From a bacterium (GTDB taxonomy: Bacteria > Arandabacterota > Arandabacteria > Arandabacterales > Arandabacteraceae): a stretch of 64,000 bases of DNA. The stretch spans positions 166,211-230,210 of the forward strand of contig JAOZOU010000005.1 in assembly GCA_029933125.1 (NCBI GenBank), written 5' to 3'. Below the pieces are notes generated by a model. It ran no database searches. It saw nothing but the letters and a program-made list of their open reading frames with translations, and was not told the origin of the DNA. The translations under genes were made by a program, and so were the position numbers. Positions 1 to 64,000 of the stretch are shown here, piece by piece (positions within the stretch are counted from its first letter, which is position 1; each line of letters begins with the position of its first letter).

Positions 1-722
1 GTGAGGGCTAGCATGGAATGTTCGTCTGAGAGGATTGAATCAACGATTGACTCAATGACCCGCTTTATCTTACGAGGGTTAATCCTTCCTTGCACTATAC
101 CATCTTTCACAGCCTCTTTTACAAGGTGCATGGCTGAAATGAATGATTTTCTCGCTTGCTCTTTGGGTTGGCATGGAATTTCACCCTCGAGTTCATTGGT
201 CTCGTCACTTACCATTCGGCTGATCTTTATGCCGGCTATACCTTCCAGAGCCATGAGTCTTAATATCTCATCGTATGGGGCAGCGCCATCTTTCCCAGTT
301 CGGGCAAATACGAAGGCAAAACTCACCAGATCTTCAGGCTCAGCGGTTTCATCGAAGATAATCGAACCCAGATTTCTGCTTCTCATCTGTTTGACCATGT
401 ATTCAAGGATGTCATATCCTGTCGCGCCCGCAGCAAGACGGGCAGCGTTAAAGTAGATGCTGCCATTTACGAGATCAAACCTCGCCTGATTTACTTCACT
501 GAGGAGCTCTATAAAAACTGAATAGAGAGCCTCGGTTGCATCCTGAACAGCCTGGTTGTGGCGCTCATGGGTCTGGGCGAGCTTGATAAGAACATGGAAC
601 CGACTGAGGAATCCGATCGCCCGCTTAAGCAATGCGACTTCATCTGTATCCCACAAAACCTCTGAAGTCAGCTGGCTTCTCTTCTGTCCTGTCATCGCCT
701 CAGGATTCATTGGCTTGCTCAT
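1..722 (-). CDS. N-terminal part of a probable HD-GYP-type signalling protein (cut by window edge)
   Basis: Reading the minus strand from ATG at 722 gives 240 codons without a stop up to base 1, so the gene runs off the left edge. Its start overlaps the stop of the upstream HEAT gene as ATGA, which indicates translational coupling. The N-terminal ~170 residues form a mixed helical module with HNQAVQDATEALYS near residue 55 and NGSIYFNA near residue 88. The last visible residues (SIVDSILSDEHSMLAL) resemble the segment just before the HD motif in HD-GYP phosphodiesterases, which degrade cyclic di-GMP. The catalytic residues lie outside the window, so the HD-GYP assignment is inference. That the frame is a real gene is well supported. 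Confidence 0.7.
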   Translation of the reverse strand, partial: MSKPMNPEAMTGQKRSQLTSEVLWDTDEVALLKRAIGFLSRFHVLIKLAQTHERHNQAVQDATEALYSVFIELLSEVNQARFDLVNGSIYFNAARLAAGATGYDILEYMVKQMRSRNLGSIIFDETAEPEDLVSFAFVFARTGKDGAAPYDEILRLMALEGIAGIKISRMVSDETNELEGEIPCQPKEQARKSFISAMHLVKEAVKDGIVQGRINPRKIKRVIESIVDSILSDEHSMLAL

Positions 723-2386
723 GGAGAAATCGTAGCAAGTGCTTCAAGTGCTGCATATCTAATAGGTCCGTCGTAATTGCTCGCAAGCGTTCTCAGTATC
801 TTTTCAACCTCCGGATCTCTTATCATTGAAATTCCATAGACAGCCAGGGCTCGGGTTTTCTCATCGAATTGACCTACTGAGCCCTCGACTATGTCGAGAA
901 GGAAGGCGAGGCTTTCACCTCCAAGGCTCCCATACGTCCGCAGGAATTCACGTTTCTCATCAGGAGAGAGCTTAGCAAAGCTCCTATCTGTAATCATCGG
1001 TTTGAGAATTTCTCTAGCCTCGGGGGATGCTATCTGGCGCATCGAAGTCAAGGCTGCCATTCTCACCATCTTGTTGGGATCAGTTATGAGATCCTTAAGA
1101 ATTCGGATACCTGCTCGTGAACCTATGCGTCCAATTGACCGTGCGACTTCACGTCGTACTCTTGCCTCAGGATGTGAAACCGCTTGATACAGCAAGGGTA
1201 TGGCTTCCGGATTACCTGTCATTCCAAGAATCATGGCTATGTTTCTTACAAAAAACCAGCGTTTGTCGCCCAGGAAAGGCTTGAGTCTTTCGGGTTCATC
1301 TTTGGCTATGACAGAGATTGCGCGACAAAGCAAATAGCGTATCCTCCTGGTTTCGCATTCAGCAAGGATCTCACAAAGGGGCTCGACTGCATTAGGAGCA
1401 AGCAGCGTAAGATAAGCATAAATCTCCTCAGTCCTGTGCTCAGAAATATGTTCGAGGTAGGCATCTATGGTTTGAAGTTTTCTCTTTTCGCCGAGTTTTT
1501 CAATCGTCTGAGTAATGCTAGCCTTACGCTGTTCGGAAAGGGAGTCATCCTCGTAGAGTCTCCTGAGATCTGAAAGTATGTTGCAGGTCGTGAGGAAATC
1601 CTCCTCACGAATCAACGAGTCGCATATCCTTCCAAGGAAGCCAACAACTCTACTGAAGGTCTCATCGTCGACATCGCGGCTCAGGAGCTCGAGGCAAATT
1701 GTGCTGCAGCGCCGGAGAATTGCTCCATAGTCTTGAGCAAGAATTTCCCTCGCCAGCCGCTTCATGTCAGATTCGCTCAAGCGCTTGTGAAGCCTCACTG
1801 GATGGTGAATCTTTTCCCTGAGCCCAAGTTCCCTGAGGAGACACTCTGGTTTCGCTTGCTCACCCTGGATTTCCTTGAGGGGAGAAGGAACATTTGCAAG
1901 ATCCTCAAGGTTGGAAATTTCTTCGCTTTCGAGAAAGATATCCACGGCTCTATAGGAGATGTATGAGAGATCCTTCTCCCAGAGGATTGTGACGAGATCG
2001 GATTCATACGGGTCTGCGTCTCTAGCTTCGTTGAGAGCAATCATGAATCTCATAAGCTCACGCCTTGGCAAACCTTCCCTGAAGCTGATAAGCCTGATTC
2101 CATCTTTGTAAAGATTGAAGGCAAGGCTCTCGCCTTTTGCTTCAGATGAATAGACCACAGCTGATCCATAGAAGAGCTCAGATTCCTTGACGAGAAGCGT
2201 AAGCAGACCGTGAACGTCAAGGAATTGTTTAAGATCTCTGTAGAGTAGGTTTAAGGAATCCTGAAGCACCGGGTTGTTGAGGTCATAGGTACGAAGATTC
2301 TTATAGACGATGACCATCTTCTTGACAATTGCTGCTACCTCAGCCTCTTTCTTTCTCGCTACAGTGCTCACAGCAGGATCGCGCAT
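719..2386 (-). CDS. HEAT-repeat protein with N-terminal module shared with its neighbour
   Basis: This is a 555-aa soluble protein without signal peptide or membrane segments. Residues ~20-150 form a module (NNPVLQDSLNLLYRDL, ESELFYGSAVVY, RRELMRFM) that resembles the N-terminus of the next gene downstream. Residues ~310-555 are HEAT-type helical repeats, for example PLLYQAVSHPEARVRREVAR and ILKDLITDPNKMVRMAALTS, which normally act as protein-binding scaffolds. GGGAGAA lies just before the ATG. It overlaps the HD-GYP-like gene by 4 bases and lies 71 bases after a lipoprotein gene, so it may be the end of the same operon. A regulatory or scaffold role is inference; no catalytic motif is visible. 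Confidence 0.8.
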   Translation of the reverse strand: MRDPAVSTVARKKEAEVAAIVKKMVIVYKNLRTYDLNNPVLQDSLNLLYRDLKQFLDVHGLLTLLVKESELFYGSAVVYSSEAKGESLAFNLYKDGIRLISFREGLPRRELMRFMIALNEARDADPYESDLVTILWEKDLSYISYRAVDIFLESEEISNLEDLANVPSPLKEIQGEQAKPECLLRELGLREKIHHPVRLHKRLSESDMKRLAREILAQDYGAILRRCSTICLELLSRDVDDETFSRVVGFLGRICDSLIREEDFLTTCNILSDLRRLYEDDSLSEQRKASITQTIEKLGEKRKLQTIDAYLEHISEHRTEEIYAYLTLLAPNAVEPLCEILAECETRRIRYLLCRAISVIAKDEPERLKPFLGDKRWFFVRNIAMILGMTGNPEAIPLLYQAVSHPEARVRREVARSIGRIGSRAGIRILKDLITDPNKMVRMAALTSMRQIASPEAREILKPMITDRSFAKLSPDEKREFLRTYGSLGGESLAFLLDIVEGSVGQFDEKTRALAVYGISMIRDPEVEKILRTLASNYDGPIRYAALEALATISP

Positions 2387-2457
2387 ACATTTCTCCCAAA
2401 GAGTGCTCCACCTTTGTTATCGGCGACGCTAGCTTGAAACTTAGGCAGAAAGTTGAA

Positions 2458-3264
2458 TTAGTGGGGGATCGCAAAGAGGATCACGCTTAGTAAGACACCC
2501 ACAAGATAGACATAGGGAATAGTACGAATGGGAAGGGCATCGAGGCTTGGGTCCTGTCTGAGAGCAGATCCCTTATAGAGGATTGTTGAAATTAGGAAAT
2601 AGAGGAAAATTGCAAGTGACTTGTTGTCTGTAATATCATTTCCTATGGGGAATCCTGCCCATGCTTTTCCATAGGTCTGATATGCCACTACTGCTCCAAG
2701 GACAAAGCTCGCTATGAAGAAGACACCCGTGGCAAGCAAAGCCAAGCGCGGTACATGCAAGGCGATCTGTCTTTTCTTGAAAGCCCTCAAAGAAAGCAGA
2801 CCGACGAGGAGGAGAAGAGCGAGAGATAAAAACATGAGCAAGACATGGGCAATTAAGAGTGCTCTGTTAGGTATTCCCTCATATACGAGATGGAAACCTC
2901 CTCCGTCGCGAGGCAATCTTGCTATGAGATCGCTGTCACCTCTTACCTCTATATAGTACTCGACATTTGTTCCGCGTGGTTGGGAGGGGATTGTGGCATA
3001 GTAACCGTTGGTCTCAATTGGCTCCATTGGCTCAATATTGAAGGTTGCTTCCCCAGCCTTGTAGGAGAGAAAAGCCTGGGTTTGCTTTACACCTTTTGAG
3101 GCTACCTCAATCTGGATGACTGCCCGGCTTCCTGTTTTGACTTCCTCCACAGGCTGATGCTTAATCTCGATCCATCTTGCCGTTTTCCTTTCAACAACCT
3201 CGCCTGATTTGCAGCCTAGACACAGCACAAGAAATGTGCATGTAACCCAAAATAGATGCCTCAT
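2458..3264 (-). CDS. Lipoprotein with Ig-like region and four membrane helices
   Basis: This is a 268-aa protein. The N-terminus is a type II signal peptide with lipobox LCLGC, so Cys18 is the likely lipidated residue. Residues ~30-130 are beta-rich and end in GGFHLVYEG. Four hydrophobic helices follow at about 135-160, 172-195, 218-235 and 245-266. The start overlaps the methylmalonyl-CoA epimerase stop by 4 bases (ATGA), so it is probably translated with the propionyl-CoA pathway genes. I do not recognise a named family. The mixture of a lipoprotein head with polytopic helices is unusual. It could sense or move a small molecule, but nothing in the sequence proves this. Confidence 0.75.
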   Translation of the reverse strand: MRHLFWVTCTFLVLCLGCKSGEVVERKTARWIEIKHQPVEEVKTGSRAVIQIEVASKGVKQTQAFLSYKAGEATFNIEPMEPIETNGYYATIPSQPRGTNVEYYIEVRGDSDLIARLPRDGGGFHLVYEGIPNRALLIAHVLLMFLSLALLLLVGLLSLRAFKKRQIALHVPRLALLATGVFFIASFVLGAVVAYQTYGKAWAGFPIGNDITDNKSLAIFLYFLISTILYKGSALRQDPSLDALPIRTIPYVYLVGVLLSVILFAIPH

Positions 3265-3668
3265 TCAACTTGCTCACTGAGTTCAATAAGAAAGCCACAA
3301 GTGGATTTTGGAGACAGAAAAGCAACCTTCTTGCCGTGGGCACCCCTACGAGGCTCAGAATCGATGAGCTCGATGCCTTTAGCCTTGAGTGCGGCAAGCC
3401 ACCCTTCTATGTCCTCAACATCAAGACAGATGTGGTGAATGCCATTTCCTCTCTTGCTGAGAAAGACTGAGATGGGGCTCGCATCGGAAGTCGGCGTTAC
3501 GAGTTCGATCTGTGTCGTCCCACATTCAAAGAAGACTACTTCGACATTGCTTGCCTCAATTCTTTCACGGTGAGATTCCTTGAGTCCAAATGTCTTCTTT
3601 AGTGTTGCGATGCATTCACCCAGGTTGGTGATTGCAATTCCAATGTGCTCAACTCCTTTGATTTTCAT
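3261..3668 (-). CDS. mce: Methylmalonyl-CoA epimerase
   Basis: A 135-aa vicinal-oxygen-chelate protein of the usual length for the family. It interconverts (2S)- and (2R)-methylmalonyl-CoA between the carboxylase and the mutase. Metal ligands expected in the family are visible: His in GVEHIGIAI near the N-terminus, His in [14 protein letters not shown] in the middle and Glu in CGFLIELSE near the end. It overlaps the mutase gene upstream and the lipoprotein gene downstream by 4 bases each, so it sits inside a tightly coupled operon. The neighbouring mutase and carboxylase genes make this assignment firm. Confidence 0.93.
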
Positions 3669-5335
3669 GTCCTTACCTCACTGAAAGTTCCATAGATCTC
3701 TCTAAGGGTTGCACATATCTCTCCTAGTGTCACCCTGTTTCTGGCAGCACTTATGATTGGCTCAATGATGTTTCCACCCGCAAGAGCAGCTTCTCTTATT
3801 TCCTTGAGACTCTTCTCAACCATGCGGTGCGACCTCTGGGTTTTGACCATTGCCAAACGTTGCTTTTGCTCCTTCTCGACAGCCTCATCGATCTTGAGAA
3901 TCCTCGGTTGTTCGTACTCTTCGGCAAATCTGTTAACACCAACAACCGTTGTCTCACCACTTTCCACTTGTTTTTGGTAGGCATAAGCACTTTTCTCAAT
4001 TTCATCCTTGATGAAGCCGTTCTCAATCGCTGTGATCACCCCACCCATCTTTTCAATCTTCTCTAAGTACTCTTTGGCTTTCTCCTCAATTTGATCAGTC
4101 AAGTATTCAATAAGATAGGATCCACCCACAGGATCAACCGAATCCGTCACTCCACTTTCATAAGCGATTATTTGCTGGGTTCTCAAAGCAACGCGTACGG
4201 CTTCCTCCGTTGGTAAGGAAAGGGCTTCATCAAAGCTATTCGTATGCAGGGATTGGGTTCCTCCAAGTACGGCAGCCAGTGCCTGGAGGGTTACCCTAAT
4301 TATGTTATTAAGCGGCTGCTGAGCTGTGAGGGTAGAGCCCCCAGTTTGGGTGTGGAAGCGCATCATGCATGAACGCTCATTCTTTGCTCCAAATCTTTTG
4401 CGGACAGTTTCAGCCCACATCCTTCGAGCTGCTCTGAATTTGGCTATTTCCTCAAAGAAATTGTTGTGTGCATTGAAGAAGAAAGATATGCGAGGAGCAA
4501 ATTCGTCGACATCTAGACCTGCTTCGATAGCATGTTCAACGTAGGTTGTGGCATTAGCCAGTGTAAAGGCAACTTCCTGAACAGCTGTTGCACCCGCTTC
4601 GCGGATGTGGTAGCCACTAACCGAGATTGTATTCCATCTTGGCATCTCTTTACTGCAGAAGGAGAAAATGTCGGTTGTGATCTTAAGTGAAGCCTTTGGT
4701 GGAAAGATGTATGTTCCCCGTGCTACATACTCCTTAAGAACATCGTTTTGAACTGTACCCGAGAGATTTCTACGGCTTATTCCTCTGTTCTCAGCTACAC
4801 CGATAAACATGGCAAGGATCACACAGGCAGTCGAGTTTATAGTCATTGAGGTGCTTACCCTATCCAGCGGGATGCCTTCAAACAGCCTCTCCATATCGTC
4901 TATGGTATCAATGGCAACACCTGCTCTACCCACCTCACCAAGACATATGGGGTGATCTGAGTCGTAGCCCATCTGGGTTGGCAGATCAAAGGCGACGGAG
5001 AGACCTGTCTGGCCACGATCAAGGAGATACTTGAATCTCCGGTTCGTTGCCTCGCATGTTCCATAGCCTGCGTATTGCCTGAATGTCCAAAGTCTTCCGC
5101 GGTACATGTTAGGATAGACACCACGGGTGAAGGGGTATTCACCAGGAAAGCCAAGCTTCCTCAGATAGTCACTCTGAGAGAGGCGAGGAAAGTGAACTGT
5201 TGAAATCTCTATTCCTGACGAAGTTTTGCGCTGGGGCTTGCTTTCGGGGTGCTTGCTAAGATGAGGCTCAAGGATTTGCTTTTCCCAGCGTTCAATCTGG
5301 CTTGCAAGCTCCTCGGCTTGCTTCTTATCATCCAT
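3665..5335 (-). CDS. mcmA: Methylmalonyl-CoA mutase, catalytic (large) subunit
   Basis: A 556-aa protein matching the substrate-binding TIM-barrel part of methylmalonyl-CoA mutase ([19 protein letters not shown] near residue 75, then [19 protein letters not shown], and [16 protein letters not shown] near residue 330). The enzyme rearranges (2R)-methylmalonyl-CoA to succinyl-CoA with adenosylcobalamin. The C-terminal cobalamin-binding domain of one-piece mutases is absent, so this is the split type that needs a separate ~140-aa B12-binding subunit. No such gene is in this window, nor is a MeaB-type chaperone. It lies 12 bases after the biotin carrier gene. Confidence 0.95.
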
Positions 5336-5347
5336 GATGTCCGATCT

Positions 5348-5857
5348 CTATGCTCTATCGATTACCACAAGGGTCTGTCTGGAATCTACAACATCTCCTG
5401 GTTTAACCAGGACACTCTTAACTCTTCCGCCAGAGAGTGAAGAAATCTCATTTTGCATCTTCATCGCTTCGACTATGACAACTGGTGCTGATGGTTCGAT
5501 AACCTGCCCTTCGGTTACCTCAACTGAGACGACGACCCCTGGCATTGGTGCCTTTATCTCCTCGCTCGTGCCTTCAGGTTCATCACCTGCAGAGGCTTTT
5601 CGGTGATATTCAAGCTGGCTCTTGAGCTCGATTTCGAATTCCTCACCACCCGTTGCTACGTGCATGACGCTGCCAGAGTTGGTCACAGCAACTTCATAGC
5701 ACTTGTTATCGACTATAAGCGACATTGTTGTTGGCCCATCAAGGAGTTTGGCATCCACCACATAGGGCTTGCCATCAATAACAACTCTGTAGGTATCCCC
5801 GGATCTATCCACTTCAACCTCGTGTTCGCTATCCTTTAACCTAGCGTAATATATCAT
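5348..5857 (-). CDS. Biotin carboxyl carrier protein of an acyl-CoA carboxylase
   Basis: A 169-aa protein with a beta-rich N-terminal half (RLKDSEHEVEVDRSGDTYRV) that probably contacts the carboxylase subunits, and a C-terminal biotinyl domain from about residue 97. Lys133 in VEAMKMQNEI is the biotin attachment site. A charged, flexible stretch near 85-97 links the halves. The gene sits 9 bases after the biotin carboxylase gene and 12 bases before the mutase gene. Together with those and the carboxyltransferase it forms a three-subunit propionyl-CoA carboxylase; a methylmalonyl-CoA decarboxylase role is less likely because a biotin carboxylase is present. Confidence 0.92.
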   Translation of the reverse strand: MIYYARLKDSEHEVEVDRSGDTYRVVIDGKPYVVDAKLLDGPTTMSLIVDNKCYEVAVTNSGSVMHVATGGEEFEIELKSQLEYHRKASAGDEPEGTSEEIKAPMPGVVVSVEVTEGQVIEPSAPVVIVEAMKMQNEISSLSGGRVKSVLVKPGDVVDSRQTLVVIDRA

Positions 5858-5866
5858 ACTACTAGC

Positions 5867-7381
5867 CTACCTTGCCCAGGACCGTGCAGCCTCCCTGCGA
5901 GAGACATCTCGCCAGCGGGAGCGGCTATGACCGTCTTTTTTCTGTGGCTGGCTTTCGATGGCGCTTATGCAGGCAGCTATCACTGCCACCTCAGGTGGTG
6001 TCTTGCGCCGCTTACGTCTGCTATCCCCAACATAGTGTCTGTCTATATAAGAGGTATCAAAATCCCCAGCAAGGAAATGGGGATCACGCATAACCCACAT
6101 ATGGAAGGGAATGGTCGTCTCTATGCCTTCAATTATGTATTCACTGAGAGCTCTTCTCATGCGAGCTATGGCTGACTTGCGATCCGCTCCCCATGTTATC
6201 ACCTTGGCAATAAGGGGATCATAGTAAACCGGTACCTCATAGCCACTGTAGACATAGTTTTCGACCCTCACCCATGGTCCCTCAGGATTTCTCACTCGTT
6301 TTATTCTGCCAAGCGATGGCAGGAAGTCATTCATCGGATCTTCAGCGTATATGCGGCATTCGATTGCTGAACCTCGCCAGGATATCTCATCCTGCGTATA
6401 TTCGAGACGTCTGCCTGCAGCTATCTTTATCTGATTTATGACTATGTCAATCCCTGTTACAAACTCGGTTACAGGGTGCTCAACCTGGAGACGCGTATTC
6501 ATCTCGAGAAAATAGAAATTACCCTTCTGGTCCATTATGAATTCCACTGTACCAGCATTGCGATAGTTTGCGGCTTTGGCGGCAAGTACAGCAGCCGCAC
6601 CGATCTGTTTCCTTGTCTCTGAATCGATTGCTGGTGAAGGAGACTCTTCAATAAGCTTTTGATATCTTCTCTGTATCGAACACTCGCGCTCGCCGAGGTG
6701 GATGACATTGCCGTGATTGTCAGCCAGAATCTGCACTTCAATGTGACGCGGGCGTTCTATAAGTTTTTCGATAAAGATCTCTGGATTCCCAAAGTAGGAC
6801 TCAGCCTCGCTTCTGGCTGTGCGGAAAGCCTGGTCGAGCTCTTCTCGGCTCCGCACGATCCTCATACCCTTGCCCCCACCGCCTGCAGAAGCCTTTAGCA
6901 TTATTGGATAGCCGATCTCTGCTGCAAGCTTCTCTGCCTGTTGAATATCTGTTACACCGGCCAGACAACCCGGAATCACAGGTACACCTGAGTCTTTCAT
7001 TATTTTCTTGGCTTTTGTCTTAAAGCCCATCGCTTTTATTGATTCTGGCGACGGACCTATGAAAACCAATCCGGCATCCTCACATGCCTTCGCAAATTCA
7101 TGGCTTTCAGCCAGGAAGCCATAACCAGGATGGATGGCTTCGCAGCCTGCCTTCTTGGCGGTGGCAATTATCCTTTCTATGTTGAGATAGCTTTCCGATG
7201 GCGCAGCTCCACCGATGAGGTAGGCTTCATCAGCATATTTTAGGTGGGCTGAAAGGCGATCAGCCTCACTGTATACACCTACTGAGCCTATACCCATTTC
7301 ACTTAAGGCACGGAATACACGAATGGCGATTTCGCCGCGGTTTGCTACAAGCACTTTCTTGAAAAGTTTACCTTCTGTCAT
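5867..7381 (-). CDS. accC: Biotin carboxylase subunit of propionyl/acetyl-CoA carboxylase
   Basis: A 504-aa ATP-grasp enzyme that carboxylates the biotin of the carrier protein using bicarbonate and ATP. Visible landmarks in order are KVLVANRGEIAIRVFRAL at the N-terminus, AIHPGYGFLAE, the glycine-rich ATP loop KASAGGGGKGMRIV near residue 160, the ERECSIQRRYQKLIEE segment and the catalytic EMNTRLQVEHPVTE near residue 290. Length is slightly above AccC (about 450 aa) because of a basic C-terminal tail. It is 8 bases downstream of the carboxyltransferase gene and 9 upstream of the biotin carrier gene. Confidence 0.94.
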   Translation of the reverse strand: MTEGKLFKKVLVANRGEIAIRVFRALSEMGIGSVGVYSEADRLSAHLKYADEAYLIGGAAPSESYLNIERIIATAKKAGCEAIHPGYGFLAESHEFAKACEDAGLVFIGPSPESIKAMGFKTKAKKIMKDSGVPVIPGCLAGVTDIQQAEKLAAEIGYPIMLKASAGGGGKGMRIVRSREELDQAFRTARSEAESYFGNPEIFIEKLIERPRHIEVQILADNHGNVIHLGERECSIQRRYQKLIEESPSPAIDSETRKQIGAAAVLAAKAANYRNAGTVEFIMDQKGNFYFLEMNTRLQVEHPVTEFVTGIDIVINQIKIAAGRRLEYTQDEISWRGSAIECRIYAEDPMNDFLPSLGRIKRVRNPEGPWVRVENYVYSGYEVPVYYDPLIAKVITWGADRKSAIARMRRALSEYIIEGIETTIPFHMWVMRDPHFLAGDFDTSYIDRHYVGDSRRKRRKTPPEVAVIAACISAIESQPQKKDGHSRSRWRDVSRREAARSWAR

Positions 7382-7389
7382 CTCTCAAA

Positions 7390-8955
7390 CTACAAGGGTA
7401 TGTTTCCATGCTTTTTGGCTGGTAATCCTTGCCTCTTGTCCATGAGCATCTCCAGGGCTCGGATTATGCTCGGTCGAGTCTCCTCAGGAATTATGACGTC
7501 ATCAAGATAAGCCAGAGAAGCGGCAATATAAGGATTTGCGAATTTCTCTTCGAAATCCTCCACGAAAGCCTGTCTCGCCTTCTCAGGGTCAGGAGCTTTT
7601 TCTATCTCCTTTCGGTGAATTATGTTGACGGCTCCATCAACGCCCATGACTGCAAGCTCAGCCGTTGGCCAGGCGATATTATGGTCGCCCCTTATGTGTC
7701 TTGAAGACATGACATCATAAGCGCCGCCGTAAGCCTTTCGTGTTATCACCGTAATCTTGGGCACGGTTGCCTCACAAAAGGCGTAGAGGAGCTTGGCTCC
7801 GTGTTTGATGATTCCTCCCCATTCCTGTTCGGTTCCTGGTAGAAAGCCAGGCACGTCCTCAAAAGTCACGAGGGGCATGTTAAAAGCATCACAGAAGCGT
7901 ACGAAGCGTGCCCCCTTTATTGATGAGTTGATGTCTAAGGTACCTGCAAGCACCTTGGGTTGATTGGCAACGATGCCCACAGGGATCCCGTTGAGTCGAG
8001 CAAAGCCTACTATTATGTTTCTTGCAAAGTGCTCATGCACCTCAAGGAAGTCACCATCGTCAACGACGAGTCTTATTACCTCATGCATGTCATATGGCTT
8101 GTTAGGCGAATCTGGTATTATTGTGTTCAAGCGGGATTCGCAACGTTTGGGATCGTCTCGTGATTCAATCCTCGGGGGATCATCAAGGTTGTTCTGAGGG
8201 AGATAGCTCAGGAGCTTTTTTATCTTGGCAAAACAGTCGTATTCATCCTCACTTACGAAGTGGGCGACACCGCTCTTTGTAGCATGTGCCATTGCTCCAC
8301 CGAGCTCTTCAAAAGTGACCTCTTCGCCAGTCACAGCCTTTATGACATTTGGGCCTGTAATGAACATGTGACTTGTGTTTTTCACCATGAAGATGAAATC
8401 GGTTATTGCCGGCGAATAGACTGCGCCACCAGCACATGGTCCCAAAATAGCAGATATTTGAGGCACCACCCCAGAGGCAAGTGTGTTTCTCAAGAAGACG
8501 TCAGCATAGCCACCAAGGCTTGCTACGCCTTCCTGAATTCTGGCTCCACCAGAGTCATTGAGACCGATTATTGGAGCTCCATTTTCCATAGCCAGATCCA
8601 TTATTCTGCATATCTTCTTTGCATTCATCTCACCCATTGTGCCGCCGAAAACGGTGAAGTCCTGAGCGAAAATGAAGACCCGCCTGCCATCAATCGTCCC
8701 ATGCCCGGCAACAACTCCATCTCCAACTATCTTGTGCTTGTCCATTCCAAAGTCCTGGCAACGGTGGGTTACAAAAACCCCGAGCTCCTGGAAACTACCC
8801 TTGTCGAGAAGCAGGTCAACTCTTTCACGTGCGGTAAGCTTGCCAGCCTTGTGAATCTTCTCTATCCTTTCCTTACCACCTCCAAGCTTTACCTCCTCAC
8901 GTTTTTTCTTGAGCTCGTCAATCCTTTGCTGAGTGCTTTTGCGCAAGCTCTTCAC
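7390..8955 (-). CDS. pccB: Propionyl-CoA carboxylase beta subunit (carboxyltransferase)
   Basis: A ~520-aa carboxyltransferase of the crotonase superfamily that moves the carboxyl group from biotin to propionyl-CoA. Two oxyanion-hole regions are clear: [19 protein letters not shown] with [18 protein letters not shown] in the N-terminal half, and [17 protein letters not shown] in the C-terminal half. Two tandem GTG codons (8958 and 8955) could start it; AAAGGAAGG is better spaced for 8955. It is the first gene of a minus-strand operon pccB-accC-biotin carrier-mcmA-mce with a good promoter at 9035-9063. Substrate could include acetyl-CoA, but the mutase and epimerase downstream point to propionyl-CoA. 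Confidence 0.93.
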
Positions 8956-9034
8956 CACCTTCCTTTGCAGATTCTCACTGGAAGGCTTGGATACTTAAGT
9001 TAGAGTCCCTTCGCACCAACAAACCCCCTTGAAA

Positions 9035-9063
9035 ATCCTATCCTTAGCCGTCTTGCAAGTCAA
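9035..9063 (-). promoter_or_regulatory. Promoter of the propionyl-CoA operon
   Basis: On the minus strand, TTGACT at 9063-9058 is followed after 17 bases by TAGGAT at 9040-9035. This predicts transcription starting near 9028 and a leader of about 70 bases before pccB. It is back to back with a plus-strand promoter-like sequence for leucine dehydrogenase. Confidence 0.6.
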
Positions 9064-9090
9064 CCCCAATCACCGTGGCTGGTAACGCAA

Positions 9091-9119
9091 TTGACATTGT
9101 CCCGTCGCTATGGTAAACA
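9091..9119 (+). promoter_or_regulatory. Possible promoter of the leucine dehydrogenase operon
   Basis: A perfect TTGACA at 9091-9096 is followed after 17 bases by TAAACA at 9114-9119. The -10 match is weak. The position fits the gene at 9147. Confidence 0.4.
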
Positions 9120-9146
9120 TTTTGGACAAGGCCGACGGGGGATGGT

Positions 9147-10235
9147 ATGTCAGTTTTTGATCTTATGGATGAGCATGGGCACGAGCAGGTTGTCTTTTGC
9201 CACGATCCGACAACTGGCCTCAGAGCAATCATAGCCATTCACGATACCACACTCGGGCCGGCTCTCGGTGGGACTCGCATGTGGAATTATGCAACCGAAG
9301 AGGCGGCTCTAAAGGATGCCCTGCGTCTTTCGCGGAGCATGACCTATCAGGCTGCAGTTGCCGATTGTGACACCGGGGGAGGCAAGGCTGTGCTTTGGGG
9401 AGATCCGATGAGTGACAAGAGTGAAGCTTACTTTAGAGCTTTTGGCAGGTTCATAGATGGGCTTGGGGGTAGATTTGTGACCTATGCTGATCTCGGTACT
9501 GATGAGCGTGATCTTCGCTATGTGAGACGTGAAACCTCACAGGTAGCCCCATTTGTGAGGGGCGTTGGTGCTCAGGGCGACGGAGCCAAGGTTACAGCCT
9601 ACGGCGTGCTCTGTGGCATGAAGGCGTGCTGTAAGGCTGTCTTTGGTGTTTCCAATCTCAGCGGGCGCAGAGTCGTCATCCAGGGCGTTGGAGAAGTCGG
9701 GAGCCACTTAGCAGACTATCTTCACGCTGAAGGCGCTGAGATTGTGATATCCGATATCGTCTATGACGCAATGAAGCGAGTTCAGGATCGGATAGCCGAT
9801 GCAGAGATCATCCGTCCCGAAAGCATCTTTGATTGCGCCTGTGATATCTTCTCGCCCTGTGCTCTAGGAGGGATAATAACCACTGAGAATGTAGATGACC
9901 TTAAGTGTAAGATCATCGCTGGCGCTGCCTACGATGTGCTTGAAAGCGATGAGGTTGGAGATCTGCTTCATGACAGGGGCATTCTCTATGCTCCGGATTT
10001 TGTAATCAGCGCTGGTGAACTTTTCCAGAGCACTGATCGTCTGGAGCCAGTCTCATTTGAGGAGAGCCTTAAGCGAGCTGAGGAGATTTATGATGTTATG
10101 GTTCGCGTCCTTGATAGATCAGCAAGAGATAACGTCCCAGCCTTCAGGGCAGCTCGCGAGATGGCTAAGGAACGCATCGAGAAAGTCGGCAAGGTAAGAA
10201 CCATTCTTACCCATCCACCTGAGTTGGGTCTTTGA
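9147..10235 (+). CDS. bcd: Leucine dehydrogenase (Glu/Leu/Phe/Val dehydrogenase family)
   Basis: A 362-aa NAD-dependent amino-acid dehydrogenase of the usual leucine dehydrogenase length. The N-terminal domain carries PALGGTRMWNY and the catalytic lysine in DTGGGKAVLWGDP; the C-terminal Rossmann domain has VIQGVGEVGSHLADYL. It deaminates branched-chain amino acids to 2-oxo acids. The SD region GGGGGATGGT lies directly before the ATG. The next gene is butyrate kinase, an order that recalls the ptb-bcd-buk branched-chain keto acid clusters of Firmicutes, which supports leucine/valine/isoleucine over phenylalanine or glutamate as substrate. Confidence 0.88.
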   Translation: MSVFDLMDEHGHEQVVFCHDPTTGLRAIIAIHDTTLGPALGGTRMWNYATEEAALKDALRLSRSMTYQAAVADCDTGGGKAVLWGDPMSDKSEAYFRAFGRFIDGLGGRFVTYADLGTDERDLRYVRRETSQVAPFVRGVGAQGDGAKVTAYGVLCGMKACCKAVFGVSNLSGRRVVIQGVGEVGSHLADYLHAEGAEIVISDIVYDAMKRVQDRIADAEIIRPESIFDCACDIFSPCALGGIITTENVDDLKCKIIAGAAYDVLESDEVGDLLHDRGILYAPDFVISAGELFQSTDRLEPVSFEESLKRAEEIYDVMVRVLDRSARDNVPAFRAAREMAKERIEKVGKVRTILTHPPELGL

Positions 10236-10246
10236 GGAAAAGCCTC

Positions 10247-11380
10247 ATGCAGGAAAGGAATTCAAAGGAGCAAAGGGAGAAACCGCAAGGAACCTTTCGT
10301 ATTCTGGCAATAAATCCTGGTTCGACGTCGACAAAGATAGCTGTTTACGATGATGAGCAACCTGTGCTTGAAGAGGTAATTCATCACAGCGATCTCGATC
10401 TCTCCGAGTTTGAGAAGATCTGGGACCAATATGAATTCAGGAAGAGAACAATTCTTGAGGCTCTGGATTCGCACAATATTGATCTCAAGACGCTTTCGGC
10501 AGTTGTTGGGCGTGGAGGTCTTCTTCGACCGGTTGTCAGTGGAACCTACGCCGTCAACGAGCTCATGATAAAAGATGGCAAGGAAGGCTACCTTGGAGAG
10601 CATGCTGCCAACCTTGGACCTGTGCTTGCATTTGGAATTGGATGGGATCTCGGTATACCTGCCTTTATGGTGGATCCCCCTAGTGTTGACGAGTTTGAGC
10701 CTCTGGCGAGATTGTCAGGCCATAAGGACATACCGAGAAGAAGTCTGGCTCATGCTCTCAACATAAAGGCTACGGCGAGAGTTGCCGCCCGTGACCTTGG
10801 CAAGCGACTTGAGGAAGCAAATTTAATTGTTGCTCACCTGGGCGGAGGCATATCGGTTTGCCCGTTGCGAGGGGGCAGAATAATTGATGCCAATGATGCC
10901 AACAGTGGTGGTCCGTTTTCTCCGGAGCGAGCGGGGACTGTGCCGACAATGGGCTTGATAGATTTTATTTTTGACCGTGGCCTCACACGCGAGGAGGCTA
11001 AAAGAGCTCTCGTTGGCAGGGGAGGCCTTGTTTCCTATCTTGGCACCAACTCCGCAAAGGAAGTGGAGCAGCGGGTAGCTGAGGGTGATGAAAAGGCAAA
11101 GCTTGTCTATGAAGCTATGGCGTATCAGATTGCCAAAGAGATCGGAGCAATGGCGACTGTTCTTTTTGGAAAAGTGGATGCAATAGTGCTTACCGGTGGC
11201 TTGGCTGCGAGCAAGATGCTTACCGACTGGATAAGGCAGCGTGTGGAGTTCATTGCTCCTGTAAAACTCTATCCAGGTCAGGATGAGATGAAGGCGCTTG
11301 TTCTTGGATGCTTGAGAGTCCTGCGAGGTCAGGAACAAGCCAAAGTCTACCCCGAAACAGTTGAACCCGTAAAACTCTAA
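10247..11380 (+). CDS. buk: Butyrate (branched-chain fatty acid) kinase
   Basis: An acetate/butyrate kinase family protein of about 377 aa. It contains ILAINPGSTSTKIAVYDDE at the N-terminus, VAHLGGGISVCPLRGGRI and DANDANSGGPFSPERAG in the middle, and VLTGGLAASK near the C-terminus, all typical of Buk. It makes ATP from an acyl phosphate, giving butyrate, isobutyrate or isovalerate. A TTG at 10232 overlapping the previous stop is possible, but ATG at 10247 has AGGAAAA at a proper distance. No phosphate butyryltransferase gene, the usual partner, is in this window. Confidence 0.92.
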   Translation: MQERNSKEQREKPQGTFRILAINPGSTSTKIAVYDDEQPVLEEVIHHSDLDLSEFEKIWDQYEFRKRTILEALDSHNIDLKTLSAVVGRGGLLRPVVSGTYAVNELMIKDGKEGYLGEHAANLGPVLAFGIGWDLGIPAFMVDPPSVDEFEPLARLSGHKDIPRRSLAHALNIKATARVAARDLGKRLEEANLIVAHLGGGISVCPLRGGRIIDANDANSGGPFSPERAGTVPTMGLIDFIFDRGLTREEAKRALVGRGGLVSYLGTNSAKEVEQRVAEGDEKAKLVYEAMAYQIAKEIGAMATVLFGKVDAIVLTGGLAASKMLTDWIRQRVEFIAPVKLYPGQDEMKALVLGCLRVLRGQEQAKVYPETVEPVKL

Positions 11381-11392
11381 AGGAGGTCAACT

Positions 11393-12175
11393 ATGGCTTT
11401 TGAGAATCTGATCGTTGAGAAAAAACCACCCATTGGCTATATAACTGTTAACAGACCAAAGGTGCTAAATGCTCTTAATGTTAAGACTGTGCTTGAACTT
11501 ATCGATGCCTTTGAGGAAATGGCAGGCGATGAAACCATAAGGGTCGTCATCCTAACTGGAAGTGGTGAGAAATCCTTTGTTGCTGGGGCGGACATAAAGG
11601 AGTTTCAGAATCTATCTCCAGATGATGCGAGGAATTATGCCATTCGGGGTCAGAAGTTGCTCAACCTGATTGAGCGGCTAGGCAAGCCGGTGATCGCAGC
11701 TGTCAATGGCTATGCTCTTGGTGGTGGGTGCGAGATAGCAATGGCTTGCTCAATAAGGATAGCTTCGGATAATGCTCGCCTTGGCCAGCCCGAGGTGGGG
11801 CTTGGGTTGATTCCTGGTTATGGTGGAACCCAGAGACTTCCAAGGCTTGTTGGCAAGGGCAGAGCGTATGAGATGATCCTTACCGGCGAGCACATAGATG
11901 CAGCGAAGGCTGAACGTATAGGTCTTGTAAATAAGGTTGTGCCGAGGGATTCCCTTATTGAGGAATGTGAGAAACTTGCAACGACTATTGCCAAGCAAGC
12001 TCCTCTAGCAGTAAGATATTGTTTGGAGGCTGTTGATCGTGGACTCAATGGCAGCCTCGACGATGGGTTGGCTCTCGAGGCTGATCTTTTCGGACTGGTA
12101 TTTGGGTCGCAAGATGTAAAAGAGGGTGTCACTGCTTTTCTTGAGAAGCGCAAACCCGAATTCAAAGGCAAGTGA
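11393..12175 (+). CDS. Enoyl-CoA hydratase (crotonase)
   Basis: A 260-aa crotonase-fold hydratase, the standard length. Oxyanion-hole segments are SFVAGADIKEF near residue 63 and ALGGGCEIAMACSIR near residue 108. Both catalytic glutamates of true hydratases appear present, in GGCEIAMA and in LGQPEVGLG, so hydration of 2-enoyl-CoA such as crotonyl-CoA is likely. A strong SD, AAAGGAGGT, precedes the ATG 12 bases after the butyrate kinase stop, so it is in the same operon and supports an acyl-CoA oxidation or fermentation route. Confidence 0.9.
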   Translation: MAFENLIVEKKPPIGYITVNRPKVLNALNVKTVLELIDAFEEMAGDETIRVVILTGSGEKSFVAGADIKEFQNLSPDDARNYAIRGQKLLNLIERLGKPVIAAVNGYALGGGCEIAMACSIRIASDNARLGQPEVGLGLIPGYGGTQRLPRLVGKGRAYEMILTGEHIDAAKAERIGLVNKVVPRDSLIEECEKLATTIAKQAPLAVRYCLEAVDRGLNGSLDDGLALEADLFGLVFGSQDVKEGVTAFLEKRKPEFKGK

Positions 12176-12213
12176 CCTCGAGGAAGTAATTTTTGAAAAC
12201 AGGAATTAGAATT

Positions 12214-12291
12214 GTCCCCGTCGTCTAGCCCGGTCTAGGACATCGCCCTTTCACGGCGGCAACACGGGTTCGAATCCCGTCGGGGACACCA
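12214..12291 (+). tRNA. tRNA-Glu (anticodon TTC)
   Basis: The sequence folds as a 7-bp acceptor stem GTCCCCG/CGGGGAC, an anticodon stem CGCC/GGCG with loop CTTTCAC (anticodon TTC) and a T arm ACGGG-TTCGAAT-CCCGT. The 3' CCA is encoded at 12289-12291. It follows the hydratase gene by 38 bases. Confidence 0.97.
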
Positions 12292-12293
12292 TT

Positions 12294-12319
12294 AGGGGGC
12301 AGGCGTGAAGCTGCCCCCT
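12294..12319 (+). terminator. Hairpin after tRNA-Glu, probable terminator
   Basis: AGGGGGCAG at 12294-12302 pairs with CTGCCCCCT at 12311-12319 (9 bp, 8-base loop). The run of T after the stem is short, so termination is likely but not certain. Confidence 0.5.
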
Positions 12320-12345
12320 TATGCTTCAGAAGGGGTAAAGGAAAA

Positions 12346-13776
12346 ATGAAGCGCTCACTGACTGCATTAGCTATGGCTGCCTTAGTCGCGTTTCTTATCG
12401 ACTCTCACTCGCTTGCACAGGCTGCCATGCGCAAGGGACCCTATCTCATTTACGAGGGCAATAATACGGAGATGAAGGTTATGTGGCAGGTGACCCAGGT
12501 TGAAACATGCACCATCGAATGGGGTGTGGACACAACCTATTCCCTCGGAAGTGCGACAACAGGTGAGACAACATCGGATCACATCCATTTCTACAGGATT
12601 ATGGGTCTCACTCCAGGTGAGATTTACTACTATCGCGTGATTGCCGGTGGCGGTAACTACGAGGGCTCTTTCCGAGCAGCGCCGAGCGATGAAGCAACCG
12701 CGGTCAAGTTTTTTGTCTATGGGGATACACGAACATATCCTGCTGATCACGACCTGGTAGCACAGGCTATAATCGGCCAATACAGTGCTGATCCAGATCT
12801 TCGAACACTTGTGGTTTCTGTTGGTGATCTTGTGACTGATGGTGATACCGAAGCAGATTGGGACAATGGGTTCTTTGATCCCACCTATACCAACATTTCG
12901 AAACTTTTAAGAGAAATGCCCTATCAGGTTGCGATGGGGAATCACGAGGGTACAGGAGCACTCTTCGGAAAATATTTCCAATATCCCTTTGTCGCCGGTC
13001 GCTATTGGTCCTTCGATTACGGACCAGCCCACATTGCTGTTGTTGATCAGTACACACCCTATGGTACTGGGACACCACAGCTGGTGTGGCTGGAAAATGA
13101 TCTTGCTTCAACAACCAAGCCTTGGAAGTTCATAGTTCTCCATGAGCCAGGCTGGTCAGCGGGTGGGCATCCAAACAACTCGAGTGTCCAAACCTACATT
13201 CAACCTCTGTGTGAGACCTATGGTGTACCTATCATCTTTGGGGGCCACAATCATTATTATGCGAGGGCGATTGTAAATGGAGTTCACCATATAACAACAG
13301 GCGGCGGTGGGGCGCCTCTCTATACTCCCAATCCATCCTATCCCAACGTGGTTTATGCAATCAAAGCATACAACTATTGTATGATTGATATAGATGGTGG
13401 TATCTGCCACTTCACTGGTATCACTCGATCAGGAACAGTGATCGATACTTTTACTGTGGCTCTCGTTGGCGCAGGTGCGGAACCCAAGACATCGGGTCAC
13501 TGGTTCATGCTGGGTAGTGCGGATCCTAATCCCTTCAGGGAAAGCGTCGGAATTGACTTCTCCATTGCTGAAGGATGTGATGTGAGCCTTGTGATCTATG
13601 ATGTCAGAGGTCGCAAAGTTCGTACTCTGATTCAGGGCTTCCTTAAGCCCAATACCTACAATGCTTTCTGGGATGGCAAGGACGATAGCGGAAAACCTGT
13701 TGGTGGCGGTATCTATTTTTGCAGGCTGAATTCGTGTGGCTGGCAGGCTTTGCGCAAGGTGGTAAGGCTTAGATAA
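12346..13776 (+). CDS. Secreted metallophosphoesterase with FlgD-like C-terminal sorting module
   Basis: A 476-aa exported protein: a signal peptide (residues 1 to ~27, MKRSLTALAMAALVAFLID), a fibronectin-like N-terminal domain as in purple acid phosphatases, then the calcineurin-like metallophosphatase core. Dinuclear metal motifs are in order: VYGDTR, VGDLVTDG, MGNHE, VLHEPGWSAGGH and GGHNHYY. Residues ~390-476 form a FlgD-type Ig domain (LVIYDVRGRKVRTL, YNAFWDGKDDSG, GGGIYFCRL) that resembles type IX secretion C-terminal signals. It probably hydrolyses phosphate esters outside the cell. A terminator-like hairpin separates it from the tRNA upstream. The exact substrate is unknown. Confidence 0.88.
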   Translation: MKRSLTALAMAALVAFLIDSHSLAQAAMRKGPYLIYEGNNTEMKVMWQVTQVETCTIEWGVDTTYSLGSATTGETTSDHIHFYRIMGLTPGEIYYYRVIAGGGNYEGSFRAAPSDEATAVKFFVYGDTRTYPADHDLVAQAIIGQYSADPDLRTLVVSVGDLVTDGDTEADWDNGFFDPTYTNISKLLREMPYQVAMGNHEGTGALFGKYFQYPFVAGRYWSFDYGPAHIAVVDQYTPYGTGTPQLVWLENDLASTTKPWKFIVLHEPGWSAGGHPNNSSVQTYIQPLCETYGVPIIFGGHNHYYARAIVNGVHHITTGGGGAPLYTPNPSYPNVVYAIKAYNYCMIDIDGGICHFTGITRSGTVIDTFTVALVGAGAEPKTSGHWFMLGSADPNPFRESVGIDFSIAEGCDVSLVIYDVRGRKVRTLIQGFLKPNTYNAFWDGKDDSGKPVGGGIYFCRLNSCGWQALRKVVRLR

Positions 13777-13792
13777 AGCCACGGCAGATGAG

Positions 13793-13821
13793 TTGAATTT
13801 GGTTCTTGGCAAGGTTATATT
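13793..13821 (+). promoter_or_regulatory. Promoter of the Rrf2-nifS-nadA operon
   Basis: TTGAAT at 13793-13798 and TATATT at 13816-13821 are separated by 17 bases. Transcription would start about 30 bases before the regulator gene. Autoregulation by the Rrf2 protein is plausible by analogy to IscR. Confidence 0.6.
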
Positions 13822-13855
13822 AGGTTAGGATTTCGATTACCTATGGGGGGTGACC

Positions 13856-14281
13856 ATGAAGCTGCCGACGCGGGTTCGCTATGCTGTGCGAGCAGTTGTT
13901 GAGCTTGCTGAGAGGGGCGGTGAGCGTCCCATTCCCATTAGTTCTATCTCAAAAGCTCAGAACATCTCTCCAAAGTATGCTAAACAATTGATGAACCGCC
14001 TGCAGCGGGCTGGCATTGTCAAAGGTCACGCTGGCATTCGCGGCGGCTACACTTTGGCTCGCTCCGCCGATGAGATCACCCTCCTTGAGATCTACAATGC
14101 CCTTGGTGTTTCGGTAAAGCTTGTGCCATGCATTCGAATGGAATCTTACTGCGAGAGAAGTGGATCTTGCGCAGCCCAGCTTATATGGCAACGTTTGAGT
14201 GATGAGATCGTCCAAATCCTCAAGAATACAACCATCGGTGAGATGGTTGCCTATCAGCGCTCTCTTGTGAAAAGGAGGTAG
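13856..14281 (+). CDS. Rrf2/IscR-family transcriptional regulator
   Basis: A 141-aa Rrf2 protein from ATG 13856 (GTG at 13850 is also possible; GGGGGGTGA lies directly upstream). The winged helix spans residues ~1-75 (RYAVRAVVELAE, SPKYAKQLMNRLQRAGIVKG, GIRGGYTLAR). The cluster-binding region has three cysteines in PCIRMESYCERSGSC, with spacing C-x6-C-x5-C, close to IscR and suggesting a [2Fe-2S] sensor. It is the first gene before cysteine desulfurase and quinolinate synthase, both Fe-S-related, so control of Fe-S supply is the likely role. Confidence 0.88.
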   Translation: MKLPTRVRYAVRAVVELAERGGERPIPISSISKAQNISPKYAKQLMNRLQRAGIVKGHAGIRGGYTLARSADEITLLEIYNALGVSVKLVPCIRMESYCERSGSCAAQLIWQRLSDEIVQILKNTTIGEMVAYQRSLVKRR

Positions 14282-14284
14282 GGG

Positions 14285-15439
14285 ATGATCTATCTCGACC
14301 ACAGCTCAACAACTCCTGTCGATAAAAGGGTCTTTGAAGCCATGGAGCCATTTCTGACCTCACTCTTTGGCAATCCCTCCTCGATATATAGAGCTGGTCA
14401 GGATGTCAGGAAGGCAGTCGAGGATTCACGCGAAAAGGTAGCACGTCTCCTTGGTGCGAAGCCAACGGAGATAATCTTCACAAGTGGAGGAACAGAATCC
14501 AACAATACCGCCATAAAGGGTGTGGCTGGCTCAAAAGGAAGCGGACACATAATAACATCGGCGATTGAGCATCCGGCTGTTCTAAAGGTTGTCAAGTGGC
14601 TTGAGAAGCATGGCTTCCATGCAACCTATCTTGAGGTTGGTTCCGATGGCATTGTTGACCCAGATGACGTAAGAAAGGCAATAAGGAAAGACACAATTCT
14701 CATCACCGTAATGCACGCCAATAACGAGGTCGGCACAATCCAGCCTATTGAGGAAATTGCGAGGATTGCCCATGAAAATGGCATCATTTTCCATACGGAT
14801 GCGGTTCAAACTGCAGGTAAAATTAGGATAGATGTTAACAAGATGGGAATTGATCTTCTATCTCTGTCTGGACACAAGTTCTATGGTCCCAAGGGAATAG
14901 GGTGCCTTTATTTGCGGAAGGGAGTTAGGATTGAGCCTTTCATGCACGGTGGTCATCAGGAATGGGGGAAGAGGGCTGGTACTGAGAATGTGGCAGGCAT
15001 AGTTGGCATTGGAAAAGCTGCAGAGATAGCCATGGAGGAGATGGGGACGGAAGCTACAAGACTAAAATCACTGCGCGACAGACTTGAGGCTGGTATTGCT
15101 GAGCGTATCTCAGACGTGCTCTTCAACGGTCATCCTGACAAGAGACTTTACTCCATATGCAATGTCTGTGTGAAATATGTCGAAGGTGAGGCGATGTTGC
15201 TCAACCTTGATTTCCACGGTATTGCTGCATCGTCTGGATCCGCTTGCACATCAGGGTCCCTCGAGCCCTCACATGTTTTGCTGGCTATGGGAATCAGTCC
15301 TGAGATTGCTCATGGAAGCCTTCGCTTCAGCCTTGGTCGCGGTAATACCGAAGAGGATATTGATCGTGTGCTAGAAATTCTTCCGCCAATCGTGGCCAAA
15401 CTCCGCGAGATGTCTGCCTTTCCGAGGCAATCAATGTGA
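14285..15439 (+). CDS. nifS: Cysteine desulfurase (NifS/IscS type)
   Basis: A 384-aa class V aminotransferase-fold enzyme that removes sulfur from cysteine and delivers it for Fe-S clusters. The N-terminus IYLDHSSTTPVD, the PLP region FHTDAVQTAG, the PLP lysine in SLSGHKFYGPKG and the mobile-loop active cysteine in SSGSACTSGSLEPSHVL are all present, as in group I desulfurases. GGAGGTAGGGG precedes the ATG, 3 bases after the regulator stop. No IscU scaffold gene is next to it; quinolinate synthase follows with overlapping start, which suggests it supplies that enzyme's cluster. Delivery of selenium from selenocysteine is another known ability of such enzymes. Confidence 0.94.
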   Translation: MIYLDHSSTTPVDKRVFEAMEPFLTSLFGNPSSIYRAGQDVRKAVEDSREKVARLLGAKPTEIIFTSGGTESNNTAIKGVAGSKGSGHIITSAIEHPAVLKVVKWLEKHGFHATYLEVGSDGIVDPDDVRKAIRKDTILITVMHANNEVGTIQPIEEIARIAHENGIIFHTDAVQTAGKIRIDVNKMGIDLLSLSGHKFYGPKGIGCLYLRKGVRIEPFMHGGHQEWGKRAGTENVAGIVGIGKAAEIAMEEMGTEATRLKSLRDRLEAGIAERISDVLFNGHPDKRLYSICNVCVKYVEGEAMLLNLDFHGIAASSGSACTSGSLEPSHVLLAMGISPEIAHGSLRFSLGRGNTEEDIDRVLEILPPIVAKLREMSAFPRQSM

Positions 15440-16359
15440 TGAGCCGCATGGATGAGAAGCAACTTAAGACGGAGATAAGCGAGCTCAAGAAAAGCAAGAA
15501 TGCTCTCATCCTTGTTCACAATTATCAGGTGATGGAGGTTCAGGAGATTGGTGACTTCGTCGGGGATTCGCTTGAGCTCGCCCGCAAAGCTGTAGAGGCG
15601 AGGAAACCTCTCATCGTTTTCTGTGGTGTACGTTTCATGGCGGAGACCGCTAAGATCCTTAATCCTCAAGCCAAAGTCCTTATCCCGAGGGATGATGCAG
15701 GTTGTCCGATGGCTGACATGATAACAAGAGACGATGTCATAGAGCTCAAGCAGAAGTACCCGGATGCTGTTGTTTGTTCATATGTCAATACGAATGCTGA
15801 CGTCAAGGCTGAGACGGACATTTGCTGCACATCGGCAAATGCTGTTGAGGTTGTAAGAAGTCTTGATAACAGGCGGATCATCTTTACCCCCGATCGTAAC
15901 CTTGCATCTTTCGTTAGAGAGAAAGTCAACACCGAGATAATCCCTTTCGATGGCTACTGCTATGTTCACACGAGATTCACTCCAGAGGACATAAAGCTTT
16001 CACGCCAAGCCCACCCTGATGCTCTCGTGCTTGTCCATCCTGAGTGCAATCCTGAGGTCGTTCACCTAGCTGATGAGGTTCTTTCGACAAGCGGAATGCT
16101 GAGATTTGCCAAGAACTCCTCTGCCCGTGAATTCATAATCGCTACTGAAGAGGGTTTGATAGAGAGAATGCGAAATGTGATGCCGGATAAGAGATTCTAC
16201 TCAGCAGGCAGAGCTCACTTCTGTTTCAACATGAAGAAGATCAGGCTTGAGGATGTTTATCTATCGCTGCGTGATGAGATCTATGAGATTGAAATCGACC
16301 CCGAAGTAATGAGGCGTGCTCGTGGCTCACTTGAGCGCATGATCTCCCTCACCTCATAG
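15439..16359 (+). CDS. nadA: Quinolinate synthase A
   Basis: A ~306-aa enzyme that condenses iminoaspartate with dihydroxyacetone phosphate to quinolinate in de novo NAD synthesis. It shows the NadA signatures ALILVHNYQ, GDSLELARKA and FCGVRFMAETAKIL. The three cysteines for the [4Fe-4S] cluster are visible in DICCTSANA (one of the pair), LVHPECNPEV and RAHFCFNMKK. The start overlaps the desulfurase stop as TGATG; GTG at 15436 is an alternative. nadB and nadC are not in the window. Pairing nifS with nadA is a known arrangement and fits maintenance of the oxygen-labile cluster. Confidence 0.95.
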   Translation: MSRMDEKQLKTEISELKKSKNALILVHNYQVMEVQEIGDFVGDSLELARKAVEARKPLIVFCGVRFMAETAKILNPQAKVLIPRDDAGCPMADMITRDDVIELKQKYPDAVVCSYVNTNADVKAETDICCTSANAVEVVRSLDNRRIIFTPDRNLASFVREKVNTEIIPFDGYCYVHTRFTPEDIKLSRQAHPDALVLVHPECNPEVVHLADEVLSTSGMLRFAKNSSAREFIIATEEGLIERMRNVMPDKRFYSAGRAHFCFNMKKIRLEDVYLSLRDEIYEIEIDPEVMRRARGSLERMISLTS

Positions 16360-16371
16360 GAGAGAAGTGAC

Positions 16372-17382
16372 TTGGAACGCTATAGGAGGCAGCTAGGTGT
16401 ACCCTGGATAGGAACAAAGGGGCAGCAGGCTTTGAAAAGGAGCTCTGCAGTCATCATCGGGTGCGGAGGTCTTGGTTGTGCCTGTTCGACTTTTCTTGCC
16501 CGAGCAGGGATAGGAAGAATAAGACTTATCGATTGTGACATCATCTGTCTTAGCGATGTCCACCGGCAGATCCACTATGATGAAAGCCATGCGCAGGGGT
16601 TGCATCTCAAGGTTAGTGTTGCAGCCCAGAGGCTAAGGGATGCAAATTCTGAAACAAGGGTTGAGGCATTTGCCTATGAATTCAATCCCCAGAATTCCTA
16701 TCACCTTGTGGAAGACTTTGATCTCATCATCGACTGTTCAGACAATTTTGCCACGCGTTTTCTGATCAATGAAGTCGCTTTGAAACATGGCATTCCCTGG
16801 GTTCATGGAGCATGCTCTTCAACCAGTGGTCTGGTGGTATCCTTCAAGGATGGCAGTGCAGCTTGTTACAGGTGTATAATGGCAGGGGTTTCGCACCATC
16901 TTGTTACTTCATCCAATTCACCTCCAATTCTTGGACCTGTTGCAGGTGCGGTTGGTTGTATTGAGGCGATTGAGGCAATGCGTTTACTCATCGATCCCAA
17001 GCTAACGAAGCAACGCATGATCCACTTTGATGCTACGCGATACCTTTGGGAGACAATTGAGGTGCGAAAGCGAGCTGACTGCCCAACGTGTGCGAAAGGG
17101 CAATTCGAGATCCTCGATGGCTTAACTGTCTGGCAAAGGTCGAGCAGAAACCTTGAAGGTGTGATTGAAGTGGAAACGGGTTCACATCTCGATATGAGGA
17201 TCCTCAAAGAGCGTTTGGGCAGGCAGGTCCGAGAGATAGCCAATGGTGCCGTGGCCTTTGAAAAGGAGGGTGTGAGTTTCATAATTCTTGCTGAGGGAAG
17301 GGCATATGTGCGTGGAGTGTCCCAAAGGGAGGATGCTGAGCAAAGGGTTCATGAATTGCTTGAGAATAATCCTTCAAGTTGA
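16372..17382 (+). CDS. ThiF/MoeB/HesA-family adenylyltransferase (E1-like)
   Basis: A 336-aa E1-like protein starting with TTG after AGGAGAGAAGTGAC. It contains the ATP-binding GCGGLGCACSTFLARAGIG, the acidic residue of RLIDCDI, SDVHRQIHY, and LIIDCSDNFATRFLINE. Two CxxC pairs (CYRC and CPTC) form the usual structural zinc site. Residues ~255-336 are an extra C-terminal part rather than a rhodanese domain. Enzymes of this family adenylate the C-terminus of ThiS- or MoaD-like proteins before sulfur transfer. The upstream desulfurase could supply that sulfur, but no ubiquitin-like partner is in the window, so thiamine versus molybdopterin use cannot be decided. Confidence 0.85.
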   Translation: MERYRRQLGVPWIGTKGQQALKRSSAVIIGCGGLGCACSTFLARAGIGRIRLIDCDIICLSDVHRQIHYDESHAQGLHLKVSVAAQRLRDANSETRVEAFAYEFNPQNSYHLVEDFDLIIDCSDNFATRFLINEVALKHGIPWVHGACSSTSGLVVSFKDGSAACYRCIMAGVSHHLVTSSNSPPILGPVAGAVGCIEAIEAMRLLIDPKLTKQRMIHFDATRYLWETIEVRKRADCPTCAKGQFEILDGLTVWQRSSRNLEGVIEVETGSHLDMRILKERLGRQVREIANGAVAFEKEGVSFIILAEGRAYVRGVSQREDAEQRVHELLENNPSS

Positions 17383-17432
17383 CTGTGAATTTTGCCGATT
17401 GAGATTGCGTACTCAGAAGGAGATAGGTAAGT

Positions 17433-17870
17433 GTGAATACTGTAAACAAGGTTGTAGTCAGACATAAGGATGGCACAATCATTAAAGGTACCACGATGGA
17501 TTTTGTTCCAGGCAAGGAGATATTTCATCTCGAAATCCTGGAGACGGATGAGATAGCTGAAATCCGTGTTGAGGATCTCAAGGCGATTTTCTTCGTAAAG
17601 GATTTTGCTGGCAGGCCTGATTATTTCGAGACGAGAACTTTCCCCCCAAGACCTCCGGCTGCCAAAGGTCGCAAGATTGCCGTTCTGTTCAAAGATGGAG
17701 AGATACTGACGGGCTATACCCTTGCATATGATCCTCGGCGTCAGGGTTTCTTCGTCATGCCAACTGATGAGATGTCAAACAATGACCGCGTCTATGTGGT
17801 GCGATCTGCTGTAGATGATGTTGGGCTTGGGACGAAAGCTGATGCCATCCTCAGCAAGCACACCTCATGA
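17433..17870 (+). CDS. Conserved hypothetical protein with two similar halves
   Basis: A 145-aa soluble protein starting at GTG 17433 behind AGAAGGAGATAGG. It seems to contain an internal duplication: KVVVRHKDGTIIKGTTMDF near residue 6 and KIAVLFKDGEILTGYTLAY near residue 80, each followed by a hydrophobic strand and an acidic stretch. The halves look like small beta barrels. I do not recognise a characterised family; related short proteins of the KDG...KG...F type occur next to pilus or signalling genes in other bacteria, but the function is unknown. It ends 6 bases inside the convergent flippase-like gene. Confidence 0.75.
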   Translation: MNTVNKVVVRHKDGTIIKGTTMDFVPGKEIFHLEILETDEIAEIRVEDLKAIFFVKDFAGRPDYFETRTFPPRPPAAKGRKIAVLFKDGEILTGYTLAYDPRRQGFFVMPTDEMSNNDRVYVVRSAVDDVGLGTKADAILSKHTS

Positions 17871-18830
17871 GGCTTTCTTCTCGCCTTGCCTCCAGAAGGT
17901 AATCCTGTAATTGTGGCGATTTAGCAAGAAGAGTCCCACAATCGTAACAGGGATTACAAGCACTGCATGAAGAACCGTTGCAGCCGCAACTGCTCCATTA
18001 CGATCAATACCATAGGCCGCTAGTGCCAGCATAAACGCAACCTGGAAGACACCTATGTTTGCAGGAGTAAGGGGGAAGGCTGCTGTTGCATTCACCGCGA
18101 GGATTGCTACGATGATAGCATCAAGGGTGAGATTGAGCCCGATTGCTCTAACGACCAGCAGTGCGACTGCAATCTGAATAACCCAGGCAGCAAGTGAAAG
18201 CAGACCACAGACGAAGGCTTTTCCTGCCGAAAGGCATGCATAACCAGTTAGCAGAGGTTCGAGTCGCTTTGCGATCTTACGCTCAAGTTTGCTCCTAAAA
18301 CCCAATTGCTCTCTTTTTCTCATCGATCTGCTCACGCGCGCCACTATCGGAAAAGTGGCGACAAGCGCAACTGAAGAAAGAGCTATGCTATAGGTATGGG
18401 CGGATATAGGCGCTGGAAGCTCAATCACCTGTGCAGCAACTATTGCTAGAACACCGAAGGTGATAGCGTCGAAACTTCGATCAGCGAGAACAGTAGATAT
18501 GGAATGAGTCTTATCTATCCCGCTTTGGGCTACGGCATATGCTCGGACAGCTTCACCTGCCCGGAAGGGAAGGACAGAATTCACAGCGATTCCCACAAGA
18601 TAAGGTCTCATAACAGACCAGGAACCCAAGGGCTTGAAGTTGGCAATAAGAAACCTCCAGCGTTCCGACCTGAGGAGTAAGGTTGCGAAATTGGCAAGGC
18701 AAGCCAGAGCCACATAGTGAGGTTTTGCCAAACTCAGATAATGCCAGACTTCCCTGGGAGGTACGGCTTTGAGGAGTCCAATAGCAATTGCAATTGAGAG
18801 GGCAATGCCAATGATTATTCGTGTCTTCAT
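17865..18830 (-). CDS. Lysylphosphatidylglycerol synthase-TM / flippase-like membrane protein
   Basis: A ~321-aa polytopic membrane protein with about eight hydrophobic helices. Family marks include FLIANFKPLGSWSVMRPYL, VNSVLPFRAGEAVRAYAV, DRSFDAITFGVLA and PANIGVFQVAFMLALAAYG, as in the UPF0104 / LPG-synthase transmembrane superfamily, members of which move or modify lipids. A TTG at 18872 would add 14 residues, but the promoter at 18838-18865 puts the transcription start at or next to ATG 18830, so that start is preferred and the mRNA looks leaderless. Its lipid substrate is not known. Confidence 0.85.
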   Translation of the reverse strand: MKTRIIIGIALSIAIAIGLLKAVPPREVWHYLSLAKPHYVALACLANFATLLLRSERWRFLIANFKPLGSWSVMRPYLVGIAVNSVLPFRAGEAVRAYAVAQSGIDKTHSISTVLADRSFDAITFGVLAIVAAQVIELPAPISAHTYSIALSSVALVATFPIVARVSRSMRKREQLGFRSKLERKIAKRLEPLLTGYACLSAGKAFVCGLLSLAAWVIQIAVALLVVRAIGLNLTLDAIIVAILAVNATAAFPLTPANIGVFQVAFMLALAAYGIDRNGAVAAATVLHAVLVIPVTIVGLFLLNRHNYRITFWRQGEKKAS

Positions 18831-18837
18831 AGTGTCC

Positions 18838-18865
18838 AATATATTGATAGTAGCTGCAGAGTCAA
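18838..18865 (-). promoter_or_regulatory. Promoter placed directly at the start codon of the flippase-like gene
   Basis: On the minus strand TTGACT (18865-18860), 16 bases, TATATT (18843-18838), then 7 bases to ATG 18830. Transcription would begin at or next to the A of the ATG, leaving no room for a ribosome binding site. Confidence 0.6.
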
Positions 18866-18872
18866 TTGGCAA

Positions 18873-19566
18873 TTATTGTCTGCCTAGGCGTGATAGGCTT
18901 GAGGAGATGCCAAGAGAGAACGTGAGGTATCGCATGAGAAAAGGACTTTGCTTGTAATCTTCAATGCGGTAAGATGCTCTCACCCTCAGGACAAGATCAT
19001 CCCAGTATGAGAGCTTGAGACTAATCTTTGCAGAATACGACGTGATAGCTTCACTCTAGAAGAACCTGCCGCACTCGGATTGCATGAATTCCGCCTCCTC
19101 GCTGTTTGCCCGCTCAGATCCAATGCCGAGCCATAGCCGTAAATGTTGATGCTGTAGATGTCGGATAGTTCTTGCTTACGATACTTTCTCTGATGAAGGG
19201 TGGTAGGTAAACCAATTGAAAAGCGCAAGGTAGGTCTCAAGGTCAAGCTAGGTGATATCTGGAAAGCGTGATAGGGCTTGGCGGCTATTCAATCAGGCGA
19301 TGAATACGTGCCTTTTCTAAGGCTGGTGTCGAGGAGATAGGAGCACTGCCTGGTGCTGCGTTTAAGTGACACCTCTGCCCTAGGTTCATTGAACTCCAGC
19401 ATTGAATGAGGAAAGTTTCTGACATAGGTTTGGTTTGCCACCCTTAGCCATGCGGTCATGCTATCCGGCTACCTCTACCGCATCATCCTCTGAGCCATGG
19501 TCGGTGACGATTATCTCTTTGTTGGCATAATGATCTGCCATGAGTCTTTCCAACGGGTGAAAAACA
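18873..19566 (-). pseudogene. Remains of a family 2 glycosyltransferase gene
   Basis: This ~700-base stretch holds no intact gene, but pieces of protein-like sequence appear in different minus-strand frames. At 19566-19461 the frame reads RLMADHYANKEIIVTDHGSE followed by DDAVEVAG and a stop, which closely matches the nucleotide-binding start of GT2 enzymes (YPNxEIIVVDDGSTD). At about 19056-18873 another frame reads into LRVRASYRIEDY and ends RLGRQ-stop with native codon use. Frameshifts and stops lie between. It therefore looks like a decayed gene lying between the zinc-ribbon gene and the flippase-like gene. The C-terminal part is less certain than the N-terminal part. Confidence 0.5.
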
Positions 19567-19575
19567 CTTGAGGAT

Positions 19576-20757
19576 TCACGTTATCTTCACACCGATGTTC
19601 GGCAACCGCTTTTCATCTTCAGGTCCGAGGATGGTATTACCGCCCTTCTGCTGACATCTTTTGAGCCTTTCGATGAGCTGTGTCACTATTGATGATGAAT
19701 CCTCCCCATCCTCGGGGCAGCTGCCAACAGCAATCGAAACACTTGGGGTTTCTTCAAGATGAGGAACACTCAGCTCAGTCAGGCGTTGGGAAAATCTCTT
19801 GGCGAAGGCTTTTGCTCCCTTATGTCCTGTCTGAGGCAGGAGAACAAGGAAGGTATGCTCATCGTAGAGACCGGGTAGATCCACACCTCGAGTCTCCCCT
19901 CTGAGGACGGATGCCACGAGTTTGACAGCATTGGATGCGACGACGTGACCCTTCTCGGAAGTCCATCGGGTGAATTGATCAATCGAAATCAAAGCAGCCG
20001 AGAAACCAACCTGGTATCGGAGATATCTGTTCATCAGCTCCTCAAGGCGCCTTTCAACATAATTCCTCGTGTAAAGGTTGTAGTCTGTCTCGATGATACC
20101 CCTTTGAGTTGGGATGCCATTGAAGGATTGGCGATTGACCACATCTTTGCCAACTGGTGTCAACTTATAGGCGAATATTGGGGCGATCATTGTGCCATCC
20201 TTAGCAACCTCTCTTCCGCATGATAGGCTCAGGAATTGCTCGAGGGGCTGACTGAAGATCTTCTTACAGACTGTGCAATAGTAAGACTGAGCTGCTCTTT
20301 CATAGTCAATGCCTATGTGACGCATATGCTTGTGGCATTTAGGACATATGAGGGCTCTCTCATCTGCAGCCTCTTCCTCTAGCCCAACCCAGCCACACCT
20401 GAAATGGTGAAGCACTTCCTTCTTGACTATGAGTGTCGAGCGACAATTGGGGCAAAGTCTTCTGTAGCGCAGGTCACTATTCAAACAGAATGGGCACAGA
20501 TCAACTTGCTCATAGATCTGTCTTGAAAGGCAACCAAGGTCGGCGAGCGACTCAAGAATCTCTATCTCTTCACCAGGCTCGCATCCAATTAGTTCGGCAA
20601 ATCGCGGAAAATAGAAGCCGAGACGCGATACTTTTGAGATCGCTGGTTCAATGCGCCTCTCTCGAGAGTCACTCGCTATCTCTGTAAGAACTTTGAGTCG
20701 GTTTGCCTCGGTGTCAAGAGATACAGGTTTTCCGCTACTGGGTTCGCTTGCCATCAT
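19576..20757 (-). CDS. Zinc-ribbon protein with degenerate GGDEF domain
   Basis: A 393-aa cytoplasmic protein. Residues ~85-180 carry several Cys pairs (LCPFCLNSD, LCPNCRSTL, ICPKCHKH, YYCTVCKKIF) arranged like tandem zinc ribbons, similar to the TackOD1 output domain. Residues ~225-375 have the fold pattern of a diguanylate cyclase, but the active motif reads GLYDEHTFLVLLPQ: DEHTF stands where GGDEF should be, so cyclic di-GMP synthesis is unlikely. Such domains can still bind nucleotides or proteins. The SD GAAGGGGAA precedes the ATG. It diverges from phosphofructokinase. A regulatory role is inference. Confidence 0.75.
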   Translation of the reverse strand: MMASEPSSGKPVSLDTEANRLKVLTEIASDSRERRIEPAISKVSRLGFYFPRFAELIGCEPGEEIEILESLADLGCLSRQIYEQVDLCPFCLNSDLRYRRLCPNCRSTLIVKKEVLHHFRCGWVGLEEEAADERALICPKCHKHMRHIGIDYERAAQSYYCTVCKKIFSQPLEQFLSLSCGREVAKDGTMIAPIFAYKLTPVGKDVVNRQSFNGIPTQRGIIETDYNLYTRNYVERRLEELMNRYLRYQVGFSAALISIDQFTRWTSEKGHVVASNAVKLVASVLRGETRGVDLPGLYDEHTFLVLLPQTGHKGAKAFAKRFSQRLTELSVPHLEETPSVSIAVGSCPEDGEDSSSIVTQLIERLKRCQQKGGNTILGPEDEKRLPNIGVKIT

Positions 20758-20823
20758 TGCTGTTCCCCTTCACATGTTTTGACATTATTTGGCCTTATAT
20801 GCGAATTATCGGCAATCTACAGA

Positions 20824-20851
20824 TTGACCTTAGTCTATTTGCCATTATAGC
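20824..20851 (+). promoter_or_regulatory. Promoter of phosphofructokinase
   Basis: TTGACC at 20824-20829 and TATAGC at 20846-20851 are 16 bases apart, giving a leader of roughly 35 bases before the ATG at 20892. Confidence 0.5.
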
Positions 20852-20891
20852 ATAGGGTGAGCTGAGACTTGAGCATAGAGGGGAGGAAGTT

Positions 20892-21980
20892 ATGGCAAGG
20901 TTAGCGATCGTAACGTCTGGTGGTGACTGCCCCGGCATAAATGCCGTCATCCGTGCTGTAGCCAAGACTGCGATAAATGATTACCACATGGAGATTGTGG
21001 GCATACTCGATGGTTTTCTTGGACTTATAGAGAATCGCTGGCGAAAGCTCACTTACAACGATGTCTCAGGAATAATAACCCAAGGGGGCACGATATTGGG
21101 TACGTCGAACAAAGCCGATCCCTTTAGATACCCTATTGGCAAGAAGGGTGAGGAATCTGAGTTTGGTGATGTTTCAGACACTGCAATTGCCAACTTTGAG
21201 AAGACAGGTGCTTCTGCTTTGATCGCTATTGGTGGCGATGGGACTCTGCATATAGCGCAGAAGCTATACGAGAAGGGGGTGCCAGTGATAGGTGTTCCCA
21301 AGACAATTGATAATGACGTTCTTTGCACAGACGTCACATTCGGTTTTGACTCTGCAGTTGCAACAGCCACTGAGGCAATCGATAAGATTCACACCACAGC
21401 GCAGTCGCATCACAGGGTAATGTTTGTTGAGGTAATGGGTCGCTATGTCGGCTGGTTGGCCCTTTTTGCCGGTGTAGCTGGTGGTGGTGATGTCATCTTG
21501 ATTCCTGAGATGCCATTTGACACTGATATCATAGCAAAGCGTGTGGTGGAGCGCAGTCGGAAGGGCAAGCGCTTTAGCATAGTTGTTGTTGCAGAGGGGG
21601 CAAGGGCTGCATCGGGTGATATCGTTGTGAGGAGAATCGTAAGGGAAAGTACAGATCCTGTTAGATTGGGTGGCATAGCAGATCACATTGCATATGAGAT
21701 TGAGAAGCGAACAAAGCTCGAGACACGCGTTACGGTTCTTGGTCACCTGCAGCGTGGAGGTTCACCGACAGCTTTCGACAGGGTCCTTGCAACGAGATTT
21801 GGAAGCTGTGCAGCTCAGCTTGCAGCTCAAGGAGAGAAGGGTATCATGGTTGCTCTCAAGGGGCAGGAGATTGTGACTGTCCCTATTGCTGATGCGATTG
21901 CTGGTCTCAAGAGAGTGCCAAAGGATCATGACCTCATAAAAAGCGCCCTATGTGTGGGAACAAGCTTCGGTGTGCCCTGA
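20892..21980 (+). CDS. pfkA: 6-phosphofructokinase
   Basis: A 362-aa phosphofructokinase, the committed step of glycolysis. Motifs include TSGGDCPGINAVIRA at the N-terminus, AIGGDGTLHIA near residue 116, PKTIDNDVLCTDVTFGFDSA near residue 137 and RVTVLGHLQRGGSPTAFD near residue 280. The glycine in GGDGT is the ATP-type residue, while the lysine in PKTIDND is the one found in pyrophosphate-type and group III enzymes. ATP use is the better guess but pyrophosphate cannot be excluded. AGGGGAGGAAG is the SD. The 3' end overlaps the convergent glycosyltransferase by 33 bases. Confidence 0.93.
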   Translation: MARLAIVTSGGDCPGINAVIRAVAKTAINDYHMEIVGILDGFLGLIENRWRKLTYNDVSGIITQGGTILGTSNKADPFRYPIGKKGEESEFGDVSDTAIANFEKTGASALIAIGGDGTLHIAQKLYEKGVPVIGVPKTIDNDVLCTDVTFGFDSAVATATEAIDKIHTTAQSHHRVMFVEVMGRYVGWLALFAGVAGGGDVILIPEMPFDTDIIAKRVVERSRKGKRFSIVVVAEGARAASGDIVVRRIVRESTDPVRLGGIADHIAYEIEKRTKLETRVTVLGHLQRGGSPTAFDRVLATRFGSCAAQLAAQGEKGIMVALKGQEIVTVPIADAIAGLKRVPKDHDLIKSALCVGTSFGVP

Positions 21981-22853
21981 GGCCTTTGCTTGCAGGCGAT
22001 TGGCATCGAGCAGGACATAATTGCGATACTCTCCAATCGAGTCAAAAATGGCACAAACCTTCCTTGTGAGACTTCTCTTGAAGTGCCTTCTTCTTTTGGG
22101 ATCCCTGTAGATATCCCAGTCAGCCTTCTCAATCAGCCCCTTCATAACACCTGGATGGGAACCCTCAAAGGCGACAACACCACGCATCCTTATTTCAAAT
22201 CCCTTAGCATACTTCTCCTCAATCCACCTATCATCATGCCAGTAGTGGTCAAGGTTGCGCTGTTTAGCTGCCATAACTCTGGGATCGCGTGCCCAACCGT
22301 AGTGGTAGATCTCGCAGCCTGAATGCACAACCTTAAGCTTACGACCCGCCAGGCGAAAGCCCTGAGCATCCTTCCATGAGGTTGTGCCGATATTGTTTCT
22401 TATCACACGGATTTCCCTTCTGTACCAACCTCGCTCATCTTTGATCAGGTAATAGCTACCATAGAAGTGCTTAAACTCAAAAAGGAGACCTTCAACCTCA
22501 TCAATTGGGAGAAATATTTCCATCTTTTCTCTTACGGTGTCCAGGTATTTTTCATGCATGACTTCATCTGCCTGGATGTAGAAAATCCAGTCACCTGAGC
22601 AATGACTCAGAGCTATGTCGGTTTGCTGACTGAGGATTCTGCCGCCCTGTCTTAGGTTTTCGTCCCACCTGGATGTTACTATCTTTATTCGCGGATCATC
22701 TATTGACCTTATGACATCAAGTGTTTCATCCTGGGAGTCACCAACATTCACTATGAACTCATCACAAATCGGAAGTATCGAACGGATTGATTCTTTGACA
22801 GGATAGCCAAAGCGGACGGCGTTTCTCACAAATGTTGCTCCACTTACTTTCAT
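21948..22853 (-). CDS. Family 2 glycosyltransferase
   Basis: A 301-aa soluble GT2-like protein. The N-terminal nucleotide-sugar fold shows FVRNAVRFGYPVKESIRSIL, DEFIVNVGDSQDETLDVIRS and the metal-binding DxD equivalent in WIFYIQADEVMHEKYL. The middle region WYRREIRVIRN and the basic C-terminal half (KADWDIYRDPKRRRHFKRSL) probably bind the acceptor. It most likely adds a sugar to a surface glycan or glycolipid. It stands alone, with the porin gene divergent upstream and phosphofructokinase convergent with a 33-base overlap. Acceptor and sugar are unknown. Confidence 0.82.
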   Translation of the reverse strand: MKVSGATFVRNAVRFGYPVKESIRSILPICDEFIVNVGDSQDETLDVIRSIDDPRIKIVTSRWDENLRQGGRILSQQTDIALSHCSGDWIFYIQADEVMHEKYLDTVREKMEIFLPIDEVEGLLFEFKHFYGSYYLIKDERGWYRREIRVIRNNIGTTSWKDAQGFRLAGRKLKVVHSGCEIYHYGWARDPRVMAAKQRNLDHYWHDDRWIEEKYAKGFEIRMRGVVAFEGSHPGVMKGLIEKADWDIYRDPKRRRHFKRSLTRKVCAIFDSIGEYRNYVLLDANRLQAKASGHTEACSHT

Positions 22854-22901
22854 CGAGTACCACCCCTAAGAGTTTTGAGGTTGATAGGAGTCATTTTTTC
22901 C

Positions 22902-22930
22902 TTGAATAGCATTCTAATCATCTTTAGACT
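22902..22930 (+). promoter_or_regulatory. Promoter of the porin-like gene
   Basis: TTGAAT at 22902-22907, 17 bases, then TAGACT at 22925-22930. Transcription would start about 30 bases before ATG 22969. Confidence 0.5.
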
Positions 22931-22968
22931 CATCTTCAAACTCTTTGCTAGATGGAAGGAGGTAGGTT

Positions 22969-23991
22969 ATGCGTACTATCGGTTTGATGTGCCTTGTTCT
23001 CATTTGTACGGTCACCTGGCTTTTTGCAGCTGACTATCAGATTGGGGGCCTTGTAATCGGAAGATATCAGGACATCGAGGTAAAGGGGGATAGCGATCCT
23101 TTGGGTACTTTCTCGGTCTCGGCTGCTCGTCTCAATGCGAATGTTACAGTTTCGGAGAAGGTCAAGATCTTCCTTCAAGCGGATGTTGCTGGAGAGCCTG
23201 AGATTCTCGATGCCTACATTGACTACTCATATTCTCCTCTTCTCAACCTCAGAGTTGGACAGTTCAAGCTCCCCTTCGGTTTCGAGACACAAATATCGAA
23301 ATTTGATCTTCTAGCTACCGCCCGTTCGCTCGTTCTTGCACATCTGTGGAACAATGGTTTCTCGCGTCCCTATGTCCGCGATATAGGCTTCATCGTCAGT
23401 GGCAGACGCAAGATCTTGGAATACAAGGTGGGAGTGGTCAACGGATCCGGCTACAATTTTTCAACTCGTCCATGGCTAGGTGAGGATGGAAGTTTCATGA
23501 GGTGGGGGAGGGACAACAACAATACCAAGGACATAGTCGGCAGGATTGGAGTCGGGATTCCCATGTTTGCAGGAGTGGGCTATTCGTTCTATAGGGGCAA
23601 GTGGAGTATTGACTATCTTGGTGAGCAAGATCCTGATCGGACCGCCCAGGCCTTTGATATATTCCTTGATGCTGGCAAGATGGTTATTCAATTCGAATGC
23701 CTCTGGGCAACTGGCAGAGTTGGCGATCTGGGTGAGTGGAAACCTGTTGACTATGGTGGATGGTTTCTTCTTCTTGGCTATCGCTTTAAGCGCTTCATCG
23801 AGCCCATCTACAAGCTAGATGTTTGTGATCCCGATAAGGACGCTAACGGTGATTTCCTCAAGGATCAGTACATTGGAGTAAACCTCAAGGTTCATCCTTC
23901 TGCCCGATTCCAATTCTTCTACCGCGAGAGCAGTGTTGCAAAGCGCTGGGTTGGAAGCGCATTCCTGGCACAATTGGCAGCGAAGTGGTAG
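22969..23991 (+). CDS. Outer-membrane porin, OprP/OprO-like
   Basis: A 340-aa exported protein: signal peptide at residues 1-21 ending WLFAADY, then alternating beta-strand sequence to the end. The stretch NVTVSEKVKIFLQADVAGEP, the segment LRVGQFKLPFGFETQ and the C-terminal aromatic residue (AAKW) are typical of phosphate-selective porin-type beta barrels. It should sit in the outer membrane and pass small anions or other solutes. It has a strong SD, GGAAGGAGGTAGG, and its own promoter. The substrate cannot be inferred; the family name reflects fold similarity only. Confidence 0.82.
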   Translation: MRTIGLMCLVLICTVTWLFAADYQIGGLVIGRYQDIEVKGDSDPLGTFSVSAARLNANVTVSEKVKIFLQADVAGEPEILDAYIDYSYSPLLNLRVGQFKLPFGFETQISKFDLLATARSLVLAHLWNNGFSRPYVRDIGFIVSGRRKILEYKVGVVNGSGYNFSTRPWLGEDGSFMRWGRDNNNTKDIVGRIGVGIPMFAGVGYSFYRGKWSIDYLGEQDPDRTAQAFDIFLDAGKMVIQFECLWATGRVGDLGEWKPVDYGGWFLLLGYRFKRFIEPIYKLDVCDPDKDANGDFLKDQYIGVNLKVHPSARFQFFYRESSVAKRWVGSAFLAQLAAKW

Positions 23992-24050
23992 GTGGACGAC
24001 CGCTTTGGCGTGTTCTAAAGCCTTGTTGAGGTGAAGCCGATAACATAAAT

Positions 24051-24434
24051 ATGAAGGTTACCGCCTATGTGCATTCGATGCTCGGCTTCACTCTTATCGA
24101 GCTCCTTGTGGTTGTAACGGTTATAGGTATCTTGGCAACGATGGCTATAGCCAATTTTTCGAGGATGAGATCGAATGCCAAGCGAGCTGCTTGTATAGCT
24201 CAACAGCGAGGAGTGCTTGAGGCAGCTTATAACTATACAATCGATTTTGACCCCGCTGATGGTCAAATGAATGTGAGCGTTCTTCACGGTGCTGGCTTTG
24301 TACCGCAGGGTCTATGTGAGTGCCCTGAGAGTCCCATTGAGGATTTTGATGATTACAGGATCGTATGGCAGGATGACATACCCATCGATGTTGACTGTCT
24401 TGTAAAGGGTGATGACCATCCCTGGGAACCTTGA
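24051..24434 (+). CDS. Type IV pilin-like protein (prepilin)
   Basis: A 127-aa protein with a short leader ending in Gly and the classic prepilin sequence GFTLIELLVVVTVIGILA, with the conserved Glu5 of the mature form. The hydrophobic helix covers mature residues 1-25 and a small soluble domain with several cysteines follows (ACIAQQRG, GLCECPESP, VDCLVK). Mature length is about 116 aa, near that of minor pilins or type II secretion pseudopilins. The SD is poor for ATG 24051; GTG 24066 is an alternative start. No peptidase or assembly ATPase lies nearby, so whether it works in pili or secretion is open. Confidence 0.85.
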   Translation: MKVTAYVHSMLGFTLIELLVVVTVIGILATMAIANFSRMRSNAKRAACIAQQRGVLEAAYNYTIDFDPADGQMNVSVLHGAGFVPQGLCECPESPIEDFDDYRIVWQDDIPIDVDCLVKGDDHPWEP

Positions 24435-24435
24435 G

Positions 24436-27400
24436 CTATCTCGCCTTTAGCTTTGACCTGGCTTCCTCGATGTTGGCCTTTATGTCCATATTGTTGGGTT
24501 CGATACTCAGAGCATGCTCCCAAATGCGTATAGCCTTCTCGTAGTCTCCCTGTTCGGCGACAACGGTTGCATAGTTATTGAGGATGGATACGTCGTCAGG
24601 ATGGCGACTGGCAAGCTTGCGGTAAAGCTTTCTTGCTCGATCGAGCTCGCCCTCGAGGATGAGAACATAGGCGAAAGCTTCAGTGGCTTCAAGGAACTCA
24701 GGGTTTTCTCTCACCACCTGCTCGAGTATTCTATGAGCGTCGCCAAGCTGATTTGTTCTTATAAGAGCTAAAGCTCTAAGGTAGGAGGCTTGCCGGTTGA
24801 AAGGTTCGATCCCAAGGATCTTGTTGATTGTCTTGAGTGCTTCTTGGATTTCACCCTTGGTCATATGCTCTTGTGCTTTGAAGATGTAAGCCTCGGTGTA
24901 GTAAGGATCGATTTCAATCGATTTCTCGAGCAATTTTTCTACAAGATCTTTATCCTTCTCCACCCTGGCGAGCTGGTAAAGGGCGATCGGATTAGTAGGA
25001 TTCATCTTTATGGCTCTTTTGGCTACACCTGAGGCTTCCTCAACTCTTCCCTGATTCTCAAGACGTCTTGCGATGCGGACGTAGTAGTCGGAGAGAAAGT
25101 GGCGAAAGATGCCACTTGAATCACACTTCTTTATGGCCTCCTCGATGATGGCTGTTGCTCTGTGATCTTTACCAGCCAGCATTAACGGGATTGCCCCCAT
25201 GAAGCTCTTAAGAGCACTGCGGCAGCTGGATATCTTCTCACCGAGGCTTTTGAATTTTTCAATAGGTGAAGCCACAATGCTCAGAGGGTCTTGGGATGTA
25301 GTGAGGAGATCCTCAAGAATCCTCGGATATGCCTGCACCTGCCTGTCCACCCTGTAAAGAGCTTCAGCCTTACAGACTGCGCGTGAACCAGCGGCAAGCT
25401 TAAGGATACCGTCCTTGCTCATCAAATAGCAGTTGAGCATGGCGGCAGGATCATCTATCCCTATGCGCCCAAGATCTTCACCTATCGGAGCCTTAATCAT
25501 GCGATTTGCGATGAGCTCGAGATCAGCATGAGGCGGGTGATCACTCCCAACAAGAAGCAGCTCACGGGAGCCAAGAAGCCATAGCTGCGCGAAGGGGAAT
25601 TGAGATGCAAAAGTTACAATCGATGACCTCAGAGCCTCATGCGAGGCTTCAAGAAGAGCAAGCCTTTGAGCAAGGATGCCACCTTTGCGAAGTGCGCCTT
25701 TTGCCAGTGCTATCATCTCCTTAGTAACATTCTGTCTGCCCAGGGGGAAGGTTGGGCGCAGGTGGTCTATGACAATTATGTCAAACGCACCTGTGGTCTT
25801 GAGGGCACGGCAGATCCTCATTTGAGCTAACTTGAGCCTCTTATCCTCAAATGGCGATTGATTGTAAGAGCCTAAATGGGTTGATGCACCAATAAGATCA
25901 GGGCTGAAACCCACACATGTTATATCATCAACGTCATATTTTTCGATAGCATTCAGGAGTGCGCCACCTGAAGCGCCCAGAACGAGGATACGATGCGGTT
26001 CTGGGTGAAGCATCAAGGGGATGTGTCCGGCAAGCACTTCGCTGATAAGGTCATCGGGCATGGAGACGAATATCTTACCGCCCTCCCAGACTGCAATCTC
26101 ATAAGGCGTGCGTGTTACAGCCGTTGCTGATACAGGCGATTCGCGGTAGTAGATAACTTCACCTGAACCCCCAGGAAGAAAAGTAGATACCCCAGCCGCA
26201 GTCTGCATATTCCATTGAGGGCTCACCAAGCCAAATCCGAGGATCACTGCAAGAACTACTGGTGTTATGATGAAATTGAGCCTGTTGCGGATTTCATCGG
26301 CTACGAGTAAGCCGCACCCAACGAAGGCGAGCGGCAACCACCGGGTTAGACCTTCGAATCCAACGTAGGTGTTAGGAAGGAAAACCGAAACCAGAATCCC
26401 AACAGCGACGCCAGCGATTGCTGCCTCGAAGCGCTTGAAAGCGTTCGCTCTCGTTGTATCTACCACGATGTGGGTTAGAGTTATGCCGCCGAGGATTGCT
26501 GGCAGGAAGACGAGGACGCTGGCAGACTTGATGTCTGGACTGGCATGGGAAGATGATGGAGCATTGTAGAATGCAGCAACGTCATGCCATCTCGAGGCTA
26601 GCAACGCAAAACCCACACCTAAGAGAAGTGAACCCACGGGAGCACAGCGTTTACTCCGAATTGCCAAACTCAAGATCGCACCGAGAGCGAGCCCAAGCGT
26701 TAAAGCCATAATCCCAGTTCCATATGTTATGGGCACTGATGCACCAACGTAGAAGTGGATCTTGAGCCAGAGCACCAGAAGGGTAACAAGGGCAGATCCC
26801 AGGGCAAATGTTGCTGCATTTGAGCGAGCCCAGTTATTTTCGCCATGATCGCTATTTATAACTTGCAGTGTCTCTGGCTGCTTTCTTGCCATGTTGATGC
26901 CCAGAGCTATGCCAAGTACGCCCGGGAGAAGTGAGGCAATGAAACATAGATGGCGGAGGCCTATGTGCATCATCCAAGCAAATGCAAAGGCAGCGAAGCA
27001 TCCGAGTAGGCCTAGGGAGACATAGAGACGCTGGCTTGACTGTGAACCATAGCCTGCCATTGCAAGCCCCAGGGCACATATAGCTCCAATAAGAAATCCA
27101 GGTACAAAGAGGATTGCAGCTGAGGTTAGCGCGTCTATGATCGCGGTTAAATTGCTTGAGGATGTTAAGTGACTTTCAATACCTTCAAGGGATGGCAAAA
27201 GCAGGGTAACAGCGAGTACGGATGCCGAGATTGCTACAAGCACTAGTGCTATGAGGTTCTTGTGAAGGTTGGTTGAAGCAACTTTGCGGCGAACAAACTC
27301 AAAACCGATTACAAACCAGAGCAAAAGCCAGAGGATCCAGTGTGATCCATAGGCTTCATTGAGCGTCACTCCGGGTAGAAGTGCATGCCAGCCCATCCAC

Positions 27401-27480
27401 GCCAGACAAAAAGAGAAGCCAGCCGTGAAAGCAACAGCCAGACTGGCCAGTGGTATCCCAGGTACACGGCCATTTTTCAT
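24436..27480 (-). CDS. Spermidine-synthase-like membrane protein with C-terminal TPRs
   Basis: A 1014-aa protein. Residues 1 to ~430 hold about a dozen membrane helices. Residues ~450-640 resemble the methyltransferase-fold domain of membrane-fused spermidine synthases (PYEIAVWEGGKIFVSM, HRILVLGASGGALLNAIEKY, FDIIVIDHLRP). Residues ~800-1014 are TPR repeats (NPIALYQLARVEKD, YTEAYIFKAQEHMTKGE, VSILNNYATVVAEQGDYEKA). Key polyamine-synthase residues look altered: GASGG replaces the GGGDG loop and the acidic residue after the next strand is replaced in CVGFSPDL. Aminopropyl transfer is doubtful. It follows the radical SAM gene on the same strand. Function unknown. Confidence 0.78.
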   Translation of the reverse strand: MKNGRVPGIPLASLAVAFTAGFSFCLAWMGWHALLPGVTLNEAYGSHWILWLLLWFVIGFEFVRRKVASTNLHKNLIALVLVAISASVLAVTLLLPSLEGIESHLTSSSNLTAIIDALTSAAILFVPGFLIGAICALGLAMAGYGSQSSQRLYVSLGLLGCFAAFAFAWMMHIGLRHLCFIASLLPGVLGIALGINMARKQPETLQVINSDHGENNWARSNAATFALGSALVTLLVLWLKIHFYVGASVPITYGTGIMALTLGLALGAILSLAIRSKRCAPVGSLLLGVGFALLASRWHDVAAFYNAPSSSHASPDIKSASVLVFLPAILGGITLTHIVVDTTRANAFKRFEAAIAGVAVGILVSVFLPNTYVGFEGLTRWLPLAFVGCGLLVADEIRNRLNFIITPVVLAVILGFGLVSPQWNMQTAAGVSTFLPGGSGEVIYYRESPVSATAVTRTPYEIAVWEGGKIFVSMPDDLISEVLAGHIPLMLHPEPHRILVLGASGGALLNAIEKYDVDDITCVGFSPDLIGASTHLGSYNQSPFEDKRLKLAQMRICRALKTTGAFDIIVIDHLRPTFPLGRQNVTKEMIALAKGALRKGGILAQRLALLEASHEALRSSIVTFASQFPFAQLWLLGSRELLLVGSDHPPHADLELIANRMIKAPIGEDLGRIGIDDPAAMLNCYLMSKDGILKLAAGSRAVCKAEALYRVDRQVQAYPRILEDLLTTSQDPLSIVASPIEKFKSLGEKISSCRSALKSFMGAIPLMLAGKDHRATAIIEEAIKKCDSSGIFRHFLSDYYVRIARRLENQGRVEEASGVAKRAIKMNPTNPIALYQLARVEKDKDLVEKLLEKSIEIDPYYTEAYIFKAQEHMTKGEIQEALKTINKILGIEPFNRQASYLRALALIRTNQLGDAHRILEQVVRENPEFLEATEAFAYVLILEGELDRARKLYRKLASRHPDDVSILNNYATVVAEQGDYEKAIRIWEHALSIEPNNMDIKANIEEARSKLKAR

Positions 27481-27535
27481 GGCACTCCTCTCGAAGCAAT
27501 GGAGATGCCACGCGCCTGCTCAGAGCTGACAAGGA

Positions 27536-27562
27536 GGGCAGGGGCCCTAGGGACCCCTGTCC
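27536..27562 (-). terminator. GC-rich hairpin between radical SAM gene and TPR membrane gene
   Basis: GGGCAGGGG at 27536-27544 pairs with CCCCTGTCC at 27554-27562 (9 bp with one wobble pair, 9-base loop), 7 bases beyond the radical SAM stop. There is no U tract in the minus direction, so it may stabilise an mRNA end rather than terminate by itself. Confidence 0.35.
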
Positions 27563-27569
27563 CAAACTG

Positions 27570-28934
27570 TCACTGGGTCAGATTGACGACTGCTTTCTCT
27601 GCCTCGTCCTCTTTCCTGATCTGCTCGCGCATCGCCCTTGCGTAGGCATCGAGATCCTCGGCGAGAGTTGTCACAAGTGTTTCGGCGCCTGGATGAGTGG
27701 GATGGGCGCCCGTCTTCTCAACAACCTCTCGAAGGATCTCAGGGTTATCAATGATCATGCAGGGCAGGCGATGATCCTTATTGAACGGCTGCTTGGACTT
27801 TATCTTCTGGAAGAAGGGTGAGTTAATGGCTTCCTTAAGGCTCTTGTTCTTTATATTGTCAACTGCAAAGTGAGCAAAGACGCAAGGCTCAACATCACCG
27901 TGGCAGTTGATATGCAAGTACTTCCTTGCACCTGCTATGCAGCCATCAACGTAGTCCCCGTCATTCCAGAAGTCAGCTATGAAGATCGGTCGCGTTGAAC
28001 GGAAGTAGCGAACACGCTTTCCAACCATTCGACGCTGCTCAGGCGTTGGCATAAGGTTGACATCAGGGGTCCTGCCGATAGGGATATAGATGAACACCCA
28101 GCCGAGGAAGCAGCCGCGATTGACCCATTCATCAATGAATTCATCGCTCATAACGAACTCGGCATTCTTGCGCGTGACAGTAAGTGAGAATCCAAAGAGT
28201 CCATTACGCTTATTGAGGCTTTCCATTGCCTGGGTTATGCGCTTAAATGTTCCTTTTCCTCGGCGTTCATCCGTCTCCTTCTCAAACCCCTCAACACTTA
28301 TGCATGGCCAGATGTTGCCCAGCTCAACGATCCTGGCGCACATCTCATCATCGAGAAGCGTGCCATTCGTATAGACCTGGAAGCAGCAGTCATTGTGCTT
28401 CTGGAAAATGTCCATAATGCCGGGATAGAAGAAGGGCTCGCCACCTGAGATCACGTAGAAGAAAATCCCTAGCTCCTTGCCTTCACGGATAATGCGGTCG
28501 AATACCTCGAAGGGCAGGTCTTGATCCTTGGTATAATTGCCGGCGTAGCATCCATAGCACTTAAGATTGCACCTCATAGTAGGACTTATCACCAATAATG
28601 AAGGCGGATAAAAACCTTCCTTCTTAAGGATTCGATGCCGCTTATTAGGAGCTATAAGACCTTCTTTGACAATGAAGTTGCGTAGGACCTTCGAGCGAAC
28701 ATTAGGATTGATGTCGCGCAGAAACCTCATTGCCAGCTTGGCTCCAGGATGGCCAGCCTGGAACTTCTCGCGGGCACTGCGGATAACACCTGACCAGTAT
28801 TCGTTGGTCGTGATCTTCTCCACAATAGAGACGACCTTCATCAGGGCATCATCTGAGCCACGAGCGGCAACAGCGACCATCTTCTCAACCGCCATCTGGA
28901 TGGTCCTCTCCTCCACCTGGTCAAAGATGTTCAC
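27570..28934 (-). CDS. Radical SAM protein with SPASM-type domain
   Basis: About 454 aa from GTG 28934, chosen because AAAGGAGGTGTTAAC lies directly upstream; an earlier codon at 28985 falls inside the promoter. After a helical N-terminal region (~1-110), the radical SAM core has CNLKCYGCYAG (CxxxCxxC), SGGEPFFYPGIMDIF and VYTNGTLL. The C-terminal part has CIAGARKYLHINCHGDVEPC and later RLPCMI, a SPASM-like auxiliary cluster region. Such enzymes often modify peptides. No precursor peptide gene is recognisable next to it. The TPR membrane protein gene follows 89 bases downstream on the same strand, behind a GC-rich hairpin. Substrate unknown. Confidence 0.85.
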   Translation of the reverse strand: MNIFDQVEERTIQMAVEKMVAVAARGSDDALMKVVSIVEKITTNEYWSGVIRSAREKFQAGHPGAKLAMRFLRDINPNVRSKVLRNFIVKEGLIAPNKRHRILKKEGFYPPSLLVISPTMRCNLKCYGCYAGNYTKDQDLPFEVFDRIIREGKELGIFFYVISGGEPFFYPGIMDIFQKHNDCCFQVYTNGTLLDDEMCARIVELGNIWPCISVEGFEKETDERRGKGTFKRITQAMESLNKRNGLFGFSLTVTRKNAEFVMSDEFIDEWVNRGCFLGWVFIYIPIGRTPDVNLMPTPEQRRMVGKRVRYFRSTRPIFIADFWNDGDYVDGCIAGARKYLHINCHGDVEPCVFAHFAVDNIKNKSLKEAINSPFFQKIKSKQPFNKDHRLPCMIIDNPEILREVVEKTGAHPTHPGAETLVTTLAEDLDAYARAMREQIRKEDEAEKAVVNLTQ

Positions 28935-28984
28935 GTTAACACCTCCTTTCGCATAGAATTGGGGCGAATCCGCCGCCAGTTCCA

Positions 28985-29012
28985 ATCATAGCCATCTTGA
29001 ATTCCAAGTCAA
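28985..29012 (-). promoter_or_regulatory. Promoter of the radical SAM gene
   Basis: On the minus strand TTGACT (29012-29007), 16 bases, TATGAT (28990-28985). Transcription near 28978 leaves a leader of about 44 bases before GTG 28934. Confidence 0.6.
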
Positions 29013-29037
29013 TAACAAAATAGAATCTTGACACAAC

Positions 29038-29067
29038 TTGACAAAGCGCTGTCCTTGCCAATACCAT
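29038..29067 (+). promoter_or_regulatory. Possible promoter of the CDP-alcohol transferase gene
   Basis: TTGACA at 29038-29043, 18 bases, then TACCAT at 29062-29067, ahead of ATG 29090. A second TTGACA lies 10 bases upstream. Confidence 0.4.
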
Positions 29068-29089
29068 CTCCTAAAAAGGGTGAAAGACT

Positions 29090-29695
29090 ATGAAGTCGCT
29101 CAATGACCGAATAAGACGGAACTATGAGGCAATTATGCTGCCAGCCGGCTACCTCCTCAAACGTACTGGGATTTCGGCTAACTGGTTCAGTTTACTTGCT
29201 GTTGCGCTTTCTGCTGTTGCGGCAATTGCTTTTGCTACTCACAGGCTTGCTCTCGGATTGGGGTTGCTTTTGGGTTCGATTTTTGCGGACATGGTCGATG
29301 GTAGCGTGGCAAGGGCAGCCGGCAGAGTTGAGCCGTTTGGGATGGTCATTGACCATACCACCGACCGCTATGCTGAGTTTTTCCTCGTCCTGGGCCTGTG
29401 TGCTGGTGGATACGCACCCTTCTGGCTTGGCTTGATAACGATCTTCAGCATGCTGATTCCCAGCTATGTCCGCGCCAAGGTCGAAAGCTCTGGGATGGAT
29501 GTTTCAGCACGTGGTGTTGGCATAGCCGAAAGGAAAGAGAAGATTGGCATATTGATCGCAAGTATTGTTGCTGGCTTCTTCTTCCAAAGGGCAATCAGCT
29601 ATGGCTTAGCTGCCATATCGGCTATCTCTCAGATCTCTGCCTTTGAGAGGCTCTGGCACGCGCACAGGCACAGGAGAGCAGATGAGCTCAGGTAG
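29090..29695 (+). CDS. CDP-alcohol phosphatidyltransferase
   Basis: A 201-aa membrane enzyme with the complete family motif D-G-x2-A-R-x8-G-x3-D-x3-D, seen as DMVDGSVARAAGRV followed by EPFGMVIDHTTDRYAE near residue 65-95, and about five membrane helices. It transfers a phosphatidyl group from a CDP-lipid to an alcohol. The DHTTDR ending resembles the inositol-phosphate-using branch (DSTxDR), so phosphatidylinositol-phosphate or phosphatidylglycerol-phosphate synthesis are both possible. A HAD phosphatase gene overlaps its 3' end, which fits a transferase plus phosphatase pair. Confidence 0.88.
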   Translation: MKSLNDRIRRNYEAIMLPAGYLLKRTGISANWFSLLAVALSAVAAIAFATHRLALGLGLLLGSIFADMVDGSVARAAGRVEPFGMVIDHTTDRYAEFFLVLGLCAGGYAPFWLGLITIFSMLIPSYVRAKVESSGMDVSARGVGIAERKEKIGILIASIVAGFFFQRAISYGLAAISAISQISAFERLWHAHRHRRADELR

Positions 29696-30362
29696 TCCCC
29701 ATGAAATCGTCATCCTCGACTTTGATGGTACGATTGTAAATTCAATGCCCTTTCTCACAAAGGTTGCTGTGCGCTTGCTTATCGACCGTTATGGCTTAGA
29801 TAAGGATGAGGCGCGAAGAGCCTATGTGAGAACCTGTGGTCTCCCATTTGTCAAACAGCTCGAAACTCTTATGCCGCAGGATAGTCGCAATGCGGAGACG
29901 GTGAGGCTTTTTGAGCGTGCCAAGAGCCAGCATCTTCTTGAGTTCAATCTTTTCCCCGATGTCAAGCCAGCGATTGAGGTGATGAGAAGCAGCGGTCTGA
30001 GGGTCTGTGTCTCAAGCGGCAATCGGGAACATCTAATTCGTAGGCTTCTCAAAAGAAGGGGATTGGAAGTTGATCTTGTCATGGGCTACGATGATGGCTT
30101 TATGAAGGGATTGGCCCACTTTGAATTTGCCAGGCGCCACTTCAAGTCGAGTTTCGAGAGGATGGTCTTCATTGGAGATAGCTGGCATGATGCCAAGACT
30201 GCAAAAGAGGCAGGTATCGGATTTATTGCAAGAATTGGGCTCTTGAGCAGGGAGGAACTTGAAGAACTTCTGCCAGGAATCCCTATTGTAGCGTCCCTCC
30301 TCGAAGCTCTCGTCTTGATGGGAATAGAAGCCCCGGAGGAGAAGAAGCTCAAATCCTCCTGA
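29682..30362 (+). CDS. HAD-superfamily phosphatase
   Basis: About 226 aa from ATG 29682, preceded by AGGAGAGCAG; an upstream ATG-less extension to 29643 lacks an SD. It has HAD motif I IVILDFDGTIVNS, motif II CVSSGNREH, a basic segment around RRLLKRRG and motif IV VFIGDSWHDAKTAKEAG, with a helical cap between residues ~20 and 85. It overlaps the CDP-alcohol transferase gene by 14 bases. This close coupling suggests that it removes the phosphate from the transferase product, for example PGP or PIP, but phosphoglycolate-type activity is also possible. Confidence 0.85.
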   Translation: MSSGSPHEIVILDFDGTIVNSMPFLTKVAVRLLIDRYGLDKDEARRAYVRTCGLPFVKQLETLMPQDSRNAETVRLFERAKSQHLLEFNLFPDVKPAIEVMRSSGLRVCVSSGNREHLIRRLLKRRGLEVDLVMGYDDGFMKGLAHFEFARRHFKSSFERMVFIGDSWHDAKTAKEAGIGFIARIGLLSREELEELLPGIPIVASLLEALVLMGIEAPEEKKLKSS

Positions 30363-30367
30363 GGCTT

Positions 30368-30586
30368 CTAGGAGTTCGGAAGAAGATCAACTACCTTTTG
30401 AATGACATTGCCTTCGAAGACAAAAGCAACGCGGTCGCCAAAATAGTACCAGGTGTGAACCCTGCCGTTTCTGAGGGTCTCATCAGGTCTGCCGTAGATC
30501 CTGGCGACCGAATACTGCAGGCTGTTCTCGCCGTGTTCGCCAGCAACCTGCCTCACAAATTCACGATCCTTGGAAATCTCCACCAT
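30368..30586 (-). CDS. Small conserved-type hypothetical protein
   Basis: A 72-aa protein from ATG 30586 with GAGGTGA upstream (GTG at 30598 is an alternative). It has no signal peptide or membrane segment. The part ARIYGRPDETLRNGRVHTWY and YFGDRVAFVFEGNVIQKVVD resembles the short beta strand pattern of BamE/SmpA-like domains, in which a predicted loop precedes two strands, but this similarity is by eye and the usual lipoprotein signal is missing. An almost ideal promoter (30658-30687) drives it, which supports a real gene despite its size. Function unknown. Confidence 0.65.
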   Translation of the reverse strand: MVEISKDREFVRQVAGEHGENSLQYSVARIYGRPDETLRNGRVHTWYYFGDRVAFVFEGNVIQKVVDLLPNS

Positions 30587-30657
30587 GTCTTGTCTCACCT
30601 CACCATTCGGCTACCTGCTGAGCCAAGGCATGGGGCTTTCCCTTTCAGACTGCCTTT

Positions 30658-30687
30658 ATTATATCACATCTTACTCCCTTGAGTCAA
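30658..30687 (-). promoter_or_regulatory. Near-consensus promoter of the small hypothetical gene
   Basis: On the minus strand TTGACT (30687-30682), 18 bases, then a perfect TATAAT (30663-30658). The leader would be about 65 bases. Confidence 0.65.
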
Positions 30688-30854
30688 GACGGACGGCCGT
30701 AGCGGTGTGCTACCGGTTAGCCTATTTTGGCAATATGTAGCTTAAACTTGACTCATGAAACAGGCCAATCTTGCCGATAGATAGAACGCTCAGGCTTGAC
30801 ATAAGCCTCGAGCGTCCTTAGGCTTTGCTCAAGCAATTGAGAGGGGGGAAATTC

Positions 30855-31841
30855 TTGGCTGAGAAAGTCCTTGTAACTGGTGGAGCTGGCTACGTTGGCT
30901 CAGTTTGCGTGGCAGGGCTTATCACAAATGGCTATCAAGTCCTCATCTATGACAATCTCTCCACTGGTCATAAGGAAGCCGTTGTTCCAGGAGCCGAGCT
31001 CGAAATAGGTGACCTGGCCAACCGCGAGCACCTGGGTCGAGTAATGAGAAATTTCAAGCCAAACTTCGTCATGCACTTCGCCGCCAGCTGTCTTGTCGGT
31101 GAATCATTTGAGAAACCCCTCATCTACTATCGCAACAATGTTGCCAATGCCCTTAATCTCGTGGATGTAATGCTCGAGAGCGGTGTGAGACTATTGGTTT
31201 TCTCATCATCATGCGCTGTCTATGGTGAGCCTAAGAGGATCCCCATGGAGGAGGATGATCCTAAACAGCCAATAAATCCCTATGGCAAAACCAAGCTTGC
31301 CTTTGAGCATCTTCTTGAAGACTGTGATCGTGCTTATGGCTTAAGAAGTGTTTCGCTGCGTTATTTCAATGCAGCTGGAGCAACTCAAGATCTGGGTGAG
31401 GATCATCTCCCCGAGACCCATATAATCCCCAACGTGCTCAAAGTTGCTCTTGGTCAGGCAAGTGAGGTTACAGTTTTTGGTGATGATTATCCCACTCGAG
31501 ATGGCACATGCATAAGGGATTTCATCCACGTTAGTGATCTTGCTGATGCTCATGAAAGGGCGCTTGACATTCTAAGGAACGATAGATCGGAAAGGCTCAA
31601 TCTCGGCAATGGTGAAGGATTCTCAGTCCTGGAGGTCATAAGAACAGCCGAGAAAGTGACCCATAAGCGAATCCCTTTCAGGATCGGAGCGCGACGCAAG
31701 GGAGATCCGGCAGTGCTTGTTGCGAGCGCAAAGAAGGCTAAGGAGGTTCTTGGCTGGCAGCCGGCTTACGATACCTTGGAGAAGATAATCGAGAGTGCTT
31801 GGAACTGGCACCGGGAGCATCCCAATGGATACAGATCTTGA
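30855..31841 (+). CDS. galE: UDP-glucose 4-epimerase
   Basis: About 328 aa from TTG 30855, preceded by GAGAGGGGGGAAA; an upstream TTG at 30825 is less likely. The Rossmann NAD motif is VLVTGGAGYVGSVCVAG at the N-terminus. Catalytic residues are in FSSSCAVYGEP and NPYGKTKLAFE (YxxxK). SLRYFNAAGA and the DYPTRDGTCIRDFIHV segment are GalE hallmarks. The enzyme interconverts UDP-glucose and UDP-galactose for surface polysaccharides. Its 3' end overlaps the histidine kinase gene, so the two are probably on one transcript. Confidence 0.93.
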   Translation: MAEKVLVTGGAGYVGSVCVAGLITNGYQVLIYDNLSTGHKEAVVPGAELEIGDLANREHLGRVMRNFKPNFVMHFAASCLVGESFEKPLIYYRNNVANALNLVDVMLESGVRLLVFSSSCAVYGEPKRIPMEEDDPKQPINPYGKTKLAFEHLLEDCDRAYGLRSVSLRYFNAAGATQDLGEDHLPETHIIPNVLKVALGQASEVTVFGDDYPTRDGTCIRDFIHVSDLADAHERALDILRNDRSERLNLGNGEGFSVLEVIRTAEKVTHKRIPFRIGARRKGDPAVLVASAKKAKEVLGWQPAYDTLEKIIESAWNWHREHPNGYRS

Positions 31842-33783
31842 AGGACAGGCAGTGATAGAAGATCTCAGGCGACGCCTGGCTGAGGTCGAGCAAGCCAGCT
31901 ATTCAATGCGCCTTCTGCTGGAGATGCTATCATATCTGCAGGCTGCTGAAGATCTCGAAACCACGCTGCGGATCATACTCACTTGCGTGACTTCGGGTTA
32001 CACCCTTGGCTTCAACAGAGCCTTTCTTTTCCTCCTGGATGATGCCAAGCTCAGCGGTGTAATGGCTGTTGGACCAAGTGATCCTTTTGAAGCTGGGCAA
32101 ATCTGGCATGAGCTTGAGACAAATACGCGAGCACTGGAGGACCTAATCGCATCATGCAGGATGGGAGGTAGTCAAGGAGACCGCCAGCTTAGTGAACTCG
32201 TGAGAACAATCAGTCTGGATACACAGGCAAGTTCAAGTATTCTCGCACGGTGTGTAAACGAAAGGGAGCCGTTTGTAATCGAGGATGTCTCTTGTCTTGC
32301 TCGTGAGGATCCCGCAAGGAGACTTAATGCGAAGGCATTCGTCTGTGTACCTATGGTTAGTGCCTCAAAGCCAATCGGCCTCATCCTTGCTGACAACAGT
32401 ATAACATGCAGGAATCCGACTCCTGAGCAGGTTAATCTTCTTAAGATGCTTGCGTGGCAGGCTGGTCAGATAGTTGAAAGAGCTCGCTACGAGGAAGATA
32501 TCAAGCGCAGATTGCAGGAGTTCTCCACCCTCAATGAAATAAGCAAAGGCATCCTATCAACTACTGATCTTGAGACTGAGATCAGCCTCATAGCAAGGAT
32601 CTCAGCCCAGGCGCTCAATGCGAGGGGAGGTGTTGTGAGGCTGATCCAGGAAGGCAAGCTTGTGGCTAAGGCTATCTTCAGCCGTACCATTGGTGAGATT
32701 GGAATTGATAAGGATGGGGAACAGCCAATTGCTAAGAGTATTCCTGCTTCAAGCTGTCCCATTGTGACGGGTTCCATCGGGGGTAAGCAAGCTGAGGTGA
32801 GGTATGCTTGGGGTCGTTGCTTTATGTGCACACCTCTTTCAAAAGGCGATGGGATCATTGGTACACTTACAGTTTTTGACGAGATCTTTAGCGATTCTTT
32901 AGGGGAGAATGGCTTTACCAGGGAGGATGCCAGATTCCTTTCGGTTCTTGCAGGTCAGGCGGCGATTGCGATAGAGAATGCCAAGCTCTTCGAAAGGCTT
33001 AAGCAAAAGGAGGAGCACATAAGGGAGCTGCACAGACACCTTCTGCGATCTGAGAGGCTAGCGGCTCTTGGAGAGGTCAGCTCACAGGTTGCTCACGAGA
33101 TAAGAAATCCTCTCACTGCAATTGGAGGTTTTGCGAGGTCGATGAGGCGGAAGATCAATGATGATCACCCCGATGCAAAGGCTCTCGATGTAATAGTAAG
33201 TGAGACGTCACGTCTCGAAAGGATACTCAACGAGCAACTTTGTTTTGCAAAGTTATCACCACCCAATCCCAAGCTCGATGACGTCAATCGCATTATGAAA
33301 GAGACAATAGATCTTCTGAGTGATGCAATCGCGTCCAAGAAGGCTCGCCTCGAGATTGATCTCAGCGACAGCCTCCCTCAGATTTATGTGGATGCCGACA
33401 AGATGAAACAGGTATTTATCAATCTTATCCAGAATGCTATCGATATTATAGATAACGAAGGCAGGATAAGTATAACTACCAAGAGAGTCGATCGAACAAT
33501 CGAGATTAGATTTGCAAATGATGGTCCGCCGATACCTAAAGAGGTGGTCGATAAGCTCTTTGTTCCTTTTGCCACCACCAAGGCAGGGGGGTCAGGTCTT
33601 GGCCTAGCTATAGCATACGAGATAGTCTTTGAGCACGGTGGAACTATAGATGTGCGTAGTGAGGAAGGCCTTGGAACCATTTTCCTCATCACCCTGCCGC
33701 TTATCGTGGAGGGTGATCGTCGCAGAGGACCAGTAGATCGACGCAGTCAGATACGTGACAGAAGGCGTGGAAGGATGCCGTAA
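31825..33783 (+). CDS. GAF-domain sensor histidine kinase
   Basis: About 652 aa, cytoplasmic, no membrane helices. Two GAF domains occupy roughly residues 20-215 and 225-395. A short coiled coil (LKQKEEHIRELHRHLL) leads to the HisKA domain with phosphoacceptor His424 in SSQVAHEIRNPLTAIGGFA. The ATPase domain has the N box FINLIQNAIDI, and the G box GGSGLGLAIAYEIVFEHGG. The last ~20 residues are rich in Arg (RRGPVDRRSQIRDRRRGR). GAF domains suggest sensing of a small molecule or redox state inside the cell. A receiver-only protein follows and is the likely partner. The start ATG overlaps galE by 17 bases. Confidence 0.9.
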   Translation: MDTDLEGQAVIEDLRRRLAEVEQASYSMRLLLEMLSYLQAAEDLETTLRIILTCVTSGYTLGFNRAFLFLLDDAKLSGVMAVGPSDPFEAGQIWHELETNTRALEDLIASCRMGGSQGDRQLSELVRTISLDTQASSSILARCVNEREPFVIEDVSCLAREDPARRLNAKAFVCVPMVSASKPIGLILADNSITCRNPTPEQVNLLKMLAWQAGQIVERARYEEDIKRRLQEFSTLNEISKGILSTTDLETEISLIARISAQALNARGGVVRLIQEGKLVAKAIFSRTIGEIGIDKDGEQPIAKSIPASSCPIVTGSIGGKQAEVRYAWGRCFMCTPLSKGDGIIGTLTVFDEIFSDSLGENGFTREDARFLSVLAGQAAIAIENAKLFERLKQKEEHIRELHRHLLRSERLAALGEVSSQVAHEIRNPLTAIGGFARSMRRKINDDHPDAKALDVIVSETSRLERILNEQLCFAKLSPPNPKLDDVNRIMKETIDLLSDAIASKKARLEIDLSDSLPQIYVDADKMKQVFINLIQNAIDIIDNEGRISITTKRVDRTIEIRFANDGPPIPKEVVDKLFVPFATTKAGGSGLGLAIAYEIVFEHGGTIDVRSEEGLGTIFLITLPLIVEGDRRRGPVDRRSQIRDRRRGRMP

Positions 33784-33798
33784 AAGTGGAGGTGTGAG

Positions 33799-34155
33799 AT
33801 GGCGAGAATCCTTGTTGTAGATGATGACTCAAGTCTGAGAATGCTTTATGAGAGAGAGCTCGGAGACGAGGGGCATGATGTGACAACTGCTGCTTCAGGT
33901 GAAGATGCTCTCAAGATACTTGAAAACAATCAGCCAGATGTCGTTGTGCTCGACATAAAGATGGACGGAATGGATGGACTCACAGTTCTTGACGAGATAA
34001 TGAAACGCGATAGCACCATACCTGTTATACTCAACACAGCCTATTCGACTTTCAAAGCCGATTTTGCAACCTGGAACGCAGACGCGTATGTTGTGAAATC
34101 TAGTGATCTCAGTGAGCTTAAGCGTACTATAGATGAGATTCTACAGGCTCAGTAA
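33799..34155 (+). CDS. Single-domain response regulator
   Basis: A 118-aa receiver domain and nothing else. The acidic pocket is VDDDSSLR, the phosphoacceptor is Asp52 in VVVLDIKMDGMDG, the switch Thr lies in ILNTAYS and the conserved Lys in AYVVKSSDL. It is 15 bases after the histidine kinase and should be phosphorylated by it. With no output domain it must act through a partner protein or as a relay. SD GGAGGTGTGAG precedes the ATG. Confidence 0.92.
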   Translation: MARILVVDDDSSLRMLYERELGDEGHDVTTAASGEDALKILENNQPDVVVLDIKMDGMDGLTVLDEIMKRDSTIPVILNTAYSTFKADFATWNADAYVVKSSDLSELKRTIDEILQAQ

Positions 34156-34167
34156 GCCACGTTTCAC

Positions 34168-34196
34168 TTGACATCACTATCACCTCAGGATAACTT
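34168..34196 (+). promoter_or_regulatory. Promoter of the tRNA-Phe/tRNA-Thr pair
   Basis: TTGACA at 34168-34173, 17 bases, TAACTT at 34191-34196. The same -35/-10 pair and spacing occurs before hrcA. Transcription would start just before the tRNA at 34208. Confidence 0.5.
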
Positions 34197-34207
34197 CATT
34201 TTGAGTG

Positions 34208-34283
34208 GACGCGGTAGCTCAGCAGGTAGAGCACAGGACTGAAAATCCTGGTGTCCTCGGTTCGATTCCGAGCCGCGTCACCA
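34208..34283 (+). tRNA. tRNA-Phe (anticodon GAA)
   Basis: Acceptor stem GACGCGG/CCGCGTC, anticodon stem around loop CTGAAAA (anticodon GAA), T arm CTCGG-TTCGATT-CCGAG, encoded CCA at 34281-34283. Confidence 0.97.
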
Positions 34284-34292
34284 TGACTTTTT

Positions 34293-34368
34293 GCTGGTGT
34301 AGCTCAGCTGGTAGAGCAACGCACTCGTAATGCGTAGGTCAGCGGTTCGAATCCGCTCACCAGCTCCA
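34293..34368 (+). tRNA. tRNA-Thr (anticodon CGT)
   Basis: Acceptor stem GCTGGTG/CACCAGC, anticodon stem CGCA/TGCG with loop CTCGTAA (anticodon CGT), T arm GCGG-TTCGAAT-CCGC, encoded CCA at 34366-34368. It is 9 bases after tRNA-Phe and 14 bases before the next gene. Confidence 0.97.
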
Positions 34369-34382
34369 GTAGCTTCGAGGCA

Positions 34383-37118
34383 TTGAGATTGCGTCGCATA
34401 CTCATAGCTATCATCCTCGCATTAGTTGCCCTCTTCATCACATCTTCTGTCAAGATCGTCGGCAGAGACGAGGTTGCTCTTGTGAGGAGCAGGGGCACAC
34501 TAAGACAACTTGAGCCAGGTATTCATTTTGTTAAGCCATTTTCTTTCTTTAAGCGCTACGAGCTCTCCGAAACCCATTCTTTTAGCGGGAAAAAAGCCCT
34601 GGCTGTTGATCTCGGGCGGGGTGAAAGGCTTCTCTGCGAGTGTGAGATTACTCTCAACTATACCCCTCGAGCTATACTTGATCTTGAGAGAAGATACGAG
34701 GGCAAGGTATGGAGCGAGCTCCTTTTGCCTCTCGTGCAGCGTCATCTAAGGCAGCTCAGTGAGAACAATTTTGATAAAATCACTTCCTCAGACGCCCAAG
34801 CAGCGCTTTCTTCGAGCCTTTCAAAACAGATCGAACCTCTCGGCATATCCCTTGCCAGTTTCACGATTAAGGATCTTCGAAAGGTCAAAAGCATACCGCC
34901 AGATCTTGTTCGAAGTGGTGGAGTGAAAGTTTTTGTCCTCGGTTTGGATGCATTTGATTGGTTAATTGTCAAAAAAGTTGGTGAGCGCTACAAGCTTGAG
35001 AATCTCGATAAGATAAAGAGGGAAGGTGCATGGGGCAATTTGCGCTCCATGGAACCGCTCATATCTCCTTTGATCTGGACAACGATGGCAACTGGTGTGA
35101 CTCCTGATGTTCATGGCGTTACCGATTTTCTGATCCATGACGATGAAACTGGTCAGGATATCCCAATTAGGAGTTCCATGCGACGCGTTCCTGCCATCTG
35201 GAATATGGCTTCACTCCTTGATCTCTCATGTGGTGTAGTTGGCTGGTTTGCAACCTTTCCCGCAGAGCATATCAAAGGTTTCGTCGTTAGCGATCGCTTC
35301 GCCCACCATATGTTTGATCCCAACTGGAAGATGGGAGATAAACGCTCGCATTTGCCGGGATTGACCTTCCCGGACTCGCTTTACGCTGAGATTGAGTCGC
35401 TCTATGTGTCCCCCGATATGATTTATGACGAACTCCACAGGTTCGTAAGGGGTGAGCTTGGAAACCTCAAGTCAACCTATGACCCTGAAGATCCAGTTAG
35501 CAGCCTGAGGGTTGCACTCTCGTCTTTTGAGACTTACAAGAATGTGATGGACTATCTTTATCCCAAGTATCGCCCGGACCTTTTTGCCATCTACTTTTCG
35601 TTTACCGATGACACAGGTCACCTTTTTATGCGCTATATGGATCCTCCCATGGAGGGTGTAACGCCTGCTGAGGCAAAGCGCTACGGTAATGCTATATATG
35701 AAACCTACCGCGAGGCAGATCATCTTATTGGTAAGATCCTTAACATGATAGGTGATGATGGCGTTCTGATGATAATCTCTGATCATGGTTTTAAGTCCGG
35801 AAAGATAAGACCCCTAAGTGATTCACGGATTGGCTTTGGACAAGCTCCCGACTGGCACAGGATAAATGGCACAATTGCTCTCTATGGCAGCATCATAAAG
35901 CATGGTGTGAAACTTGTTGATGCATCGGTCATCGATGTTGCTCCAACGATCATGTATCTTCTCGGATTGCCCATCGATAAGAAGATGATGGGAAGGGTTC
36001 TCGTCGATGCCATTGACGATGACTATCTCAAGCAACACCCGATTCGCTATTCGAGTGCATACGATTCACTTCTTCAAAGGGTGGCGTCAACTGGGCCAGT
36101 TGTTGCCGATGAAACGCTCAAAGCCAAGCTGAGTTCTCTTGGCTATGTTTCAGGAGGATCTGGCTCCCTTGTCAACCTGGCTAACTTCTATCACAGGAGT
36201 GGTCGTTTTGCTGAAGCTCTTGAGGTTTGGAGGAAGCTGATTGAGAAGAATCCAGACGATCTTGGAGCTCGCATTGGTATGAGCAACGCCTATTTTGAGC
36301 TCGGCAATGATGCTGCAGCGACTGAAGGTCTGACCGAAGTTCTCAAACGTGACCCCAACAATCTCGAGGCTATAAGGAGCCTTGCCACTATTTACCTCAG
36401 ACGCGGCAGGGCAAGAGATGCCCTGGCACTTGCTGAAAGAGGTTTGAGGGTTAATCCTCACGATGGCCAATCCTATTTCAACAAAGGCTCAGCCTTACAG
36501 CTTATGGGACGCGATTCGGAAGCCATACCTCAGTACTTCAAGGCAATTCGATACAGTCCTGACCTTGCTGAAGCCTATGCCAATCTTGCTCAGATCTATC
36601 TCGACCAGGGCAATACACAAAAGGCTATGACTATGGCAGAGAAGGCGCTCGAGCTTGGTGCTGATAAGCCTGAAATGCACTATGTGATGGGCAAGGTTCT
36701 GGATCGGAGCGGTCAGCGTGAGCGTGCACTGGCTAGATACATGGCAGCTGCAAGACTGGATTCTGAATTCGTATTAGCTTATATTGGTGCTGGTTCTATA
36801 ATGCTTGCCCAAGGCAAAGTCGACAGTGCAATTGTGCTTGCAACCAAGGCGATCGGGATAAGATCTAAGTATCGTCCCTATGCATATGACATGCGGGGTA
36901 CAGCCTACTTTATGAAGGGTGACATAGCAGGTGCCAAGCAGGACTACCGCAACGCTATAGCAACCGACAGTCGCTACATTCCTGCCCACATAAACTTAGC
37001 AAAAGTCTATCTCAACGAAGGCAAACGCAAAGATGCGATCAAGGAGCTTAAAGCAGTCCTTGCCATAGATCCTGGTCATGATGAAGCCCGCAGCCTCCTA
37101 AACAGCCTCGAGAGGTAG
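34383..37118 (+). CDS. SPFH domain / alkaline-phosphatase-superfamily phosphodiesterase / TPR fusion
   Basis: A 911-aa protein starting at TTG 34383 (TTG 34389 also possible). Residues ~4-23 are a membrane helix. Residues ~26-180 read like an SPFH/prohibitin domain (GRDEVALVRSRGTLRQLEPG, IHFVKPFSFF). Residues ~181-585 are a phosphodiesterase of the alkaline phosphatase superfamily: metal Asp in FVLGLDAFDW, nucleophile Thr in PLIWTTMATG, IISDHGF, and the closing LSSLGYVSGG. Residues ~595-911 are TPR repeats. The gene directly follows two tRNA genes. It is probably anchored in the inner membrane. The substrate is unknown. Confidence 0.82.
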   Translation: MRLRRILIAIILALVALFITSSVKIVGRDEVALVRSRGTLRQLEPGIHFVKPFSFFKRYELSETHSFSGKKALAVDLGRGERLLCECEITLNYTPRAILDLERRYEGKVWSELLLPLVQRHLRQLSENNFDKITSSDAQAALSSSLSKQIEPLGISLASFTIKDLRKVKSIPPDLVRSGGVKVFVLGLDAFDWLIVKKVGERYKLENLDKIKREGAWGNLRSMEPLISPLIWTTMATGVTPDVHGVTDFLIHDDETGQDIPIRSSMRRVPAIWNMASLLDLSCGVVGWFATFPAEHIKGFVVSDRFAHHMFDPNWKMGDKRSHLPGLTFPDSLYAEIESLYVSPDMIYDELHRFVRGELGNLKSTYDPEDPVSSLRVALSSFETYKNVMDYLYPKYRPDLFAIYFSFTDDTGHLFMRYMDPPMEGVTPAEAKRYGNAIYETYREADHLIGKILNMIGDDGVLMIISDHGFKSGKIRPLSDSRIGFGQAPDWHRINGTIALYGSIIKHGVKLVDASVIDVAPTIMYLLGLPIDKKMMGRVLVDAIDDDYLKQHPIRYSSAYDSLLQRVASTGPVVADETLKAKLSSLGYVSGGSGSLVNLANFYHRSGRFAEALEVWRKLIEKNPDDLGARIGMSNAYFELGNDAAATEGLTEVLKRDPNNLEAIRSLATIYLRRGRARDALALAERGLRVNPHDGQSYFNKGSALQLMGRDSEAIPQYFKAIRYSPDLAEAYANLAQIYLDQGNTQKAMTMAEKALELGADKPEMHYVMGKVLDRSGQRERALARYMAAARLDSEFVLAYIGAGSIMLAQGKVDSAIVLATKAIGIRSKYRPYAYDMRGTAYFMKGDIAGAKQDYRNAIATDSRYIPAHINLAKVYLNEGKRKDAIKELKAVLAIDPGHDEARSLLNSLER

Positions 37119-37189
37119 CCTCACACTCTAGGTTGTGCTAATTTCTCAGCCCTTTCCTGCCGAAATCTTGCCTAGGAAAGGAGCCTGTT

Positions 37190-37657
37190 ATGGGGAACGT
37201 TTCTAAGACCGAGCTTAAGCTCAAGGCAGGATTTTTGGGTTTCCAGCAATCCTCCATCAGCAATCTTGTCAACCTTATTGATGGTGCCTCATTCGTAAGC
37301 GTGGAGCCCGTCATTTGGCAAACTTCGGACCTGGACATCACGAGTCTACTTTCAGAAGTCAATATCGTTCTTGTCTCATCCTTGATCGATCAAGGTGAAC
37401 TCGAGCTCTGGCTCCAGACCATAAGGCATCATGATTCGACGATACCCATTCTGCTTATCATGGAAGGACCACTGAGTGAGCAAACAAGACAGCTTGTGAG
37501 CAGCTATGATTGCCTGCTCGTCAGCGAGGATCAACCTAGTGATTTGCTCATTTCTGAGATAGGAGATGTACTCGCGTCTGCCTTCATTCTCAAGTCTCTC
37601 ATGGAGAACTTCGAGGCTGTTTCCTCCTGGGGCATCTGGGGTGGCTCCTATTGTTGA
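37190..37657 (+). CDS. Receiver-like hypothetical protein
   Basis: A 155-aa soluble protein with strong SD AAAGGAG. The order of strands and helices (KAGFLGFQQSSISNLVNLI, EVNIVLVSSLIDQGEL, STIPILLIMEGPLSEQ, YDCLLVSEDQPSDLL) looks like a CheY-type receiver fold, but the acidic pocket and the phosphoacceptor Asp are not present, so it could not be phosphorylated in the normal way. The C-terminus ends in Cys (GGSYC). It follows the SPFH-phosphodiesterase gene by 71 bases and overlaps the end of a convergent glycosyltransferase by 10 bases. Function unknown. Confidence 0.65.
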   Translation: MGNVSKTELKLKAGFLGFQQSSISNLVNLIDGASFVSVEPVIWQTSDLDITSLLSEVNIVLVSSLIDQGELELWLQTIRHHDSTIPILLIMEGPLSEQTRQLVSSYDCLLVSEDQPSDLLISEIGDVLASAFILKSLMENFEAVSSWGIWGGSYC

Positions 37658-39612
37658 AATCTTTTGCGCAGATACTTAAGCATTTCTTCTCTTAAGGCTT
37701 TGACATCTTTACTATCTAAGAGTGAATTGACATATGCATTGAGGTAGGAGCTGCTGATATTAGCCTCCCTGAGGATCTCGCTCGCTTGCTGGTAAGAGGC
37801 ATAAAAGAAAGGATCCCGTTCAAGCGAATCGAGAAAAAGGCTGAAAGCTTTGACTCTGTTACCCCTCGCCAATTCAATCGCACCGAGCTGAAAATAGGCT
37901 CCGGCGTTGCTTGGTTCGCGTTGTAGGGCTTGGTTTGCGAGATCTTCGGCTGTGGCAAGATCCCCAGCAAGCCTTGCGACATATGCCTTGTTAGCAATGA
38001 TCGACGGGAATTCTGTATTGCGAGCACCGAGGAAATCAAGATTGGCTATAATGGCTCCAGCTGCAGCGAGAGCCAGCATGAAAGCAAGATCTCTTGCACT
38101 GCGCTTTGCCGTCGCTTGTAGAATCTCGACCAGGCCATATGCTCCTAATGGGATGAGAAGTGCTATCCCCGGAATGCGAAAGCGCTCACATGAGAAAAAA
38201 ATCACGCATACACTTGCGAAACTCAGAAAGCCAATCAGGAGAACCCTTGCATGTGGGTGCTTCTTTGAGGAAACCCCGATTCCACCAAGAGCAAGGGGGA
38301 AGAGTATACCGAAATTGAGGATGGCGACTCTTGAAAGGTGCCAGGCCGCTTTCCGTTCTGAAATATCAGCGTTATTGTCGATTTCAAATCCTGCAAGTGC
38401 CAGGATGAGTTTTCTGCCAAGAAGTCTGAGCCAGGCAATGGGATGACTCGTGATAAATTCGCCTGCTTTCTTGCGGAAGAAGGCTGACCTCTCAGCACCT
38501 GATAACCCCAGGCGGTCAGCTTCGATGCGAACCTCATCGCCTTCGCCGAAGCGAAAAGGATCCATCCCATCGCTTGCTGGATTATTCCCAATAAACAGAT
38601 TCACTCCAGCACTCGTTGTCAAAGGGATGAAACGGTGACTGATAGAATAGTTATGTGTTAGGCTTGCTGCTATAGGGATACAGACGCCAATAAGCCAAAC
38701 GGCGAGAACCTTTCGCGACCGGCGGGTGAGCCAAAGGCTCAGGATGCCAATGTATATGAGGCTTCCACTCCAGACGATTGTTGCTATCCCACTGAGAAGG
38801 CCTGCGAGTGTGGTTCCGAGCAAACCCCTAGGAGTTTTGTTTGCAACAAGCAAACCTAGAATTGCAATTGTTCCCACGGTAAAAACCGATAACATCAGAC
38901 AATTTGGTAGGAAATCTGGTCTTTGATATCCAGAACTTGCCCCGCGCAGGCAATGAAGTAAGGGCGCGATATGAGCGGCGAAACCGCATGATGCTATTAT
39001 CAAGATAGCAGCCATAAGAATTTTAACATGTTTGCTCTGTGAAATCAGTCCAAGGGTTGAAGCCAGCAAAAGCGTCACACAAAGTATGGCTGGAAGCAGC
39101 TCAGCTGCAAAGTAATAGAAGCTCCAGTAGAATGTCATCATGAAAGCTGCTAAAAGACCCACACGTAGGTCGAATATCTTGTGGCCCAAAAGGCCAACCA
39201 GATATACATCAATTGCAAGCAGGATTCCCTGGATGAACGCAACTGCAAAGTGACCTCCTCGCGTGAGGAAATAGATTGTGGCGACAAAGCCTGGGTAAAG
39301 GGGGCTTAGGAAAAAGGGTTGGCTTGAGGGTATGCCCCTCAGAAGGTCTCTAGCCTGCTGGTCATAGACCAGGGGATTGGCAACAAGGAACCTGAAGAAA
39401 GGCTGAGATCTTAGGTCATTGAGATACGTGAGGAAAAGCACAAAGGCAACTAGGGGTGGAAGCAGGAGCCATGAGGCCTTCAGTCTCGGTTTTGCCTGGC
39501 GTTTTTCCATGGTGAGATCATACCTCGAAGCGCAATCGTAGCAGACACATCCTTTGACGTCAATGCCACCCGACTTGACAACTCTCTCGTTGGGATTGTA
39601 AAGTGAGCGCAT
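37648..39612 (-). CDS. GT39-like membrane glycosyltransferase with C-terminal TPRs
   Basis: A 654-aa protein with about a dozen membrane helices over residues ~45-520 and TPR repeats over ~540-640 (KAYVARLAGDLATAEDLANQ, GAYFQLGAIELARGNRVKA). Between early helices lies QQARDLLRGIPSSQPFFLSP, a loop pattern of polyprenol-phosphate-dependent GT-C enzymes. The first 34 residues include CVCYDCASRYD, a short cysteine cluster; if translation instead begins at ATG 39510, which has GAGGT upstream, this cluster is not part of the protein. It probably transfers a sugar at the outer face of the inner membrane. Divergent from glmS. Confidence 0.75.
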   Translation of the reverse strand: MRSLYNPNERVVKSGGIDVKGCVCYDCASRYDLTMEKRQAKPRLKASWLLLPPLVAFVLFLTYLNDLRSQPFFRFLVANPLVYDQQARDLLRGIPSSQPFFLSPLYPGFVATIYFLTRGGHFAVAFIQGILLAIDVYLVGLLGHKIFDLRVGLLAAFMMTFYWSFYYFAAELLPAILCVTLLLASTLGLISQSKHVKILMAAILIIASCGFAAHIAPLLHCLRGASSGYQRPDFLPNCLMLSVFTVGTIAILGLLVANKTPRGLLGTTLAGLLSGIATIVWSGSLIYIGILSLWLTRRSRKVLAVWLIGVCIPIAASLTHNYSISHRFIPLTTSAGVNLFIGNNPASDGMDPFRFGEGDEVRIEADRLGLSGAERSAFFRKKAGEFITSHPIAWLRLLGRKLILALAGFEIDNNADISERKAAWHLSRVAILNFGILFPLALGGIGVSSKKHPHARVLLIGFLSFASVCVIFFSCERFRIPGIALLIPLGAYGLVEILQATAKRSARDLAFMLALAAAGAIIANLDFLGARNTEFPSIIANKAYVARLAGDLATAEDLANQALQREPSNAGAYFQLGAIELARGNRVKAFSLFLDSLERDPFFYASYQQASEILREANISSSYLNAYVNSLLDSKDVKALREEMLKYLRKRFQQ

Positions 39613-39709
39613 AGTGCTTTTGGGTGGTGAACAAATACGGCAAATGTGCTATATTCTAGATGTCAATGGTTTTTTGTTTTTGACTTACAGCCCTATGTGA
39701 GGGATCGCT

Positions 39710-41542
39710 TTGTGTGGAATAGTTGGATATGTCGGTAGCAAGCAAGTCGTTCCAATCCTTCTGGACAGCCTGAAGCGGCTTGAGTATAGGGGCTATGACT
39801 CAGCTGGTATTGCTGTACAGTCAAATGGTGGTATCAAGATTGAGAAGGTGGCAGGTAAGATCAAGGCACTTGAGGCGAAGGTCGCCAAATGTGAGCTCAA
39901 GGCAACGAGTGGAATAGGACACACCCGATGGGCAACTCATGGTGAGCCGAATGAGATAAATGCCCACCCCCACGCCGATTGCAAGCAGCGTGTTGCTCTC
40001 GTCCACAATGGTATAATTGAGAATTGCAATGTTCTTCGTGAGATGCTCATCCGTGAGGGGCACACATTTCGAAGCGAGACCGATACGGAGGTTCTTGCTC
40101 ACCTCATAGAAAGATTTCATGAAAGAGGCAAGCCTTTGGAGAAGGCTGTGCTTGGTGCTCTCGCTATGGTCAAGGGTACGTATGGGCTGGCTGTCATCTG
40201 TGCTGATGAACCTGAGAAGATAGTGGCAGCTCGCCATGGTAGCCCGCTTGTTATAGGCGTTGGAAAAGACGAATACTTTGTGGCCTCCGATGTTCCTGCC
40301 ATAATGGGCTACACCAGAGATGTTATCTATATGGATGATGGTGAAGTTGCTGTTCTTACTCCTAAAGGCTTCAGTGCAGTTACAAGCGATGATCAGGAAG
40401 TGATCAAAGAGATTGAAAAGATTACGTGGGATCTTGAGATGGCAGAGAAGGGTGGCTTTCCTCACTTCATGCTTAAGGAGATCTTTGAGCAACCCCAGAG
40501 CATTAGAAATGCAATGGCAGGTCGTATCGTCCCCGAGACAGGCGAAGCTCACCTTGGTGGAGTCACTCTAACCGCAGATGAGATAAGAAGCATTTCGCGT
40601 ATAGTGATAACCGCATGTGGGACGTCATGGCATGCTGGCCTCATCGGTGAATATATGATTGAGGAATATGCGCGCATACCTGTTGAAGTTGAGTATGCAT
40701 CTGAATTTCGCTACCGTGATCCGCTTGTTGACCCCTCTACTGTTGTGATCGTAATAAGCCAGTCAGGTGAGACGGCTGATACCCTTGCTGCTATGCGCGA
40801 GGCTCAACACAGAGGTGCGAAGGCTATTGGTATCTGCAATGTTGTTGGGAGCACAATTGCAAGGGAATCTGACTGTGGAACCTATGTGCATGCAGGACCG
40901 GAGATTGGTGTAGCCTCGACAAAGGCTTTCACATCACAGGTTGTTGTTGAGATGCTGCTTACGATGCATCTTGCAAGGCATCGCTTTGGTCGATTTGAGC
41001 CAGGCAAGGGTATAGTGCGGGCCCTTCAGAAGCTTCCAGAACAAGTCCAAGGAATTCTTGAAAAGAATGAAGAGATTCGGCAAATTGCCTCGGAGTATTG
41101 CAGCCACAATAACTTCCTCTATCTGGGCCGAGGCTATAACTTCCCAGTTGCACTTGAGGGTGCTCTAAAACTTAAGGAGATCAGCTACATCCATGCTGAG
41201 GGATATCCAGCTGCTGAGATGAAGCATGGCCCAATTGCTTTGATAGATGATAAGATGCCGGTTGTTGTGATTGCTGTAAAGGACAGTGCCTATGAGAAGA
41301 TCATGAACAACGTGGAAGAAGTCAAAGCTCGTGGTGGCAGGATCCTTGCAATTGCCACAGAGGGTGACGGTGAGATCGTCAAAAAGGTCGATCATGTGAT
41401 CTATGTTCCGGTTACAATTCCACCGCTTACTCCAGTTCTGGCAGTGATCCCTCTGCAATTGCTTGCCTACCACATTGCCGTGATGAGAGGTTGTAACGTA
41501 GATCAGCCTCGTAACCTGGCCAAAAGTGTGACAGTTGAATAG
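39710..41542 (+). CDS. glmS: Glutamine-fructose-6-phosphate aminotransferase
   Basis: A 610-aa enzyme that makes glucosamine-6-phosphate for peptidoglycan and lipopolysaccharide. The start is TTG 39710, fixed by the need for Cys as second residue: CGIVGYVGSKQV begins the glutaminase domain (~1-240, with GHTRWATHGEPN). Two SIS sugar-isomerase domains follow (ITACGTSWHAGLIGEYMIEE, VISQSGETADTLAA; LGRGYNFPVALEGALKLKEI) and the C-terminus DQPRNLAKSVTVE is canonical. A TATATT at 39650-39655 may be its -10. I see no glmS ribozyme in the ~95-base leader. cstA follows closely. Confidence 0.96.
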   Translation: MCGIVGYVGSKQVVPILLDSLKRLEYRGYDSAGIAVQSNGGIKIEKVAGKIKALEAKVAKCELKATSGIGHTRWATHGEPNEINAHPHADCKQRVALVHNGIIENCNVLREMLIREGHTFRSETDTEVLAHLIERFHERGKPLEKAVLGALAMVKGTYGLAVICADEPEKIVAARHGSPLVIGVGKDEYFVASDVPAIMGYTRDVIYMDDGEVAVLTPKGFSAVTSDDQEVIKEIEKITWDLEMAEKGGFPHFMLKEIFEQPQSIRNAMAGRIVPETGEAHLGGVTLTADEIRSISRIVITACGTSWHAGLIGEYMIEEYARIPVEVEYASEFRYRDPLVDPSTVVIVISQSGETADTLAAMREAQHRGAKAIGICNVVGSTIARESDCGTYVHAGPEIGVASTKAFTSQVVVEMLLTMHLARHRFGRFEPGKGIVRALQKLPEQVQGILEKNEEIRQIASEYCSHNNFLYLGRGYNFPVALEGALKLKEISYIHAEGYPAAEMKHGPIALIDDKMPVVVIAVKDSAYEKIMNNVEEVKARGGRILAIATEGDGEIVKKVDHVIYVPVTIPPLTPVLAVIPLQLLAYHIAVMRGCNVDQPRNLAKSVTVE

Positions 41543-41546
41543 CCTG

Positions 41547-43304
41547 ATGGATCATCTTAACATTGCTTGGCTTCTCATCGCCTGTTTGCCCCTTTTCGCC
41601 CTCGGATACTTCATCTACGGCGGGTATCTTAGTCGCCTCTTTGGTGAAGATAGGTCAAGGAAGACACCAGCGATCACAAAGGAAGATGGACGCGATTACG
41701 TTCCTGCGAATCCCCTTGTTCTTTTCAGTCACCATTTTGCTTCAATTGCTGGTGGCGGTCCGATTGTAGGACCTACAGTTGCTCTCATATTCGGCTATGG
41801 TCCAGCATGGTTGTGGATAGTACTGGGAGCAATTTTTATCGGTGCTGTCCATGATTTTTCTTCACTTTTCGTGAGCATGAGAGAGGGCGGGAGATCTATT
41901 GCCGAGGTTGCAGAACGCTATCTTGGTAGAAGAGGCTTCGTGCTTTTCATATCTTTTGCTGTCGTCTATATTGTGCTGGTTACATCGGCTTTCCTGCAGA
42001 TGACTGCTACTGCTCTTACATCTGTCGTGCCAGCTGAAACCATCGGGCTTACCCATAATAATACTCTTTTAAGAACAGTTATCGTTGAAGGCAGAGAGGT
42101 CATCAAAATAGGAGGTATTGCATCAACATCGGTTATTGTAATGACGTGTTTTGCTCCTATCCTGGGCTGGCTTCTTTATCGCAGGCGATTCAATGCATGG
42201 ATAGTAGCTATCATTGCTATAGTTGTGGCTCTGGTTTCTATTCGCCTCGGACTTTCCCATCCCGTAAACGTTAGTCCGAACATCTGGATGCTCATCCTTT
42301 CAGTCTATGTCTTCTTCGCTTCCGGCATACCCGTCTGGATAATTCTTCAGCCTCGCGATTTCACAAACTCCTTTATCCTGTTTGCTGGCATAGTAGCGCT
42401 TGTTGTAGCTACAATTGGTGGCGGACTTAAGGGTCTAACTTTCAATGCCCCAGTTGTGGATGTTGCCTCCGGACAAGCCCATCTTGGTAGCCTTTGGCCA
42501 ATTCTGTTCATAACAATTGCTTGTGGAGCTATCTCAGGCTTTCATGCTCTCGTTGCAAGTGGAACAACCTCAAAGCAGATCTCTTCAGAGACCCATGCCC
42601 GGAAGATAGGCTATGGTGGAATGCTACTTGAAGGTGTGCTTGCCATATGTGTTGTAACTGCCGTTGCAGCTGGTATAAAGTTTGCTGCCTACAAGTCAGT
42701 TGTATTCCCAAGCCAGGGCAGGTCGAATCCCATCCTCGGCTTTGCTCTTGGCATGGGAGGACTTCTTCATAAGAGCCTTGGAGTAAATCATGCCTATGGG
42801 ACGGTCTTTGGCATACTCATGGTTGAGGGTTTTGTCGTTACAACACTTGATACTGCGGTTCGGTTGAATCGCTACCTCTTTGAGGATCTCTGGAAGACAA
42901 GCCTCAAGCAACCTCCGCGTCTGCTACGAAGCTATTACTTCAATTCACTCCTAAGTGTTGTGCTGATGTTCATTCTTGCCAAGACCAATGCCTTCCTTGC
43001 CATCTGGCCAATCTTTGGCACAGCAAATCAACTGCTTGCAGCTATGACGCTCGTTGGTGTAACAGGATGGCTGATGCGCAAGGGCAAGTCCTATCTTGTC
43101 ACTCTCCTTCCTGCTGCCTTTATGGTAACGACCACTACGGCTTCGCTTCTCAAGCTCCTTTTCCAGAAGTATCTCCCTGATGGAAATGCTACACTTGCCG
43201 TTGCGGATATGCTGCTTCTTGCGCTTTCAATCGCCTTCATCGGTCTGGCGATTTCACTTTTCAGGAGGGGGGATGGAATGTGGCAGAAAGCATCCGCAAG
43301 GTAG
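41547..43304 (+). CDS. cstA: Carbon starvation protein CstA (pyruvate/peptide transporter)
   Basis: A ~585-aa inner-membrane protein with about 15-18 hydrophobic helices. CstA signatures include FALGYFIYGGYLSRLFG, NPLVLFSHHFASIAGGGPIV, GAVHDFSSLFVSMREGG, SGFHALVASGTTSKQI and WPIFGTANQLLAAM. It belongs to the shorter CstA type found outside enterobacteria. Members import pyruvate or peptides during carbon limitation. The start is ATG 41547, 4 bases after glmS; TTG 41535 would overlap it. It overlaps ridA by 25 bases. Confidence 0.93.
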   Translation: MDHLNIAWLLIACLPLFALGYFIYGGYLSRLFGEDRSRKTPAITKEDGRDYVPANPLVLFSHHFASIAGGGPIVGPTVALIFGYGPAWLWIVLGAIFIGAVHDFSSLFVSMREGGRSIAEVAERYLGRRGFVLFISFAVVYIVLVTSAFLQMTATALTSVVPAETIGLTHNNTLLRTVIVEGREVIKIGGIASTSVIVMTCFAPILGWLLYRRRFNAWIVAIIAIVVALVSIRLGLSHPVNVSPNIWMLILSVYVFFASGIPVWIILQPRDFTNSFILFAGIVALVVATIGGGLKGLTFNAPVVDVASGQAHLGSLWPILFITIACGAISGFHALVASGTTSKQISSETHARKIGYGGMLLEGVLAICVVTAVAAGIKFAAYKSVVFPSQGRSNPILGFALGMGGLLHKSLGVNHAYGTVFGILMVEGFVVTTLDTAVRLNRYLFEDLWKTSLKQPPRLLRSYYFNSLLSVVLMFILAKTNAFLAIWPIFGTANQLLAAMTLVGVTGWLMRKGKSYLVTLLPAAFMVTTTTASLLKLLFQKYLPDGNATLAVADMLLLALSIAFIGLAISLFRRGDGMWQKASAR

Positions 43305-43690
43305 TTACGTCTCGAGCACCTCAGGCGATTGGTCCCTACAGCCAGGCAGTGGTTTATGAACAAGGAGGATTGGTATTTGTCTCAGGTCAACTTGGGATCG
43401 ATCCTGCAAGTGGTGAATTTGCTGGTCCAACAGTTGGAGCTCAAACAAGGCAGTGCCTCAAGAATCTTGCTAATATCATTGAAGCTACAGGTTCAACAAT
43501 GTCATCAGTCATTAAGACAACTGTCTATCTGGCAGACATGAATGATTTTGGCGAGATGAATCGAGTTTATGAGGACTACTTTAAGGAACCACATCCTGCA
43601 AGAGCATGCGTAGCTGTCAAGCAGCTTCCCAAAGGAGCTCTTGTTGAGATAGATGCCATTGCTGCCAGAGAGGAACCAAGAGATGGTTGA
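43280..43690 (+). CDS. ridA: RidA-family enamine/imine deaminase
   Basis: A 136-aa RidA protein starting at GTG 43280 behind CAGGAGGGGG, inside the end of cstA. Typical sequences are APQAIGPYSQAVVYEQGG, VFVSGQLGIDPASGEF, and the C-terminal PARACVAVKQLPKGALVEID with the catalytic Arg. It hydrolyses reactive 2-aminoacrylate and related imines that PLP enzymes release, protecting other PLP enzymes; cysteine desulfurase and selenocysteine synthase belong to that class. Its TGA stop lies 8 bases inside selD, so the two are coupled. Confidence 0.94.
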   Translation: MAESIRKVVTSRAPQAIGPYSQAVVYEQGGLVFVSGQLGIDPASGEFAGPTVGAQTRQCLKNLANIIEATGSTMSSVIKTTVYLADMNDFGEMNRVYEDYFKEPHPARACVAVKQLPKGALVEIDAIAAREEPRDG

Positions 43691-44726
43691 GAAGATAAGG
43701 CTAACACAGTTCTCAAGTTGCGCTGGCTGAGCCTCTAAGGTGGGTCCGGGTGACCTCGAGTTCATCCTCAAAGGGCTTAAGCCAATAGCAGACAAGCGCC
43801 TCCTTGTTGGGGCTGAGAGTCTCGACGATGCAGCAGTCTATGCGCTTGGTGAGGATGATGCCATCGTACACAGTGTCGACATCTTTACCCCTGTTGTGGA
43901 CGAGCCGCGTAGCTACGGAAGGATCGCCGCAGCAAATGCTTTAAGCGACATCTATGCGATGGGGGCAAAGCCAGTGCTCGCAGTTAATGTGCTGTGCTTT
44001 TCGGAAGAGGTCATTCCCAAATCCGTTGTGAGAGAGATTCTTAGAGGTGGCTATGAAAAAGCGGCAGAAGCTGGCGTTGCCATTGGCGGTGGCCACTCGA
44101 TTGAGGATAGAGAACTAAAGTATGGTCTGAGCGTTGTAGGGATAGTAGAGAGAAATTGCCTCATTACCAACTCAAATGCAAAGCCAGGTGATCTTCTCAT
44201 ACTTACAAAGCCTCTAGGCATAGGACTGATTACAACTGGTATCAAGTCTGGAGTGGCTCGTGCTCGAACTATTCGCAAGGTCAAAAGCATCATGGAGGAG
44301 CTCAATCTAGCTCCCTCCGAAGCGATGGTAGAGTACGGAGCGCATGCTTGCACTGACATAACTGGATTTGGCTTCCTGGGCCATGCTTTTGAGCTGGCTC
44401 AGGCCAGTGGAGTGGATCTCGAGATCGACTTCTCAAGCCTGCCTGTTATGCCTGAGGCTTATGAAATGCTGAAGGCTGAAGCAATAGCAGGTGGACTCTG
44501 GACGAATAAGGCCTACGTGATGGCACATGTCGAAACAGTTGGATTGAGTGATGATGAGGTAAACATCATGTGTGATCCTCAAACATCAGGTGGACTCCTC
44601 ATAAGCATTCCAAAGCCCGGAGCCATAGCTTTGCTTCGAGCCTTGAAGGCAAGAGGCATGGGATATGCGGCTATCGTTGGAAAAGTTCTTGCGAAAGGCA
44701 AAGGGAGGATTATAGTTAGAAAGTGA
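43683..44726 (+). CDS. selD: Selenophosphate synthase, itself a selenoprotein (Sec at codon 16)
   Basis: A 347-aa protein in which TGA at 43728-43730 is read as selenocysteine. The N-terminus reads MVEKIRLTQFSSCAG-Sec-ASKVGPGDL; in SelD this position is the catalytic Cys or Sec and Lys19 is its conserved partner. A start at GTG 43740 would remove these residues, so ATG 43683 with GAGGAACC upstream is right. ATP-site motifs include VHSVDIFTPVVDEP, AANALSDIYAMGAKP, AIGGGHSIED and CTDITGFGFLGHA. It makes monoselenophosphate from selenide and ATP. The tRNA-Sec gene follows 7 bases after the stop. Confidence 0.95.
43728..43760 (+). promoter_or_regulatory. Sec UGA codon with candidate bacterial SECIS hairpin
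   Basis: After the TGA, CTC (43733-43735) can pair with GAG (43758-43760) and GGTC (43743-43746) with GACC (43752-43755), placing a CGGGT loop 17-21 bases downstream of the TGA. Loop distance and G/U-rich loop fit known bacterial SECIS elements, which bind SelB. The fold was drawn by hand, so its detail is uncertain. Confidence 0.55.
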
Positions 44727-44733
44727 GTGTTTA

Positions 44734-44830
44734 GGGAATGGATGGGTTCTGGTGGACCTCAAGGACTTCAAATCCTTTGTCGGGTGCGAGGAGCATCCGA
44801 GGTGGGTTCGATTCCCACACATTCCCGCCA
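44734..44830 (+). tRNA. selC: tRNA-Sec (anticodon TCA)
   Basis: This 97-base RNA has acceptor stem GGGAATG/CATTCCC with discriminator G and encoded CCA. It has a 6-bp D stem GGGTTC/GGACCT with loop TGGT, as is specific to tRNA-Sec, and an anticodon arm GGACTTCAAATCC with anticodon TCA. Its long variable arm is CGGGTGC-GAGGA-GCATCCG (7 bp) and its T arm GTGGG-TTCGATT-CCCAC. Position 8, usually paired in the 8-bp acceptor, is a G facing A. It lies 7 bases after selD and probably shares its transcript. Confidence 0.97.
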
Positions 44831-44847
44831 TCTGGGGAGGCTGAAGT

Positions 44848-45357
44848 TTGAAGATCTGTGTGATAATAGTGGTCACAGTGGCAGCTTTGCTTATTCTTTC
44901 CTCGAGGCTTCTGGCAGATGACGGGAGCATTACGCTCGATGAGCAATCCCGCCAGGACAGCACAAATGCTTCCCCCGCATTTATTCCCAGAATGGGCATT
45001 GATTACAGTCTTGAGAAACCCAATTTCAGGCATTCGCCCAGGCGTAGCGTCATTCTTTCTGCAATCCTGCCCGGTCTTGGCCAAGCTGACAATGGGAGAT
45101 GGGCAAAGGCTACATCTTTTGTAGTTATTGGCTCACTCCTTGTTGCAAAGATAGCAGTCGAGTCGCAAAGAGCCGATAGATACCTCTATCTTTCCCGCCA
45201 TGCGGCATCCGATGAGGAAGCCGAAGCTCTCTACGGAGCTTATACCGACCATTTTGACCGTAGAGATCGGTTCATCTGGTGGGCTGTTGGCTTCTGGATT
45301 TACAATATGCTGGATGCCTATGTAGATGGCCATCTCTTTGGATTCTCCCGTCAGTAA
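44848..45357 (+). CDS. DUF5683-like membrane protein
   Basis: A 169-aa protein from TTG 44848 with GGGGAGG upstream. Residues 1-23 form a signal peptide or membrane anchor (CVIIVVTVAALLILSSRLLA). The middle carries SVILSAILPGLGQADNGRWA, the hallmark of DUF5683-type proteins, and WWAVGFWIYNMLDAYVDGHL near the end forms a second hydrophobic segment. Proteins of this family are cell-envelope associated and uncharacterised. It starts 17 bases after tRNA-Sec and lies 35 bases before lepB, so it is between selenium genes and envelope/secretion genes in one transcript. Confidence 0.8.
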   Translation: MKICVIIVVTVAALLILSSRLLADDGSITLDEQSRQDSTNASPAFIPRMGIDYSLEKPNFRHSPRRSVILSAILPGLGQADNGRWAKATSFVVIGSLLVAKIAVESQRADRYLYLSRHAASDEEAEALYGAYTDHFDRRDRFIWWAVGFWIYNMLDAYVDGHLFGFSRQ

Positions 45358-45392
45358 TCAAGCACCGATGGCTTTTTCGCTGGAGGAAAGAA

Positions 45393-46034
45393 ATGAAATC
45401 CAAGAAGACAAAAAGGACTTCTAAAGATATCAAGCAAACCAAGAAACAAGTGCGCAAAGATGTAGCAAAGGAATGGATCAAATCCATTCTTTTTGCGCTT
45501 GTTCTGGCTCTTCTTGTGCGTGCAACTGCTGTCCAGGCATTTCGTATACCAAGCGGCTCAATGGAGGATACCCTGCTGATTGGCGATTTTCTGCTTGTTA
45601 ACAAGTTCATCTATGGCAGCCACATCCCGTTTACCAATATAAGGCTACCTGCAATTACCCAACCCAAGCGTGGCGATATTATTGTCTTTCGGCATCCAAC
45701 AGAGGGAAAAGACTTCATCAAACGCTGTATAGGTCTTCCGGGCGATACCGTTGAGATCAGAAATGACGTAGTCTATATCAATGGAAAGCCTCTTGACGAA
45801 CCCTACAAAACACTTCGAGGTGTTGGTGGGGTCTCTTCCAATTTCGGACCAGTTGTTGTACCCGAAGGGCACCTCTTTGTCCTGGGAGACAACCGGCATA
45901 ACAGCTACGATAGCCGCTCCTGGGGTCCTTTAGATATGAAATACGTTAAGGGCAAGGCAATGGTTATTTACTTCTCTTGGGATAGAAGAAGGCATATACC
46001 GAGATTCAAAAGATTTGGAAAGCTCATAAGGTAG
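45393..46034 (+). CDS. lepB: Signal peptidase I
   Basis: About 214 aa from ATG 45393 with TGGAGGAAAG upstream. A Lys-rich cytoplasmic head (MKSKKTKRTSKDIKQTKKQV) is followed by one membrane helix (SILFALVLALLVRATAVQAF). The catalytic Ser is in PSGSMEDTLLIGDF and the general-base Lys in GKDFIKRCIGLPGD. GDNRHNSYDSRSWGP is the conserved C-terminal box. It removes signal peptides from exported proteins at the outer face of the inner membrane. lepA follows after 4 bases, an order seen in many bacteria. Confidence 0.95.
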   Translation: MKSKKTKRTSKDIKQTKKQVRKDVAKEWIKSILFALVLALLVRATAVQAFRIPSGSMEDTLLIGDFLLVNKFIYGSHIPFTNIRLPAITQPKRGDIIVFRHPTEGKDFIKRCIGLPGDTVEIRNDVVYINGKPLDEPYKTLRGVGGVSSNFGPVVVPEGHLFVLGDNRHNSYDSRSWGPLDMKYVKGKAMVIYFSWDRRRHIPRFKRFGKLIR

Positions 46035-46038
46035 CCGC

Positions 46039-47835
46039 ATGAGCACAAGGCATATCAGGAATTTCTGCATAATAGCTCATATTGATCATGGTAAGTCAAC
46101 CCTGGCTGATAGATTGCTGGAGCTCACCTCGACCATTCCACAAAGGGAAATGCGTGATCAGGTTCTCGATAACATGCCTCTTGAAAGAGAGCGAGGTATA
46201 ACCATAAAGAGTCATGCCATAACGATGTACTATCGCCTGGATGGGAAGCTCTTTGAGCTCAATCTCATCGATACACCTGGTCATGTCGATTTCACCTATG
46301 AAGTCTCGAGAAGCCTTGCAGCATGCGAAGGTGCAATTCTCCTTGTAGACGCCTCCCAGGGAGTCGAGGCACAAACACTGAGCAATCTCTACATGGCAAT
46401 AGAGAACAATCTTGAGATTGTACCAGTTCTTAACAAAATTGACCTTAAGGCAGCGAGGGTTGAACAGGTTGCTCAGCAAATATGCGAAGTTCTCGGTGGT
46501 TCCCCCGATGATGTTCTCAAAGTAAGTGCAAAGGAGGGCTGGGGAGTTGAGCATCTCCTCGCCGAACTCATAAGACGCATCCCGCCACCAGGGGGTGATA
46601 ACGGGAAACCTCTGAGAGCCTTGATATTCGATTCAACATTCGACCAATATCGTGGAGCTGTGGCCTACGTTAGGGTTTTTGACGGCTGTCTTAGAACGGG
46701 CATGAAGATCAAACTTCTTTCAACAGGCAGAATCTATGAGGTTATGGAGGTGGGGATATTCCAGCTCAAGATGGTCCCCAGGGACGAACTTGTTGCTGGA
46801 GAGGTTGGCTACATGGTCGCTGGCATAAAGAACATTGTCGATGCCAATGTCGGCGACACCATAGTCGAGGCAGATGATGAAAAGTCGGAGCCGTTGCCAG
46901 GATATAGACGCCTCAAGCCTATGGTTTACAGTGGCCTCTATCCTACAGATGGAGAGAATTTTGAGCTTCTTCGCGAAGCTCTCCTCAAGCTGAGACTCAA
47001 TGATGCAGCCCTTAGTTTTGAACCCGAGACCTCACAGGCTCTCGGTTTTGGCTTCAGATGTGGTTTCCTTGGATTGCTTCACATGGAAATCGTACAGGAG
47101 CGCCTCGAGCGAGAATATGGTCTGAGCTTGATAGCGACTGTTCCAAGTGTCAAATACAGAGTGATACTTAAAGATGGATCGAGCGTCGAGGTTGAGAATC
47201 CAGCAAGCTTGCCAGATCCGGCGAACATTGAGCATATTGAAGAACCATTTGTGAGCGCCCAGATCGTTACCCCTATTGAATACATTGATCCCCTGATGCG
47301 GCTTGTTAAGGAAAGGCGGGGGACATATGAGCGCTCAGAGATCCTGGATTCCAAACGTACGCTTGTCGTATGCAGTCTGCCCCTTGCTGAGATACTGGTT
47401 GACTTCCATGATAGGGTTAAATCCTTAAGTAAAGGCTATGCATCGTTTGACTACGACTTCAGCGGCTACCGACCTTCTAAGCTTGTCAAACTCGATGTTC
47501 TCGTCAACGGCGATCCCGTTGATGCTCTTTCGGTCATCGTTCATAAGGATAAGGTTTACCGCTGGGGGAAACAGATTGTAAGCAGGTTGAAGGACCTCAT
47601 ACCCCGCCAGCTTTTCCAGGTGGTAATTCAGGCTGCGGTTGGCTCAAGGGTTATAGCCCGTGAGACCATAAGCCCATTGAGAAAGAATGTTACTGCCAAG
47701 TGCTACGGCGGTGACATAACTCGGAAGCGAAAGCTTCTCGAGCGCCAGCGTGAGGGCAAGCGCCGTATGAAGAGTATCGGCAGGGTGACCATACCTCAGG
47801 AGGCTTTCCTCTATCTGCTGAGAGTCGAGAGATGA
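46039..47835 (+). CDS. lepA: Elongation factor 4 (LepA)
   Basis: A 598-aa translational GTPase of exactly the usual size. G1 is HIDHGKSTLADRLLE, the switch region RERGITIKSHAIT, G3 DTPGHVDFTYEVSR and G4 PVLNKIDLKAA. The typical LepA C-terminus has the VIQAAVGSRVIARETI and NVTAKCYGGDITRKRKLLE boxes. It associates with ribosomes and affects initiation or stalled elongation. It is between lepB and hemW, each 4 bases away. Confidence 0.97.
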   Translation: MSTRHIRNFCIIAHIDHGKSTLADRLLELTSTIPQREMRDQVLDNMPLERERGITIKSHAITMYYRLDGKLFELNLIDTPGHVDFTYEVSRSLAACEGAILLVDASQGVEAQTLSNLYMAIENNLEIVPVLNKIDLKAARVEQVAQQICEVLGGSPDDVLKVSAKEGWGVEHLLAELIRRIPPPGGDNGKPLRALIFDSTFDQYRGAVAYVRVFDGCLRTGMKIKLLSTGRIYEVMEVGIFQLKMVPRDELVAGEVGYMVAGIKNIVDANVGDTIVEADDEKSEPLPGYRRLKPMVYSGLYPTDGENFELLREALLKLRLNDAALSFEPETSQALGFGFRCGFLGLLHMEIVQERLEREYGLSLIATVPSVKYRVILKDGSSVEVENPASLPDPANIEHIEEPFVSAQIVTPIEYIDPLMRLVKERRGTYERSEILDSKRTLVVCSLPLAEILVDFHDRVKSLSKGYASFDYDFSGYRPSKLVKLDVLVNGDPVDALSVIVHKDKVYRWGKQIVSRLKDLIPRQLFQVVIQAAVGSRVIARETISPLRKNVTAKCYGGDITRKRKLLERQREGKRRMKSIGRVTIPQEAFLYLLRVER

Positions 47836-47839
47836 TCCC

Positions 47840-48982
47840 ATGGCAGGTCTCTATGTTCACATCCCTTTCTGTTTAAGCAAATGCCGCTACTGTGGCTTCT
47901 ATTCAGAAGGAGGCAACTCTTTCATCCCCCATGCCTATATCGCTGCTCTTAAGAAGGATTCTCTCAGGGAGGCACCACTCTGGAAGGATCACACCTTCAG
48001 ATCTGTCTATATAGGCGGGGGTACACCTTCACTTCTTGCGTCACACGAGCTTGCGGACTTACTCAATCACCTGGGGCAGAATTACAATCTTCAAGATGCC
48101 GAGATAACAGTTGAGGTCAATCCCGCCACAATCGACCGTATGAGGTTTGAAGGATACCTCAGGGCAGGTGTCAATCGAATAAGCATTGGTGTTCAGTCAC
48201 TCATAAGCCATGAGCTCATCTTCCTTGAGAGGAGGCATAATCCAACCCAGGCCCGTGCTCTCCTAAAGTGGGCAAGTGATTTTTCAGATCTGAGCGTAAG
48301 TGCAGACATAATCATAGGTATTCCAGGTCAGACAAGGGATAGCCTCACCTGGACGCTTGATGTGGTGCTTAACTATGTTGATCACCTATCCTGCTATATG
48401 CTTTCAATCGATAAGGGTACAAGACTTTATCGCGATGTCAAAGGCGGTAAGGTCAAGCTACCTTCAGATGATCAACTTGTTAGGCTCTATCGTCTAACCG
48501 ACACACTCATTGAAGAGCATAGCTTTGTTCATTATGAGGTTTCTAACTGGGCAAAGCCCGGGCACGAGTCAATTCATAACCTGAATTACTGGTCGTGTGG
48601 AGAATACCTGGGTATCGGGGCTGGAGCGCATTCCCATCTTTGCGGCAGGCGATACATGCGAGTAAGTGATTGGAAGACCTATGTTGATCTTGTCGAAAGT
48701 GGAAGGAGCACCATCACAATGGAGGAATGTCTTACTGATGAGCAGAAAGCAATTGAGAGAGTAATGCTCGCACTTAGAACTTCACACGGCCTTAAGGTTG
48801 ATGACTTTGAAGGTATGTTTAACAAACATGCCCTGAAGCTCCTTGATGATCTCATTCTCCGGGGGCTACTTATCAAAAGTGGTGAAAATCTATTACTTTC
48901 ACCAAGCGGTATGCTTTTGGAATGTGAAATTGCGAAAATGCTTGTCTCTGAGCTCGCCTCACCTCAAGTACTTTTAGCATAA
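47840..48982 (+). CDS. hemW: HemW, haem chaperone / radical SAM coproporphyrinogen dehydrogenase-like
   Basis: A 380-aa radical SAM protein of HemW length. It begins AGLYVHIPFCLSKCRYCGF with the CxxxCxxC cluster motif, then YIGGGTPSLL, INRISIGVQSLISHE and ADIIIGIPGQTRDS, and later HNLNYWSCGEYLGIGAGAHS. HemW proteins hand haem to respiratory proteins, unlike HemN which makes protoporphyrin; the length and lack of the HemN N-terminal extension favour HemW. The lepA-hemW-(hrcA) order is conserved in many bacteria. Confidence 0.92.
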   Translation: MAGLYVHIPFCLSKCRYCGFYSEGGNSFIPHAYIAALKKDSLREAPLWKDHTFRSVYIGGGTPSLLASHELADLLNHLGQNYNLQDAEITVEVNPATIDRMRFEGYLRAGVNRISIGVQSLISHELIFLERRHNPTQARALLKWASDFSDLSVSADIIIGIPGQTRDSLTWTLDVVLNYVDHLSCYMLSIDKGTRLYRDVKGGKVKLPSDDQLVRLYRLTDTLIEEHSFVHYEVSNWAKPGHESIHNLNYWSCGEYLGIGAGAHSHLCGRRYMRVSDWKTYVDLVESGRSTITMEECLTDEQKAIERVMLALRTSHGLKVDDFEGMFNKHALKLLDDLILRGLLIKSGENLLLSPSGMLLECEIAKMLVSELASPQVLLA

Positions 48983-49068
48983 AGCCTTTGGGCTATACCG
49001 CCGATACTGCTTTTAAGGGAGGTCTAGGAAAATCCAGAGTAAGGACTTGCAACCCTTCGGAGGATGAC

Positions 49069-50043
49069 GTGAAAACAGAAGGGCTAGGCCGCCGTGGCAT
49101 GCGCCCATTGCTTGGGTGCTTGATGGTACTCGTCTGCTGGCTTGGCTTCGATCAAGCCACGGCTGCTAACATAAAGGTAGCAGTAGTTGAAACAAGGAAG
49201 ATAAAAGCTTACGATCTCGCCCTTCGTGGTTTCACAGACGTAATGAAGCGTTATGGTTATGAGCCTGAGTTCATAGAGTATGACCTTGGAAGTCAGAAGC
49301 TTTCCGCCGAGGAGTTGCGAGCAAATGTTGAAAGTAGCAAAGTCGATATTATACTTGCTCTTGGAACAACAGCAGCTCGCTTGGTGAAAGATGCTCATGC
49401 TCGAGTGCCTTCAGTATTCTCCATGGTAAGTGAGCCAGCTCAGAGTGGGCTTCTCAATGCTGGCGCAAATCAGGGTACACCAATGACAGGTGTATGCCTT
49501 GATGTTCCGGTTGAGCAACAGTTTAAAGCTTTGCTTGAGGTTGTTCCAAAAGCAAGAAAGGTTGGTGTAATCTACAACCCTGACGAATCAGCTTTCATTG
49601 TCGATGAAGCCATGAAAGCAGCCAATCGCGTTGGGCTAGGGCTCGTAACCTATCCTGTTCACTCTGAAGCCGAAGTTCCTGATGGGCTCAACCATCTTCG
49701 CCCACGGATAGATGCTCTCTGGCTTATAGGTGATAGAACTGTTCTGACAACCCAATCACTCCAGTACGTCTTCCTGTTTGCCTTCCAGACGAATCTACCC
49801 CTGATGGGACTTTCAGAGCATTTTGTGAGGATGGGAGCTTTGCTTGCAGTTGGTCCTGACTATGAAGATGTTGGTAGGCAATCCGGGGAAATAGCTGCCA
49901 GAATACTGAGGGGAAGTGATCCTGAGGAGGTGCCGGTGGCAAGCCCACGCAAGGTTCAACTTTCATTGAATCTCAGGACAGCCGAGATCATTGGTTTAAG
50001 CATTCCCGATACAGTCATAAGAAAAGCTGCGGCTGTCTACTGA
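49069..50043 (+). CDS. ABC transporter substrate-binding protein (TrpX-like family)
   Basis: About 324 aa from GTG 49069, chosen for GGAGGATGAC directly upstream. A signal peptide covers residues ~1-32 (GMRPLLGCLMVLVCWLGFDQ). The periplasmic binding fold shows IKVAVVETRKIKAYDLALRG, VDIILALGTTAARLVKD, FSMVSEPAQSGLL, VGVIYNPDESAF and IDALWLIGDRTVLT. The family includes tryptophan- and other aromatic-compound binding proteins. No permease or ATPase gene is adjacent, so it is an orphan and may work with a distant transporter or as a sensor. Confidence 0.82.
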   Translation: MKTEGLGRRGMRPLLGCLMVLVCWLGFDQATAANIKVAVVETRKIKAYDLALRGFTDVMKRYGYEPEFIEYDLGSQKLSAEELRANVESSKVDIILALGTTAARLVKDAHARVPSVFSMVSEPAQSGLLNAGANQGTPMTGVCLDVPVEQQFKALLEVVPKARKVGVIYNPDESAFIVDEAMKAANRVGLGLVTYPVHSEAEVPDGLNHLRPRIDALWLIGDRTVLTTQSLQYVFLFAFQTNLPLMGLSEHFVRMGALLAVGPDYEDVGRQSGEIAARILRGSDPEEVPVASPRKVQLSLNLRTAEIIGLSIPDTVIRKAAAVY

Positions 50044-50110
50044 GGAGATCTCACCTCGCCAATCTCGGGGTTTCAAAGCTCTCTGAAGCTCTTTCGCCTC
50101 CTTAACTTCC

Positions 50111-50139
50111 TTGACACATCACGGGGATGGTATTAACTT
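50111..50139 (+). promoter_or_regulatory. Promoter of the hrcA-dnaK operon
   Basis: TTGACA at 50111-50116, 17 bases, TAACTT at 50134-50139, the same pair as before tRNA-Phe. The CIRCE operator begins 4 bases downstream and so covers the transcription start. Confidence 0.55.
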
Positions 50140-50143
50140 GGTT

Positions 50144-50170
50144 TTAGCACTCCTGGGCTTAGAGTGCTAA
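50144..50170 (+). promoter_or_regulatory. CIRCE operator (HrcA binding site)
   Basis: TTAGCACTC (50144-50152), nine bases, GAGTGCTAA (50162-50170): a perfect match to the CIRCE inverted repeat. HrcA bound here would block the operon until heat stress inactivates it. Confidence 0.97.
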
Positions 50171-50180
50171 GGAAGGCATT

Positions 50181-50945
50181 ATGGATCAGCGACTTGAGAG
50201 CGTGCTCGAGGCAGTGATAAGAAGCTACATTAGCGACGGGCGTCCTGTCGCATCGAAACATATAGCAGCATCAAGGTTTTCTCTGAGCTCGGCAAGCATA
50301 AGGAATATGATGGCGAAGCTTGAGCGAAAAGGGTTTCTTTACAAGCCTCACACTTCGGCTGGCCGTATCCCTACTGACAGGGGCTATCGTTACTATGTTG
50401 ATTGGCTCACTGGCCAGGCAAATCTGAGCTCAAGGGAGAAGCGGACCATAGCAAGAGCCATTCAGCGCGGCAAGACTACAGGGGCTCTTATGAGAAATGT
50501 TGCGCAGGTTATCGGTTCCCTATCGGGCCAGATCTGTATCATCCTTTCATCTCTCCGGGATGAGAAAATCAAGACGATGGACTTGGGAGCCGCAAGCTGT
50601 CTTGAAGATGATGGATGCTGGATCTATGGAAGGGATAGCATAATTGGAAGACTAGGAAGTATGGTCGAAACACGCGATCTCTTGCGTGTACTTGATAATC
50701 CACAAGAGCTCAGGAAAGCCATGCTTGGAGCTGACGGTGGGGAGGGTATTCTTATTGGGAGAGAGAATTCCGCAAAGGGCATGCATGGATGTAGCCTTGT
50801 CTGGTCTTGCTATGAAGCTGGAAGCGCAAGGGGTGTAATTGCTATTGTCGGACCTAAGCGTATGGAGTATGAAAGAATGATGGCTTTAGTGAGGTATGCT
50901 TCTGAGTATCTCACCATGTATTTCGAGCGAAAAGGAGGAATGTAG
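50181..50945 (+). CDS. hrcA: Heat-inducible transcription repressor HrcA (compact form)
   Basis: A 254-aa protein with the HrcA winged helix at the N-terminus (RSYISDGRPVASKHIA, SSASIRNMMAKLERKGFLYK, PHTSAGRIPTDRGYRYYVD) and a shortened C-terminal half ending GVIAIVGPKRMEYERMMALV. Typical HrcA is about 340 aa; most of the central segment between the DNA-binding domain and the C-terminal domain seems to be missing here. It binds the CIRCE site upstream and represses its own operon. It is followed by grpE. Confidence 0.92.
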   Translation: MDQRLESVLEAVIRSYISDGRPVASKHIAASRFSLSSASIRNMMAKLERKGFLYKPHTSAGRIPTDRGYRYYVDWLTGQANLSSREKRTIARAIQRGKTTGALMRNVAQVIGSLSGQICIILSSLRDEKIKTMDLGAASCLEDDGCWIYGRDSIIGRLGSMVETRDLLRVLDNPQELRKAMLGADGGEGILIGRENSAKGMHGCSLVWSCYEAGSARGVIAIVGPKRMEYERMMALVRYASEYLTMYFERKGGM

Positions 50946-50949
50946 AGCG

Positions 50950-51534
50950 GTGGCTGATAGCAACAATCATAACAAGTCTCAGGAAATCCCGGTCGAGGAC
51001 TCCCAGAATCATAAGCAAGGAGCTGAGGAGCGGTCTGGGAGACGTATCACGAAAAAGGAGCTTCAACAAAAGATTGAAGATCTGTCTCAGGAACTCGAGC
51101 AGGTGAGAGCAGAGCTTGAGGATACGAAGGATAAGTTCCTCAGGAGCCTTGCTGACTTTGATAATTATCGCAAACGAGTGGCTCGTGAAAGGGAGGAACT
51201 AACACGCTGCGCGAATGAGGAACTTATCAAGCGGTTGCTCGAAGTCGTTGACAATATCGAGAGAGCCCTCGAGGCAGCTCGAAAAACTCAGGATTTTGAG
51301 GGTTTCAAAAAGGGTATAGAACTCATTTATGAGCATCTCAAGGAGATTCTTTCAAAGGAGGGTTTGTGTCCCATTGAGTGTCTTGGAAAGGGCTTCGATC
51401 CTAACTTCCACGAGGCTGTGATGATGCTTGAGAAGGACGGTGTCGAATCTGGGAAAGTTGTTGAAGAAGTGCAGAAAGGCTACACCCTAAACGGTAGGGT
51501 CATAAGACCAAGCAAGGTTATTGTATCAAAATAG
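50950..51534 (+). CDS. grpE: Nucleotide exchange factor GrpE
   Basis: About 195 aa from GTG 50950, just after the hrcA stop (GGAGGAATG lies upstream). The acidic, disordered head is followed by a long coiled coil (ELQQKIEDLSQELEQVRAEL) and then FLRSLADFDNYRKRVARERE and VVDNIERALEAAR, with the C-terminal GFDPNFHEAVMM and GYTLNGRVIRPSKV of the beta domain. It drives ADP release from DnaK. Length is normal. Confidence 0.95.
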   Translation: MADSNNHNKSQEIPVEDSQNHKQGAEERSGRRITKKELQQKIEDLSQELEQVRAELEDTKDKFLRSLADFDNYRKRVAREREELTRCANEELIKRLLEVVDNIERALEAARKTQDFEGFKKGIELIYEHLKEILSKEGLCPIECLGKGFDPNFHEAVMMLEKDGVESGKVVEEVQKGYTLNGRVIRPSKVIVSK

Positions 51535-51549
51535 ACCTGGAGGACCAAG

Positions 51550-53460
51550 ATGGGGAGGGTAATCGGCATTGACCTCGGCACTACGAACTCATGTGTGGCA
51601 GTGATGGAAGCTGGGGAACCAAAGGTTATACCCAACAGGGAGGGGGGCAGAACAACACCCTCAGTTGTTGCATTTGCCAAAACGGGTGAGCGTTTGGCAG
51701 GGCTTGTTGCCAAGCGCCAGGCGATAACCAATCCTGAGAACACAATCTTCTCAATAAAAAGATTCATGGGAAGGCGTTATAGTGAGGTTCCTGATGAGAT
51801 TGCCAACGTACCCTACAAGGTGACACAGGCTCCTAACGGCGATGTGCGCATTGATGTTCAGGGTAAGCAGTATGCACCTCCTGAAATCTCAGCCATGATT
51901 CTTCAGGAACTTAAGAAGGCAGCTGAGGATTATCTGGGTGAGGAGGTGAAGCAAGCTGTAATTACGGTACCAGCCTACTTCAATGATTCCCAGCGTCAGG
52001 CTACGAAGGACGCAGGCCGCATTGCTGGCCTTGAGGTGCTGCGCATAATAAACGAACCCACCGCTGCTTCGTTGGCATACGGTATGGACAAGAAGAAAGA
52101 TGAGAAAGTGGCAGTTTATGATCTTGGTGGTGGCACCTTTGATATTTCGATCCTCGAAATAGCAGAAGGTGTCTTTGAGGTAAGGTCGACGAGTGGCGAT
52201 ACCCATCTTGGTGGCGACGACTTTGATCAGCGTCTCATCGACTATGTTGCTGAGGAGTTCATTCGGCAGCAAGGGATAGATCTTCGCAAGGATAGGATGG
52301 CGCTTCAACGCCTCAAGGAGGCTTGCGAAAAAGCTAAATGTGAGCTTTCGACAACCCTTGAGACGACCATCAACCTACCTTTCATAACTGCAGATGCGAG
52401 TGGTCCAAAGCATCTTGAAATGAAGATAACACGATCCAAACTCGAGGGCCTGACGCGTGATCTTGTTGAAAGGACAATTGGACCGTGTGAGCAAGCACTT
52501 AAGGATGCTGGGCTCAGGCCAGAGGATATTGATGAAGTGATTTTGGTAGGTGGCGCAACACGTATGCCTTTCGTTCAGGAGACAGTTAAGCACGTCTTCG
52601 GAAAGGAGCCTCACAAGGGTGTGAATCCCGATGAGGTAGTCGCAATTGGTGCAGCAATACAGGCAGGCGTTCTTGCTGGCGAGGTTAAGGACATAGTGCT
52701 GCTTGATGTGACTCCACTTTCGCTTGGAATCGAGACCCTCGGTGGGGTGATGACGAAGATAATAGAAAGAAACACAACCATTCCGACGCGCAAGTCTCAG
52801 ATTTTCTCCACAGCTGAAGACAACCAGACAGCTGTAACTATCCATGTGTTACAAGGTGAGAGGCCAATGGCTGTTGATAACAGGACACTTGGTAGATTTG
52901 ATCTTGTTGGCATACCACCTGCTCCACGCGGCGTTCCCCAGATAGAGGTGACCTTCGACATAGATGCGAATGGTATTGTTCATGTCTCCGCCAAGGACCT
53001 TGGAACTGGCAAGGAGCAAAAGATTGTGGTGAAGGCTTCAAGTGGTTTGAGTGAAGACGAAATCGAGCGTATGGTCAAGGACGCGGAAGAACACATGGAG
53101 GAGGATCGCAGAAAGCATGCCCTGGCTGAGGCTCGCAATAAGGCTGACTCTCTTATCTATTCAACCGAGAAGTCACTCAAGGAACATGCTCAACGCATAA
53201 GTGAAGATGATAGAAAGCAGGTTGAGGAAGCAATCAGTGAACTTAAGAAGGCAATGGATGGTAAGGACGCTGATGCAATAAATGCGAAGGCTGATGATCT
53301 ATCCAGGGTCTGGTACAGGGTCGCTGAGGAGCTCTATCGCAAGGCAGGTGCGACAGAGGAGCACAACGCAGGAGAGAAGGAGTCAACTTCCAAGAAAGAT
53401 GGGGCAGTGGATGCTCATTACGAGGTTGTTGATGACAAGGATAGTAAAAGCGAGAAGTGA
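51550..53460 (+). CDS. dnaK: Chaperone DnaK (Hsp70)
   Basis: A 636-aa Hsp70. The ATPase domain starts [20 protein letters not shown] and includes [19 protein letters not shown] and [15 protein letters not shown]. The linker [17 protein letters not shown] leads into the substrate domain with TVTIH-like [13 protein letters not shown] and [14 protein letters not shown], and a charged C-terminal tail. It folds and disaggregates proteins with DnaJ and GrpE, which flank it. It is 15 bases after grpE and 6 bases before dnaJ, under the CIRCE site. Confidence 0.98.
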
Positions 53461-53466
53461 TGAGCG

Positions 53467-54606
53467 ATGCGCAAGCGCGACTACTATGAGATCTTAGGCG
53501 TTGATAGAAACGCGACCGAGGATGAGATAAAGCGAGCATACCGCAGGCTGGCTCTTAAGTATCACCCGGATCGCAATCCCAACGACAAGGAAGCTGAGGA
53601 GAAATTTAAGGAGGCAACTGAAGCCTATGAGGTTCTACGTGACCCTGAAACCCGCGCTCGCTATGATCGCTATGGGCATAGCGGTGTAAAAGGGTTTGAT
53701 TTTGGTTTCGATTTTTCAGCCTTTGATCTAAGCGATGCCCTGCGCGCTTTCATGCGCGATTTCGGGAGTCCTTTCGATGATTTCTTCGGTTTCTCAAGAC
53801 AACAAACCCGACACGCTCAACGGGGAAGCGATCTCAGGGTTAAGATAGCCCTTAGCCTTGAGGAGATTGCCTCAGGTACCAAGAAGCGAATCAAGTTCCG
53901 CAGGTTGGCAACTTGCCGAGCATGTGGTGGTACAGGAGCCAGGAAGGGTTCGGCACTTGAAACGTGTCCCTCATGCCATGGCACAGGTCAGATGCGGCGT
54001 GTTCACAGATCGTTTCTTGGTCAGGTCGTAAATGTGAGCACATGCAGTCGATGTCGGGGTGAGGGAACTGTAATTGTCGAGAAATGTAAGGAATGTCATG
54101 GCAAGGGGCTCATTGAGCTTGAAGAAACCATTGAGGTGAAGATTCCACCTGGTGTTTCAGCGAACAATTATATCCCGATAAGGGGGAAGGGAAACGATGG
54201 ACCTCATGGGTCACCTCCTGGGGATCTCATTGTCTATATTGAGGAAAAGGAGCATCCCATATTCCGGAGGGAGGGAGATGACATCTACTGTGATGTGCCA
54301 ATCACATATTCACTTGCTGCCCTTGGAGGAAAGATAGAAGTCCCAACGCTTGACGGTCAAGTTAAGCTGGATATACCAGCTGGTATTCAATCCAACAAGG
54401 TTTTCACTCTAAAAGGCAAGGGATTGCCAAGATTGCATTCAAGGGGGCGAGGGGATGAGCATGTGAGGGTTTTCGTATGGGTTCCCACGAAGCTTTCAAA
54501 GCAACAGCGGAGCCTGCTGGAGAAACTACGTTCTCTTGAATCAACCGATGACCTAAAGCCCGGCAAGAGCTTTACCGATCGCCTACGCAAGTTGCTTGGA
54601 GACTGA
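53467..54606 (+). CDS. dnaJ: Chaperone DnaJ (Hsp40)
   Basis: A 379-aa full-type DnaJ. The J domain ([29 protein letters not shown] with HPD) is followed by a linker rich in Phe, Asp and Gly ([20 protein letters not shown]) in place of the usual Gly/Phe stretch. Four zinc motifs appear in order: [24 protein letters not shown] and CKECHGKG. The C-terminal beta domains follow. It stimulates DnaK ATPase and delivers substrates. The next gene, rsmE, starts 1 base after its stop. Confidence 0.96.
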
Positions 54607-54607
54607 A

Positions 54608-55336
54608 TTGAAGGCTAAGTTAACATCGCACCATCTTTTCTATCTCCCCGAGGAAGTCAGCGAAAGTGCCAGGGTCGAATTCGGCCAAAACGAAAGCAAG
54701 CATATGGTGGCCAGCCTTAGGATCAGGGTTGGAGATGTGGTCACAGCGACGGATGGGAAGGGTAGGATCTTTAGGATAACAATAAGCGAGGTGAGGCCTG
54801 GACGTGTTTATGGAGAGGTGGAGAGGGTAGATGTGGTCGAGCCTCAAAGGCCGTCCGTCAGTCTTTACCTTGCTCTTCTCAAGCAAAGGGCGATGGAGCT
54901 AGCTGTTGAGAAATGCTCGGAGCTGGGAATATCATGTTTTATTCCGGTTGTGACCGAAAGATCAGTTGCTCGATTGAGCCCTGTGAGGCTTGAGCGCTTG
55001 AGGCGCAAAGCCATTGAAGCAATGAAGCAATCCCTGAGGGCTCACCTTCCTGCCATCTTCGAGCCCATGAGCTTCGCCGAGGCATATGAACACAGCAGGA
55101 GCCATGAAGTGATAATAGTGGCGGAAGCCTCGGGTAGTGTTTCTCCTGCCAGCCTTTCAAAAAATCTGGAAGCTCCAGCGAAAGTCGCTCTCTGGATAGG
55201 ACCTGAAGGTGGTTTTACTCCTCATGAGATTGCAAGCTTCAAAGAAGCAGGTAGCCTCTTCTTAAGTCTTGGCAGACAGCGGCTTCGATCGGAAACAGCT
55301 GCCATAGCTGGGGTTGCCCTCCTGAGATTGGCTTGA
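54608..55336 (+). CDS. rsmE: 16S rRNA (uracil-1498-N3)-methyltransferase RsmE
   Basis: About 242 aa from TTG 54608 with GGAGA in the end of dnaJ; TTG 54596 would overlap dnaJ. The N-terminal PUA-like domain (ESKHMVASLRIRVGDVVTAT) is followed by the SPOUT knot: SLYLALLKQRAMELAVEKCS, RKAIEAMKQSLRAHLP, LWIGPEGGFTPHEIASF and LSLGRQRLRSETAAIAG. It methylates U1498 of 16S rRNA. Placement behind dnaJ is conserved in many bacteria. Six bases separate it from a convergent gene. Confidence 0.94.
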   Translation: MKAKLTSHHLFYLPEEVSESARVEFGQNESKHMVASLRIRVGDVVTATDGKGRIFRITISEVRPGRVYGEVERVDVVEPQRPSVSLYLALLKQRAMELAVEKCSELGISCFIPVVTERSVARLSPVRLERLRRKAIEAMKQSLRAHLPAIFEPMSFAEAYEHSRSHEVIIVAEASGSVSPASLSKNLEAPAKVALWIGPEGGFTPHEIASFKEAGSLFLSLGRQRLRSETAAIAGVALLRLA

Positions 55337-55342
55337 TTTCCA

Positions 55343-57079
55343 TTACTGTCGCGTCTTGATTTTGTCTTCGATAATTGTAAGAAGCTTGCTGGCTTGTGAG
55401 TTTTCTGGTTGAAGAGTGAGTATGCGTTCAAGATGGCGTTCTGCTTTCGCCAGATTCCCACCTCTAAGATAAATTGTCGCCAGGGCGAAGTGACTTTCCA
55501 GATCATTGGTAATGTCATAAACGAAGATGCTATAACCAATCTTGGCAAGGGGCTTGTGCTTCTTTAGCCATGCAAAAAGATCCCTTTGAGGAAGAAGCAA
55601 GCCTTGAAGCATGTTTGCGCTTATGGCTAGCACTTCCCTTTTGGGATGAAGCGAATTGATGTGCTTGTGCCTGCTTGCTTGAAGATTGAGTGAGTAGCAA
55701 TCCTGATACTCTATGTCATAGGTATTAGGAGATGCTGTGCCGAAGTAGCAAAGCACGACCTCGGGATTGCCAGTTTTCTCAAGGTAGTGCTTCAATCCAG
55801 GTAGATCCTGGCCCCAGTCGAGATTGGAATCGAGAAGATACTTGTATCCATTTGAAGGACCACCAACTATCTCATTGAAGTAAGCTAGGTAGTGAGGGTA
55901 TGTTGAGACGCTTGCAAAAACATACCAGGCAAGCAAGGCGCCGACTAAGATCTTTGGCACCTTTCGTTTGAGGAAGTCACCCGCAAAGATTTTGCCGATA
56001 AGGATGAACATCAGGGGATAGATCTGGAGTATGTAGCGCAGTCCTAGCTGAAGATGACTCAATGCTGAGAAACCAAGAAAAGCGGCAATTGGAATGAGTG
56101 TGAAGTATTGAGCTAGCCCGAGCCTCTTTCTTAGAGTCAACCAGAGACTCATTGCAAGCAGGATGAGTGTAGCGATTGGAGTTTTCATTGCCATAGCAGC
56201 CACAAAGTAATACGGCCAGCCAGTTGTTGAGAAACGGCCAAAGAGGTAGGCTGGACGTCCACCCTTGCCAATGTCTGAAATGAAGTAATGAAGGCCTCTG
56301 AAATAAGAGCCGATTTGAGATATCCGGTAAGTAGCGATGAGAATGCCGAAACCAATCGCTATTGCAATCAAGCCAATCCTGGCAGCTTGCTTTGGAGGCA
56401 CCTTGGTAAGGCCTCGAAGATGTGCAAGAGCCGTGAGAATTACGAGAAGGGGTATAAGTGCAAGGCCGGTGGCTTTTGTGCTTATGGCAAGACCGAGAGC
56501 AAGTCCCAGCAGGATAATACGACCTCGACTCACTCGCATAAGCACAAGATAGGCAGCATAGAAGGTTAGTGTAGTAAAAAGAGCATTGGCAAGATCAAAG
56601 GTGACGAGGCGGGCATGAGCAAGAATGTTTGGGGAGAGACTGCAAAGAAGCAGGGAGACAAGGCCTGCAGGCTTACCATAAAGATGGCTACTCCACTTAT
56701 AGACGAGAAGGCAAAGAAATATACCAAGTGCGACGATGGGGAGCCTTCCAAGGAATACAATCTTTGTAGCATCAACTCTATTAGAGTTTACAAAAATATC
56801 GCCAAATACCCATTCGTCAGCCTTTTGCCATGAAGCATCCCCATCATTGAATTCAAGATTCATTCCAAGCAGAGGCAAAGCAGCAAGCATCTTTACCAGA
56901 GGGGGGTGTTCATAGTTGAGGCGGTAGTCGCCTCGGGTGAGATAGGCATAACCAGCTGCAAGGTGGGGAATCTCGTCAGAGGTGGCTGACTTCTGCCGCA
57001 TACTCTCGATGCACTCGACTGCAAACAGACAGATTAGCGCAAAAAGAGCCAGATTAATGAAGGTCTTGGGTATCTTCAT
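55343..57079 (-). CDS. GT39-like phospholipid-carrier-dependent glycosyltransferase with TPR tail
   Basis: A 578-aa polytopic membrane protein with about ten helices. The first periplasmic loop carries the family signature with acidic pair: SATSDEIPHLAAGYAYLTRG followed by DYRLNYEHPPLVKML. SRQIGSYFRG-like ISQIGSYFRGLHYF and DSNLDWGQDLPGLKHYL lie in later loops. Residues ~530-578 hold TPR-type helices (HFALATIYLRGGNLAKAERH). It probably transfers a sugar from a polyprenol-phosphate donor outside the inner membrane. The start is ATG 57079 behind AGAGGTG. It stands alone between rsmE (convergent) and rpsU (divergent). Confidence 0.85.
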   Translation of the reverse strand: MKIPKTFINLALFALICLFAVECIESMRQKSATSDEIPHLAAGYAYLTRGDYRLNYEHPPLVKMLAALPLLGMNLEFNDGDASWQKADEWVFGDIFVNSNRVDATKIVFLGRLPIVALGIFLCLLVYKWSSHLYGKPAGLVSLLLCSLSPNILAHARLVTFDLANALFTTLTFYAAYLVLMRVSRGRIILLGLALGLAISTKATGLALIPLLVILTALAHLRGLTKVPPKQAARIGLIAIAIGFGILIATYRISQIGSYFRGLHYFISDIGKGGRPAYLFGRFSTTGWPYYFVAAMAMKTPIATLILLAMSLWLTLRKRLGLAQYFTLIPIAAFLGFSALSHLQLGLRYILQIYPLMFILIGKIFAGDFLKRKVPKILVGALLAWYVFASVSTYPHYLAYFNEIVGGPSNGYKYLLDSNLDWGQDLPGLKHYLEKTGNPEVVLCYFGTASPNTYDIEYQDCYSLNLQASRHKHINSLHPKREVLAISANMLQGLLLPQRDLFAWLKKHKPLAKIGYSIFVYDITNDLESHFALATIYLRGGNLAKAERHLERILTLQPENSQASKLLTIIEDKIKTRQ

Positions 57080-57167
57080 CACCTCTTACTATAAAGCCTC
57101 AGAGAGGATCAAGTCCAGAGGGATGGTTCCCGAGACCCTTCATCTCACCTCCCCGAAGCTCAAGGGG

Positions 57168-57196
57168 TTGACAGGGCAAGCAGGCTTTGCTATATT
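57168..57196 (+). promoter_or_regulatory. Promoter of the rpsU-rpoD operon
   Basis: A perfect TTGACA at 57168-57173, 17 bases, TATATT at 57191-57196. The leader of about 70 bases before rpsU holds a strong SD but no other feature I recognise. Confidence 0.7.
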
Positions 57197-57273
57197 GGTG
57201 TTAGCGGAAAATTGAGAAGGCGAGGAGTGCCTTTTAGGCGCTATTTTATTGATAAGGAGGGGAGGTGGATTTT

Positions 57274-57474
57274 TTGGCTGGCGTCATCGTCAGAGAAAAT
57301 GAGTCATTCGAGAGTGCCCTTCGCAGATTTAAGAAGGCATGCGAGCGTGAAGGGAGGCTTTCGGAATACAGGAGACACCAGCACTTTGAGAAGCCAAGTG
57401 AGCGGAGAAAGCGCAAGCTTCTGGCGGCAAGACGCAAGCTTCTTAAGAAATTGGCTCAGCAGGCAGGCTATTGA
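57274..57474 (+). CDS. rpsU: 30S ribosomal protein S21
   Basis: A ~66-aa basic protein. The start TTG 57274 gives MAGVIVRENESFESALRRFK, matching the S21 N-terminus; GTG 57265 would add three residues that S21 lacks. SD AAGGAGGGGAGG is just upstream. The Arg/Lys-rich tail is KPSERRKRKLLAARRKLLKK. S21 joins the small subunit and helps initiation. It is the first gene of the macromolecular synthesis operon; its stop overlaps the next start as TGATG. Confidence 0.94.
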   Translation: MAGVIVRENESFESALRRFKKACEREGRLSEYRRHQHFEKPSERRKRKLLAARRKLLKKLAQQAGY

Positions 57475-57929
57475 TGGATCTTATCCGTCGTTTGAGTGAG
57501 GACCAGAAGTCCGCTATGAAAAGTGGTGACCGTGCCAAAATGGCGGTGCTTCGACTGCTGAGAACTCGAATAAGAGAAGCCGAAGTTGCCAAACGTGGGG
57601 AGCTCTCAGAAGGAGAGATCCACAAGATAATAATGTCGGAAGTTAAGCGACGCCGAGAGGCGATTCAGCTTTTTGAGCGTGGTGGCAGAGGGGATCTGGC
57701 AACTAAGGAGAAACAGGAGGTTGCCATCCTTGAGAGCTACCTTCCCGCTAAGCTTTCTCAGGATGAACTCAAAGCCGAAGCTGAGAAAGCCATCGCTGAA
57801 GTAGGAGCTTCCGGTCCGCAGGACTTGGGCAAAGTGATGAAGGTGCTCATGCCACGGATAACTGGGCGTGCCGAAGGCTCAGAGGCTAGCAAGATTGTTA
57901 AGGAGCTGCTTGCCAGCAAACAGGAGTGA
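57474..57929 (+). CDS. yqeY: GatB/YqeY domain protein
   Basis: A 151-aa YqeY protein with LIRRLSEDQKSAMKSGDRAK, LRLLRTRIREAEVAKRG and the C-terminal VMKVLMPRITGRAEGSEASK. This tail domain is related to the tRNA-binding tail of GatB and probably binds tRNA, though the exact job is unknown. The rpsU-yqeY pairing is common. It overlaps rpsU by one base and is followed after 72 bases by mutS2. Confidence 0.93.
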   Translation: MDLIRRLSEDQKSAMKSGDRAKMAVLRLLRTRIREAEVAKRGELSEGEIHKIIMSEVKRRREAIQLFERGGRGDLATKEKQEVAILESYLPAKLSQDELKAEAEKAIAEVGASGPQDLGKVMKVLMPRITGRAEGSEASKIVKELLASKQE

Positions 57930-58001
57930 TCTCAACCTCACATAGTGAATTCGGCACAAATCATGTTCCACACTTTTTTGAGAGGGTGAACTTTCTGCTC
58001 G

Positions 58002-60362
58002 ATGGATAAACATGCCCTCCAGGTTCTCGAGTACAACAAAGCAATCATCATCCTCAGGCGATATCTTGTGACCGAGATTGGCGAGAGATATCTCGATTCC
58101 CTTTCCCCGAGCAATAACCTGGAATTGATAATGCTTCGGCAACGCATGATTTCAGAAATACGTTCACTTCTGGATTGGGGTCATTCCATTCCACTTTCAC
58201 CGCTTAAGGATCTCACTGAAGCTATCTCTAAGGCGACCGTCTCTGGAGTCATTCTAGATGCATCAACTCTCCTTGGGATATGGCATCTTGCGAGGGTCTC
58301 ACGTCTCCTTAAGGCATTTTTTCACAAGCACAGAGCTGATGCTGCAACAACCTGGAGAAAAGTTTCTGAGATTGGAGATGTTGGCGGACTCGAAGCCCAT
58401 ATCGAAAAGGCAATAGATGAGGATACCAACATAAAGGATTCGGCATCACCGCAACTCAAACGCATCCGAAATGAGAAAAGCAGGCTGAGCTCGAGGATAA
58501 CATCAGTCCTAAATGACATCCTTTCAAGCAGCTCCAGTGCTTCTCATCTTCAGGATAGGGTAATCACCATAAGAAATGGGCGCTATGTGATCCCGGTGCG
58601 TGCTGAAGCTCGATCGAAGATTGAGGGCATAGTTCACGATACTTCTCAGAGTGGAGCCACTGTCTTTGTCGAACCAATGAGAACTGTGGAGCTCAATAAT
58701 GCGCTTCGCACCCTAGAGCTGCAGGAGAAGGATGAAATAGTTCGCATCCTTACCTCGCTCACATCCGAAGTGAGGGAGCACTCGAAGCAGCTCATCTCCA
58801 ACCTAAAGATCATCGGTGAAGTTGACATGCTAACAGCTGCAGCCGTATTTGCTAAGGAATTCGGCTGCAGCCAGGTCACAATCACAAGTGAGCGTCGTCT
58901 TAAGCTTGTTGGAGCCTGCCATCCTATCCTACTCGAGATGAAACGCTCAGGGCAAATCGACTCGGTTGTTCCTCTCGACCTTGAACTCAATCACAAAGGA
59001 ATGCTAATAACAGGACCAAATGCCGGTGGCAAGACGGTTGCCCTCAAGACCATCGGGCTCATCGTTCTCCTTGCTCAGACCGGATTACCAGTGCCCTGTA
59101 AGGACGGAACCGAGATTGGGCTTTTCGAAAATGTCTATGCGGACATCGGCGATGAGCAGTCAATCGAATTGAGCCTGAGCACATTTTCATCCCATATGCA
59201 GAACATAAAGCGAATCCTTCAAAACGCTGATCAAGCCTCACTTGTCCTGCTCGACGAGATTGGGGCAGGTACCGATCCTCGAGAAGGGGCTGCTCTTGCC
59301 AGGACGACTGTCGAGGAGTTACTTGAAAAGGGAGCAACTGTAATTGCGACAACCCATCATGGTGACCTCAAAGTTTTCGCACATGAGGATCCCAATCTTG
59401 AGAATGCTTCAATGGAATTCGATCCTCAAACCCTAAGTCCCACATATCGTCTCATCCAGGGTATCCCTGGAGCAAGCCACGCCTTCGAGATAGCTGAGCA
59501 GCTCGGATTTCCTCAGAACCTTCTTAAGCGGGCAAAGGACTACGTTGGCACAGAGCGCACAAGATTTGAGGAGTTGACTCAAGAGCTGATAGCCAAGATC
59601 CAGACTGTAACTAGAGAAAAAGCAACAATTGAGGCTAAGCAGAGAGAGATTGAGCATCTCATAGGAGAATACGAAAGTCGCCTTGAGGCTTTGAGGGCTG
59701 AACAGAAGCAAATCAGGCACAAAGCTCTAAAGGAAGCCCGGAATGTTGTTGAGGATGCTAGACGCACGGTTTCCAGACTTCTCAAGGAACTAAAGGAGAG
59801 GCAGCCAGCTCCGCATGAGGCAAGGCGTATTGAGAAACGGATTAGGGAGCAATCCTTAGAACTCGCTAAGGAGATTGATGCTATAACTGAATCACCTGCT
59901 CTTAAACGCCTTGAAGAGATAAGGCCAGGAGTGAAGGCATACATCCGCCCGCTTGGTGCAGATGGCACAATTATGGCAGAGCCGGACACTAACGGTAGAG
60001 TTGTGGTGGTTGTGGGCAATCTTCGTGTTGAGGTTGAGGCAAAGGATCTTTTTGAGCCTCAATCGAAGGAGCCTGCGGCGGGTAGAGCCACCTTTGAGTT
60101 TGAGATGAAATCAGTTCCTTCTGAGATAGACGTTCGTGGGATGACGGCTGAGGATGCCTGGGAAAAGGTGGACAGATATCTTGATGATGCAATGCTCTAT
60201 GGTTATGATTGGGTGAGGGTTATTCACGGCAAAGGCAGAGGCATCCTTGCACGGAAGATCCATGAGATGCTCACCACTCATCCAGCAGTCAGAAGCCATC
60301 GATTTGGAGAAATCACCGAGGGTGGCACTGGTGTGACCATCGTTGAACTCAGGAAGGCATAG
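58002..60362 (+). CDS. mutS2: MutS2 / RqcU (ribosome-splitting Smr-domain ATPase)
   Basis: A 786-aa protein of normal MutS2 length. After the helical core and clamp (VITIRNGRYVIPVRAEARSK) comes the ATPase with Walker A ITGPNAGGKTVALKTIG and Walker B LVLLDEIGAGTDPREGAAL, a long coiled coil with KOW-like region near 590-690, and the C-terminal Smr domain EIDVRGMTAEDAWEKVDRYL with VIHGKGRGIL. MutS2 lacks the mismatch-recognition domain; it resolves collided ribosomes or suppresses recombination. Placement inside the rpsU-dnaG-rpoD operon is worth noting. Confidence 0.95.
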   Translation: MDKHALQVLEYNKAIIILRRYLVTEIGERYLDSLSPSNNLELIMLRQRMISEIRSLLDWGHSIPLSPLKDLTEAISKATVSGVILDASTLLGIWHLARVSRLLKAFFHKHRADAATTWRKVSEIGDVGGLEAHIEKAIDEDTNIKDSASPQLKRIRNEKSRLSSRITSVLNDILSSSSSASHLQDRVITIRNGRYVIPVRAEARSKIEGIVHDTSQSGATVFVEPMRTVELNNALRTLELQEKDEIVRILTSLTSEVREHSKQLISNLKIIGEVDMLTAAAVFAKEFGCSQVTITSERRLKLVGACHPILLEMKRSGQIDSVVPLDLELNHKGMLITGPNAGGKTVALKTIGLIVLLAQTGLPVPCKDGTEIGLFENVYADIGDEQSIELSLSTFSSHMQNIKRILQNADQASLVLLDEIGAGTDPREGAALARTTVEELLEKGATVIATTHHGDLKVFAHEDPNLENASMEFDPQTLSPTYRLIQGIPGASHAFEIAEQLGFPQNLLKRAKDYVGTERTRFEELTQELIAKIQTVTREKATIEAKQREIEHLIGEYESRLEALRAEQKQIRHKALKEARNVVEDARRTVSRLLKELKERQPAPHEARRIEKRIREQSLELAKEIDAITESPALKRLEEIRPGVKAYIRPLGADGTIMAEPDTNGRVVVVVGNLRVEVEAKDLFEPQSKEPAAGRATFEFEMKSVPSEIDVRGMTAEDAWEKVDRYLDDAMLYGYDWVRVIHGKGRGILARKIHEMLTTHPAVRSHRFGEITEGGTGVTIVELRKA

Positions 60363-60364
60363 CA

Positions 60365-62098
60365 ATGGCCTATGGCATACCAGGTGAGATTGTTGACCAG
60401 GTGAGAGAAAGGGCTGACATTGTTGAGATAGTCTCAGAACATCTTGCGCTCAAGCAATCGGGTCGTAACTACAAAGCTCTTTGCCCGTTCCATCACGAGA
60501 AGACACCCTCTTTCATAGTAAGTCCCGAGAAGCAGATCTATCACTGCTTTGGATGTGGGGCAGGCGGCAATGTTTTCAACTTTCTAATGCAAATCGAGAA
60601 TATTTCCTTTCCTGAAGCTGTTCGTTTGCTAGCCAAACGCTACGGAATAAGGATACCCCAAAGGACCCGATCCACCTCTGAGGCTTCGTTAGGTTATAAG
60701 ATAAATGCAGTGGTAGCCAAGCTCTACAGGCGAATGCTTCTTGGTACAAAGGAGGGCAAGCGTGTCAGAGACTATCTCCGTGGAAGAAAAGTGGACGAGA
60801 CAACTGAGGAGGATTTCCTCTTAGGATATGCCCCGTCTGAAGGGGATGCTCTTGTCCAGGAAGCCAAGCGTCGCAATCTTGATGCCAAGTATCTTTTGGA
60901 GCTTGGACTGGCTATGGAGAAGGAAGGCACTATCAGGGACATCTTCAGAAAGCGTCTTATCTTTCCAATCGCAACTCCTGGAGGGCGAGTTGTCGGCTTC
61001 GGGGGAAGGGTGCTTGATAATACTCAACCGAAGTATCTCAATTCGCCCGAAACAAAGCTCTTCAAGAAATCGGACACACTCTATGGGATACATCGTGCGA
61101 AGGCTGAAATGCGAAAGCTTGGCAGGGCGATGGTGGTTGAAGGTTATATGGATGTGATCCCGCTTCATGCCCACGGCTTTACCAATAGTGTTGCCTCCCT
61201 CGGTACTGCTTTCACATTTGAGCAGGCGAGAAGACTGAGAAACTACTGCGAACAGGTTGTCTTACTCTATGATGGTGACGAGGCTGGGAAGCTGGCCGCC
61301 ATAAGAGCTTGCTCACCAGCCCTTCGAGCCGGGTTAAAGGTTGAGATTGGCTGGCTACCGGCAGGAGATGACCCTGATTCCTTCATACGTTCCCAGGGGG
61401 GTGATGCTCTTTCAGATCTCATCGCTAGTGCCTGCCACTACATAGACTTCATCTTCGATCATCTTGAGGATGAGGATCCCGAAGAGGTTGTGAAGCTTGC
61501 CTTGAGGCTTACTGCGGAGATAGATGACCCTGTAAGAAGATCCCTTGATCTTAAAAGACTTGCTGAAAGAACTGGGATTGCCATAACAAGCCTTGAGCAA
61601 GCGATGACGAGGCTTAGAGCATCTGGCAGATCTGAGAGAACTGCTGGAGATGTTTCTTCCAACATCCCTTGCGATAGGGTTGAGAAGTCGATAATTTCTA
61701 TATTGATCGGATTGCCCGATTATGCTGACAGGGTCTTTGAAGTTGTATCTCCTGATGATTTTGCAGACCAAAGGATGCAAGAGATAGCTCAGCTTATTCT
61801 TGAAAGGAAATCTAAAGGGCTCGATTTTGGTGTTAGTGCTTTACTTTCTGAGATCGAAGATGAACCCGCCAGGAGACTTCTTACCGAAAGCTCCTTAGGT
61901 GAAGATCTTGTTGGGGATATCGACAGGATAGTGGAAGATCATATTTCATGCATGCGTCGCCGAAAAATAGCAAGGGAGATAGAAAAGCTTCGTGCTCGTA
62001 TAAGAATGGCTGAGAAGGAGGGGGATGCCCAGGAGCTCGAAAACTTGTTAGCGAAAAGGCAAAGTCTTGCAGAGGAGCTGAAGCTACTTTCGACCTAG
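60365..62098 (+). CDS. dnaG: DNA primase
   Basis: A 577-aa primase. The zinc-binding domain has [18 protein letters not shown] and [20 protein letters not shown]. The Toprim catalytic core carries [17 protein letters not shown] and [14 protein letters not shown]. The C-terminal helical region (~430-577) is the helicase-binding part. It makes RNA primers for DNA replication. It begins 2 bases after mutS2, with AGGAAGG inside that gene as its SD. Confidence 0.96.
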
Positions 62099-62145
62099 CC
62101 TTTTGTTTGAGCAGATGCTCTCAAGGGGAAAGGAGAAAGGAGAGT

Positions 62146-63891
62146 ATGAAATCTGGATTGAAGCCCGAGATTGTCAGGAAACTCAAAGAGATTGCTATCA
62201 AGCAGAATTACATAACCATAGACCAGATCAATGAGTGTCTCGGTGATGATACCACCGTTGACGATATGGAAAAGGTCCACATAATGTTCAACGAGATGAA
62301 AATCGATGTGGTTGACTCACCGGAGGAAGCTCTCGAGAAAAGGGCGAAGCAGGAGCGCGAGAAAGCCAAGCGGCTCGAGGCACAGATGGCATCCCAGAGC
62401 ATTCGTTATGACGATCCCATTCGCATGTATCTGCGTGAAATGGGCAAGGTGCCTTTGCTTGACCGGGAAGGTGAGATTAGACTGGCTAAGCAGATTGAAG
62501 AAGGACAGTCAAGGGTTGAAAGAGCAATCTTTAGCTGTCCAGTCGTTTTTGACCAATTGGAGGAGCTTGCAGCTCGACTTGATGATGGCCAGATCAAGAT
62601 AGAGGATTTTGTTCAAGTAGATATTGGTGCTTGGGGACCGATGTACACGGGTAGGCGTGAGAAGCAACGCGCTTTGAGATGCATAAGGAAGATTCTCAAG
62701 ATCCATAGGGAAATCGAAGCACTGGAACAGAAACTCAAGACGAAGACTGGCAGGAAGAATGAGGACAAGATAAGGGCGAGCATTGCTAAACTCAAAGAGA
62801 AGCGTTTAGCTGAATGCACCAGTCTCAGATTGCACCGTCAGCAGATAGCTTTACTTGCGGAGATTCCCAAGAATCTTGCTGCTCGCATTGCAGAAAGCGA
62901 GAAGGAGATTGCTGACGTTGAGCGTGAGTCAGGTTTTCCTGCTCAGCAGGTTCTCGACATAGCCAAGCTCTGCCTCAAAGGACCACGCTACGTGCGTAAG
63001 GTTGTGAGGCAAACAGGCAAGGGCAAGGAAGCATGGCTTGCTTTTGAGCGGCGTATAAAGAATGCGAGGCGCAAGATGAAGCGCACCGAAGATGAGGCGA
63101 AAATCACGAAGGCGGAGCTCAAGCATATTGTGAAGGAGATCTCAGCTGGCGAGCATCTTGTAAATGATGGAAAAAAGAAGATGGTTGAAGCAAATGTGCG
63201 CCTCGTTATCTCAATTGCCAAACGGTATGTTAATCGAGGCCTCGAATTCCTTGATCTCATCCAGGAAGGCAACAGCGGGCTCATGAGAGCTGTCGAGAAG
63301 TTCGATTACAAGAAGGGCTATAAGTTCTCAACATATGCAACGTGGTGGATTAGACAGGCTATAACGCGTGCAATCGCTGACCAGGCAAGGACAATTCGTG
63401 TCCCGGTACACATGATTGAAGCCATAAATAAGGTGCTACGAGCGTCGAGAAGACTTGTTCAGGAATATGGGCGTGAACCATCTCCTGAGGAGATAGCCAA
63501 AACGCTTGACCTACCTCTTGATAAGGTAAAAAGTGTTCTCAAGGCTGCGCAGGAACCAATCTCGCTGGATCGACCGATAGGTGAGGACGAGGATAGCAAT
63601 CTCGGCGACTTCATAGAGGATACGCGTGTAGTCTCACCTGCTCAGTCAGCTGCCTTTGTCATGTTGCAGGAGCAGATGAGTAATGTGCTTTCAACCTTGA
63701 CGCGCAGGGAAGAAAAGGTAATAAGATTGAGATTTGGACTCGGAGATGGCTGCCCGAGAACACTTGAAGAAGTTGGAAGCATTTTCAATGTTACACGTGA
63801 GCGAGTACGCCAGATAGAGGCTAAAGCCCTGCGCAAACTCAAGCACCCATCAAGAGCGCGCAAGTTGTGGGGTTACATAGAGTTACCATAG
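62146..63891 (+). CDS. rpoD: RNA polymerase primary sigma factor
   Basis: About 581 aa from ATG 62146 behind AAAGGAGAGT. Region 1.1 is near residues 5-75 ([15 protein letters not shown]), region 1.2 is [20 protein letters not shown], and a non-conserved basic insert lies between ~150 and 330. Region 2 holds [20 protein letters not shown] and [20 protein letters not shown], region 3 [18 protein letters not shown] and region 4 the helix-turn-helix [20 protein letters not shown]. It directs RNA polymerase to the housekeeping promoters seen through the window. It ends the rpsU-dnaG operon. Confidence 0.97.
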
Positions 63892-63909
63892 GTCAATTGA
63901 GTTTTTAGC

Positions 63910-63936
63910 TTGACGCTTGCAATTGGGTGTAATAAT
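63910..63936 (+). promoter_or_regulatory. Promoter of the terminal tRNA-Met gene
   Basis: TTGACG at 63910-63915, 15 bases, then AATAAT at 63931-63936 preceded by TGT (extended -10 form). The tRNA begins 9 bases further on. Confidence 0.5.
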
Positions 63937-63945
63937 TAAATATCA

Positions 63946-64000
63946 GGGCCCATAGCTCAGCTGGTCAGAGCGCCCGGCTCATAACCGGAAGGTCCTAGGT
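63946..64000 (+). tRNA. tRNA-Met (anticodon CAT), cut by window edge
   Basis: The first 55 bases are present: acceptor strand GGGCCCA, D arm GCTCAGCTGGTCAGAGC, anticodon arm CCGG-CTCATAA-CCGG (anticodon CAT) and the variable region. It resembles an elongator tRNA-Met; tRNA-Ile2 with modified CAT cannot be excluded. The T arm and 3' end lie past the window. Confidence 0.9.

Follow-up and report, generated by a model that had tools for sequence, protein, structure and literature searches.

A predicted selenocysteine-type selD gene adjoins the selenocysteine tRNA gene in a bacterial order that also encodes a cysteine-type NifS-SelD fusion

The selD-selC locus and its in-frame TGA

Within the window, by which we mean the whole 64,000-nucleotide stretch of DNA analysed here, a gene for SelD is followed after 7 bases by selC, the gene for the selenocysteine (Sec) tRNA (Table 1). 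Both belong to a longer gene run, ridA-selD-selC-DUF5683-lepB-lepA-hemW, in which everything from ridA to hemW is encoded on the plus strand. The selD ATG lies inside the 3' end of ridA, whose stop codon occupies 43688-43690, and the selD frame ends with a TGA at 44724-44726. The tRNA gene was called by ARAGORN and matches the Rfam tRNA-Sec model with 76.6 bits (gathering threshold, 47; E value, 5.8e-14); it is the only match to this model above the cut-off in the genome.

Table 1. Features of the selD-selC locus, in window coordinates
Feature	Position	Strand	Description or basis
ridA	43280..43690	+	Rid family; 8-nt overlap with the selD start in the window genome
Shine-Dalgarno-like site	43667..43673	+	AGAGAGG, 9 nt 5' of the selD ATG; from sequence
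selD	43683..44726	+	Selenide, water dikinase (selenophosphate synthetase), 347 aa, Sec at residue 16
TGA read as Sec	43728..43730	+	At the site of catalytic Cys17 of E. coli SelD
Bacterial SECIS hairpin	43742..43756	+	Stem GGGUC/GACCU, apical loop CGGGU, 16 nt past the UGA
Candidate selC promoter	44689..44716	+	TTGCGA-16-TATAGT within the 3' portion of selD, ending 17 nt 5' of selC; suggestive only
selC	44734..44830	+	tRNA-Sec, anticodon TCA, CCA encoded; ARAGORN, Rfam RF01852
DUF5683 protein gene	44848..45357	+	Directly 3' of selC in all class relatives with a detected selC

Codon 16 of selD is a TGA in the context SSCAG-U-ASK, with a Lys three residues further on (K19). In an alignment, this codon falls in the column of the catalytic Cys of the solved E. 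coli SelD structure (3u0o, HGAGCGCK), with the downstream Lys in register, and it was also aligned with the Aquifex enzyme (2yye). Among 111 homologues, this column contains TGA in 47 cases and TGT or TGC in the other 64 and nothing else, and four relatives (G001, G002, G003, and G006) have a TGA at the identical position. The initial annotation, which had described an in-frame TGA at the catalytic position, the conserved Lys, an upstream ATG with a Shine-Dalgarno sequence, and a tRNA-Sec with a TCA anticodon 7 bases past the selD stop, is therefore borne out on each of these points. It had also warned that an automatic start call at GTG 43740 would remove the active site, and a mechanical ORF caller placed the start at exactly this codon; automatic annotation thus strips the active site from this enzyme.

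The whole protein scores 367.9 bits against the NCBIfam selD model TIGR00476 (cut-off, 125), and the residues expected of a SelD, a Sec or Cys at the catalytic position and a Lys three positions later, are present as U16 and K19. By these sequence criteria, the protein is a Sec-form selenophosphate synthetase with predicted activity. At the gene level, codon 16 is Sec encoding, and Sec would be inserted at this residue in vivo. A sequencing error or a pseudogene is ruled out by the TGA and hairpin kept in relatives, and UGA is not an ordinary sense codon here, as it terminates both selD and ridA. Sec-containing bacterial SelD proteins are known, for example, from Deltaproteobacteria, Clostridia, and Photobacterium profundum (PMC1794560). 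Like these, the protein described here has Sec at the catalytic position and a bacterial SECIS just downstream, and the protein itself does not differ from them. It shares 57 to 76% identity with its counterparts within the order and at most about 50% with the other SelD proteins found here.

The SECIS hairpin and the selenocysteine machinery

The hairpin downstream of the UGA, with its 5-bp stem, CGGGU loop, and 16-nt spacing, agrees with published constraints on bacterial SECIS elements (PMC13188914). When the 61-base stretch was folded alone, its energy was mildly better than that of shuffled sequences (z = -1.65), and hence it is the comparative evidence that carries the SECIS assignment. 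In a set of 47 Sec-type selD genes that spans many phyla, pairing was seen in 204 of 235 stem cells, compared with 145 ± 4.8 in synonymous-codon shuffles, none of 1,000 of which reached the observed value. A full 5-bp stem was present in 27 of the 47 Sec-type genes and in 0 of 64 Cys-type genes. In a 34-sequence alignment, 12 cells had changed on both sides in a compensatory manner, and the covariation score was 0.307 versus 0.152 for shuffled alignments (0 of 500 as high); all registers obtained by sliding the stem scored worse than the true one. Since pairing and covariation both exceed those of the shuffles, the signal reflects an RNA structure and not coding constraint alone. The hairpin is conserved beyond the synonymous-codon expectation, as required of a bacterial SECIS element, and the selD covariation data amount to a SECIS model that spans phyla.

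A search of the genome for selA and selB, the absence of which would have spoken against Sec decoding, recovered both. SelA matched with 497.7 bits, and SelB (398 bits) is full length, with GTPase, beta-barrel, and winged-helix domains. All four genes that define the Sec-decoding trait, selA, selB, selC, and selD, are present in the genome; selA and selB are unlinked to the locus, lying on contigs C152 and C42, respectively, while the window is on C171.

The selenoproteome was sampled with the Molybdopterin (PF00384) and AhpC-TSA (PF00578) models and the SECIS model R1. PF00384 gave one match, which lacked a TGA, and PF00578 gave two matches with a TGA. One is a peroxiredoxin gene with an FTFV-TGA-PTE motif (L173, G000:C42:429774-430175, minus strand), which has a GGCAGC-GGUC-GCUGCC hairpin downstream. 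The other, at L177 (G000:C42:224334-224669), encodes a thioredoxin-like protein whose N-terminal part is long and repeat-like and which has an APG-TGA-PAC motif near the C terminus. In each gene, a hairpin loop lies approximately 16 to 18 nt past the UGA. It is likely, judging from these motifs, that the genome contains at least two selenoprotein genes besides selD; SelD as the sole selenoprotein is ruled out by these two genes, and therefore the Sec trait is not maintained for SelD alone. With model R1, selD was the only clear match, and all others had E values of 0.08 or worse, one of these weak matches being the homologous site of a Cys-type SelD gene described below. As R1 missed the peroxiredoxin and thioredoxin-like genes, it is specific to selD.

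Conservation and transcription of the selD-selC pair

The gene order glmS-cstA-ridA-selD(Sec)-selC-DUF5683-lepB-lepA is kept, within contig reach, in the window genome (G000) and in G001, G002, G003, G005, and G006; selD of G001 is split over two contigs, and the G005 assembly contains only the 3' part of the gene. In every genome of the order in which a tRNA-Sec gene is detected, six in total, selD and selC are adjacent, with gaps of 7 to 28 nt. In G004, for which the assembly is 86% complete and SelA is present, the Sec-type SelD, tRNA-Sec, and DUF5683 genes were not found, probably due to a missing contig. Outside the order, none of 24 other sampled genomes with SelD and tRNA-Sec has the two genes within 1 kb; the nearest pairs are approximately 3.4 kb (G044) and 5 kb (G047) apart. 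Among 80 SelD loci of named genomes, each inspected with at most 3 kb of flanking sequence, a single one (L094) has a tRNA-Sec gene beside selD. This locus (L094:27-4146), from an alphaproteobacterial metagenome-assembled genome (MAG), has the order selA-selB-selD(Cys)-selC, with selC beginning 10 nt past the selD stop. A selD gene adjoining selC hence also occurs elsewhere.

A selDABC cluster has reportedly been described for Eubacterium acidaminophilum by Gursinsky in 2000, a paper cited in PMC12013277. Nesting of selC within selB is recorded in PMC13188914 and in the title of PMC8124441. In the locus described here, selC is likewise linked to a sel gene, but its partner is selD alone. Nothing useful on selD1 of E. 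acidaminophilum or on SelD autoregulation was found in the literature searched, and this literature, the coverage of which was incomplete, yielded no description of a two-gene selD(Sec)-selC unit in combination with a Cys-type NifS-SelD. While every component is of a known kind, a selD(Sec)-selC unit that lacks selA and selB, extends through an order, and occurs in genomes that also encode a Cys-type NifS-SelD is uncommon. The locus provides a clean and conserved case, from a little-known bacterial lineage, of a Sec-type SelD gene adjoining the gene for the tRNA that decodes it.

It is possible, although we consider it somewhat doubtful, that the adjacency arose neutrally, was inherited within the order, and has no regulatory meaning, selD having landed, or stayed, between ridA and selC by chance. 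In G007, a member of the same class, the corresponding region (L187:6261-7333, G007:C107) reads glmS-ridA-selC-DUF5683-lepB-lepA, and the Sec-type SelD gene of this genome is located elsewhere and falls on a different branch of the tree. As selC occupies the same neighborhood there without selD, the pairing is unnecessary for selC function; either selD was inserted 5' of selC in the order, or it departed from this site in G007, as far as the gene orders suggest. The unlinked positions of selA and selB also fit a neutral origin. The maintenance of the pairing over the deep divergence of the SelD proteins noted above speaks against it, but since the order of the flanking genes is kept as well, this is weak evidence either way. 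Neutral adjacency is compatible with the explanation that we favor below, because the latter concerns decoding and not regulation.

A search of the interval that separates selD from selC revealed no terminator-like site, and given the single coding strand from ridA to hemW, read-through into selC is plausible. On the other hand, the sequence TTGCGA-16-TATAGT in the selD 3' end resembles a sigma-70 promoter. In an overall scan, sigma-70-like sites were no more numerous than expected by chance. A similar sequence is found at the corresponding position of G001, G003, and G006, though not in G002 and G005, and the summed match over five genomes was 43, versus 35.9 ± 1.7 for synonymous shuffles (0 of 1,000 as high). 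As a control for the relatedness of the genomes, the same test was slid along selD, and of 105 positions the candidate one scored highest (z = 3.06, against 2.25 for the runner-up); the signal is modest and is carried by four genomes. We infer from these sequence features that selD and selC are probably cotranscribed in part, and the conserved match is suggestive of a selC promoter within the selD 3' end. The proposal in the initial annotation of a single selD-selC transcript is not supported in that form, in view of the longer gene run and the conserved sigma-70-like sequence before selC.

A second, cysteine-type SelD and the question of feedback

The genome encodes a second SelD, a 734-aa protein in which a NifS-like class V aminotransferase is fused to SelD (L128:2473-4677, G000:C76) and which has a Cys at the catalytic site (GLG-C-ACK). 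This gene is followed by a rubrerythrin-like gene. Complete NifS-SelD fusions are also present in G002, G003, G004, and G007, and fragments of a second SelD were found in G001, G005, and G006. In a phylogenetic tree, the fusions of this family form a branch of their own inside a Cys clade, separate from the Sec-type SelD clade. Relatives of the SelD part that share its Cys motif are commonly found in MAGs, including those of Bacteroidota and Thorarchaeota. According to PMC4561486, which reported two prokaryotic instances at that time, NifS-SelD proteins consist of an N-terminal NifS-like domain and a SelD that is usually of the Cys type; the fusion found here has the same domains but occurs in a genome with a stand-alone Sec-type SelD. 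In P. profundum, as described in PMC1273633, a Sec-type SelD gene is located beside selAB and a Cys-type one is located beside ybbB. The present genome is similar in that Sec and Cys isoforms occur together and the Sec isoform is encoded beside Sec-decoding machinery. It differs in that the neighbor of this isoform is selC only, with selA and selB unlinked, and in that its Cys isoform is fused to a NifS-like domain; a search of the genome for ybbB, the gene for tRNA 2-selenouridine synthase, found none.

The conserved residues suggest that the NifS-SelD protein is active, and the simplest reading is that it would provide a Sec-independent supply of selenophosphate, although it could serve another selenium use. 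The two SelD proteins would then divide the labor. Overall, it is highly probable that the locus is a working selenium activation locus with a Sec-type SelD, an adjacent selC, and a separate Cys-type NifS-SelD. In this scheme, SelB would read the SECIS hairpin and direct the insertion of Sec at the selD UGA, for which the adjacent selC would supply the tRNA, and SelA, encoded elsewhere, would use selenophosphate made by SelD to form Sec-tRNA. The NifS-SelD protein would produce selenophosphate with no need of Sec and so prime Sec-tRNA formation, and the Sec-type SelD would then boost capacity when selenium is available. The net outcome would be a positive loop that is conditional and can be entered without Sec, and not obligatory self-dependence. 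A Cys-type SelD can in principle break the chicken-and-egg problem of a Sec-dependent SelD, and the locus makes this priming directly testable.

The initial annotation had gone further and proposed a compact, obligatory positive feedback, in which selD and selC form one transcript and SelD requires its own product in order to be made. The 7-base gap, the adjacency kept across the order, and the Sec at the catalytic site are in line with such a loop, but it presupposes that no other, Sec-independent SelD exists, and both this genome and its relatives encode a Cys-type SelD. With this copy present, the Sec-type SelD need not prime its own synthesis, and dependence of SelD on its own product would apply to only part of the supply. 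Together with the candidate separate promoter of selC, this makes an obligatory loop unlikely. Still less probable, in our estimation, is a translational coupling of selD and selC in which the Sec codon serves as a selenium sensor for the supply of tRNA-Sec. If this were true, ribosomes would halt at codon 16 when Sec-tRNA is scarce, and the long untranslated part of selD would favor termination of transcription and yield less tRNA-Sec; with ample selenium, complete translation of selD would promote selC synthesis, and the Cys-type NifS-SelD would act as the pilot source. Finally, one could suppose that the TGA is a genuine stop, or an artifact of sequencing, and that the cell makes the shorter protein starting at the automatically called GTG. 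This idea can be dismissed, as such a product would lack both the catalytic residue and the Lys, the genome encodes a complete Sec machinery, and both the TGA and the SECIS hairpin recur in four relatives and in other phyla, which already refutes it.

Two minor observations concern other parts of the window. A 137-aa open reading frame with a GNRTH motif, antisense to the tRNA gene (44586-44999, minus strand), is spurious and does not represent a gene, and a further tRNA gene at 63946-64000 is truncated by the window end.
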